A stretch of DNA of 39,009 nucleotides from a virus (IMGVR_UViG_3300025030_002128:1-39009); one strand, 5' to 3'; shown: positions 1-39,009, counted from the stretch's first letter. A program made the numbers and translations. The notes: generated by a model not told the origin, from the letters alone.

Positions 1-114
1 ACACTTAACTTTTTGGTAATTCGTGGAGATATAGTGTGCAAAGAACGTGACATATACACAGATAATAAAGTATTTTATCGTTGGGAACTTCTTTTTGACG
101 AGCAACCATTATAA
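1..114 (+). CDS. C-terminal fragment of an unknown protein
   Basis: An open frame runs from base 1 to a TAA at 112-114 and gives 37 residues ending in FDEQPL. The start lies outside the window. The stop overlaps the next gene's ATG by one base (TAATG), as is usual in this gene run, which supports it being a real gene end. The fragment is rich in aromatic and charged residues and contains FLVIRGD, loosely like the FLLRGD near the end of the small protein at 8816. No domain can be assigned from this fragment. Confidence 0.5.
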   Translation, partial: TLNFLVIRGDIVCKERDIYTDNKVFYRWELLFDEQPL

Positions 115-479
115 TGATTTTAAACACAAAACAAAACCCAAGTGGTAGCTATAATGAAAATTTTAAGGATTGTACCTGTCCCCCAGGCGATCACATTCCG
201 ATTTATTGTGATTGGTGCATAAAAACTGGATGGCGATGGAAGGATAAAAGCAAGGATCAACTCATTGATATAATAATTGAAATGTCAAATAGAATTCACG
301 AAAAACAAAAAGATGTAAAATATTATTATATTCCAACCATTGATTTAAATGGAGACTGTATGGCACAATGCCTTAATTGTATAAGATTAGGCAAAGAATA
401 TGGATATAATTGTGAATGCGAAAATCCACTATGGTCAATGGATAGTTCTGCCATAAGACGAGAAGGAGGAAAAATATGA
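114..479 (+). CDS. Cys-rich small protein, possibly zinc-binding
   Basis: A 121-residue protein that I do not recognise. It has two cysteine clusters. One is near residues 20-35 (CTC, then CDWC) and the other near residues 82-103 (CMAQCLNC, then CEC). The spacing suggests a small metal-binding fold, but no named zinc-ribbon family is recognised. The stop overlaps the start of the glycosyltransferase at 476 by four bases, so the two are probably co-translated. It belongs with several other small Cys-rich proteins interleaved among the glycan genes (2962, 10848). The function is unknown. Confidence 0.6.
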   Translation: MILNTKQNPSGSYNENFKDCTCPPGDHIPIYCDWCIKTGWRWKDKSKDQLIDIIIEMSNRIHEKQKDVKYYYIPTIDLNGDCMAQCLNCIRLGKEYGYNCECENPLWSMDSSAIRREGGKI

Positions 480-1279
480 TTTCAATTTGCGTGCCCGCGT
501 ACCAATCCATTGAATATTTAAAAATATTTTATAAAGGCTTAAGAAAAAATACAAAAATTAATTACGAACTTATCATCCATGACAATGGATCAACAGATGG
601 TACTTTGGACTGGATAGCGGAAAATGAAATTAGTTGCTCTAGGTCTGATAGTAACCTTGGATTTTGTGGAGTAAATCGTGCTATTTTCCCATCATCTCAT
701 GATTACATTATGATATTTAATGCCGACATGTACCCTCTGCCAGGATGGGACTTGGAAATTGTTAAGCAGATAGAATTATTTAAAAAAGAAAACATAAATA
801 GATTTACAATATCTTCCTGTTTAATTGAACCTATGAGTGGTAATCCAGAATACAATACTTTTTATGCTGGGCACGACGACAAGACATTTAATGAACCATT
901 GTTGCTTGGCACATATCTAAAAGAAAAAAATAGATTATTTAAAAAAGAAAATACAATTCAATGGAGTCATCCAATTCTTATTCCAAGATTTATGCTTCAT
1001 GAAATAAACTATCTTGATGAAGATTATTTTCCAGGCTGGAATGTGGATAATCACATACCATGTGCATTATATCAAAAAGGTTGTCGTAATTTTATAATGC
1101 TCGGCTCATCTCGGGTATACCATTTCAGTAACAAAACATTTAATAAATTACCAAATGAAATAAAAAACAGAAGTGGTCAAGATACATTTTTAAAGAAATG
1201 GGGCTTTACAACTCAGCAATTTAGAGATAAAATGCAAGTAGCTACACCATATAGGCGGTTATCTGATGGGGTTGTATGA
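476..1279 (+). CDS. GT2-type (GT-A fold) glycosyltransferase
   Basis: A 267-residue cytosolic protein with a typical family-2 glycosyltransferase N terminus. A first beta strand (ISICVPAY) is followed by the nucleotide-binding segment HDNGSTDGT near residues 35-44 and an NADMYP segment near 82, where the metal-binding DXD lies in this fold. The first Asp is replaced by Asn. A good ribosome site (AGGAGG) sits just before the ATG at 476. The family transfers a sugar from a nucleotide donor to an acceptor. Donor and acceptor cannot be read from sequence. It overlaps the following dehydratase gene by 14 bases, consistent with one operon making and transferring a special sugar. Confidence 0.85.
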   Translation: MISICVPAYQSIEYLKIFYKGLRKNTKINYELIIHDNGSTDGTLDWIAENEISCSRSDSNLGFCGVNRAIFPSSHDYIMIFNADMYPLPGWDLEIVKQIELFKKENINRFTISSCLIEPMSGNPEYNTFYAGHDDKTFNEPLLLGTYLKEKNRLFKKENTIQWSHPILIPRFMLHEINYLDEDYFPGWNVDNHIPCALYQKGCRNFIMLGSSRVYHFSNKTFNKLPNEIKNRSGQDTFLKKWGFTTQQFRDKMQVATPYRRLSDGVV

Positions 1280-2240
1280 TATTTCAAAGCGTTACCTTAT
1301 TTTTGGTGGAACGGGTTCTCTAGGCAAAGTTCTAGTTGAAAGAATATTAAAGGACAAAAAAGGTTTTGTTTTTGTGTTTAGCCGCAGCGAAGAAAAACAT
1401 GTTAAAATTAGACAACAGTTTCCTCAAATAAGAACAATTATTGGTGATGTGCGAGACTATGATGCTGTTTTTAAAGCAATTATTGATGTAGATCCCACAC
1501 ATATAATAAATGCCGCTGCTTTAAAAAATGTACCTGAGTGTGAAGAATTTCCACTAGAAGCAATTAAAACAAATTTATTGGGCTCTCAAAATATTGTCAA
1601 AGCAGTTGAAAATTGTATTCATTACTCTGATTTAAAGGTTTTATCAATTTCTACAGATAAGGCATGTTTACCACTAAATTCATATGGAATGACAAAAGCA
1701 CTCCAAGAAAGAATACATTTACGCGGAAAAAGAGGAATTTTTAATGTTTGCAGATATGGCAATGTTTTAGAAAGTAGAGGTTCAGTTATTCCGTTTTTTA
1801 AAGAAAAAATAGAAAAAAATGAAAATTTGCCAGTTACTCACCAGGATATGACAAGATTTTTTATGAGTCTTAATCAGTCAGTAGATCTTATTTTTAAAGC
1901 TCTCGGAGATGAAGAAGGGGGAAAAGTTTTTATTCCAAAAATTAAAGGAGCCAGAATTATTGATCTTGCTGAAATTATGATAGAAGAAAGTAAAAAAAAT
2001 CTAAGCATAGAGATTGTTGGAATTCGCCCTGGAGAAAAATTTGATGAATGCTTGGTTTCCGAGTCAGAGTGTCTCAGAACCGAAGAGGTTGGGGACACCT
2101 TAATCATTCACGATATTTTAAAACCATATAAAAAATATGAATGCAACTTTTTAAAAGGATATAGAGACTATTCTTCAAATGGACCATCCATGCTTAAGGA
2201 AGAGTTACGAACATTTCTCAAGACCAATGGTGTTATATGA
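1266..2240 (+). CDS. UDP-GlcNAc 4,6-dehydratase family (PseB/CapE-like)
   Basis: A 324-residue extended short-chain dehydrogenase. Visible hallmarks are the Rossmann motif GGTGSLG (residues about 14-20), the conserved GDVRDY and NAAALKNVPECEEFP segments, STDKA near residue 128, the active-site YGMTK, and RYGNV..SRGSVIPFF. The late motifs IRPGEK and YSSNGPSML match the end of the CapE/FnlA/PseB group. These enzymes convert UDP-GlcNAc to a 4-keto-6-deoxy sugar. CapE- and PseB-type activities differ in C5 epimerisation, and sequence alone does not settle which applies. The downstream CapF-like genes favour a CapE-type role towards a FucNAc-like sugar. The start ATG lies inside the previous gene and the stop overlaps the next start (ATGA). 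Confidence 0.88.
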   Translation: MGLYDISKRYLIFGGTGSLGKVLVERILKDKKGFVFVFSRSEEKHVKIRQQFPQIRTIIGDVRDYDAVFKAIIDVDPTHIINAAALKNVPECEEFPLEAIKTNLLGSQNIVKAVENCIHYSDLKVLSISTDKACLPLNSYGMTKALQERIHLRGKRGIFNVCRYGNVLESRGSVIPFFKEKIEKNENLPVTHQDMTRFFMSLNQSVDLIFKALGDEEGGKVFIPKIKGARIIDLAEIMIEESKKNLSIEIVGIRPGEKFDECLVSESECLRTEEVGDTLIIHDILKPYKKYECNFLKGYRDYSSNGPSMLKEELRTFLKTNGVI

Positions 2241-2962
2241 AGGTTGGGATAACAGGGGAAAGTGGTTTTCTTGGGTCAAACCTTGTAAAATATCTTGAAC
2301 AACGTAAACAATATGAAATTGTTAAATCCAAATATAGAATGGAATATATTGCAAATTTAGAAAATTTTGTAATGTATTCTGATATTGTAATTCATTTGGC
2401 GGGAAAAAATAAAGGATCAGATTTAGAAATTATAAATAATAATTTAATAAATACAAAAAATTTATTAGATTACTGTTTACGCTGGGAAAAGCCAATTATC
2501 ATTGCTGGAGCTGATTATAAAAAAGATGACGCATATAGAGCAAGCAAAGATACGATTGATATGTTATGTAAATCTTATTCGTATGTTGGATTAGATTCTG
2601 TTGTTCTAAATATTCCAAAAGTATTTGGACTAGGATGTAGGCCAAACTATAATTCGTTTGTTACGACCCTTATTCATGCCGCCGCAAATGATCGCCTAGA
2701 TGAACAAGTTAAATTTATAAAAAATATGAATGAAGAACTGGAATTAATTCATGTCAACGATTTATGTGCCATTATAGAAAAAAATATACAAACTGATATT
2801 TGTGGATACACAAAATATATTTTTACAGAAAATAATGGATTAATAAAAATAACCTTTGCGGAACTTATTAATGCTTTAAATGGATACAGAAACCATCAAC
2901 ATGCTCATGTGTTTCAAGAAGTAGTAATGTGGTATAAACAAAATGAAATTGGAGAAAAGTAA
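2237..2962 (+). CDS. NAD(P)-dependent sugar epimerase/reductase, CapF-SDR-like
   Basis: A 241-residue extended SDR protein. The N terminus has the nucleotide-binding motif GESGFLGSNL (residues 6-15), then HLAGKNKG near 53 and a YRASK catalytic-type motif near 99-103. The length and the HLAG.N / Y..SK layout resemble the N-terminal reductase domain of CapF/WbjC/FnlB, which reduces the 4-keto sugar made by CapE. Those proteins normally continue into a C-terminal cupin. Here the protein stops, and a separate cupin gene lies one small gene downstream at 3184. It is coupled to the dehydratase by an ATGA overlap. A generic NDP-sugar epimerase is the alternative. Confidence 0.78.
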   Translation: MKVGITGESGFLGSNLVKYLEQRKQYEIVKSKYRMEYIANLENFVMYSDIVIHLAGKNKGSDLEIINNNLINTKNLLDYCLRWEKPIIIAGADYKKDDAYRASKDTIDMLCKSYSYVGLDSVVLNIPKVFGLGCRPNYNSFVTTLIHAAANDRLDEQVKFIKNMNEELELIHVNDLCAIIEKNIQTDICGYTKYIFTENNGLIKITFAELINALNGYRNHQHAHVFQEVVMWYKQNEIGEK

Positions 2963-3180
2963 TGAAAAAATGTTTTGGCTGTAGACAAAATCTTCCTCTT
3001 GGTTCTGGAAGATACCATTTTTTTCATAATAGCGACGACGAGCTTGATACACTTACCTGTACTCACAATCCTATCAATGACCAACCATATGAACTAGGCG
3101 TAATTATGCAACTAAAATGTGAATGCGGAACAGATAAAATTGGTGGCGGGATTCATTCTTGTTGGTGCCCAAAAGCATAA
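2962..3180 (+). CDS. Small Cys-rich protein, possibly zinc-binding
   Basis: A 72-residue unrecognised protein. It begins with CFGC, has a CECG in the second half and ends in CWCPKA, so there are six cysteines in CxxC/CxC pairs plus several His residues. This suggests a compact zinc-binding protein. It starts on the TAATG of the reductase gene after a GGAGAAA ribosome site and ends three bases before the cupin gene. It therefore sits exactly between the two halves of what is usually one CapF polypeptide. No function can be assigned. Confidence 0.65.
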   Translation: MKKCFGCRQNLPLGSGRYHFFHNSDDELDTLTCTHNPINDQPYELGVIMQLKCECGTDKIGGGIHSCWCPKA

Positions 3181-3183
3181 AAA

Positions 3184-3561
3184 ATGAAATATCCTAAACA
3201 CGAAGACGAGAGAGGCTATTTTCGGGAGCTTGCAAAAGTTTCTGATTTAAAGTACGATATTGAACAAGTATCTATTTTTACAATAAATCCAAGCCAAACA
3301 AGAGGCGATCATTACCACAAAAAACTTATTGAAACATTTATTATTCTTGAGGGTGAGTGCATTGTGACTACCACTACGGATTTTACAAGATGTAATCCTG
3401 ACGTTATGGGATATTCTCATGATAAAAATCTAAAAGAAGGAGATAGTGTTACTTTCCATCCAGAAGTGCAACATAAGTTTTATTCAGAAAAAGGGTGCAA
3501 AATTCTTGTCTTAGCGGATAGAGAATTTAATCCAGATGAACCAGATGTCTACAAATATTAA
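3184..3561 (+). CDS. Cupin sugar epimerase, CapF C-terminal-domain-like
   Basis: A 125-residue single-domain cupin. DERGYF (residues 8-13), TRGDHYHKK (about 39-47), EGE near 57, the second cupin motif around HPEVQHKF, and the final PDEPDVYKY match the C-terminal cupin of CapF proteins (DERG.F, TRG.HYH..K, PD.Y). In CapF that domain carries a metal site and works on the same 4-keto sugar as the reductase. Here it is free-standing. It lies three bases after the small Cys-rich gene and its end overlaps the next glycosyltransferase. The alternative is an RmlC-like or WxcM-like sugar epimerase. Confidence 0.8.
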   Translation: MKYPKHEDERGYFRELAKVSDLKYDIEQVSIFTINPSQTRGDHYHKKLIETFIILEGECIVTTTTDFTRCNPDVMGYSHDKNLKEGDSVTFHPEVQHKFYSEKGCKILVLADREFNPDEPDVYKY

Positions 3562-4594
3562 AAATAAAGTTCTCGTATCATTTTGTTCATATAATCAGCC
3601 TCACTTTCTTGAGCATCTTGTAGATTCTATTGATAGACACGATGCAGGCCACCCATTTGATCTTTTGATTTATGATAATAGTAGCACAGACAAAGAGCAA
3701 TTAAAACTTCTTGAAAAATACTCAAAAAAATATAGAGTTGAGACAAGACCAAACTATGGCAGAGCACAAGGGGCATATAACGACGCATGGCAGAATAATA
3801 AGGATTATAAATTATATTTTTTTCTTCATGATGATTCTGCAATTATTCGTGACAATTGGCTCGGCGTTGCAGCTAAAAGAATTGAAGGCATAGCTGTTGA
3901 GTCTGTGTTGCAATTCAACGGACTTCCTACGCATTTGCTAAATGTTCCTGTTGGAAAAGTAGGATATCAGGCATACGAATGGGGGAACAAATATCAATAT
4001 TTTAGAACACATTATCCGCAGGTTTTTAAATATATGGATCCTATTGCTGATATTTTGGATGTTAAAATACCAGAAATGTATCAGCACATAAATGATGATA
4101 AAATTTTATATAAAAATGAACTTCTTCAAAAGATGGGAAAAATATGGAATATTGAAGATTTTAAGCAAATGGAACTAAACAATGACGAAAAATGGCACAA
4201 GATTGACAAATGGTTTATTGATAATAATTTAGAAAACTATGATCCTTTCCCGCCGAATGAAAGGTACGGACAAAAATATCACAAATTTCAAACAGTAAGT
4301 GAGTTTTTAAATGACATAGCGCCTATGAGATATGGGTTTAGAACGCATTGCGTTGAAGGAGAAGGCTATTGTCAAGAGCATGAAGGATGGAATAATTTTA
4401 GAGGCAACAATTATATTGTTCACTATGGTGATCATGTTGTGTTTAAAAGATTGTCTTTATTGCTCACCCAACCAGAACAAGCTGTAAGAAATAAATTTAA
4501 AGATAAAATATTTCTTCAAATATGTGATAACATAATAAAAAAGAATTCAAATGCTGTTAAACAAAGTATTAATAATTTACGTAACAAGGAATAA
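3545..4594 (+). CDS. GT2-like glycosyltransferase, tandem copy 1
   Basis: About 349 residues from the ATG at 3545. An in-frame ATG at 3536 is also possible, and both lie inside the cupin gene. The N-terminal GT-A features are VLVSFCSYNQP, YDNSSTD near residue 43 and FLHDDS near 94, where HDD takes the DXD position. The C-terminal half has SEFLNDIAP..YGFRTHCVEGEGY, which recurs in the next gene as SEFLNSTEP..TGYRTVGLEGDGY. The two proteins are therefore tandem paralogues. The likely role is transfer of one sugar of a phage-directed glycan. Donor and acceptor are unknown. Confidence 0.8.
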   Translation: MSTNIKNKVLVSFCSYNQPHFLEHLVDSIDRHDAGHPFDLLIYDNSSTDKEQLKLLEKYSKKYRVETRPNYGRAQGAYNDAWQNNKDYKLYFFLHDDSAIIRDNWLGVAAKRIEGIAVESVLQFNGLPTHLLNVPVGKVGYQAYEWGNKYQYFRTHYPQVFKYMDPIADILDVKIPEMYQHINDDKILYKNELLQKMGKIWNIEDFKQMELNNDEKWHKIDKWFIDNNLENYDPFPPNERYGQKYHKFQTVSEFLNDIAPMRYGFRTHCVEGEGYCQEHEGWNNFRGNNYIVHYGDHVVFKRLSLLLTQPEQAVRNKFKDKIFLQICDNIIKKNSNAVKQSINNLRNKE

Positions 4595-5561
4595 TCCTGT
4601 CCTATTGCAGCACTCTTTTGAGAGCTTTAGCAAATATGATGCTGGATATTCATATGAATTTTTAATTGTAGATCATCAAAGCGACAATCCACAGCAGCTA
4701 AACGTTTTAGAAAATTTATCTAAAAAACATAAGGTCGTTACTTACGACAATAACAGGGTAGAAGTTTCTTTTAATAAAGCTTACCAAGAAAACAAGAACT
4801 ATAAATATTATTTTTTCCTACATGACGATGTTTCTGCAAATAAAGACAATTGGCTCAAAGTATTCATTGACAGAATGAATAGTGGATATGTTGAAAAAAT
4901 TGTTGAGAACACAGAATTTGCAAAATTTCCTATTGGCCGTGTTGCTGCCATGCATCAACCATGGCGTAGTTATTCTTCAATATTAGGATATCCTGTTCAA
5001 TGTTTGTTTCTAGAAAAGGTTCTTGAAATTATGAGACCAGGAAAGGTCCCTCAAATGTTCAAACATTGCGATCCAGACAGATGTCTCATTACAAATGAAT
5101 GTCTAGCTACTACAAACGGAATAAGAAATCTTGACGAATTTAAAGATATGTTTTATAAGAGCGACATGGAAGGGCTTAAATTTGGCAAAATAACTAAAGT
5201 TCTAGAAGAATATCTTCCATATTACGATGAAGGTATTCCTCCGAAGAATCTATATCCTCCTGGACAATGGTGGAATAAGCTTACATTAACTTCAGAATTT
5301 TTGAATAGTACTGAGCCGTTGATAACTGGATACAGAACAGTTGGTCTAGAAGGCGATGGATACCTTGAACAGATTCATGGATATGATGAACCATGGGGAA
5401 ACGATTTTATTCATCATTTTGGTATGCCCAACGTAAAACAATTTCTAGCAAAAGTATTTAATGGTGATGCTGAGGAAATAAGTAAAAATTTTAATAATAA
5501 GGTTTTTCTTTTAAAGAGCGATAAAGCAATAAAAGATTATTTCAAACTGAAGAGGATATAA
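4551..5561 (+). CDS. GT2-like glycosyltransferase, tandem copy 2
   Basis: A 336-residue paralogue of the gene just upstream, overlapping its end by 44 bases. Shared landmarks are DAGYSYEFLIVDHQSDN (copy 1: DAGHPFDLLIYDNSSTD), YYFFLHDDV with the DXD-like HDD, P.MFKHCDPDR..ITNECL, and the C-terminal GYRT..LEGDGY. In this copy the nucleotide-binding segment reads DHQSDN instead of DNSSTD, suggesting a changed donor. The ATG at 4551 leads directly into the first beta strand (VLIIYVTRNNP), which supports the start. The stop TAA is immediately followed by the ATG of the next cupin gene. Confidence 0.8.
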   Translation: MLLNKVLIIYVTRNNPVLLQHSFESFSKYDAGYSYEFLIVDHQSDNPQQLNVLENLSKKHKVVTYDNNRVEVSFNKAYQENKNYKYYFFLHDDVSANKDNWLKVFIDRMNSGYVEKIVENTEFAKFPIGRVAAMHQPWRSYSSILGYPVQCLFLEKVLEIMRPGKVPQMFKHCDPDRCLITNECLATTNGIRNLDEFKDMFYKSDMEGLKFGKITKVLEEYLPYYDEGIPPKNLYPPGQWWNKLTLTSEFLNSTEPLITGYRTVGLEGDGYLEQIHGYDEPWGNDFIHHFGMPNVKQFLAKVFNGDAEEISKNFNNKVFLLKSDKAIKDYFKLKRI

Positions 5562-5930
5562 ATGGATACGGTTTATAAGGTTGTAGAGAAGGATTGGGGC
5601 TGGGAAAAGTGGATCGCCTTAAATGATAAGTATTGTCTAAAAATGATTAGAATAAACAAGGGTCATAGGTGTAGCCTTCAATATCATGAATACAAGACAG
5701 AAACGACCTACATTCACGAAGGACAAGCTAAAATATGGCTCAAAAGAAAAGATGAGACCGATATGGTGCTCCATGAAAATTGTGGCCCTGGGACTATTTT
5801 GAATTTAAAGCCAGGTGATATACACAGAATAGAGGCAATTGAGGATCTTTTATTGTTTGAAGCTTCTACGCCTGAGGTTTGGGACGTGACACGATTGTCT
5901 GATGATTATGGACGAGAAGATAAAAAATAG
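5562..5930 (+). CDS. PMI-type cupin (sugar-phosphate isomerase-like)
   Basis: A 122-residue cupin like the C-terminal domain of type II mannose-6-phosphate isomerase. It has WGWEKW near residue 12, a metal-type motif QYHEYKTE near 44-51, PGDIHRIE near 84-91, and the family end motif STPE.WDVTRLSDDYGRED. Single-domain members of this group often sit in polysaccharide clusters, and the reaction is usually unproven. It lies directly before the nucleotidyltransferase-kinase gene and overlaps it, so a role in preparing that enzyme's substrate is plausible. A related cupin with the same WG[WY]E and KYC..K pattern lies at 16962. Confidence 0.8.
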   Translation: MDTVYKVVEKDWGWEKWIALNDKYCLKMIRINKGHRCSLQYHEYKTETTYIHEGQAKIWLKRKDETDMVLHENCGPGTILNLKPGDIHRIEAIEDLLLFEASTPEVWDVTRLSDDYGREDKK

Positions 5931-7557
5931 TTATAAGGTTGTTATATTAACAGCAGGGAAAGGTTCTAGGCTTGGTAATAGGACAACTTATTTTAATAAA
6001 GCGCTCCTCCGTGTTGGAGATAAGGCTGTCATATCACATACAATTGATCAATTTCCCACCGAAACAGAGTTCATAATTGCTGTTGGATATAAAGGAGATG
6101 TTGTAAAACAATATTTACAAATTTACCATTCAGATAGAAAATTTACATTTGTGGACGTGGACAAGTATTCAGAACCAGGATCTGGCCCAGGGTACGCCAT
6201 GATCAAATGCAAAGAGCATCTTCAATGTCCATTTTATTTTATTTCATGTGATTCAATAATAAAATGGAAAGAAATATGGTTACATAATTGGTCTGATTTA
6301 ACTCAAGATTTTCAAAATGTGAATTGGGGTGGTATTTCTAAAATAGATCTATCTTTAAAAAAACATTATTGCACCGTATCCAGTGCTATTATTGAAAAAA
6401 AGTTAGATAATAGAGGATTGGGTGCAATTACTTCTGTACACGACAAAGATGAAAAAGGTACTGAATTTGCTTTTACTGGAGTGGCTTTTATAAAAAATTA
6501 TGTTGATTTTTGGAAAAAACTTAAATATGCACAACCAACCGTAAATGAAGAAATACAAATAGCTCCTGTTGTTTTACAATTTGATAAAGTATATGGGCTA
6601 GAAGTTGATTGGTGGGACACAGGTAACGAAGAAGGATTACAAAAAGCAAGAGAACACTTCAAAGGAATTCAAAATCTAGATAAAGTTGATGAAGAAATAT
6701 ATGTCAATGAAGAAAGTGGCTTTGTTGTAAAATATTTCCATAATGAAAATATGGTTAAGTACAGAGTAGAGAGAACAAAAAAGCTAGGAGATACTGTTCC
6801 AAAAATTATATCCTGTTCTAAAAATTTTTATAAATATGAATACGTCAAAGGACAGGATTTATTTAAAATAGACAATCAACACGAAATTATGAAAGATCTG
6901 TTAAATTATACGCAAAAAAATCTATGGACCGACGTTAAACTAAAAAATTATGATGAATTAATTTTTGATGATATTTGTAAAAATTTTTATCACGATAAAA
7001 CTATGTCAAGATTAAACAAAGCACACGAGCAACTCGGCATTAGCGATACAGAACATATAATAAACAATAGAGAAGTTCCGTCATTGAAATATATGTTTGA
7101 GCGTATGAATTGGAAAGAAATATGCCATGGGATCCCATCTAACATTCATGGTGATTGGAACTTTTCTAATATTGTTTTTACGCCAGAAAAAACATTTAAG
7201 TTTTTGGATTGGCGCCAAGATTTTGGTGGGCTACTAGATTATGGAGACAGATATTATGATTTTGCTAAAATGTATGCCTGTCTCCTATGGCCGCACAATA
7301 GTGTAAAAAACAATCAATATAGCATTAACATTGAAGATGATTTTTGGATACACATACCAGACACTTTATTGAAATGTTCTAACATTTTAACAAAATGGTT
7401 ATTTGATAATGGATATGATGTTAGAAAAGCAAATATACTAACTTCAATTGTATGGCTTAATATGTCACCTTTGCACGAATTTCCGCTTAATAAACATCTA
7501 TATTTTTATGGAAAATTGCATCTATACGAATCGTTAATTGGAAAAAAATATGAATAA
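5902..7557 (+). CDS. Bifunctional sugar nucleotidyltransferase-kinase
   Basis: 551 residues with two enzyme domains. Residues about 5-250 form a GT-A-like nucleotidyltransferase, with the loop TAGKGSRLG, the SCDS metal/substrate segment, and WWDTGNEEGLQKA at the end. Residues about 270-540 resemble aminoglycoside/choline-kinase-type phosphotransferases, with IHGDWNFSNIVF (Brenner motif, catalytic Asp) and FLDWRQDF (metal-binding Asp). Such a fusion could phosphorylate a sugar or alditol and activate it to an NDP form. The substrate is unknown. Starts at 5902 and 5908 are both possible and both overlap the cupin gene. The next gene is a KdsC-like phosphatase, so this looks like part of one activation pathway. 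Confidence 0.82.
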   Translation: MIMDEKIKNSYKVVILTAGKGSRLGNRTTYFNKALLRVGDKAVISHTIDQFPTETEFIIAVGYKGDVVKQYLQIYHSDRKFTFVDVDKYSEPGSGPGYAMIKCKEHLQCPFYFISCDSIIKWKEIWLHNWSDLTQDFQNVNWGGISKIDLSLKKHYCTVSSAIIEKKLDNRGLGAITSVHDKDEKGTEFAFTGVAFIKNYVDFWKKLKYAQPTVNEEIQIAPVVLQFDKVYGLEVDWWDTGNEEGLQKAREHFKGIQNLDKVDEEIYVNEESGFVVKYFHNENMVKYRVERTKKLGDTVPKIISCSKNFYKYEYVKGQDLFKIDNQHEIMKDLLNYTQKNLWTDVKLKNYDELIFDDICKNFYHDKTMSRLNKAHEQLGISDTEHIINNREVPSLKYMFERMNWKEICHGIPSNIHGDWNFSNIVFTPEKTFKFLDWRQDFGGLLDYGDRYYDFAKMYACLLWPHNSVKNNQYSINIEDDFWIHIPDTLLKCSNILTKWLFDNGYDVRKANILTSIVWLNMSPLHEFPLNKHLYFYGKLHLYESLIGKKYE

Positions 7558-8044
7558 AAAAGAAAATTGTGTTTTCGTTTTGGATGTTGACGGTGTGATG
7601 ACCGACGGGGGTATGTGGTATACTAAAGATGAAAAGTTTCTTAAAATGTTTGGACCTGACGATCACGACGCAATAAAAGATTTAATGAAATTTATGCCAG
7701 TACAATTTATTACTGGCGATAGAAGAGGATATCCTATTGTTGAAAGACGAATAAAAGAAGAAATGAAGTGTGAACTAGAATTTGTTAGCCATAGACCAAA
7801 AGAACGATGGGAATGGATAAAAAATAAGTTTCCAGATCATGCAATTATTTTTATGGGCGATGGAGTGTATGATTGGTTCTCTTTGCAAAACTGTGATTAT
7901 GGCATTACAACCTCAGATGCTTTAGATCATGTGAAAGAGTGCGCAAATTATATTACAAAGCATATAGGCGGTAATAGGGCCGTCGCAGAGGCTTGCATTC
8001 ATATAATGGATTATTTAAAGTTTGATTGGAAAAAAGGTTTATGA
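7550..8044 (+). CDS. KdsC-like HAD phosphatase
   Basis: About 164 residues from the ATG at 7550. A TTG at 7538 would add four residues. HAD motif I is LDVDGVMTDGG near residues 11-21, motif II is ITGDR, a Lys/Arg-rich segment PKERWEWIK follows, and motif IV is FMGDGVYDW. Size and layout, with no cap domain, match KdsC (KDO-8-P phosphatase) and the phosphatase domain of some CMP-sialate synthetases, which dephosphorylate ulosonic-type sugars. Here it is coupled to the nucleotidyltransferase-kinase (8-bp overlap) and to a dehydrogenase (ATGA overlap), so its real substrate is probably an intermediate of this local pathway. Confidence 0.82.
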   Translation: MNKKENCVFVLDVDGVMTDGGMWYTKDEKFLKMFGPDDHDAIKDLMKFMPVQFITGDRRGYPIVERRIKEEMKCELEFVSHRPKERWEWIKNKFPDHAIIFMGDGVYDWFSLQNCDYGITTSDALDHVKECANYITKHIGGNRAVAEACIHIMDYLKFDWKKGL

Positions 8045-8823
8045 AAATAGATACTGACACAAAATTGTTTTTTTCTGTCGCGGGGAAACCTGGAAATTTT
8101 GGTTCATATATGTATAATTCTGCATTTGAAAAACTTGGAATAAATGCAATTTATAAACCATTGCAGCTAGATTGCAAAACAAATTTTGACAGATTCTTTG
8201 ATTTTCTTTTTGCATTAAAGCGAATAAATGCTTCGGGTTTGTCTGTATCAATGCCTTTCAAAAAATTTGCTGCTATATTGGGATTTTATAAATCAGAAGA
8301 AGTTAAAAACACAAATAACAGCAACACACTAAAATTTGAACATAACGGAGAAGTTAATTCAAAAACATATTGTTATAACACAGATTGCCTAGGTTTTGAA
8401 CAAGCCTGCGAAAATATCCTCAGCAGAGCTAAGAGTGCTGTGATATTTGGTACAGGCGCAGTTGCTGACAGCATCGCATATACTTTGAATAAACGAAACA
8501 TAAACTTTTTTTACACCAAAAATCCAGAAAATCTTATTGATAATAAGTTTGAATTTCTGATTAACGCAACACCCGTTGGGATGGATGGCATAGAAGATAC
8601 GATATTTAACAAGAAGATTGTAAAATATTATAAATATGTTTTTGACGTTGTTGTGAAAAAAGAAACAAATTTAATTAAACTTTCTAAAAATTCTATGATA
8701 GAGTGTGTGTCAGGGTGGGCAATGAGTAAGTGTCAATTGCGCGAGCAATTTAAAATATATACAGGTCAAGAATATCCAGAAGATCTATTAAACAATAATA
8801 TCAAGGAATTGGGATATGAATAA
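8041..8823 (+). CDS. Shikimate dehydrogenase (AroE)-like oxidoreductase
   Basis: 260 residues from the ATG at 8041, which overlaps the previous stop as ATGA. AroE hallmarks are SVSMPFKK with the catalytic-type Lys at 74, YNTDCLGF with Asp 115, a Rossmann loop FGTGAVADS near 137, INATPVGM near 175, and the late REQFKIYTG segment. The active site and cofactor site therefore look intact. In the N-terminal substrate loop, however, the usual SKSP serines that hold the shikimate carboxylate are not seen; the equivalent stretch reads GNFGSYMYN. I infer an NAD(P)-dependent dehydrogenase of this fold acting on another polyol or cyclic substrate within the sugar pathway rather than on shikimate. Confidence 0.82.
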   Translation: MKIDTDTKLFFSVAGKPGNFGSYMYNSAFEKLGINAIYKPLQLDCKTNFDRFFDFLFALKRINASGLSVSMPFKKFAAILGFYKSEEVKNTNNSNTLKFEHNGEVNSKTYCYNTDCLGFEQACENILSRAKSAVIFGTGAVADSIAYTLNKRNINFFYTKNPENLIDNKFEFLINATPVGMDGIEDTIFNKKIVKYYKYVFDVVVKKETNLIKLSKNSMIECVSGWAMSKCQLREQFKIYTGQEYPEDLLNNNIKELGYE

Positions 8824-9022
8824 TAAAAATGAATTTTTTGTTGTAGATAATAAAAAACAAGAAAAATATGAAATTACTTGGTGGGATGAAAATCATAAGT
8901 GCTATTGCTTTGTGGTTCCAAAAACAGACGCCAAAAGTTCCATTGCAGCTTTAAAATTAATTTTATTTGATAATCCTTTGGCTTCAAAATATTTTTTACT
9001 AAGAGGAGATCTATATGAATAA
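8816..9022 (+). CDS. Small unknown protein
   Basis: A 68-residue unrecognised protein. It is rich in aromatic and charged residues, with ITWWDE and YCFVVPKTD in the middle and FLLRGDLYE at the end. There is no signal peptide, membrane segment or metal motif. It starts within the end of the dehydrogenase gene (8-bp overlap) after AAGGAATTGG. Its own end overlaps the start of the GatZ-like gene and carries that gene's ribosome site (GAGGAG). It is expressed between two enzymes of one pathway and might be an accessory subunit, but that is only an inference from position. Confidence 0.55.
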   Translation: MNNKNEFFVVDNKKQEKYEITWWDENHKCYCFVVPKTDAKSSIAALKLILFDNPLASKYFLLRGDLYE

Positions 9023-10151
9023 ATTTCAAAAATTATATGATGCAATAAATTCTGGGAAGACCATTCTGTGTGTCGGTCCTATGAGCAAAAATTGCACAGA
9101 TGCGGCAATTGAACTTGCCAATGAAAATCAAATTCCAATAATTTTAATTCCAAGTCGTAGACAGGTTGAATGTAAATCTCTTGGTGGCGGATATGTTATG
9201 GATACAGAAGATTTTGTTCCATATGTTCGTACAAGGGACAAAGGAAATTATGTTTTTATTGAACGCGATCACGGAGGAGTTTACCAAGGAACAAATGAAT
9301 CAAAACTTGATTTAGAGAAAGCTACCGAAAATACGATGAAGTCATATTTTGCAGATGTTAACTGTGGTTTGGATATAGTTGAGTTGGATTGTTCACTCAT
9401 AAACAAAGATTTGAATAGTGTTCTACTTCACAACAGATTAATGTATCAATTTTGTGAAGACATAACAGAAAGTGAACATATTATATACGAATTTGAATTT
9501 GAAGAACATAGCGCAAAAAAAACAGACATAAAGGATTTTAAAAATGTCCTTGACTTTATTTCAAAAACAAAAAGAAATGACAATATAAAATTTGTTGTAG
9601 GCAATGTTGGTCTTTATGTACGCGAGGTGGAAAATGTTGGGCAAGTTGATTTTGATTTGCTAAAGGATCTTGTTGATCTCTCGGAAGGAGCTGGGTTGTA
9701 TTTTAAAGCTCACAATTGTGATTATATTGATTCAGAAACAGCAAGCAAAATGAACAAAGCTGGCGTTGCAGCAATAAATATTGCACCAGAATTTGGTGTA
9801 ATTGAAACACGTGCCCTCGGTGCAGAATTGCTTTTAAACGATCTAAACAATGAAAATCCTCTTTGTGAAGATATAATAGAAAGTGAATTTATAAAATTCA
9901 CAAATGTAGCTTTTGAGTCTAATAAATGGAAAAAGTGGATGATAGACGAAAATAAAAGTTTTGACAACAACAACGAAAGAAAAGGATATATGGCTGCAAT
10001 CGCTGGTCATTATGTCTTCAATCATCCAGAAGTTATTGAAATAAAACGTAAACTTCAAGAAAAGTATGATTTGGATTCTATTCTCAAGAATGCAGTTAAA
10101 GACAAAATAAAAGAATATTTGGTTTCATTAGGGTGGAAAATAAATGTGTGA
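9015..10151 (+). CDS. GatZ/KbaZ-like TIM-barrel aldolase-family protein
   Basis: A 378-residue protein resembling the GatZ/KbaZ family (subunit of class II tagatose-bisphosphate aldolase). The family's order of landmarks can be followed. RRQVEC..GGGYVMDTEDF stands for the NQVN..GGYTGMTPADF region, FIERDHGG for GGDHLGP, LDIVELDCS for KIHLDAS, and KAHNCDYIDSET followed by INIAPEFGVIETRAL for the H.TDY ... KVGPALTFA.REA segment. The ATG at 9015 has a strong GAGGAG site. The family is linked to ketose bisphosphate cleavage, usually as a partner of a catalytic subunit, and no partner is visible here. A role in building a ketose or ulosonic-type precursor is inferred from neighbours. Confidence 0.68.
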   Translation: MNKFQKLYDAINSGKTILCVGPMSKNCTDAAIELANENQIPIILIPSRRQVECKSLGGGYVMDTEDFVPYVRTRDKGNYVFIERDHGGVYQGTNESKLDLEKATENTMKSYFADVNCGLDIVELDCSLINKDLNSVLLHNRLMYQFCEDITESEHIIYEFEFEEHSAKKTDIKDFKNVLDFISKTKRNDNIKFVVGNVGLYVREVENVGQVDFDLLKDLVDLSEGAGLYFKAHNCDYIDSETASKMNKAGVAAINIAPEFGVIETRALGAELLLNDLNNENPLCEDIIESEFIKFTNVAFESNKWKKWMIDENKSFDNNNERKGYMAAIAGHYVFNHPEVIEIKRKLQEKYDLDSILKNAVKDKIKEYLVSLGWKINV

Positions 10152-10383
10152 TTTTCATTATCCATATTATAGCGTTGGTCCTTTGAGTGGGTCAAGAGTG
10201 CAGTATATTGGCAACGTAGACGATGTAGAAGTTTCAAAAATTGGTTGTTACAATGTCGGGCACTCAGGTTCGTTTACGTTTTATTATGATGGTGTTAAAA
10301 CATACGGTTCATCAGAACAATTGCCATATGGGATGTATTGGAAAAATGAATGTCCACCACGGTCTCCGTGGGATCCGACATGA
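10144..10383 (+). CDS. Small unknown protein
   Basis: A 79-residue protein I cannot assign. It is rich in Gly, Ser and Tyr, ending in ECPPRSPWDPT, and looks like a small all-beta domain (SGSRVQYIGNVDDVEV, SGSFTFYYDGVKTYG). It has no membrane segment. The ATG overlaps the end of the GatZ-like gene by eight bases, and its stop overlaps the ATG at 10380 (ATGA). That coupling pattern, typical of this run, is the best evidence that it is a real gene. Confidence 0.5.
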   Translation: MCDFHYPYYSVGPLSGSRVQYIGNVDDVEVSKIGCYNVGHSGSFTFYYDGVKTYGSSEQLPYGMYWKNECPPRSPWDPT

Positions 10384-10844
10384 AGAAAGTAGACAATATG
10401 ACCGATTTTATAAAAGGTATGGTCAATGGTGAATCTGTCTCTATTGGCATAACGGATGCGTGCGCAATCAAAGAAAAAACAGACTTTGTTGATCCCAAAT
10501 ATGATGCTGGACAATATGGAAAAGTAGATTGGGAAAGGGAAAAACCAGAAGAATTTCGTGGTCAAAAAATATATTCATATGGAAATTTTCATCCCAACCA
10601 AATTGATAAATCTTTAAATGTTGGAACATTAATTTTTATAATTGATATGAAGGAAAAAGATAACTACAATAGGTTTGTAAGTGAACACGCAAAAACATGC
10701 AAATTTATGCAAAACGCACACAGTGCAGGTGCTGTTGGAATGAATTTGACATTTGAATTTAGACCAAATAGCATCGCTCAAACAACAAGGGTGGTATGCA
10801 TTTGCGGTAAAGAATGCGATTTAACAGATTATGAGAGTTTTTAA
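10380..10844 (+). CDS. Unknown protein with C-terminal Cys motif
   Basis: About 154 residues from the ATG at 10380, chosen because it forms an ATGA overlap with the previous gene. An in-frame ATG at 10350 would add ten residues. No family is recognised. Visible features are an acidic/charged middle (WEREKPEEF), a hydrophobic strand GTLIFIIDM near residue 80, and a C-terminal CICGKEC segment that could bind metal. It is followed four bases later by another small Cys-rich gene. The function is unknown. Confidence 0.6.
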   Translation: MKKVDNMTDFIKGMVNGESVSIGITDACAIKEKTDFVDPKYDAGQYGKVDWEREKPEEFRGQKIYSYGNFHPNQIDKSLNVGTLIFIIDMKEKDNYNRFVSEHAKTCKFMQNAHSAGAVGMNLTFEFRPNSIAQTTRVVCICGKECDLTDYESF

Positions 10845-10847
10845 AAT

Positions 10848-11030
10848 ATGAAAAAAAATAAAGAAATTGATATTGACAACATCTGTCATCTATTATTAGA
10901 GGCAGCAAACCATTTAGAAGGTTTTGAATCTGGTTGTGAGTGTGAAGAAATAGGTTTTCGTTGCATAAAATGTTTAAAAGAAGAATTATATACCACCAGA
11001 GCTTATTTGTTAGCAGAAAAATATAAATGA
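10848..11030 (+). CDS. Small Cys-rich protein
   Basis: A 60-residue mostly helical protein with CECEEIGFRCIKC in its second half, a CxC plus CxxC arrangement that suggests a metal site. The TGA overlaps the ATG of the next glycosyltransferase (ATGA). The same CxC/CxxC style occurs in the small proteins at 114 and 2962, which are also tucked between glycan enzymes. No function can be given. Confidence 0.55.
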   Translation: MKKNKEIDIDNICHLLLEAANHLEGFESGCECEEIGFRCIKCLKEELYTTRAYLLAEKYK

Positions 11031-11821
11031 AAATAGTTGGTGCTACATTCGTCTATAATGACTACGAATATTTAGATCAAACTCTAGAGTGTTTTAAAAA
11101 TTTTCCAGATAAACATTTTATTATTGAAGGCTCATGGAGATCTAATCAAAAATCTTCAGGCGTATCTTTGCGTTCAGATCAGCAAACATATGATATTATA
11201 AACAAACATGTTGACAATAGGCAGGTATTTTTAATACAGGCCAACGAAGAGCGGGAAAGAAATCAAAGACAAGTGGGGATGGAACTTGCTAAAAAAGAAG
11301 GTGCAGATTGGTTTTTTATGACCGACGCAGACGAAGTTTATCCAAAGAAAAGTCTTGACATTATCAAAAATATATTGCAAAGAACTCCAGATTATATGCT
11401 TGGATATAGAATCCATAGCTATAATTTTATCAATAGCTTTAAAAAATGGTATAATGGTGATTATATGCGTCTCTATCGTGTAACACCTAAAGCAGAATTC
11501 GTAATGGACAATGACGTTGCGTGGACAGATAAAGATGGTATGATTGCACCAATGCCAGGTGGGTATCTGTTTTATCATTACAATTATGTTAGAAAAAATA
11601 CCACGCGATTTTGGAATATGATGAGGTATCAGCATGAGCAAGATCAGACTTTTTGGACAAGAATGATTGATTCTGGGCAGTATAAAGAAGAAGCAGGAAT
11701 ATACAAAATTCCAGACGATATAAAAATATATGATTTCATTGGAAAACATCCGACCATTATGAAAAATCATCCGTATTTTAAAAATGATATATTTGGAGAT
11801 GGAGAATTACAGTATGAGTAA
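11027..11821 (+). CDS. Glycosyltransferase, GT2/GT-A type
   Basis: A 264-residue protein with an N-terminal GT-A fold: MKIVGATFVYNDYEYLDQ, then FFMTDADEVYP near residues 97-107 with the metal-binding DAD. The C terminus has YDFIGKHPTIMKNHPYF. The glycosyltransferase at 13999 ends in the closely similar HDFTGMHPAIMKGHPLF, so the two are paralogues separated by about 2.2 kb. The nucleotide-binding stretch IIEGSWRSNQ differs from the usual DNGSTD. Donor and acceptor are unknown. It is coupled to both neighbours by overlaps. Confidence 0.8.
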   Translation: MKIVGATFVYNDYEYLDQTLECFKNFPDKHFIIEGSWRSNQKSSGVSLRSDQQTYDIINKHVDNRQVFLIQANEERERNQRQVGMELAKKEGADWFFMTDADEVYPKKSLDIIKNILQRTPDYMLGYRIHSYNFINSFKKWYNGDYMRLYRVTPKAEFVMDNDVAWTDKDGMIAPMPGGYLFYHYNYVRKNTTRFWNMMRYQHEQDQTFWTRMIDSGQYKEEAGIYKIPDDIKIYDFIGKHPTIMKNHPYFKNDIFGDGELQYE

Positions 11822-12014
11822 ATATATTATAATTTTGTCTTTATTTTTTTTAAATAATTGTTTTGAAGCAAAAGCAGAAACAAGCACCGAATGGAAGCAA
11901 TTGGCTGGCGGTTGCTCTCGTTTTATAGATAAAGAATTGGGTGTAGCATGTTATAAGATACAAGCATATGGTGGATATCATGTTTCTTGTGTAAAACTTC
12001 CTGGAGCTGATTAA
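11814..12014 (+). CDS. Small secreted protein with signal peptide
   Basis: 66 residues from the ATG at 11814, preceded by GGAGAATT. The N terminus is a classical signal peptide: Lys at position 3, a hydrophobic core IIILSLFFL, then an EAKA-type cleavage region around residues 15-20. The mature part is only about 45 residues with three cysteines (GGCSRF, GVACYK, HVSCVK). It is not a clear lipobox. An exported tiny protein inside a glycan cluster is odd. It could act in the host periplasm, for example as an exclusion or enzyme-inhibitor protein, but this is speculation. Confidence 0.6.
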   Translation: MSKYIIILSLFFLNNCFEAKAETSTEWKQLAGGCSRFIDKELGVACYKIQAYGGYHVSCVKLPGAD

Positions 12015-12970
12015 TGAAATATATTGTTACAGGAGCTTGTGGATTTATCGGGTCATATCTTACAAATCGTCTTTTAAATAATGGCCATCAGGTCGTTGCG
12101 TTGGATGATTTGTCTTCTGGCAAGAGAAAATATATTCCTCAAGATCATCCAAATTTAACATTTCTCTATTGTGACATTTCTGATTGGCGCGTATTGTTAG
12201 GTAATGTAGATCACTTTAAAGATGTCCAAGGTATCTTTTCGCTTGCCGCGATTGCACGCATACAGGAAGCCATAAGCAATCCAAGACGATGTAATGAAGT
12301 AAACGTTCTTGGTACATTCAATATGCTTGAATTAATGAGAAATCATAATATTCCAAAAATTGTATTTTCTAGTTCATCTTCAATTTATGGGTTAAAAAAT
12401 AATCCTCCACAAAAAGAAGATATGAAACCTGATTGTTTGAATCCATATTCTTTGAGCAAACTCATTGGAGAGAAATATATTAAAATTTATTGTGATCTCT
12501 ATGGAATAAATGGAGTCAGTCTTCGTTATTTTAATGTATTTGGTCCAAGAGAGGTTGTTGATGGGCCGTATGGAACGGTTGTGGGAAAATTCTTTAAGCA
12601 GGTTCTCGGAGACAAGACACCAATTACAATTGTTGGTAACGGAAGTCAATCAAGAGATTTTACATATGTTGAAGATGTAGTTGATGCAAATTTAAAGGCC
12701 ATGCAATATTCAGGTCACGGAGAAGTTTTTAATGTTGGATCTGGGTATAACTATACGGTAGAAAAAGTAGCCAATATGATATTGGAAAATTTGAATAAAC
12801 CAGGATATAAGGTTTATATTCCGCCAAGGCCAGCAGAAGCATATGCTACACTTGCCGATATTTCTAGAGCTAAAGAATTGTTAGGATGGGAACCAAAATA
12901 TAATTTAGAGAAAAAATTACTAGAAGAACGTGATTATTACGAAAGTTTTTACAATACTAAAAAAGTGTGA
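12014..12970 (+). CDS. NAD-dependent NDP-sugar epimerase (GalE/WbpP family)
   Basis: A 318-residue extended SDR enzyme of normal family length. Visible are TGACGFIGSYL (residues about 6-16), DDLSSGKRKYI, SLAAIARIQEAISNP, SSSSSIYG, NPYSLSK with the catalytic Tyr and Lys, RYFNVFGPRE, SRDFTYVEDVV, and FNVGSGYNYTVEKVA. This is the UDP-glucose/UDP-GlcNAc 4-epimerase pattern, though NDP-sugar dehydratases and reductases share much of it. It starts on a TAATG overlap. Its last codons lie within the promoter predicted for the next gene. Confidence 0.88.
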   Translation: MKYIVTGACGFIGSYLTNRLLNNGHQVVALDDLSSGKRKYIPQDHPNLTFLYCDISDWRVLLGNVDHFKDVQGIFSLAAIARIQEAISNPRRCNEVNVLGTFNMLELMRNHNIPKIVFSSSSSIYGLKNNPPQKEDMKPDCLNPYSLSKLIGEKYIKIYCDLYGINGVSLRYFNVFGPREVVDGPYGTVVGKFFKQVLGDKTPITIVGNGSQSRDFTYVEDVVDANLKAMQYSGHGEVFNVGSGYNYTVEKVANMILENLNKPGYKVYIPPRPAEAYATLADISRAKELLGWEPKYNLEKKLLEERDYYESFYNTKKV

Positions 12971-12976
12971 TAAATT
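12948..12976 (+). promoter_or_regulatory. Sigma70-like promoter for the coiled-coil gene
   Basis: TTTACA, a 17-bp spacer ending in TGTGA, then TAAATT, inside the 3' end of the epimerase gene. About 26 bp downstream comes an unusually strong AGGAGG ribosome site and the ATG at 13003. The same TGTGA extended -10 element recurs at 18757 and 20096. Confidence 0.5.
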
Positions 12977-13002
12977 AATTGAAATATTTTCCAGGAGGAA
13001 AA

Positions 13003-13227
13003 ATGGGTGATACATTAAAAGATAGAGTTTCGGTGGTTGAGAAGTCCGTATCGGGTCTAGAAGGAGCAGTAAGAAGCGTTGCTCAACAACATAATGAATT
13101 GGTTAATTCTGTTGCTAAGCTTTCTGATACGTTGCTTGGGCTAACGACACAGGTTACACAATTAGCTAACACTGTAAAGAAATTAATGTCTGAAAAGAGC
13201 GCAGGCAGTGTCGCAAGATATAAGTAA
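13003..13227 (+). CDS. Small coiled-coil protein
   Basis: 74 residues from the ATG at 13003, chosen because AGGAGG lies just upstream. Nearly the whole protein is heptad-like, with hydrophobic V/L at regular spacing (VVEKSVSGLEGAV, VAKLSDTLLGLT, VTQLANTVKKLM). It looks like a small oligomeric coiled coil. It has no membrane segment. It is the only gene in this part of the cluster with its own promoter and strong ribosome site. Such short phage coiled coils can be chaperones, adaptors or tail-associated, and nothing here decides. Confidence 0.7.
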   Translation: MGDTLKDRVSVVEKSVSGLEGAVRSVAQQHNELVNSVAKLSDTLLGLTTQVTQLANTVKKLMSEKSAGSVARYK

Positions 13228-14002
13228 CAAAAAAATTCAATACAATAAACTAAACTTGTTAGACAAACAATTTAACGATCTTAGTGTTTGCGAGTTTGCT
13301 TATGTTAAAAACATGAAAACATATTGGAAATGCCTATGTGTCTGCGGAAATTACATAACAGTTAGAGGTTCAAGATTAACAAGCGGAAATACCAAATCGT
13401 GTGGTTGCAGACGGATAAAAACTAACAAAAGTAGATTAATTGATTTGTGTGGCCAAAAAATTGGGTTTTTAACTGTCCTAAACAGAGAATACTCTGATTG
13501 TGATAGAACTGTTTGGAAGTGTAGATGTACGTGTGGTAATGAAATTCTAGTTGATAGAAAATGTTTAAGAAAAAAATTAATTAGATCATGTGGGTGTAAA
13601 AGCAAACAACTTCGCGAAGAAACTACGTTAAAAAATTTTGGTGTTAAAAATCCTTCTTTTTCTATTGAAGTGTGTTCAAAAAGATCTAAAAATATTAATA
13701 AAAGAATTATTTCTCACAATTGGGAAACTGGAGATGGAATTATTTGTATAGCAAGTTACGAAAAAAAATTTACAGATTATTTAAATACTAACAAAATTAG
13801 ATTTGATTGGCAAATCCCTTTTAGAATGCCTTCTGGAAGTCTTTATATTGTAGATTGCTATTTAAAAGATTTAAATAAATATATTGAAATTAAAGGATAT
13901 AAAAGACCAAAAAGCATGATGAAGTGGGAGTGGTTTCATGAAAAATACCCCAATTCAGAATTATTAGATAAACAAAAACTAAAGGAAATGAAAATAATAT
14001 GA
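13208..14002 (+). CDS. Putative homing endonuclease, zinc ribbons plus PD-(D/E)XK nuclease
   Basis: 264 residues starting at a GTG inside the end of the coiled-coil gene. Two similar zinc-ribbon DNA-binding repeats are present. The first has WKCLCVCGN ... GNTKSCGC (residues about 38-62) and the second WKCRCTCGN ... LIRSCGC (about 100-125). The C-terminal third has a PD-(D/E)XK pattern: YEKKFTDYL, then IVDCYLKDL, then YIEIKGYKRP, followed by KWEWFHEKYPNSELLD. This arrangement is typical of free-standing phage homing nucleases that cut and copy themselves into relatives. It interrupts the glycan gene run, with no sign of an intron around it. Confidence 0.8.
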   Translation: MSQDISNKKIQYNKLNLLDKQFNDLSVCEFAYVKNMKTYWKCLCVCGNYITVRGSRLTSGNTKSCGCRRIKTNKSRLIDLCGQKIGFLTVLNREYSDCDRTVWKCRCTCGNEILVDRKCLRKKLIRSCGCKSKQLREETTLKNFGVKNPSFSIEVCSKRSKNINKRIISHNWETGDGIICIASYEKKFTDYLNTNKIRFDWQIPFRMPSGSLYIVDCYLKDLNKYIEIKGYKRPKSMMKWEWFHEKYPNSELLDKQKLKEMKII

Positions 14003-14775
14003 AACTAAGTTGCCTTATGACTGTGTATAATGAGGAAAGTTTTATTGAATATGCTATTGAATCTTGTTTACCTTACGTAGATCATCTCGTCGTCGTGGAA
14101 GGGGCATACCAAGAAACAATAAAACTAGGCGCAACTCCACACTCAACAGATAATACAGACGAAATTATTAAAAAAATTTACAAAATAAATGGAGAAGAAA
14201 AAATTATATATAAAAAAGAAAATGGAGAAACAGATAAAGACCAAAGAAATTTTGGTCTCGAAGAAATTAAAAGATTAAATCCAGATGGGTGGCTTTTAAT
14301 TATTGATGGCGACGAAGTTTACGAAGCAAGTACATTTAAAATGATAAGAACTGCCATGATGAACATGGACAGGTCTAACAAATATGCTGCATATTTTAAA
14401 AGCAAAACTTTTGTAAATGATCCATATCATATGACAGAGCAGGAATTTCCTAGATTATTTAAAATAACTCCAGAATGTAAATTTGTGAATGATAATTTTA
14501 TGGAGTGGCCAGATAAGGGAATAGGCTGGTATTCACCATATGTTATCAAAATTCCCTACATTTCCTATTTTCATTATAGTTTCTGCAAGGGAAGGGAAAA
14601 ATTTGAATTGAAGCGTAATTGGTGGATGAATAGAGGTTTTGGTCCACGTTTTGATTATGGTTGGAAAATTGACGAAACAGGAAAAATAGATGACCCGAAT
14701 CATGCCATACATGATTTCACAGGAATGCATCCAGCCATTATGAAGGGGCATCCATTATTTAAAAAAAATGCATAA
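13999..14775 (+). CDS. Glycosyltransferase, GT2/GT-A type
   Basis: A 258-residue glycosyltransferase. It has MKLSCLMTVYNEESFIEYAI at the start, a VVEGAYQET segment, and LLIIDGDEVYEA near residues 100-110 with DGD in the DXD position. The C terminus HDFTGMHPAIMKGHPLF matches the paralogue at 11027. It overlaps the end of the homing endonuclease by four bases, so the endonuclease insertion seems not to have damaged it. The product is probably one linkage of the phage-made glycan. Confidence 0.82.
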   Translation: MKLSCLMTVYNEESFIEYAIESCLPYVDHLVVVEGAYQETIKLGATPHSTDNTDEIIKKIYKINGEEKIIYKKENGETDKDQRNFGLEEIKRLNPDGWLLIIDGDEVYEASTFKMIRTAMMNMDRSNKYAAYFKSKTFVNDPYHMTEQEFPRLFKITPECKFVNDNFMEWPDKGIGWYSPYVIKIPYISYFHYSFCKGREKFELKRNWWMNRGFGPRFDYGWKIDETGKIDDPNHAIHDFTGMHPAIMKGHPLFKKNA

Positions 14776-15631
14776 TGTTGGAGTAATTGGTTGTGGATTC
14801 GTTGGTACGGCTGTTTCTACGTGTTTACAAAATATAGCAGAAGTAAGAGAACACGACAAATATAAAGATACCGAATCTCTAGATTCTGTTGTAAATAAAT
14901 CAGATATTATATTCATATGCTTACCAACGCCAATGGCGGAAGATGGAAGCTGCGATACATCTATTGTTGAAAATGAAATAGGTGAAATTTGCCGTATTGC
15001 GAAGAAGCCTAAGTCAATTGTTATAAAGTCAACAGTCACCCCAGGGACTACAGACAAACTTCAAAAAAAATATAAGAAACACGTATTTTTGTTCAACCCA
15101 GAATTTTTGACCGAGAGAAATTTTATTGCTGATTTTATGAATCAGGATAGAATTATTCTCGGCACATCAAATGATTTTAAACGCAATGAACTTACTCTTC
15201 GTGTTCATAAACTATATCAAGATTTTGTAAGATTGCAAAAGAAACCAGCATTGATTTATGATACAGAAACAAGAACTGCGGAAATGTTAAAATATATGAC
15301 AAACTCTTTTCTTGCTACCAAGGTTATATTTTTTAATGAAATGAAAGAAATATGTAATGCAGCAAATATAAAATATGATGATGTGGTTGGATTGATGAAA
15401 TTGGATGGGAGGATAGGGAAAACTCACATGGTTGTGCCAAATGAAGGAAAGCACGGCTTCGGTGGATCATGCTTCGTCAAAGATTTGAATGCACTTTCTG
15501 CATTTGCAAAAGAAATGGACCTTGATCCAATGATATTGGATTCTATTTGGACAAAAAACCTGCTTGTGCGTGAAGAATATGAATGGGAACAACTTGCTCA
15601 GGTGACGGGAGCATACAAAAAAAATGAGTAA
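14768..15631 (+). CDS. UDP-glucose/GDP-mannose dehydrogenase-like, short form
   Basis: 287 residues with the first two domains of the UDP-sugar 6-dehydrogenase family: Rossmann GVIGCGFVGTAV, FICLPTPMAEDGSCD, KSTVTPGTTD, FNPEFLTERNF, the central-helix ETRTAEMLKYMTN, and the catalytic-Cys segment GFGGSCFVKDLNAL (Cys near 235). Cellular enzymes are usually 390-450 residues, with a C-terminal UDP-binding domain that is absent here. The gene ends cleanly, overlapping the next ATG, so this looks like a settled short form rather than a frameshift. The reaction would be oxidation of an NDP-sugar C6 to the uronic acid. Whether the short form is active is unknown. Confidence 0.82.
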   Translation: MHNVGVIGCGFVGTAVSTCLQNIAEVREHDKYKDTESLDSVVNKSDIIFICLPTPMAEDGSCDTSIVENEIGEICRIAKKPKSIVIKSTVTPGTTDKLQKKYKKHVFLFNPEFLTERNFIADFMNQDRIILGTSNDFKRNELTLRVHKLYQDFVRLQKKPALIYDTETRTAEMLKYMTNSFLATKVIFFNEMKEICNAANIKYDDVVGLMKLDGRIGKTHMVVPNEGKHGFGGSCFVKDLNALSAFAKEMDLDPMILDSIWTKNLLVREEYEWEQLAQVTGAYKKNE

Positions 15632-16085
15632 AATAGTTTTCTCGAACGGAAATTTTGATGTGCTTCATGTAGGGCATTTTAACCTTTTGTCTTATTGCCG
15701 CCAACTCGCAGGGAAAGATGGACAAGTTTATGTTGCCATAGATTTAGACGAAAAAGTAAAACTTGATAAAGGACCACACAGACCAATATATCCGCACTCA
15801 ATACGCCGACAGCAACTATTAGATTTAACAGATTCAAATGGAAAATCTTTGGTTGATAAAACTTTTTTATTTAGTACAAACGAACAACTTTACGAGATGA
15901 TAAAAAGAGAAAAACCAAATATTATTGTGAAAGGAAGTGACTGGAAAGGAAATGTTATAGGTAGTGATCTAGCAGAAGTGGTTTTATTTCCAAGAATACC
16001 TTATTCTTCTACAGAAATTATACAAAAAATTCAACTAATGTCTCATTCGCAAATAGAAACATCAGAAGATGAGTGGATGTGGTAA
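15624..16085 (+). CDS. HldE/RfaE C-domain-like heptose-1-phosphate adenylyltransferase
   Basis: A 153-residue cytidylyltransferase-fold enzyme. Key sites are FSNGNFDVLHVGHFNLL with the HxGH nucleotide motif, RRQQLLDL, IVKGSDW, and the terminal PYSSTEIIQKI that matches the STT.II..I ending of the HldE nucleotidyltransferase domain. In the known pathway this domain makes ADP-heptose from heptose 1-phosphate and ATP. Here it is a separate gene placed before the kinase, the reverse of the HldE domain order. The following ATG overlaps its TAA. Glycerol-3-P or other cytidylyltransferases of this fold are less likely alternatives. Confidence 0.85.
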   Translation: MSKIVFSNGNFDVLHVGHFNLLSYCRQLAGKDGQVYVAIDLDEKVKLDKGPHRPIYPHSIRRQQLLDLTDSNGKSLVDKTFLFSTNEQLYEMIKREKPNIIVKGSDWKGNVIGSDLAEVVLFPRIPYSSTEIIQKIQLMSHSQIETSEDEWMW

Positions 16086-16975
16086 TGAGAATATTAGTTC
16101 TTGGTGACCCAATAATTGACGAATATTTGTTTGGCCGCGTTAATCGTATGTCTCCAGAAGATTCTACCATTCCAGTTTTTGATATAGAAAAAAAAGAGTA
16201 CCGACCAGGTGGATGTTTAAATACTGCCGTTAATTTAAAGGCAATGGGTCCAGAAAATGAAATTTATGCTCTAGCTCCTGTAAGCACGTTTACGTGGAAT
16301 ATGCTAGACAAACTTGGTGTACGTAGTCTTGTTCTTTTGTCGGAAGATTTTGAAGATGGTGAGACTTATTTAGAGTTTCCACAACATGAAGAACTCATTA
16401 AAACTCGTATTATTGATTTAGATAAAAACAATAAACAACTCATTAGAATAGATAATAAATTAAAATTTAATGAAAGAACTTCCCACTATTTTAAAAAATG
16501 GTTTTTATCAACAAATAAATTAAATTATGATTGCATTGTCATCTCAGATTACGAAAAAGGGTGCGTAGATCAAAGTGTAATAGATTTTGTTTCTTCATTT
16601 GAGGGACCAGTATTTGTTGATACAAAAAAGAAAGATTTATCTATTTGGAAAAATATAAAAAGATGTATAATAAAAATTAATAGTCAAGAATATTTGGCAG
16701 CAGCAAATGCAAATCTAATTAAAAATCTTATTGTGACCAGAGGGAAACATGGTTCGGTATGGTTTGAAAATGGCACACAAACATATATGTGTGAAACATT
16801 TGAAGTACAAGAACCCAATGTTATTGGTGCAGGGGACTGTTTCTTGAGTGGCCTTGTATTGAAATATATGGAAACAGAATCCATGGAAGAATCTCTAAAA
16901 TTTGCTACAAGGGCAGCTTCTGTTTCTGTTAAAAAATTTGGAACATCGGTCGTAGAGAAAAATGAGCTTGTTTGA
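16085..16975 (+). CDS. PfkB/RfaE N-domain-like heptose kinase
   Basis: About 296 residues from the ATG at 16085 (TAATG overlap). A GTG at 16073 would add four. Carbohydrate-kinase landmarks are LGDPIIDEYLFG, RMSPEDSTIPVF, GGCLNTAVNLKAMG, and the anion-hole/catalytic NVIGAGDCFLSG near the C terminus. GD.I.D.Y..G...R.SPE..PV is typical of the HldE/HldA kinase domain that phosphorylates heptose 7-phosphate at C1. With its upstream neighbour it forms a split HldE. The isomerase (GmhA) and a clear GmhB phosphatase are not in the window. Another sugar-phosphate substrate is possible. Confidence 0.83.
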   Translation: MRILVLGDPIIDEYLFGRVNRMSPEDSTIPVFDIEKKEYRPGGCLNTAVNLKAMGPENEIYALAPVSTFTWNMLDKLGVRSLVLLSEDFEDGETYLEFPQHEELIKTRIIDLDKNNKQLIRIDNKLKFNERTSHYFKKWFLSTNKLNYDCIVISDYEKGCVDQSVIDFVSSFEGPVFVDTKKKDLSIWKNIKRCIIKINSQEYLAAANANLIKNLIVTRGKHGSVWFENGTQTYMCETFEVQEPNVIGAGDCFLSGLVLKYMETESMEESLKFATRAASVSVKKFGTSVVEKNELV

Positions 16976-17366
16976 TAAAGAAGACAAGAGATACCATCAG
17001 AAGGGTTGGGGCTATGAATTTCACATAACCAATAACCCAAAATATTGTGGAAAGCTTTTATATATGGAAAAAAACAAAAAAATGAGCGTTCACTATCATG
17101 TGTTAAAAGATGAAGTGATGTATCTCCATAATGGATGTGTAGAAATTTGGTGGACAGATAGAAAAGATTTTGATATCTTAAAAAAAGAAATTGAAACACT
17201 AGGAAAAGAAAAAGTTTTAAATTTAACAGTACTACTTCCAGGTGAAAGTTTTCACGTACCTCAACAAAGAGTTCATCAAATTTTAGCTCTTGAAAATTCT
17301 AATATTTATGAGTTTTCTACAACAGACTACCCAGAAGATAGTTATAGAATTATCAAAGGTGATTAA
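16962..17366 (+). CDS. PMI-type cupin, second copy
   Basis: A 134-residue cupin related to the one at 5562. It has KGWGYEF near residue 14, YCGKLLYM, the metal-type VHYHVLKDEVMY near 44-55, LLPGESFHVPQQRVHQI, and STTDYPEDSYRIIKGD at the end. The D-R-x-x-x-G-D ending and WG[YW]E start are typical of sugar-phosphate-isomerase-like cupins in polysaccharide clusters. It overlaps the kinase gene by 14 bases, suggesting it supplies or modifies the sugar phosphate. It is the last gene of the plus-strand glycan run and converges on the minus-strand gene, overlapping its stop by four bases. Confidence 0.8.
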   Translation: MSLFDKEDKRYHQKGWGYEFHITNNPKYCGKLLYMEKNKKMSVHYHVLKDEVMYLHNGCVEIWWTDRKDFDILKKEIETLGKEKVLNLTVLLPGESFHVPQQRVHQILALENSNIYEFSTTDYPEDSYRIIKGD

Positions 17367-17623
17367 GCTGTAATTTCTCTTAATTTATCTTTTCGTGAAT
17401 AATTTTTCATGTTAAATTCCCACACACTTAATACTAATTCTTTTTGAATGATAATTTTTTTAATATGAAACTTATCATTATTTGTATCTAATACAATAAA
17501 GTCTTCACCAACTTCATCTATAATTCCATTATAACTTTCTTTAAATAGATGATTTCTGTTAACATCAACAAGGATACTTACGGTTTTGCCTTTTAGTGAG
17601 TCAATGTAGTTTCCTAATTTCAT
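17363..17623 (-). CDS. Small Sm/SH3-like beta-barrel protein (only minus-strand gene)
   Basis: 86 residues from the ATG whose complement ends at 17623, chosen because GGAGAC lies six bases upstream. A further in-frame ATG at 17635 lacks such a site. The core LKGKTVSILVD ... YNGIIDEVGEDFIVLDT ... FHIKKIIIQ has the strand pattern of a small Sm/SH3-like barrel, as in Hfq-like or other RNA/DNA-binding proteins. The fold assignment is inference. It is the only gene on the minus strand, it converges with the glycan run and diverges from the lysis block. That makes it a candidate regulator at the module border. Confidence 0.65.
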   Translation of the reverse strand: MKLGNYIDSLKGKTVSILVDVNRNHLFKESYNGIIDEVGEDFIVLDTNNDKFHIKKIIIQKELVLSVWEFNMKNYSRKDKLREITA

Positions 17624-17649
17624 AATAGTCTCCATAAAATAAAATAGTT

Positions 17650-17679
17650 AAAATACACGTAAAAGAAAATAGTTATCAA
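17650..17679 (-). promoter_or_regulatory. Candidate promoter of the minus-strand gene
   Basis: Read on the minus strand, TTGATA is followed after 18 bp by TATTTT, then about 26 bp to the ATG with its GGAGAC ribosome site. The surrounding 90-bp divergent gap (17636-17725) is very AT-rich and contains a short ATAG tandem run. I found no equally good plus-strand promoter for the endolysin gene. Confidence 0.35.
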
Positions 17680-17725
17680 ATAGATAGATAGAATAACATA
17701 GAAACACAACTAAGTAAAGAAAATA

Positions 17726-18556
17726 ATGAACTTACTAGATTTTATTAAGAATATATACAGTACATATACAAAGAGTACTATAAAATCTCATCCATCTCCA
17801 AAAAAAACAGTAATTGAACTCGTACAAGATCCAGAAGTTGTCTTGTGTAGACCTAAGCTCGTAAAAGCTTTTGATTTTGTTTTTACCTCTCAGAAAGACT
17901 CAAATGATGTTTTGGTTACTCAGGATATGTACGACGCTTTAAAAAAGCTTGAACTAGGAATAAAAGATTGTGGTGGTGAACTTAAAATAAATGCACTGTC
18001 GCGATCTTGGGAAAAGCAACAGCATCTTGTTGACCTTCATAACGCAGACGTAGAAGCACACAAGCTTGATCCATCAAAGCCGATCATACATGCCTACGCA
18101 GCACCTCCTGGAGGAAGCTATCATCAAGCACGCAGGGCAATTGATATTTCTCTTGGTGACTTAAAATTTACAGGATTAGAAAAAAAAGATTGGGTTTCTA
18201 AGCTATGGTCAGTTTATAAACCTTTGGGATTCACACCGATTATTAGTTCCCCAGATTTTGGAAAATCAGAAGCTTGGCATGCTGATTACCGAGGACCATG
18301 GCAGCATGTTCGCGATAAGATGGGCAATGTAACCGCAGCAAAGTGCGCCATTCTTGATGTTGGCAATTGGAACCCAAAAGAATCGCCTTCTAGGGTTAGA
18401 AATATGTTTATACAGGCTCAGCTTTTACGATTGGGTCAATATGATATTGGAGATGTAGATGGGATTATTGGCAAGAAGACTCAGGATGCAATTAGAAAGC
18501 TCGGCATAGTTGAAATTAGTCTAAATTCTATTGCGTTGATCCTTTCCAGAATGTAA
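17726..18556 (+). CDS. Endolysin: M15/VanY-type peptidase with peptidoglycan-binding domain
   Basis: A 276-residue protein. The central domain has the zinc-peptidase pattern of D-Ala-D-Ala carboxypeptidase/M15 endolysins: SYHQARRAIDI (zinc His and Asp, residues about 131-141) and EAWHADYRG (catalytic Glu and third zinc ligand, about 181-189). One departure is Arg in place of the usual Gly of SxHxxGxAxD. Residues about 223-276 form a PG_binding_1-like domain (QLLRLGQYDIGDVDGIIGKK, then TQDAIR). There is no signal peptide, so release would need a holin or similar. The likely role is cutting host peptidoglycan peptides at lysis. Confidence 0.85.
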   Translation: MNLLDFIKNIYSTYTKSTIKSHPSPKKTVIELVQDPEVVLCRPKLVKAFDFVFTSQKDSNDVLVTQDMYDALKKLELGIKDCGGELKINALSRSWEKQQHLVDLHNADVEAHKLDPSKPIIHAYAAPPGGSYHQARRAIDISLGDLKFTGLEKKDWVSKLWSVYKPLGFTPIISSPDFGKSEAWHADYRGPWQHVRDKMGNVTAAKCAILDVGNWNPKESPSRVRNMFIQAQLLRLGQYDIGDVDGIIGKKTQDAIRKLGIVEISLNSIALILSRM

Positions 18557-18572
18557 TTAGCGCCCCGCTAAT
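18556..18572 (+). promoter_or_regulatory. Perfect 7-bp hairpin at a gene junction
   Basis: ATTAGCG-CCC-CGCTAAT begins on the last base of the endolysin stop and contains the first two bases of the ATG at 18571. No T run follows, so it is not a standard terminator. A similar ATTAGC/GCTAAT hairpin covers the start of the gp25-like gene at 24724. Confidence 0.45.
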
Positions 18573-18771
18573 GGCCCAAGGTGATGTTTTGAAAAGCAAC
18601 TTGATGTCTACTACAAAAGAAAATCAAATAAAGCGCCTTCGCTGTCCGCATTGCAAGGTCGTCATTTCTAACGTTAAAGATCTCATCTATGGAAAAAAAT
18701 ATCAGTGTTCAAGCTGTAAGCAAAAATATTTTCTAACAAAAGCATGTCCTATTCTCTTTACCTCTTGGTAA
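18571..18771 (+). CDS. Small zinc-ribbon protein
   Basis: 66 residues with one clear zinc ribbon: RLRCPHCKVVISN ... YQCSSCKQKYFL, that is CxxC-x(19)-CxxC. The start is uncertain. The ATG at 18571 sits in a hairpin, and a second in-frame ATG at 18604 (MSTTKENQ) would give 55 residues and still keep the ribbon. Neither has a good ribosome site. Zinc ribbons of this size in phages often contact RNA polymerase or nucleic acid, but no partner is shown. The end of the gene overlaps the promoter of the following lipoprotein gene. Confidence 0.55.
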   Translation: MAQGDVLKSNLMSTTKENQIKRLRCPHCKVVISNVKDLIYGKKYQCSSCKQKYFLTKACPILFTSW

Positions 18772-18785
18772 ATTTGTGATATATT
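18757..18785 (+). promoter_or_regulatory. Sigma70-like promoter for the lipoprotein gene
   Basis: TTTACC, 17-bp spacer ending TTGTGA, TATATT, followed by a strong TTTGGAGAA ribosome site and the ATG at 18802. The extended -10 TGA and the preceding TGTGA are shared with the promoters at 12948 and 20096. Confidence 0.55.
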
Positions 18786-18801
18786 TTCTTTGGAGAATAT
18801 T

Positions 18802-19278
18802 ATGAAAAAACTTTTTTTCGTTGCTATGGCGTTTCTTGTCTCGTGTGCTTCGCCAACAGTTTTTAAGACTAACAGAGGCATGGAAGTGTCTCGTTATTTT
18901 AGTGGGCCTACTCCGCAAGAAATTACTGAAATTGAAAATTTAGCAGTTGAACATGATCTCTGTTTTCCTTGGGAACTAAAAGGAATACAAGTAGAAGTTT
19001 TTCCTATAAATAAACTTTTTTCTAGCAATACTCTAGAGGCTACTCACGGTAAGTCTAGATACGACGAAGAAAGTGGAATTTCATATATCACAGTTGCAGG
19101 TCGTTATGATTTTTCATGTCGTGTATTTCTTCACGAAGTAGCTCACGCATGTATTCAGCAACGCTGGCGTGGCAGAGTTTCTGGTCACAGCAATAATAAT
19201 GTTTGGGCTCCACGAGCTGATGGCACTGATGATCTTAATTCTAAATTTCTAAAAGAGGTAGCTCGTATCTGTCCGTGA
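18802..19278 (+). CDS. Lipoprotein with HExxH metallopeptidase-like motif
   Basis: 158 residues from the ATG at 18802, preceded by TTTGGAGAA. Residues 1-15 are a lipoprotein signal, with Lys2-3, a hydrophobic core FFVAMAFL and lipobox LVSC, so the mature protein should be anchored in a host membrane. Near residue 111 the segment VFLHEVAHACIQQ gives an HExxH zinc-protease motif in the style of SprT/zincin proteins. A later His (GHSNN) could be a third ligand. It lies in the lysis block with its own promoter. It may act on the cell envelope or alter the infected cell's surface, and the substrate is unknown. Confidence 0.7.
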   Translation: MKKLFFVAMAFLVSCASPTVFKTNRGMEVSRYFSGPTPQEITEIENLAVEHDLCFPWELKGIQVEVFPINKLFSSNTLEATHGKSRYDEESGISYITVAGRYDFSCRVFLHEVAHACIQQRWRGRVSGHSNNNVWAPRADGTDDLNSKFLKEVARICP

Positions 19279-19291
19279 GGGACCAAATTAA

Positions 19292-19588
19292 ATGAAAAAA
19301 AGTAAAAATCTTAGAGAATATTTGAAAAAAACATACAAGAGAAAAAGAAAAGAAGATGTCAAAACTGTGGGCATAAAGATAAATGATCTCGTCCAATCTT
19401 TACACCTACAACAGCGCCTTCCAGAAAAGGAAAGAAATTTTGATGTTATTAACTCTGCTCTTAAAATTTTATCTGACATCCGTTCGGAACATAGATTCAA
19501 AGATGACTTTCCAAGTTTTGCAAAGTTTTATGCATTTATAGTAGATCCAGAAAATAAGTTTACTAACGAAGACTTGAAAGATCTGTAA
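19292..19588 (+). CDS. Small basic unknown protein
   Basis: 98 residues with a very basic N terminus (KKSKNLREYLKKTYKRKRKED) followed by a helical body (VQSLHLQQRLP, DVINSALKILSDI) and an aromatic segment FPSFAKFYAFI. I do not recognise it. The basic tail suggests nucleic-acid contact. It lies 13 bases after the lipoprotein gene and ahead of a separately promoted gene. Confidence 0.6.
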   Translation: MKKSKNLREYLKKTYKRKRKEDVKTVGIKINDLVQSLHLQQRLPEKERNFDVINSALKILSDIRSEHRFKDDFPSFAKFYAFIVDPENKFTNEDLKDL

Positions 19589-19597
19589 AAAAAACAA

Positions 19598-19626
19598 TTG
19601 CAATATGTTGTAAGATCTACTATAAT
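19598..19626 (+). promoter_or_regulatory. Sigma70-like promoter (TTGCAA-17-TATAAT)
   Basis: A perfect -10 TATAAT preceded at 17 bp by TTGCAA. The predicted transcription start falls at or next to the ATG at 19634, implying a leaderless or nearly leaderless mRNA. Confidence 0.5.
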
Positions 19627-19633
19627 AGATTTT

Positions 19634-20092
19634 ATGAACTTTAAAAATGGTGACGGACAAGAAGTTTCTTTGTCTGATATTTGCAGTCTTATTAGCAACG
19701 ATTACGAATATCAGGTATTTGTAGGGACAGACTCCCAGGTCCGCCGTAAGAAAAAGTGTGTCCTGTACGCTACTTGCGTTGTTCTTTATAAGAAAGGTAA
19801 AGGTGGTAGAATTTTTGTCGCGGCAGAATCGCAACAATATGCTAATTCTTTAAAAGAAAGATTGATGAACGAAGTATGGAGATCTTTGATGGTTTCTTTT
19901 GAACTTTCTAAAATACTTCCATCAAATGTTGAAATTATAGTTCACATTGACACAAATAGATCTACAAAATATAAGTCTGGTCTTTATACTCACGAGCTTG
20001 TATCGCTCGTAACTGGACAAGGATATAAGTGCAAAATAAAGCCCGACAGTTGGGCTGCTCAACATGTTGCCAATCATTATACAAAAAAGTAA
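19634..20092 (+). CDS. RNase H-like YkuK/DUF458-family protein
   Basis: 152 residues from the ATG at 19634. A TTG at 19598 would add 12 residues but lies within the -35 element. Family-like landmarks are YQVFVGTDSQV near residue 30 (first acidic residue), the KKGKGGRIFVAAE strand, HIDTNRSTKYKSG (second acidic site), and HELVSLVTGQGYKCKIKPDSWAAQHVANHYTK with the late Asp. This is the pattern of the uncharacterised RNase H-fold YkuK family. It suggests a nuclease or nucleic-acid-binding protein, with activity unproven. The conserved family start (short MxF/W..GxEV segment) fits ATG 19634. Confidence 0.75.
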   Translation: MNFKNGDGQEVSLSDICSLISNDYEYQVFVGTDSQVRRKKKCVLYATCVVLYKKGKGGRIFVAAESQQYANSLKERLMNEVWRSLMVSFELSKILPSNVEIIVHIDTNRSTKYKSGLYTHELVSLVTGQGYKCKIKPDSWAAQHVANHYTKK

Positions 20093-20095
20093 TAT

Positions 20096-20124
20096 TTGAC
20101 TTTGTTGGTGGAATGTGATATTGT
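20096..20124 (+). promoter_or_regulatory. Sigma70-like promoter for the transglycosylase gene
   Basis: TTGACT, 17-bp spacer ending ATGTGA, TATTGT, then GGTTTGGAGAAAC and the ATG at 20142. It carries the same TGTGA extended -10 as the promoters at 12948 and 18757. Confidence 0.55.
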
Positions 20125-20141
20125 AAAGGTTTGGAGAAACT

Positions 20142-20864
20142 ATGAAGAAAATTTTAATTATTTCTTTGTCTTTTTCTATTTTGGTTCCTGCAACTTTAGG
20201 TTTTTTTCTGTATCTCACATACAAGGATTTACAGAATACAAAGCAAAGTCTATCTTCAGTCATGCAGAAAACTCATGAAAATAATACAAAAATTGGATCT
20301 GTCTCAGAACAGATTTCTGTTTTGGACGCATCAATTTCCCCAGAAGACAAACGCTGGGCAGTAATAAAACAGGTTAGAAAAACTATCCAAGAAGACATAA
20401 AATTAAATGGTCTAGGCAGAGAATTAAGTATTAAAGACTTAACAGAAATTTCCTCTGCTGTTATAGACTATTCTGAAGAATATGATGTTGAAAAAAGTTT
20501 TATTCTTGCTGTAATGCGAACAGAATCAGCTTACAATAAAAGGGCTTTGTCTCACGCTGGAGCCCAAGGATTGATGCAATTAATGCCAGCCACAGCAAAA
20601 GAGTGTGCCGATGATATTAATAAAAAATATTACAATGTGCACAAACCAAAAGATAACATCCAGTTGGGTGTTTGGTATTTGGCTAAAATGTCAAATAGAT
20701 TTAAAAATGATATAGAGCTTGTTATAAGAGCATACAATGCTGGTCCTACCATGGTAGAGAAAGTATCTGTAGGTGATATTTCTGATTATCCTACCGAAAC
20801 TAAACAATATCTTAAAAAAGTTTTAGAATGGAAAACAAAATACGAAAATGCAGGTATCAATTAA
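20142..20864 (+). CDS. Membrane-anchored lytic transglycosylase (SLT domain)
   Basis: 240 residues. An N-terminal membrane segment or uncleaved signal (residues about 4-26, ILIISLSFSILVPATLGFFL) is followed by a helical linker to about 70 and an SLT/goose-lysozyme-like domain. Hallmarks are VMRTESAYN with the catalytic Glu near 127, GAQGLMQLMPATA near 140, QLGVWYLAKM and AYNAGP near 198. It should cleave the glycan strands of peptidoglycan from the periplasmic side while tethered to the inner membrane. It has its own promoter and a strong ribosome site. It may serve lysis alongside the M15 endolysin or act at entry. Position favours lysis. Confidence 0.88.
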   Translation: MKKILIISLSFSILVPATLGFFLYLTYKDLQNTKQSLSSVMQKTHENNTKIGSVSEQISVLDASISPEDKRWAVIKQVRKTIQEDIKLNGLGRELSIKDLTEISSAVIDYSEEYDVEKSFILAVMRTESAYNKRALSHAGAQGLMQLMPATAKECADDINKKYYNVHKPKDNIQLGVWYLAKMSNRFKNDIELVIRAYNAGPTMVEKVSVGDISDYPTETKQYLKKVLEWKTKYENAGIN

Positions 20865-20875
20865 CAAGGTCCGCA

Positions 20876-21094
20876 ATGCCAGTATATGAATATCAATGTC
20901 CAAGCTGTAATTATGAATGCGAAGTAATGCAAAAATTTAACGATCCTTCTCCAATATGTGAGTTCTGTTCACGTGGCAACCCGCACGATCCAGATAATGA
21001 TGTGCATATGATTAAACAAATTAGCCACTCTTCGTTTATATTAAAAGGTGGGGGATGGGCAAAACAAGGTTATTCAAAAAAAGGTAAAAAATGA
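20876..21094 (+). CDS. FmdB-type zinc-ribbon protein
   Basis: 72 residues from the ATG at 20876. It opens with MPVYEYQCPSCNYECEVMQK and continues to PICEFC, the CxxC...CxxC layout and MP.YEY.C..C start of the FmdB/CxxC_CxxC_SSSS family. The ILKGGGWAKQGY ending is also common in that family. Members are thought to be small regulatory proteins, but their role is not established. It lies 11 bases after the transglycosylase and overlaps the next membrane-protein gene (ATGA). Confidence 0.8.
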   Translation: MPVYEYQCPSCNYECEVMQKFNDPSPICEFCSRGNPHDPDNDVHMIKQISHSSFILKGGGWAKQGYSKKGKK

Positions 21095-21489
21095 TATTAC
21101 TAATTATTTTTTGTGTGTTATTGTTAGGATTGGCGGGATTTTTAGGTTTTCGTTTATTTAAGGAAAATAAAAAGGTTCAAAGCTTAAATGGGTCTCTTGA
21201 GGAATATTCTGATGCTTTACGCGAAGGACAAAAAGCTATTGAACTTGCATTACGGTATGAAGGTTTTTACAATTCAACAATAGGAGATATTGGGCAAATA
21301 GTAGATGCTCTTGAAAATTTAGTTAAGAAACGTCAAATGCTTTCAGACGATCCAGACGTTCAAAATCTTATAAGACTTATTTCAATTGCGCACGATACGT
21401 TGCTTGGTTATATAGATGCCAAAGTTTCAAAAGAAGAACGAGCAGAAGAAAAAGGACAAGCCACAGAAAATAAGCGTCAATTACTTTGA
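21091..21489 (+). CDS. Small membrane protein with coiled-coil tail
   Basis: 132 residues. One N-terminal membrane segment (residues 2-22, ILLIIFCVLLLGLAGFLGF) is followed by a charged helical region with heptad character to about residue 110 and a Lys/Glu-rich end. It could be an inner-membrane spanin-like or holin-associated component given the nearby lytic enzymes, but there is no specific match. The last 74 bases also encode the start of the sigma-like protein in another frame. Confidence 0.6.
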   Translation: MILLIIFCVLLLGLAGFLGFRLFKENKKVQSLNGSLEEYSDALREGQKAIELALRYEGFYNSTIGDIGQIVDALENLVKKRQMLSDDPDVQNLIRLISIAHDTLLGYIDAKVSKEERAEEKGQATENKRQLL

Positions 21490-22141
21490 CCACAATACTG
21501 AAGCTTCTATTGTAAAATTTCAAAAAGAACCTGACATAGAAAACAAAAAGAAAATTTTTGTTGAAGAAATACGACACTCTTTTGCAAAATTAATAGAAAA
21601 TATCATATTTGTGTATAAGTTTCATTCTTTGGGAGATATAGAGATCCTTAAGAACGATTGTTTATCTTTTCTGTTTGAGACACTTTATAAATTTGATGCA
21701 ACAAAAGGGCATAAGGCTTTTTCGTATTTTAATGTTATTGCAAAAAATTGGTTCATACAAAGAGTCAAAATTCATAAGAAAAAAAGCAAATCTGATGTAT
21801 ATTTTGACAAGGTTCTTCTAAATAAATTAGAAAGTACTGATGATAAATTTGTTCATAACGATGAAGAAATGTTTATAAATGTTGAGTATCTAATACTTTT
21901 AAAAGAAGAAATAAAAAAATGGCGTACAAAATTTGACAAAAAACAAGAAAAGATGGTGCTAGAGGCCATAATTCTTCTTTTGAACAATCCAGACTTAATT
22001 AACATTTTTAACAAAAAAGGAATATATCTATATATACGCGAAATTACTGGACTAAACACCAAACAGGTTGTTACTAATTTATCTAAAATAAGAAAGAAGT
22101 ATGAGACATTTAAGCGTAAATATCATGCTGGTGAAATATGA
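21416..22141 (+). CDS. T4 gp55-like late sigma factor (candidate)
   Basis: 241 residues. The N terminus is very basic. The core LKNDCLSFLFETLYKFDATKGHKAFSYFNVIAKNWFIQRVK (quoted from residues about 80-120: NDCLSFLFETL, FDATKGHKAFSYF, AKNWFIQRVK) matches the FD..K...A..Y....A.N.F.QR.K pattern of T4 gp55, a minimal sigma region 2 that recognises late promoters. After an acidic linker come helices ending in ITGLNTKQVVTNLSKIRKKYETFK, which could be a sigma4-like HTH. It would direct host RNA polymerase to phage late genes. The start overlaps the membrane-protein gene by 74 bases, an unusually long overlap. Confidence 0.72.
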   Translation: MPKFQKKNEQKKKDKPQKISVNYFDHNTEASIVKFQKEPDIENKKKIFVEEIRHSFAKLIENIIFVYKFHSLGDIEILKNDCLSFLFETLYKFDATKGHKAFSYFNVIAKNWFIQRVKIHKKKSKSDVYFDKVLLNKLESTDDKFVHNDEEMFINVEYLILLKEEIKKWRTKFDKKQEKMVLEAIILLLNNPDLINIFNKKGIYLYIREITGLNTKQVVTNLSKIRKKYETFKRKYHAGEI

Positions 22142-22204
22142 AAAGATGTAGTAAATGTAAGTGTTATGAAAAATGAAGAGTAATTATATAAAAGGTGAAG
22201 TTTA

Positions 22205-22522
22205 GTGCCCGTTAAGAAATTTGACATTACAGATGAAGATCTTTTAGCGTTGTATGATCTTATATGGGGGCAACTCAAAGAAGATAGAGAAATAATTTTA
22301 AATTCATTTAAAGATTTACGTGAAATTGTTGGCAAAAGCCCAGAAAGATATGCGGTATCTGGCGATACGCTCGCCAAACTTGCAGAGCTTCTTACAAAAC
22401 AAACTGCCGAAGTCGTAGAACTTCTTAAGATTGTTCAAAAAGAAAGAGATGATGATGAATCTCTTTCAGAATTAGATATTAGTAAAATAAGTGACGAAAT
22501 TTCAAAGAAAAATGAACAATAA
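22205..22522 (+). CDS. Small acidic helical unknown protein
   Basis: 105 residues from a GTG start with AAAGGTGAAG just upstream. It is mostly helical, with a C-terminal acidic stretch (KERDDDESLSELDI). There is no recognised domain. It follows the sigma-like gene after about 60 bases without a convincing gene, and it overlaps the next small gene. A late-transcription co-factor is a tempting idea from position, but no motif supports it. Confidence 0.6.
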   Translation: MPVKKFDITDEDLLALYDLIWGQLKEDREIILNSFKDLREIVGKSPERYAVSGDTLAKLAELLTKQTAEVVELLKIVQKERDDDESLSELDISKISDEISKKNEQ

Positions 22523-22757
22523 TGAAGTTTTACAAAATACGGACACTTTAGAGCTGGTAGACAGGTATAATAATTTAATAAAAAAGTATGTTGAGCTATC
22601 AATAGAGCTTGCTCCTAAAATTGAAAAATTTGGTAAATATAGAAATGAATTGCAAATATTGTCAATGGAATTTGTTCGAAGAGGTTTTAAAGTGGACGAA
22701 CCAGAGAGTCTCAAAAAATTATTGGAAGAAGAAATAAAAAAGAGGGAAAATAAATGA
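22512..22757 (+). CDS. Small coiled-coil unknown protein
   Basis: 81 residues from the ATG at 22512. A GTG at 22491 would add seven. It is largely helical, with heptad-like runs (ELVDRYNNLIKKYVELSIELA, then ESLKKLLEEEIKKRE). It overlaps both neighbours, including an ATGA with the ClpP-like gene. It has no recognised domain. It may be a small adaptor for the protease next to it, which is only an inference from coupling. Confidence 0.58.
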   Translation: MNNNEVLQNTDTLELVDRYNNLIKKYVELSIELAPKIEKFGKYRNELQILSMEFVRRGFKVDEPESLKKLLEEEIKKRENK

Positions 22758-23407
22758 ATGTTTTAGTTTTGTTTTCGTTAATTTCTGCGTTAAATTATAG
22801 CGTCAACGTAAATGACGCTCCAATGTTAGACATCTCTCGTATGGAAAGTTTTTTAAAAGTTCCAGTTGTTATTACTGTTACAGATTTTAATGATTACGCC
22901 GCAGAAAAATTTTCGTCAGATGTTCAGGAAGCTTTGGATTCTGGAGAGCCAATTATTCCAATAATTATTGATTCTTATGGTGGTTCTGTGTATGCTCTTT
23001 TGAGAATGGTAGATACTATTAAGTCTATAAAGGTTCCTGTAGCCACAATTGTTCTTGGCAAGGCCATGTCAGCAGGCGCTATTTTGGCAGCTATGGGCAC
23101 AGACGGCTACAGATTTGCAGCTCCAAATTCTACAATTCTCATTCATGATGTAAGCTCGTGGGCACAAGGCAAGGTTCCATCCATGAAGAATGATGTTGAA
23201 GAAGCCGAAAGATTAAATAAGTTAATTTTTGTTTTGCTTGCTGAGCAGTGTCATAAACCTAAAAATTATTTTCTTAATATTTTAAACAAAAAAGGTCATC
23301 TTGATTTATATATGACACCACAGTCGGCAAAGAAGATGAACATTGTTAATCATGTTAAATTGCCTACAATTAAGATACAAATAAAGACCGAGATGGTTTT
23401 AGAATAA
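22754..23407 (+). CDS. ClpP-like serine protease
   Basis: A 217-residue ClpP/crotonase-fold protease. IDSYGGSVYALLRMVDTI is the G-G oxyanion region. GKAMSAGAILAAMG holds the nucleophile Ser near 106, STILIHDVSS the His near 131, and LDLYMTPQSAKKMNIVNHV the probable Asp near 184. This is the Ser-His-Asp order of ClpP. In phages such proteins are often prohead proteases, though a free ClpP-type protease is also possible. The first 20 residues are hydrophobic (VLVLFSLISALNYSV) and without basic residues, so they might be a weak export signal or part of the axial loop. The position just before the baseplate genes fits late expression. Confidence 0.78.
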   Translation: MNVLVLFSLISALNYSVNVNDAPMLDISRMESFLKVPVVITVTDFNDYAAEKFSSDVQEALDSGEPIIPIIIDSYGGSVYALLRMVDTIKSIKVPVATIVLGKAMSAGAILAAMGTDGYRFAAPNSTILIHDVSSWAQGKVPSMKNDVEEAERLNKLIFVLLAEQCHKPKNYFLNILNKKGHLDLYMTPQSAKKMNIVNHVKLPTIKIQIKTEMVLE

Positions 23408-23417
23408 ATTATTTATT

Positions 23418-24461
23418 ATGTCTTCAAGACGACCTATTAGGCCAAAAGAAATATTAAATCCTGACAGGATTCTAAGTAATCTGCTTCGCGATTATGTCGA
23501 AGGCGTATTCGATGATTATAATTTTCTTTTTAGAGCATCTGTAGTAAAAATTGATCATGTTGGTGGACAATTGCCATCACCATCAGCTCCAGAGTTACCG
23601 CTTAATCCAAAAAATAGCATACAGGCTAGGGTTATTACAAACTCTAGAGATAAAGATCTACCAGATGTTGATCTTCCCATTTTTTGGCCTCTTTTTCCTC
23701 ATGATGTAATGCCAGTTAAAGAAGGTGAGCATGTTTATGTTATTTTTGAAGATTCAAACAATAAATCCCATGGCTTATGGATTGCAAGAATTCCAGAACC
23801 AGCCACCGTAGATAGTGCAAATCTGGTTCCTGGCGTGAAGAAGTACCAAGATGATCCTGACAGTGATTTTAGCCAAATTGGAGCAGAACAAGCCGTTCAG
23901 GACACAGATAAGGCACCTTCTCCTGTTTCTGTTTCTGAGGATTTTTCGGTTGAAGCCGTCCCAGCTTTCACTGCACGTGTTGGTGACAGGGTTATAGAAG
24001 GATCCAACAATGCAATGATAGTCTTGGGCAGAGATAGACCTTCTGATAAAAGTTCTGGGCAAAAAGAAAACGCAGGGACAGTTGATATTGTCGTCGGCAG
24101 GAATAAACCAGAAGACATGGATATGGCCAATGATAAGGCTAGAATTTATATAACCTCAAAATCAGATATAGATGATAATCTTCAAATAACTGACGGAAAT
24201 AATTCAAAAGGTACTTCTGCAATAGCTCTGAAGGCAGATCAAATACGCATTGTAGTGAATGGAGATTTTAAAATTGTAGCAGATGGAGATGTACTAATAG
24301 GCAAAGAAGCCACCGAGGCCGCTGTTTTGGGTGATACGTTAAAACAAATTATTAGCTCTGGACCTATAGCTACTCTAGGTTCAATACCATTGTTGGCTCA
24401 TCCAACATTTATTAATAAGCTCGCCACCGCTTTGTCAAAGTCTGTAAAAATTAAAAAATAA
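23418..24461 (+). CDS. Baseplate spike/hub protein, gp5 OB-fold-like
   Basis: 347 residues. Residues about 60-130 resemble the T4 gp5 N-terminal OB fold: ARVITNSRDKDLPDVDLPIFWPLFP, then VKEGEHVYVIFEDSNNKSHGLWIARIPEP. The middle is acidic and flexible. The C-terminal part (ALKADQIRIVVNGDFKIVADG, then DVLIGKEATEAAVLGD) has the short alternating strands of a trimeric spike. There is no lysozyme domain, unlike T4 gp5, so it would be the non-enzymatic spike hub at the tube tip. It lies two genes before gp25. The start follows a small AATAAA/TTTATT inverted repeat. Confidence 0.75.
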   Translation: MSSRRPIRPKEILNPDRILSNLLRDYVEGVFDDYNFLFRASVVKIDHVGGQLPSPSAPELPLNPKNSIQARVITNSRDKDLPDVDLPIFWPLFPHDVMPVKEGEHVYVIFEDSNNKSHGLWIARIPEPATVDSANLVPGVKKYQDDPDSDFSQIGAEQAVQDTDKAPSPVSVSEDFSVEAVPAFTARVGDRVIEGSNNAMIVLGRDRPSDKSSGQKENAGTVDIVVGRNKPEDMDMANDKARIYITSKSDIDDNLQITDGNNSKGTSAIALKADQIRIVVNGDFKIVADGDVLIGKEATEAAVLGDTLKQIISSGPIATLGSIPLLAHPTFINKLATALSKSVKIKK

Positions 24462-24721
24462 TGGCAAGAGGAACAATATTATCTTTGGCTCCGAATTCTG
24501 CCTTTATGTTAATGGGCTTGGGTGACACTCGGGAAGAAGCATACGTCATAACTACCTCAGACCCTTCTAAAAATATATTTAAAGGCACAAAGGTTGCCAC
24601 CAAAGCTTCTGTTGATTTTAATTCCATTACTCCTAAAGGTCCCGCTACAGAAGTTACCATTATAGAAACTCCACAATTTTCTACAACTATTATTGGAAGT
24701 AAACTATTATCAGAACTTTAA
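24461..24721 (+). CDS. Small baseplate-region unknown protein
   Basis: 86 residues, rich in Thr and Ser with an all-beta look (EAYVITTSDPSKNIFKGTKV, then PATEVTIIETPQFSTTIIG). It starts on the TAATG of the spike gene and ends just before the gp25 hairpin. This is where a spike-tip protein would be expected, but the PAAR sequence pattern is not visible. It is probably a small baseplate component. Confidence 0.6.
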   Translation: MARGTILSLAPNSAFMLMGLGDTREEAYVITTSDPSKNIFKGTKVATKASVDFNSITPKGPATEVTIIETPQFSTTIIGSKLLSEL

Positions 24722-24723
24722 AT

Positions 24724-24748
24724 ATATGCTAATTACTTATTAGCATAT
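24724..24748 (+). promoter_or_regulatory. Perfect 10-bp hairpin covering the gp25 start codon
   Basis: ATATGCTAAT-TACTT-ATTAGCATAT. The right arm contains the first two bases of the ATG at 24747, so a folded mRNA would hide the start. No T run follows. It shares the ATTAGC/GCTAAT core with the hairpin at 18556. Confidence 0.55.
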
Positions 24749-25127
24749 GGCGAATCCTATAAACATACGGTTTCCTCCAAGAAGGTCTTTTAAGGGAGCG
24801 TTTGACACGAATCAGTCTACTGTTGATGCTATAGCGGACGATTTAAGAATTTTGCTTCTTTCCAATTTTGGCGAAAGACCAGTCCACCACGATTTTGGGG
24901 CAAACTTAAGAAGTATCATATTTGAGCAAGGACCAGACGTTCCTCAACAGGTAAGGGACGCTATATCTTCTGCTGTTGAAAAATGGATGCCTTTTGTATC
25001 TATTTTGGATATAGAAGTCACCGATAATACAGCAAATACCACATTGCGTCCGAACGAGATTCATGTAAAAATAAATTTTTCTGTGTCTGGTATAGAAGGT
25101 GCCCTGTCTCAGAAGATTACTGCATAA
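24747..25127 (+). CDS. Baseplate wedge protein gp25-like
   Basis: A 126-residue member of the gp25/GPW family, of typical length. The helix STVDAIADDLRILLLSNFGERPVHHDFGANLRSIIFE (about residues 23-60) contains the hallmark GERP.. .DFG.NL ... FE, followed by the VRDAISSAVEKWMPFVSILDIEV strand-helix segment. It is a structural part of the wedge that triggers sheath contraction, and it is a key sign that this is a contractile-tailed phage. The start lies within a strong hairpin. It is followed after 19 bases by the gp6-like gene, its usual partner. Confidence 0.93.
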   Translation: MANPINIRFPPRRSFKGAFDTNQSTVDAIADDLRILLLSNFGERPVHHDFGANLRSIIFEQGPDVPQQVRDAISSAVEKWMPFVSILDIEVTDNTANTTLRPNEIHVKINFSVSGIEGALSQKITA

Positions 25128-25146
25128 TGGAGAATAACTTAACTTA

Positions 25147-26979
25147 ATGGCAACTGTTACGACAAAAAAACGCAATTTAAAATATTTAAATCGAGATTTT
25201 GAGGGGAACAAGCGCGATTTAATTGAACATTTGCGCATTTACTTTCCAGATACAGTACAAGATTTTAATGAATCGTCTGTCGGAATAATGCTTACAGAAT
25301 TGGTCTCTTTTGTGGGCGATAATATGAGCTTTTATCTTGACCGTCGTTTTAATGAATCTTTTACAGAAACAGCTACAGAACCTAAAAACATTCTTAAACA
25401 CGCCAAACAGCTTGGATTTAAACCTTTTGGCAAATCTGCTGCGTCTGGTAAGGTTGATGCATTTATTAAGGTTCCTACTATAAAACAAAATGAAGAAATA
25501 ATACCAGACATGAGATATGCTGGCACGATAAAACGAGGCGCAAAACTAAAAAGCAGAAATGGCCAAACCTATGAGACATTGTTGGATATTGATTTTAGTG
25601 AAGTAAACATTAACGATTCTGCTGTCGTTGCAGTTGGCGACAGAGATTCATCTACCAGTGAGCCTGTTTCTTTTGTTTTGAAAAAATCTGATGTTGATAT
25701 AAAGGCAGGCGAGACAAAATCAACAACATTTTCTGTAGGAACATACAAAGCCTTTAGATCATTGCTTTTGCCAGATGAAGATGTTTTGGAGATTTTAAGC
25801 GTTTTAGATTCTGAAAGGAATACTTGGTATGAGGTAGATTACCTAGCTCAGGATACTGTTTTTGATAATGTTTTAAATAATAAGAGTGATTCAGCAAATG
25901 TGCCATTTGTTTTAAAACTTCGTTCTGTTCCGTTTAGATTTATAACAGAATATGATGTTGTGACAAATAAGACCTCTATGGTCTTTGGCACTGGCGACGC
26001 TCAAACGTTTGATGGAGATTTAATTCCAAATTTGGGTGATTTAGCTCTTCCTCTTTTTGGCAAAGATACGTTTACAGATTTTTCTATAGATCCTCAAAAC
26101 TTTTTAAAAACGAGAACTTTAGGATTAGCTCCAACAAATACAACCCTTACTGTTAATTACCGTGTCGGCGGCGGGGATGATACAAACGCAGGAGCTGGAG
26201 AAATTAATACGGTTGCAGAAAGCACTTTTGATATAGGAGATTCTTCTTTGTCGCAAGCGGTTATTAAAGATGTTGGAAATTCTTTTTCTGTCATGAATCC
26301 ATTTCCAATTACTGGTGGCCGTTTGGCTCTTTCTGTTGATGAAATTAAACAACTAATTCCAGCTGTATATGCTTCTCAATCAAGAATTGTAACTCCTCAA
26401 GATTTTGTTGTTCGTGCACTTTCTATGCCATCAAAATTTGGTTCTGTATTTAGAGCCTCTGCTAAATCTAATCCTTTTAATAAAAATTCTGTAGAACTTA
26501 TTATTCTTTCTAAAGATTCTGATGGATTTGTAGTGACAGCTCCAACGAGCCTTAAGGAAAATTTAAAAACATATCTTTCAAGATTTAGAATGATGACGGA
26601 TGCTATTGAAATTTTAGATGGAGAAGTTATTAATATAGCAGTAAAATTTGATATTTTGGCTAGCCCAGATTTTAATAAAACAGAAGTCTTGACAAATTGT
26701 ATTTTAGCATTAAAAGAATTTTTTGATGTAGATAAGTTTAGTTTAAATCAACCTATTAATTTTACAGACATTCACACCATTCTTGCTGCAATTCCAGGTG
26801 TCTTATCTCTAATTAATATAACGATAGAAAATAGGTCTGGTACGTTTGATGGAAGAACTTATTCTACGACTCCATTTAACGTAAACGAAAACAAGAAGGA
26901 TGGCATTGTGTATTGCAAAGAAAATGCAATGTTTGAGGTGAAGCACCCTTCGCGCGACATTATAGGTACAGCAAAATAA
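25147..26979 (+). CDS. Baseplate wedge protein gp6/baseplate-J-like
   Basis: A 610-residue protein. The N terminus (RNLKYLNRDFEGNKRDLIEH ... YFPDTVQDFNESSVGIMLTEL ... GDNMSFYLDRRFNESF ... HAKQLGFKP) is the classic start of gp6/baseplate-J wedge proteins. The C-terminal part has AVYASQSRIVTPQDFVVRAL and ELIILSKDSDG, typical of their beta domain. It forms the ring of the baseplate wedge together with gp25. Its size is near that of T4 gp6 and larger than P2 gpJ. It lies directly after gp25, as expected. Confidence 0.88.
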   Translation: MATVTTKKRNLKYLNRDFEGNKRDLIEHLRIYFPDTVQDFNESSVGIMLTELVSFVGDNMSFYLDRRFNESFTETATEPKNILKHAKQLGFKPFGKSAASGKVDAFIKVPTIKQNEEIIPDMRYAGTIKRGAKLKSRNGQTYETLLDIDFSEVNINDSAVVAVGDRDSSTSEPVSFVLKKSDVDIKAGETKSTTFSVGTYKAFRSLLLPDEDVLEILSVLDSERNTWYEVDYLAQDTVFDNVLNNKSDSANVPFVLKLRSVPFRFITEYDVVTNKTSMVFGTGDAQTFDGDLIPNLGDLALPLFGKDTFTDFSIDPQNFLKTRTLGLAPTNTTLTVNYRVGGGDDTNAGAGEINTVAESTFDIGDSSLSQAVIKDVGNSFSVMNPFPITGGRLALSVDEIKQLIPAVYASQSRIVTPQDFVVRALSMPSKFGSVFRASAKSNPFNKNSVELIILSKDSDGFVVTAPTSLKENLKTYLSRFRMMTDAIEILDGEVINIAVKFDILASPDFNKTEVLTNCILALKEFFDVDKFSLNQPINFTDIHTILAAIPGVLSLINITIENRSGTFDGRTYSTTPFNVNENKKDGIVYCKENAMFEVKHPSRDIIGTAK

Positions 26980-26995
26980 AGAGGAATAAATTATA

Positions 26996-28375
26996 ATGGG
27001 ACTTTTCAGAATCTTTCCTTTAAAAGATACTACAATTACAAATGCTCACGTACCAAATGATTTGGCTGTAAGAGGTACTGGTTCTAATTTTGGAGCCGAT
27101 CCATCATTAGAAGTTTTCGCGAGAAAAGCAGAAATTAGTTCTGGAAGTATAGAATTGAGTCGTGCTCTCTTGAGATTTAATGTTACGGAGCTTTCTGGAA
27201 AAATTTATACAGATAAAGTTATTCCTTCGTCTAGTGTTTCTTATTTTTTGAAAATGTTTAACATGCAGCACGACGAAACTGTTCCTACGAGTTACGATTT
27301 GTTTGTTTATCCGTTGTCTCAAAGTTGGGACGAAGGCACTGGTCTAAATATGAATTTTTGGAGTGACGGCTATGCCAATTGGCTTTCTGCTAGTAGCACT
27401 CAAACTTGGACAACAACAGGATCAGATTTTCTAACTACAAACTATGGCAGCGGGTCTCAACATTTTGATCGTGGTTCAGAAGATTTAGAAGTCAACATTA
27501 CAGATGTCATCATTAATTGGTTAACTGGTACACTGCCAGAAAACGGTATCGTCGTAAAAATGGGCAATACGGAAGAAACCAACGGAGTTTCATATTTTAG
27601 AAAAGCTTTTCATTCTAGAGAATCAAAATTTATTGATAGACTTCCGTATGTTGAAGCTAGATGGAACGATGTTATAAAGGACAACAGAAACAATTTAGCA
27701 TATGATCAAAACAATAAACTTTACATGTATAATTTTATAAGGGGTGTTCTAACGAATGTTACAGAGCCAGTATATGTCAGGATTCAAGATCACGTTGTGG
27801 GTATTTCTGCTTCATTTTCGTCAACAATTACTGCTTCTTTTGTTTCCGTTGGAACATATTCTGCTTCTTTGAATGTCAAACATACAGCTAGTTTTTCGTC
27901 ATCATGGTATGACATATGGCATTCTGGAAGCTACGCATATATGACTGGCACTTTTATTCCGAGATCTCTCACAGGCTCGGCCACTGGCGATCATGATGAG
28001 CTGGTTGTAAACATTTCCAACCTAAAGAGAAAGTATTCAACGTCAGAAAAGGCCAGACTCAACGCTCTCGTGACGAAGAGAAACAGAAAAACACACATTG
28101 GAGTTGTAGCAACAGGTTCTCTTAACATACAAAAAGAAATGATGGACACAATGTATTACAGCATTATAAATTATGAGACTGGAGAAACTGTAATTCCATT
28201 TGCAACTGGTTCTGTTCCCCATACGCAGCTTTCCTATGATAATAGTGGAAATTATTTTGAAGTTTATATGAATTCTTTTGTACCTGGATTTATGTATGAA
28301 GTTTTGTTTTTGATAAAAGAAAACGGAGAAGATAAGCTTTTCCAAAATGATTTTAAATTTAAAATTATTTCATAA
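26996..28375 (+). CDS. Baseplate/tail protein with DNRLRE-like beta domain
   Basis: 459 residues. The first about 230 resemble a DNRLRE-type beta sandwich: PLKDTTITNAH ... GTGSNFGADPSLEV ... ELSRALLRFNVTELSG ... YDLFVYPLSQSWDEGTG, and a trio of WLTGTLPENGIVVK, SYFRKAFHSRE. The middle (about 270-320) is a Ser-rich run of alternating S/T and hydrophobics (ISASFSSTITASFVSVGTYS). The rest is beta-rich and unassigned. A GAGGAA ribosome site precedes the ATG. Its place between the wedge and the large lectin-domain protein suggests a baseplate-peripheral or fibre-attachment role. Confidence 0.65.
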   Translation: MGLFRIFPLKDTTITNAHVPNDLAVRGTGSNFGADPSLEVFARKAEISSGSIELSRALLRFNVTELSGKIYTDKVIPSSSVSYFLKMFNMQHDETVPTSYDLFVYPLSQSWDEGTGLNMNFWSDGYANWLSASSTQTWTTTGSDFLTTNYGSGSQHFDRGSEDLEVNITDVIINWLTGTLPENGIVVKMGNTEETNGVSYFRKAFHSRESKFIDRLPYVEARWNDVIKDNRNNLAYDQNNKLYMYNFIRGVLTNVTEPVYVRIQDHVVGISASFSSTITASFVSVGTYSASLNVKHTASFSSSWYDIWHSGSYAYMTGTFIPRSLTGSATGDHDELVVNISNLKRKYSTSEKARLNALVTKRNRKTHIGVVATGSLNIQKEMMDTMYYSIINYETGETVIPFATGSVPHTQLSYDNSGNYFEVYMNSFVPGFMYEVLFLIKENGEDKLFQNDFKFKIIS

Positions 28376-28383
28376 ATTAGAAT

Positions 28384-31300
28384 ATGGCTAACAAAAAAAT
28401 ACCATTTCAGCTTATTTTTAATGAAAATTTAAAAAGAGACGCTGTTTCATCTTTTACGAAACCTTTATCCTTTGATCAATTGGGTGATTTTATCCAAGAA
28501 AGGGAAAAAATTCGTCGTCTTGTTGATCAAGGACTAGAAACAGAATTAAAGGTAGATTATTCAAATTTATCTAACCATGTATTTTTTGATTCTGCTGTTT
28601 CTAAGTTTGATATTGCAAAGGATAGAATTTTAAATGATTATCCTTATAATGGTACGTCTGAAGAAAAAGATGCATTTAATTTAACTGGATCTGGATATGA
28701 AGGCTATATTTTGGAACAATGGCCGAGATCTGTTGGATATCTATTTTTAAATGGTACGGATCAATATATTAGTGCATCCGATACAGACAATGGTCTTTTG
28801 TTGGGATCTTCTTCTCTTTATGTATCGGCGTGGATTAAACCAGCAATTACCAACCAAAACATCATTTTGCAGGTTTTGAGTTCTTCAACTGGTCCGATAA
28901 AAAAACAAGGATATGATTTTTTTCTCTCAGGCGCAACAGATCCCCATGTAAAGTTTACATTGTATTCAGGTTCTCAAAAAGTCTCTATTAGTTCTTCTTA
29001 TACTGCATATACAGGAAGTTTTAATAATGTAAGTGTAATATATGATAATAATTCAGATTTATTGTCTCTTTATGTAAATAATTCTAGAAAAGTTTCCGCT
29101 TCTGTTGTTTTTAATTCTATTGAATTTGCTCCTATATCTTTAATGATCGGTAGTGGTAGTCAATATACTTCTCCTTCTTCAAGTTATGATTTTTATTCTG
29201 GATCTTTGGACGAAATTCGCGTGTTCCATACAGCTAGCGAACTTTATCATCTTAAAAATTATAATAAACCAATAGATTCAGAAGACTTTGTTGCTCTTAA
29301 TTATAGATTCAACGAAGGTATTGTTGGAACCTCTTCTATTGATCAAGTTGTTGTTGACTATTCAAAGAGCACGCTTCACGGAGTTATTTTAAACTACACG
29401 TCAACTGCAAGGGTTTCTGGAACGTCAATGGCTCTAGATCCTGGCGATCCCATTCTTTATAGTTTTCATTCTGGCGTTATTGTATTTAGCTCAAGCCAAG
29501 AACTGTCCGCTTCAGCATACGACAACACAAACAATAATCAAATTAAAAACCTTATTGGAGAATATATTTTAAGTGCCGATACTGAACAAGAATCTTTATT
29601 GACTTCTTTTTCTTTTGCTATGGCTAGATTTTTTGATGAATTGAAGCTCTACATTGATCAATTTGAAAATCTTAGAATAACAAATTACCAAGGTACAAAC
29701 CAAACACCAGATTTATTCCTTCCATTTTTAACAAGATATTTTGGATGGAAAGTAACAGATCATTTTGGGGATTCTAATCCTCTTGAATTTTTCTTTGGCG
29801 ATGGTGTATTGTCTACTGGTAGTCTTGATACTTCTTTGTTTGAAATTAGAAACCAATTTTGGAGAAGAATTTTAAACAACCTTCCTTATTTGCTAAAAAC
29901 AAAAGGCAAAAGATATAATTTGGATGCTTTTTTTAATGTTTTGGGCGTCAATAAGGACAATATTAGCATAAAGGAATATGGATATACGAAGGGGACATCA
30001 ATACAAGATACAAGAATACACAAAGAAAAGTCAGTATCTTTATTGGGCATAGGGACTGGGAGCTTAAGTGCAAGCTTTATGAAGGTTCCTTTAATGGTAA
30101 CTGCCTCTAATAATACATACACCATTGAAACACTTGTTCAACTTCCCTACGTAAGTGCTAGCTATAGTTCAAGCATAAAGGAAGTTACAGGAAGCCTATG
30201 GCAATTTATAGATCCCGAACAGGTAACTGGCTCGTTTGGGTTATATTGGAGAAGAAACGATTTAACTTCTGCCTCTGGTAGCTTTGTTTTATCTGGTACT
30301 GGCGCTACATTTTCCGCTAGCGGCGGCGTATTCTCTTCTTCTGTTATTTCTGTTTTTGATGGAAGATTTTTGCATATAGCCGCAGGTATTGATTCTGCGC
30401 AATTACCTTTCATTGAATTGCGTTCAATAGACAATGATGCAATTTCGTTTAGTGGATCATATGCTGGTACTACTGCTTTGAGCGGAGTATTCACGGGAAG
30501 TAAATACGATTTTATAATTGGTGCAAACTCTGGTTCAATTGCTGTAAGTAAGACCCATGGTTTCTTTGGCGAAGTTAGATTTTGGTCTAGAAAACTTTCA
30601 GGTTCAGAATTGGATGATCATGCGTTAAATTTTGAAAGCATTGGGACAGGAGATCCATTGGAGCTTCCATATCCTCTGAGAGCACAATGGGCCTTAAATG
30701 AGAACAAGGCTTCTGATTCTACTGGAGTCATTAATGGAATCACAGATCTTTCTAGGAATAAGTTTTTTGCAACAGGATCTCAATTTTTGTCAAGTCACAA
30801 TCCATATAAGAAATTCTTGCTTGAACTGAATTATTTGAGTCCAAATATAGATTTAAAATGGACAGAAAACAAAATAAGAATTCATAATAAATCTGAATTA
30901 AAGCTTGCCGATGTGTCTACGGATACAAATGAAGTTTCGTTAGAATTTAATTTGGTTGATGCTTTAAATCAAGATATTTCAAAGATATATTCTACAATTG
31001 ATACAATGAATAATGTTGTAGGTGCGCCAGTAAATAAGTATAGAGACGAATATGTAGAACTAGAAAACATAAGAAGAAGATATTTTGACAGACTTAACGA
31101 TAGTGTAAATTTTACTAACTTTTTTAAGCTTTTTAGGTGGTTTGATAAAAAACTAAGCGATTCTATAAAACAGCTTCTTCCGACAAGGGTAAAATTTATT
31201 GGTGGCGAACAGGTTGTAGAAAGCCATTTTCTAGAGCGTAACAAATATGGATATAAATTCCCAATTTTCAGGACTCCAAAAGACATTGATGAAGGCATTA

Positions 31301-32529
31301 TAGCTAGTGGTAGTTCTCCCTATAGCCTAAGTGCATCACATCAAAAATATCTTGAAGCGAGTTCTCCAATGAAAGGTACAACCGCAAGAACTGTTTTTGA
31401 GAATGATAATAAATTTACGAATAATACCATTTTCGCTGAAGGCTATGTGACAGTTGACGCGGGCTATGAAACTGTTGATTCTGGTTACCTTGATTCATTA
31501 TTTGCAACCAATATCATTGGACATGCTTTTTCTCCCCCTCGCGACCGATCTGTAATCCCTGACGGCATGTATCAAAGAGATTTTAATTTGACATACGGGG
31601 ATGGAGACGAAAGAAACGACAGAGTTCAAGATGCTTTCTTTAGAAGAAAGCTATATGGCGACGAAAACGCAAGAAGAGAAAAAGTTGGGTATACTGCTAA
31701 TGCAAATGTCGGCATTAATAATAAAAATGAATTTGCAAGAAGAGAGTTAAGTAGATTAGAATCTCTTAATTTTGACGGATATTCTGCTGGATTTAAGACT
31801 GGCTCATTTATACATCCAAAAATTGGTATTAACGCAAATGTTTTCAATACGGTGAGATCTTCTCAAGATAATCAACATTATTTTGGTGGAAACAAAAAAC
31901 AGATTAATATGGTCATAAGAGGATTTAGTGGTTCGTACAATCAAAAAGGAGACACTGGATTATTAAACGGAAATCAATTTTCTTTGACAGGAACAACTGG
32001 TGTTGAATTAAGCCAAAGCTTATTTGATAAAAATAATGTATATTTTAATACAGGAAGTATTGTTGGGAAAAATTTTGATTTAAACTCTTTGTTTAATGTA
32101 GGCAGTGGCACCATTAATACAAAGCACGAACCATACATGACCTTTATGGTGTCCGCGTCAAATGAAGTATTCACTCCAGCTAGTTTTACGGTTGAATTTA
32201 AAGATGATAATTCTGCTGCTTGGAGTAGTTACAAAGGCATGAATGACTTTGGCTTATATGTTGAATCTAGCGAAACAGGTTGGAGACAATACAGATCAAA
32301 TCTAATTTCTGGTACACAACAGTTACCAAGAATAATTTTTGATGAATCAAGACCACACTGGCGTGTCTCGTGTTCTTCTGGAAAGACATATGCATTTAAA
32401 GATTTTAAACTTGAATTTAATCAACAGCTTACCGATGATGGAGTAAGAGATTATCAAAAACTAGACAATACAAACAATGAAGATGAATTTATATTTATCA
32501 ATAGAAGCATAATGCCAAAAACGGAGTAA
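28384..32529 (+). CDS. Giant wedge/tail protein: P2-gpI-like core with two LamG-like domains
   Basis: 1381 residues. Residues about 115-310 form a LamG/concanavalin-like domain (YLFLNGTDQYISAS, LYVSAWIKP, GSLDEIRVFHTASE, ALNYRFNEG). About 384-525 resemble a P2 gpI/wedge-type core (DTEQESLLTSFSFAMARFFD, FLPFLTRYFGWK, FWRRILNNLPYLLKTKG, LDAFFNVLG). About 570-770 are a second LamG-like domain (YTIETLVQLP, GRFLHIAAG, GFFGEVRFWSRKLSGSEL, LRAQWALNE). About 800-1381 are unassigned, with FRWFDKKLSDSIKQLLP near 920. It may both build the baseplate and bind surface glycan. Domain edges are approximate. Confidence 0.72.
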   Translation: MANKKIPFQLIFNENLKRDAVSSFTKPLSFDQLGDFIQEREKIRRLVDQGLETELKVDYSNLSNHVFFDSAVSKFDIAKDRILNDYPYNGTSEEKDAFNLTGSGYEGYILEQWPRSVGYLFLNGTDQYISASDTDNGLLLGSSSLYVSAWIKPAITNQNIILQVLSSSTGPIKKQGYDFFLSGATDPHVKFTLYSGSQKVSISSSYTAYTGSFNNVSVIYDNNSDLLSLYVNNSRKVSASVVFNSIEFAPISLMIGSGSQYTSPSSSYDFYSGSLDEIRVFHTASELYHLKNYNKPIDSEDFVALNYRFNEGIVGTSSIDQVVVDYSKSTLHGVILNYTSTARVSGTSMALDPGDPILYSFHSGVIVFSSSQELSASAYDNTNNNQIKNLIGEYILSADTEQESLLTSFSFAMARFFDELKLYIDQFENLRITNYQGTNQTPDLFLPFLTRYFGWKVTDHFGDSNPLEFFFGDGVLSTGSLDTSLFEIRNQFWRRILNNLPYLLKTKGKRYNLDAFFNVLGVNKDNISIKEYGYTKGTSIQDTRIHKEKSVSLLGIGTGSLSASFMKVPLMVTASNNTYTIETLVQLPYVSASYSSSIKEVTGSLWQFIDPEQVTGSFGLYWRRNDLTSASGSFVLSGTGATFSASGGVFSSSVISVFDGRFLHIAAGIDSAQLPFIELRSIDNDAISFSGSYAGTTALSGVFTGSKYDFIIGANSGSIAVSKTHGFFGEVRFWSRKLSGSELDDHALNFESIGTGDPLELPYPLRAQWALNENKASDSTGVINGITDLSRNKFFATGSQFLSSHNPYKKFLLELNYLSPNIDLKWTENKIRIHNKSELKLADVSTDTNEVSLEFNLVDALNQDISKIYSTIDTMNNVVGAPVNKYRDEYVELENIRRRYFDRLNDSVNFTNFFKLFRWFDKKLSDSIKQLLPTRVKFIGGEQVVESHFLERNKYGYKFPIFRTPKDIDEGIIASGSSPYSLSASHQKYLEASSPMKGTTARTVFENDNKFTNNTIFAEGYVTVDAGYETVDSGYLDSLFATNIIGHAFSPPRDRSVIPDGMYQRDFNLTYGDGDERNDRVQDAFFRRKLYGDENARREKVGYTANANVGINNKNEFARRELSRLESLNFDGYSAGFKTGSFIHPKIGINANVFNTVRSSQDNQHYFGGNKKQINMVIRGFSGSYNQKGDTGLLNGNQFSLTGTTGVELSQSLFDKNNVYFNTGSIVGKNFDLNSLFNVGSGTINTKHEPYMTFMVSASNEVFTPASFTVEFKDDNSAAWSSYKGMNDFGLYVESSETGWRQYRSNLISGTQQLPRIIFDESRPHWRVSCSSGKTYAFKDFKLEFNQQLTDDGVRDYQKLDNTNNEDEFIFINRSIMPKTE

Positions 32530-32532
32530 CGC

Positions 32533-34755
32533 ATGGCACTTAGAGACACAAGCTATTTTAATTGGCAAACAAAATTTATATTTGGGCCTGTTGGTTATTC
32601 TAGCGGTTCATCTGGAATTAAGAACTTTACATACAAGAATGTAACCTATCAACATCAAGGAAGTTCTTATTTTTTAGATGCAGCATTTGATTCAAGTGGA
32701 ACAATGTATGTTTGTGGAACCGTCCGAGCAACAAAGCCCATTTCAGGTTCAACCTCCGATAATTATTATTGGGTAGTTTTGAAATCTGCCGATGAATGGA
32801 AATCATATACAGTATCTGACTTATTTAACGATGACGAAGAAAACACGGCAGGTAGCGCCGATCGTCCAGCTATAGCGACAAGCATGGCTGTTGATCAAAA
32901 TGATTATATTTATGTTACTGGATGCGCCGCAAGATCTGGTTCTGTAGTTTCTAGTGATACGTCCATTATTTTTGCAAGAAGATCCACAGACAAAGGTCTG
33001 ACGTGGCAGACTGTTTTTTGTTCAGGAAGTGGAGTCCAAACTACAGGTGGTGACATTTCTTCTATAGCTCTTAAGGTGTTTAATTATAAGCAATATAAAC
33101 ATGACGGAACTATCTCGTCAAGCAACGATGTATGGATTGGGGGTGGATCTCTTTCTGGCGCTGCTGGAAGTCTTTGGAGATGGGTAACTTTTAAATCAAT
33201 TGACGGTTCAAGTGGAAGTTTCACACAAGAAGATACGTGGACCAATTCGGGTAGTACTGGTCCAATTACATTTGCCTCATGTATGGCTGCCCCACAAGAT
33301 GATGTCACGAATAGCAAGAAAGGATGGCTCCTAGTAGGGGGTACAGCCAGAACAGCTGACAATGGTTTTGAGCACGCTTTTAGGGTGTTTAATGGAATCA
33401 GTACGTGGACACAAATTACAGGCTTGCAGTCCCCACTCGGCGGCGGCACAATCGCGACTGGTCATTTGCTTGATATGGTAACCGTTCCTAGTGGTTCTGT
33501 TGTTGGGTTTGGTGGCGGGAGCAAAATTGTTGTTGCTGGTATGGGAGACTCAGGTGAAGATGGTATGATTTGGATGTCAGACAGAGCAGCACCGACAGCT
33601 CCGAATCATTGGAATTGTATAATGTATGAAAACAATTATTATAATGCTGCTGACTTAACAATAGATCCATCTAATGCTCTTAATGAATTATTATATTATT
33701 ATGGGTGTGCTATGGAAGAGACTACAAATAAGTCTCTTTATTTTGTGGGTACTGCTCGCATTGGTTCAAATAAAATTAATACTGTTAGATTCTATTCGTC
33801 AGGTAATTTAGCTGATGTAGTTGCTACACCAACTAATCCTGCATTTTCGGTCATGAAGGGAACAACTTGGTCAGATACAGACTATGGAGTACATAACGAA
33901 CTTTTGATATCTTCTAGAAGAATAAAAATTGGTTTAAATAAAGACAAGTTTGGCAATTCAGATTTATGGGTTTTAGGCTTTAACCAAGGAAACGTCGCTT
34001 CTATTATTAGAAAGGGACACAAGAAATATAATAAACAAAATTTAGGACCAAGAATGTTAAATTCGTCATTTGGCTACGTGCATGAAGAAATTTCTGGATC
34101 AGTTGTGGAGAGATTTAAGCTTAACAATATATCCGAATTTCCTCATTCTGAAGGCATGTATCAAATGAAGAGCATTGTTTTAGGCACCCAAGATTCAGGA
34201 AAAGTTGGCAAAACTGACGATAGTATAGTTCAAGTTAATCATATTGGTTCTTTTGTCAAGGTCTTATGGCCAAAACAAGATCAAGATGTTTTTGTCAAAG
34301 GCTTTGGAGATTTTGCAATTGGTCAAAAACCTGGCAAACTGTCAACAGAATGGCAATCAGGTGAATTTATTGATGTTTCAAAAGATAATTTTGATCATGT
34401 TTCATTATATTGTTATGCTCTAAAGGCCAACAGTGGCTCACAAGACTCAATTTTGGTTCGTGTAGAAAGAAGACCATTGAGAAGCACTGGCTTCGGAGTT
34501 GAACAGGCCGTAGAGCATATAATATCTGGAAGCTATGTTGAATCAATTTATCGTGATCAATTGCACAGAAAAGATGTTGATTATGGCGATTTATCAATAA
34601 AGGAAGTGACCTTCCCAATAGATATTTCATTAACAAATGTTAAAGATTTTAGAGTATCTGCAAAAATGAAAAACGGACAATCTTCTGACGAGAATAGAAA
34701 TTTTGTAATCTGGGCAAGACTTATTAAATCTAATAAAAATCACGAAGAAACATAA
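32533..34755 (+). CDS. BNR/Asp-box propeller-like tail protein
   Basis: 740 residues. The first about 450 have a beta-propeller look, with repeated strand blocks such as DAAFDSSGTMYVCGT, MAVDQNDYIYVTG, and a clear Asp box STDKGLTWQ near residues 150-158. A degenerate one (SADEWKS) lies near 84. The C-terminal third has structural segments (FVKVLWPKQDQDVFVKGFGDF, then LSLTNVKDFRVSAKMKNG-like strands). Catalytic sialidase residues cannot be identified. It is likely a receptor-binding or decorating protein of the baseplate or fibre. ACGGAG lies before the ATG, three bases after the giant gene. Confidence 0.65.
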   Translation: MALRDTSYFNWQTKFIFGPVGYSSGSSGIKNFTYKNVTYQHQGSSYFLDAAFDSSGTMYVCGTVRATKPISGSTSDNYYWVVLKSADEWKSYTVSDLFNDDEENTAGSADRPAIATSMAVDQNDYIYVTGCAARSGSVVSSDTSIIFARRSTDKGLTWQTVFCSGSGVQTTGGDISSIALKVFNYKQYKHDGTISSSNDVWIGGGSLSGAAGSLWRWVTFKSIDGSSGSFTQEDTWTNSGSTGPITFASCMAAPQDDVTNSKKGWLLVGGTARTADNGFEHAFRVFNGISTWTQITGLQSPLGGGTIATGHLLDMVTVPSGSVVGFGGGSKIVVAGMGDSGEDGMIWMSDRAAPTAPNHWNCIMYENNYYNAADLTIDPSNALNELLYYYGCAMEETTNKSLYFVGTARIGSNKINTVRFYSSGNLADVVATPTNPAFSVMKGTTWSDTDYGVHNELLISSRRIKIGLNKDKFGNSDLWVLGFNQGNVASIIRKGHKKYNKQNLGPRMLNSSFGYVHEEISGSVVERFKLNNISEFPHSEGMYQMKSIVLGTQDSGKVGKTDDSIVQVNHIGSFVKVLWPKQDQDVFVKGFGDFAIGQKPGKLSTEWQSGEFIDVSKDNFDHVSLYCYALKANSGSQDSILVRVERRPLRSTGFGVEQAVEHIISGSYVESIYRDQLHRKDVDYGDLSIKEVTFPIDISLTNVKDFRVSAKMKNGQSSDENRNFVIWARLIKSNKNHEET

Positions 34756-35841
34756 ATGAAAAAATTAACCCTTAACACAAACAAAGGGCCTGGGAAACAG
34801 CTAGAATTTTTCAATGACCATAGCGATTCTCTTGATTTTTTAAATGATAAACAATATCATTTGAATGCCAAATCTGGCCATCTTATATTGAGTTCTAGCA
34901 ATGGATCAGAAATTTATGTTAGTGGTACTCTTGATTTACTTAGTTATTCCAAGTTTGATGTACGGTATCTGAATACGGCATCTCTCCCTGACCAAAGATA
35001 TGTGCTTACATCTTCTGATGTAGAACAAAGAATTCAAAGCAATCTCGTAACAAGTGGCACTTTTAAAATTCAAAGTATTATTTCTAATTATTCACAATAT
35101 CTTATTTTGTCTTCAACTGTAGGCTCTATTGTTGCTTTGTCTTCGTCTTTAGATTTTCCAAATACAGACAAGAATTACCACATAAGAGCTGTTAATTCTG
35201 ATTTAATCCTATCTTCTTCGTCAACTTCTATTATTGCGTTTTCTTCTGCTTTGGATATTACAAACGTTGGCAATAAAAATTATCAAATTAGAAATCCAAA
35301 TGGACATCTCATTTTAAGCTCTTCCATTGGTTCCAGAATCACAGCTAGTGGCTCTTTGCTCATTCTTAGCGCATCCGTTGCTGTAGGTGGTGCCAGTGTT
35401 GGTACGACTGGTGATTATGGTCAGCTCATTTTGTCAAATCCGTTAAACCAGACAGACGCAGTTGCGGGAGTTAATCTAAGAACAGCATCGGGTTGGAATG
35501 TTTATTTAAGGACACGTCAGGATGTATCATGGCTGGAACTGACAACAGGTCAAGGCGTCTTGCAGCATCAATGGGTGGCAACGAACTATAATTTATCTGG
35601 AGCTGTCACATTTTTAGGTCAGTTAAGTGCTAGCATCGTCGCAAAGGATCAGCACCTTATCTTGAGTTCATCGGTAGGTTCAAGAATTGCAATAAGCGGG
35701 GCAATGATCCTTGTCGGCCAGTCAAATGACAAAAAAGATGCACTTGCATCGCCAGCGCCAGGGACGATAATATGGAACTCTTCATCTGGTTCAATGCAGG
35801 TTTTTGATGGAACAGATTGGAAAATCATTACGGTGACCTAA
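34756..35841 (+). CDS. Repeat-built tail fibre protein
   Basis: 361 residues with five imperfect copies of a unit centred on [HYD]LILSSS.GS.I..S..L, near residues 42, 113, 147, 182 and 300. Copies 2 to 4 are spaced 34-35 residues. Several copies are preceded by LDF..(N)..K.Y.[IL]. Such short beta repeats build trimeric fibre shafts. The C terminus (GTIIWNSSSGSMQVFDGTDWKII) is a common fibre-end segment, PGTIIWNSS.G.....G..W. The start follows directly on the stop of the propeller-like gene. The likely role is a host-recognition fibre. Confidence 0.75.
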   Translation: MKKLTLNTNKGPGKQLEFFNDHSDSLDFLNDKQYHLNAKSGHLILSSSNGSEIYVSGTLDLLSYSKFDVRYLNTASLPDQRYVLTSSDVEQRIQSNLVTSGTFKIQSIISNYSQYLILSSTVGSIVALSSSLDFPNTDKNYHIRAVNSDLILSSSSTSIIAFSSALDITNVGNKNYQIRNPNGHLILSSSIGSRITASGSLLILSASVAVGGASVGTTGDYGQLILSNPLNQTDAVAGVNLRTASGWNVYLRTRQDVSWLELTTGQGVLQHQWVATNYNLSGAVTFLGQLSASIVAKDQHLILSSSVGSRIAISGAMILVGQSNDKKDALASPAPGTIIWNSSSGSMQVFDGTDWKIITVT

Positions 35842-35850
35842 TTATTAAAA

Positions 35851-36579
35851 ATGAGCGGTTTTTTAGACAAAAAGGAGAGGGTTTTTGATATTGTCCTAAC
35901 AGACCTCGGCAGGAAACTCTTATCAGAAAATCAGTTAGAATTTGTGCACTATGCTTTTAGCGATAGTGGTGTGGATTATAGTGGTTCTATAGATATGGTG
36001 TCCAAAACAACTGGCACCTTGGATGATTTTGTGTTTAGAAATTTGGCTTTTGAAGCAAATCAAGAAAAAGATAGTCTAAAAGATAAAACATTGGATACTT
36101 GGCTGTTTACAATACCCGCAAATAGTCCAGTTGTTCCAGAATTTAAGCCGAGTCTTACAGGAAGTATGACCCTAAATAGAAGATATAAGGTAGAAAAAGT
36201 TGTTAAAGTAATTGAACAGGCCATATCAAATCCAACAGCACGAGTGTTTGCTGTGAGCCCTCTTGACATAATTCTTGGCGCTTCTATTCCAAACCAAGCT
36301 CAAGCCCCCCGCGCCCACGTATATGCGCAAAAATTGGCCAACGACATAAAGGCTGAAGTGGAGACCAAGGTAGAGAAAAAGCCTACCGCTCCTAGTTTCT
36401 TGACCAAGAAAGTAAAAAAAATTATTGCAGAAATTAAGCGTGTTACGGCCATGTCTCCGTTTGCATTTCCGCCTCTTCTTAGTAAAAGTACAAAACTGGC
36501 CATACTAAAGCACGAATACAAAGACAAGACAAATGGTCGCAACTATGATAATGATTTAAAAAATGGGATTATACCATAA
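35851..36579 (+). CDS. Structural protein of unknown role
   Basis: 242 residues. The N terminus FLDKKERVFDIVLTDLGRKLLSE ... EFVHYAFSDSGVDYSG is a pattern I associate with virion proteins encoded near tail fibres, but I cannot name a family with certainty. Residues about 150-220 are helical and basic (AEVETKVEKKPTAPSFLTKK, VKKIIAEIKR). It ends on a TAATG overlap with the next gene. Its place among fibre genes implies a tail or fibre-assembly part. Confidence 0.6.
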   Translation: MSGFLDKKERVFDIVLTDLGRKLLSENQLEFVHYAFSDSGVDYSGSIDMVSKTTGTLDDFVFRNLAFEANQEKDSLKDKTLDTWLFTIPANSPVVPEFKPSLTGSMTLNRRYKVEKVVKVIEQAISNPTARVFAVSPLDIILGASIPNQAQAPRAHVYAQKLANDIKAEVETKVEKKPTAPSFLTKKVKKIIAEIKRVTAMSPFAFPPLLSKSTKLAILKHEYKDKTNGRNYDNDLKNGIIP

Positions 36580-36923
36580 TGGCCATAAATATTGATTTAT
36601 TTAACCATATTTTTTTGGGAAACGGAAGCTTTCTAAACAAAAGTACGGGCGTCTTATCAAAAGAAATAGGCCCCCCTCCAGATATAAAAATAGAAGAAAA
36701 TCTCACTATTGTTACTGGCGTTGATAGGCAAAAAATAAACCTAAATATAGTCTCTGATAATTTTAGAGCAGAACCAATAAATGGCTTTCTTATAGAAGTA
36801 TATTCAAGTGGATCCGATGGCAGATTAACAAGATTGTTTAAAAATGATGATATTGATTTGAACGGAAATATAACAAACGAGAGCTTCTCACAATATTTTG
36901 ATTTAAAGATTGATGAAGAATAA
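36579..36923 (+). CDS. Small structural-region unknown protein
   Basis: 114 residues, beta-rich, with PPPDIKIEENLTIVTGVDRQ and FLIEVYSSGSDGRLTRLF segments. There is no recognised domain, signal or membrane segment. It starts on the TAA of the previous gene and is followed after four bases by the large FnIII-like gene. It is probably a minor virion protein or assembly partner for that product. Confidence 0.58.
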   Translation: MAINIDLFNHIFLGNGSFLNKSTGVLSKEIGPPPDIKIEENLTIVTGVDRQKINLNIVSDNFRAEPINGFLIEVYSSGSDGRLTRLFKNDDIDLNGNITNESFSQYFDLKIDEE

Positions 36924-36926
36924 TAT

Positions 36927-39009
36927 ATGGCTTTTTTTACACAAAATAAAAATATCAAATCTGTTAATTTTTCTTTAGATCTTGATACGCTTTCTAAATC
37001 AATAGAAATTGCCAAAAAACAACAACTTGATCAAATTGAAGCAACGCAACCTAAGGTTCGTTCCACCATATTTTCTGTTGGAAGAGATCCAAGGGTCCTA
37101 TCATTAGATCAAATATCAACTCCAGATCTGTTTCTTGTTGAAATATTGCACGATCAATTAAAACAGTTATTTTTAAGAATTAATTGGAAAATATCCAGAT
37201 TTGATACAGATAGTGGCCAAATAGTTGGTTTTAACGTTTACAGAAAAAGAATTAGAGGGCTTTCAGGCGATAGGTTGACTATTTCTAATTTTGAAAAATT
37301 ATCGAAGAGAGTTAAAAAAGTAGGCAGATTTAATTTTGATAAAAAAGGTATTTCATATTCGAAAAAAGACATTATTCCACTTTCTGTATTAAATGCTAAA
37401 TTGTCACAAGAACAAGAAAGCAAAAATAGTCAATCAATTAATCAACTAGAAAAATCAATTTCTTTATCTTCTGAAATAGAAACATTAATTGCTAATAAAT
37501 TTGAAAAAATAGCTTATGTAGATTACACTAAATTTATCAAAAAAGAAAAACAAAAAAAGGTATTTGTAGAAGATGCTAATTTTATAAACTTGTCTTTTGA
37601 CGATAGGAAGGTAGGCTATAGAGAAACTTTTGAATATTTTGTAACTTCTATAACGAAATCAGGAGAAGAAACGCACCAATCTGATATTGTGAAAGTATTA
37701 GTGTTTGACAGCAAAGGGATAAGTCCCCCTCTTGTAACCGCAAAACAAATTAATGAAAATTCTGTTCTTTTGTCTGTGAATTTCTCAGAATCTGATCAAA
37801 TTAGTCAAATATCTGTTCTTAGAAAATCTGAAGATGAAATTGTTTTTAAAGAGAAAGTCATTGTAGAAGACTTTTCAAAAGAATCTGTTGATATTGTTGA
37901 TAATGATGCGCGATATTCAAAAACCTATGTATATAGAGTCTTTCTTAAAAACATTGATGGCATTATTTCCAATCCAACAGAAATAACAGTTTTTTCTTCT
38001 GCTCAAAAAATTACAGAAAAAAGCAGATCTAATAACTTAAAAATTCCTATTTTAAGCGCAGTTCAGGATCAAAATTCAGATTTTATTAAAATTATTATTT
38101 TTCCAAATGATCCCAAGATTTTATATTATCAACTAGAGAGAAGAGATTTGACAATCGGAGAAAAGAAATTTTCTGTTCCTTCTGCTGTTTATACAAATTT
38201 TGGTGGAAGTGGCTGGACTAATAATAAATTTTTTGTAGACAAGGATAACTTATCTGAAATAGTATTTGTAGACAATTTAGTTTCTACGGGTCACATTTAT
38301 CAATATAGAATTCTTGGATTAGATATATTTGGTAATTCTAGCTCTTATGCTTTCTCTTTGGTTAAATCAGAAAAGAAAAAATCTCTTAGATCACCCATAG
38401 CTATACAGGTGGGAGTATTGAGACAGTTTCCGATAAGAATAAAGCTATTATGGCAAAACGATAATGCAAACGTAGATAAGGCTGCAATTTCTTATTTGGT
38501 CCAAAGGAGAAAACAAGGAGAAGTAATTTATGAGTCTTTTCCCTTGACAAAAAACGAGTTTCTTGTTGATGAAGCGTTATCTGAAGATATTGTACCGTTT
38601 TCTGAAGAGAAAACAGAAGACACTTTTGAATCAACAGAAAACGTAAAAACAACCGCAGATAATGTAATTGTCTCAAAGGAAACAAGAAGATCTTTTGGAA
38701 TGCCTGACTTTCTTAAAGAAAGTGATATATATTTTTACAGGATTAAAGCTGTTTTGCCAGATGAAAGCGAAAGTAATTTTACAGAAGAAATAAAGGTGTC
38801 TACTTTGTCTGAATTATCTGATCCTCTTGACTTTAAAGTCGCCGTGGAAAATATAAAAGTTAGACCATTAATGGCAAAATTGTCTTGGCGTACCAATCCG
38901 ACAAGGCTTAAACCTGATCAATGGATTATAGAGAGACGTATTGATGATATTAATGATACATTTAAGGTTATAGGAAAAGCTTATCTTAAAGAAGAGTTTT
39001 TTGATAGAG
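36927..39009 (+). CDS. Large FnIII-like repeat tail protein, 3' end outside window
   Basis: The ATG at 36927 opens a frame that stays open to the window end (694 codons, no stop). After an N-terminal region of about 170 residues come repeated fibronectin-III-like domains. These are recognised by the F-strand pattern Y.Y.V/I..... G..S: ETFEYFVTSITKSGEETHQS, KTYVYRVFLKNIDGIISNP, HIYQYRILGLDIFGNSSSY and DIYFYRIKAVLPDESESNF, each about 90-170 residues apart. FnIII chains in phages are usually surface-exposed adhesion or spacer modules on tail proteins. The protein is truncated only by the window edge. Confidence 0.72.
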   Translation, partial: MAFFTQNKNIKSVNFSLDLDTLSKSIEIAKKQQLDQIEATQPKVRSTIFSVGRDPRVLSLDQISTPDLFLVEILHDQLKQLFLRINWKISRFDTDSGQIVGFNVYRKRIRGLSGDRLTISNFEKLSKRVKKVGRFNFDKKGISYSKKDIIPLSVLNAKLSQEQESKNSQSINQLEKSISLSSEIETLIANKFEKIAYVDYTKFIKKEKQKKVFVEDANFINLSFDDRKVGYRETFEYFVTSITKSGEETHQSDIVKVLVFDSKGISPPLVTAKQINENSVLLSVNFSESDQISQISVLRKSEDEIVFKEKVIVEDFSKESVDIVDNDARYSKTYVYRVFLKNIDGIISNPTEITVFSSAQKITEKSRSNNLKIPILSAVQDQNSDFIKIIIFPNDPKILYYQLERRDLTIGEKKFSVPSAVYTNFGGSGWTNNKFFVDKDNLSEIVFVDNLVSTGHIYQYRILGLDIFGNSSSYAFSLVKSEKKKSLRSPIAIQVGVLRQFPIRIKLLWQNDNANVDKAAISYLVQRRKQGEVIYESFPLTKNEFLVDEALSEDIVPFSEEKTEDTFESTENVKTTADNVIVSKETRRSFGMPDFLKESDIYFYRIKAVLPDESESNFTEEIKVSTLSELSDPLDFKVAVENIKVRPLMAKLSWRTNPTRLKPDQWIIERRIDDINDTFKVIGKAYLKEEFFDR

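Follow-up and report, generated by a model that had tools for sequence, protein, structure and literature searches.

What could a tailed phage make with a cupin, a nucleotidyltransferase–kinase fusion (NTK), a KdsC-like phosphatase, an AroE-like dehydrogenase and a GatZ-like barrel, all encoded in one run of overlapping genes? The locus that raises this question lies in a virus record from IMG/VR, 39,009 bases long, the whole of which is referred to here as the window; it is a fragment of a tailed phage and encodes a head maturation protease along with a protein of the baseplate wedge.

Layout of the cassette

Between positions 5562 and 10151 the window carries six open reading frames on the + strand, each overlapping its neighbor by 4–29 bases. 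This coupled run had been described previously from the DNA itself, and both the ORF coordinates and the family matches bear it out. The genes are as follows:

5562–5930, +, cupin resembling type II PMI, 122 aa (PF01050; metal motif; fusions with NTK)
5902–7557, +, NTK, an NTP-transferase fused to an APH-type kinase, 551 aa (PF12804 and APH; motifs; profile match to phage JK42)
7550 (ATG; alternative TTG start at 7538)–8044, +, KdsC-like C0 HAD phosphatase (TIGR01670; KdsC/YrbI relatives in the PDB; DxDG)
8041 (ATG; alternative TTG start at 8026)–8823, +, AroE-like dehydrogenase (NCBIfam aroE; fold; residues)
8816–9022, +, orphan ORF, 68 aa, without a family match
9015–10151, +, GatZ/KbaZ-like TIM barrel, 378 aa (fold; metal-ligand residues)

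Shine-Dalgarno-like stretches are clear upstream of the cupin start (GAAGAGGA) and the GatZ start (AGAGGAG). The cassette is flanked by glycosyltransferases, with GT2 enzymes nearby, and by nucleotide-sugar enzymes that include nucleotide-sugar epimerases.

A conserved core and an optional dehydrogenase

The grouping of these genes is beyond chance, as it recurs on scores of divergent viral contigs as well as at bacterial loci. Among 66 evaluable IMG/VR loci fetched by GatZ alone, with duplicates kept, NTK was found within 3 kb in all 66, a small HAD in 64, a cupin in 62 (counted with a profile rebuilt free of cupin-NTK fusion sequences) and AroE in 19. A second set of 56 evaluable loci was selected by AroE, again with duplicates kept and in partial overlap with the first; here NTK lay within 3.5 kb in 56/56 and GatZ in 48/56. 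Selection by KdsC, followed by dereplication at 90% identity, gave 54 loci, of which 18 carry all five enzymes (cupin, NTK, KdsC, AroE and GatZ), 10 carry the four-gene core without AroE, and 14 carry NTK and KdsC together with a SIS(PHI) isomerase and an RPE homolog, without GatZ or cupin; these counts, like the others given here, vary with the profile thresholds and with the contigs reached by pattern scans. A few KdsC and NTK loci stand without their partners (L008, L187, L217, L258 and L260–L262).

The cassette is thus widespread in viruses and is also found in bacteria. Five bacterial loci encode KdsC, GatZ, cupin and NTK, all without AroE: L095 (Ca. Desulfatibia), L096 (Prochlorococcus), L097, L098 (Spirochaetales) and L099 (Bacteriovoracaceae). 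Judged by eye, the surroundings of L095–L098 resemble glycan-cluster genes. In the syntenic sister phage L256, KdsC is followed directly by GatZ, and AroE is again absent. When the presence of AroE was mapped on the NTK tree, 3 changes sufficed compared with 20.6 for shuffled labels, a pattern that would be expected if each NTK were adapted to what AroE produces. Because the bacterial loci and L256 do without AroE, and because AroE follows the NTK tree, the core consists of the phosphatase, GatZ, cupin and NTK, and AroE is an optional add-on. The preliminary description had proposed a linked sugar-activation pathway of five enzymes; the genes do not assort independently, the linkage holds strongly, and the five-gene unit gives way to the four-gene core. 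A literature search conducted mostly without subscription papers found no description of the cassette, and to that extent the cassette is, as had been suggested, undescribed.

The 68-aa gene is the exception to this recurrence. Family searches gave no match for its product, a homolog was absent from every locus fetched, and the gene is missing both from L256 and from L215, whose gene order is otherwise identical to that of the window.

Exchange of probable sugar-remodelling modules

Linkage of NTK and the phosphatase is accompanied by replacement of their partners. Among the 54 KdsC-selected loci, GatZ (31 loci) and RPE (PF00834; 14 loci) never occur together (Fisher p 2.5e-7, an optimistic value since the loci share ancestry), and an RPE-type 3-epimerase and a SIS isomerase jointly take the place of GatZ and cupin. 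In 8 AroE loci GatZ is replaced by a SIS protein and the N and C parts of a transketolase, and both arrangements are present in one locus, L170. The GmhA-like SIS (PF13580) and split transketolase lie between NTK and AroE in L014/L181, L123, L124, L154, L155, L161, L169–L171 and L179, and ahead of KdsC and AroE in the sister contigs L183/L184, where GatZ is absent from the stretch covered. Apparent transketolases in L059, L079, L083 and L086 were discarded as false, the match being to a methyltransferase-like tail fused to the transketolase of L004. We read NTK and the phosphatase as an activation engine, with the partner enzymes probably setting which sugar is activated.

Predicted functions of the enzymes

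The genes present, their folds and kept catalytic residues, their linkage and the swapping of modules are established directly; the activities assigned below are candidate ones. The cupin passes the PF01050 cut-off of 23.6 (28.5 bits, 1.9e-6), and its metal pattern Q-x-H...E...H, here S38-L-Q-Y-H42 ... E47 ... H88, is common to phage and bacterial homologs. In many loci the cupin is joined to the N-terminus of NTK. It is probably a ketose/aldose isomerase. Some cassette loci thus resemble the type II PMI-GMP enzymes (AlgA/ManC) in joining a PMI-type cupin and an NTP-transferase in one protein, but the cassette cupin is N-terminal, and a phosphatase and a kinase would stand in for the mutase step.

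NTK matches PF12804 (5e-7) and, below the Pfam cut-off, APH (2.5e-4), and it carries the motifs GKGSRL at 19, WWDTGN at 237, HGDWNFSN at 416 and DWRQDF at 436. Its NTase half resembles cytidylyltransferases as well, and MurU models match it weakly. These features point to a probable sugar C1 kinase and NDP-sugar pyrophosphorylase. The AmgK/MurU pair likewise combines an APH-type anomeric kinase with a sugar-1-phosphate NTP-transferase; in the cassette, however, the two activities are fused and the MurNAc context is absent.

The KdsC-like HAD scores 64.4 bits (1.1e-17) against TIGR01670 KdsC, under the curated cut-off of 106.95 bits; its PDB relatives are KdsC/YrbI, and its DxDG motif is invariant in 8 phage and bacterial homologs. 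This resemblance does not by itself imply an ulosonic sugar, and an ulosonic (KDO-like) product was not adopted, because the KdsC position is occupied in the majority of marine cassettes by a small HAD from a different family. Pfam scans of window genes brought up neither KdsA nor KdsB.

The AroE-like protein matches NCBIfam aroE (5e-29) and PF08501 (1.8e-7), and falls under every NCBIfam cut-off. Its AlphaFold model (pLDDT 82, pTM 0.83) retrieved HI0607 (1npy) and Aquifex AroE (2hk9 and kin) as the top Foldseek matches, with TM scores of 0.76–0.81. It shares with shikimate dehydrogenase AroE and HI0607 both the fold and the equivalents of E. coli AroE Lys65, Asn86 and Asp102, which are kept in 25/25 and 21/21 homologs in two sets, as well as Gln244 (22/25 and 18/21). 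In shikimate dehydrogenases Ser14 and Ser16 hold the carboxylate of shikimate. The phage homologs differ in lacking this clamp: Ser14 is kept in only 2/21 and 0/25, and Ser16 is replaced by Gly in 21/21 and by Cys in 22/25. With the clamp gone, the protein is not filed as a shikimate dehydrogenase; it should instead be a polyol or keto-sugar dehydrogenase.

The barrel protein of the window is 17% identical to E. coli GatZ and scores 19.1 bits (6e-4) against PF08013, under the Pfam cut-off of 26.7, which a relative in L233 exceeds with 47.0 bits. A scan for close relatives with the window sequence by itself yielded none, and alignments were needed; a PDB sequence search likewise failed to detect GatZ, but the fold search did so. 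The AlphaFold model (pLDDT 91) found the GatZ-family structures 2fiq and 3txv as top Foldseek matches (TM by query 0.75–0.79). Structure models with Foldseek thus uphold the folds that had been suggested for both proteins, those beginning at 8041 and 9015. E. coli GatZ and KbaZ convert fructose-6-phosphate into tagatose-6-phosphate and are therefore 4-epimerases, with proposed metal ligands His88, Glu171 and His257 and Asp87 as the base (PMC11907403). The corresponding residues of the window protein are D85 (E. coli D87), H86 (H88), E163 (E171) and H233 (H257); D85, H86 and H233 are kept in 27/27 relatives and E163 in 26/27. Fold, metal ligands and catalytic Asp are thus common to both, whereas the substrate-contacting Lys279 of E. 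coli GatZ is replaced by Asn in 27/27 relatives, and the context is biosynthetic rather than that of a PTS. The cassette protein is GatZ-like and forms a separate subfamily. A role in bisphosphate aldol chemistry had been envisaged for it, but the activity of the E. coli enzymes (PMC11907403), the conserved ligands and base, and the substitution by an RPE homolog are better accommodated by a ketose-phosphate C4 epimerase, which is its probable function. GatZ matches from Listeria phages (H2–H5) were set aside, since their neighborhoods are PTS-type operons that look bacterial in origin and come from unverified assemblies.

A proposed pathway and its alternatives

The reading that we favor, with somewhat better than even confidence, is a modular nucleotide-sugar pathway comprising ketose-phosphate remodelling, isomerization, dephosphorylation, C1 phosphorylation and NDP-sugar formation. 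GatZ would invert C4 of a host ketose phosphate by a metal-dependent retro-aldol/aldol reaction, e.g. fructose-6-phosphate to tagatose-6-phosphate; the PMI-type cupin would interconvert ketose and aldose; and the KdsC-like HAD would take off the terminal phosphate, pulling the route forward. Within NTK, the APH domain could then phosphorylate the free sugar at its anomeric hydroxyl, and the NTP-transferase domain would form the NDP-sugar used by the nearby GT2 glycosyltransferases. In loci that carry it, the AroE-like protein may carry out ketone/alcohol redox on a polyhydroxylated, carboxylate-free substrate, upstream of NTK or on its substrate, such that the AroE subtype would make a modified sugar. 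We infer the substrates, the order of isomerase and phosphatase, the nucleotide and the final sugar from homology, residues and genomic context; with fructose-6-phosphate as input, a guess at the product would be a talo- or galacto-configured hexose or its AroE-modified form. Given the GT2 neighbors, we favor a glycan as the destination of the sugar.

The proposed order follows the logic of the D-glycero-D-manno-heptose pathway (GmhA, HldE, GmhB), in which a ketose phosphate is converted to an aldose phosphate, phosphorylated at C1, relieved of its terminal phosphate and activated. The cassette differs in using a cupin in place of a SIS isomerase and an APH in place of a PfkB kinase, and in having GatZ. 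A chain-extended or cyclic product, put forward earlier, is possible. In a chain-remodelling version that follows the logic of the heptose pathway, GatZ, or transketolase with SIS, might assemble a lengthened ketose phosphate, such as a heptulose, by aldol or ketol transfer, giving an NDP-heptose-like donor. The GmhA-like SIS and split transketolase of some AroE loci and of the sisters L183/L184 would suit such a route, as would the PfkB kinase and RfaE2-like cytidylyltransferase encoded at 15624–16975 of the window, and a transketolase in the place of GatZ is as compatible with chain remodelling as with epimerization. However, none of the window proteins matched the SIS or PHI models built here, neither SIS nor transketolase was seen in the window, and both are absent from most GatZ loci; moreover, RPE, which replaces GatZ in another branch, belongs to a type of enzyme that lengthens no chain. 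We consider chain remodelling unlikely. An activated cyclitol is distinctly improbable in our estimation: the AroE subtype would make a carbocyclic (carba-)sugar or other cyclitol, the clamp-less AroE would fit a ring with CH2OH at the place of shikimate's COOH, and the carbon skeleton would come from GatZ or transketolase. If true, a cyclitol donor would be made without any known sugar-phosphate cyclase.

By reducing a free ketose or keto-sugar, AroE could also yield a polyol that NTK phosphorylates and activates, in the manner of CDP-glycerol and CDP-ribitol. The retention of the Lys/Asp pair for ketone reduction and of Asn86/Gln244 for binding hydroxyls, without the carboxylate serines, is consistent with such an NDP-alditol, as is the resemblance of the NTase half to cytidylyltransferases. 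But the majority of cassettes that have the same cupin and NTK lack AroE, which rules out a polyol as the general product, and a conserved aldose-ketose isomerase would serve no purpose in making one; we regard this outcome as quite unlikely. A catabolic or host-takeover set devoted to sugar salvage, rather than to donor synthesis, seems barely credible. GatZ relatives do occur in PTS operons (L003; E. coli gat) and alone amid housekeeping genes in Bacteroidetes, yet GatZ is found with an NTP-transferase in every evaluable viral locus, and no transporter was seen beside GatZ, its surroundings being glycosyltransferases and nucleotide-sugar epimerases.

If the modular nucleotide-sugar pathway is correct, it would add new monosaccharides to phage and marine bacterial glycans, and proteins labelled aldolase chaperone or shikimate dehydrogenase would become candidate rare-sugar enzymes.

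Relationship to the arabinose module of RB69-like phages

The DNA of RB69 carries arabinosyl-hmC, and ORF055c and ORF53_52c have been proposed to supply the arabinose donor, by a UDP-arabinose route that was called unclear (PMC6024577). In vitro work on TH1_060, the homolog from phage Thanatos, found no function (PMC12838424). The RB69-like phage JK42 encodes an annotated arabinose-5-phosphate isomerase, an NTK homolog and a small HAD close together. NTK aligns with the JK42 NTP-transferase/kinase over 386 columns spanning both domains (hhalign prob 98.4, E 5e-15), and the JK42 HAD is 32% identical to a cassette HAD; the RB69-like NTK is nonetheless distant from that of the window. The UDP-arabinose module of the RB69-like phages (Mosigvirus; PMC6024577) thus shares with the cassette the grouping, within a single phage module, of an NTK homolog with a sugar-phosphate isomerase and a small HAD. 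It differs in that its isomerase is a SIS protein next to which neither GatZ, KdsC, a cupin nor AroE was seen, and in that the RB69 sugar goes to DNA; no dCMP hydroxymethylase was noticed among the window genes scanned. These comparisons suggest a testable general rule, according to which phages pair one activation engine with swappable sugar-remodelling modules, namely GatZ with cupin, RPE with SIS, SIS with transketolase, and SIS alone in the RB69-like phages. The rule would also propose an answer to how the arabinose donor of RB69 is made.

Parallel cassettes in other phages

Several phage loci compared with the window, among them L185, L188, L193 and L222, pair the NTP-transferase/APH-type kinase fusion (NTK) and the KdsC-like HAD phosphatase with a SIS-family sugar isomerase and a ribulose-phosphate 3-epimerase homologue, and carry neither GatZ nor cupin. 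These cassettes represent a rare-sugar route parallel to that with GatZ and cupin.

L185 4569-7435: NTK, KdsC, SIS and epimerase homologue
L188 6992-10814: the same four genes

Split transketolase pairs of about 205 + 155 aa, very short and below ordinary transketolase half size, lie in glycan regions of phages (L040, L048, L065, L066, L087, L185).

Other genes of the window

Four sugar-enzyme genes packed tightly together at 14768-17366 constitute a second, HldE-like sugar-activation set of this one phage.

Within 14768-17366: UDP-glucose/GDP-mannose dehydrogenase-like protein
15624: RfaE2-like cytidylyltransferase
16073: PfkB kinase
16962: phosphomannose isomerase-like cupin, the window's second

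Three further genes are as follows.

13208-14002: 264-aa protein containing repeats of a CxCG unit that resembles a zinc ribbon
17726-18556: VanY-type carboxypeptidase with peptidoglycan-binding domain
20142-20864: SLT transglycosylase with N-terminal hydrophobic segment

The 264-aa protein, which has a homologue in the sister contig L183 and gave no match in a Pfam search, looks like the product of a homing-endonuclease type gene lying within the glycan cluster; the VanY-type carboxypeptidase is a probable endolysin.

GatZ-like genes in bacterial contexts

Bacteroidetes contigs L101-L110 and L112-L114 each harbor a single GatZ-like gene (about 320 aa) of the marine phage subtype, surrounded by housekeeping genes; in several contigs, putative succinate dehydrogenase genes lie nearby. 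Four phage records (OR846727, OR846732, OR848100, OR848179) are contigs labelled Listeria phage LM; in OR846727, the one inspected, a bacterial PTS operon surrounds GatZ, and this record looks like host DNA within an unverified assembly.
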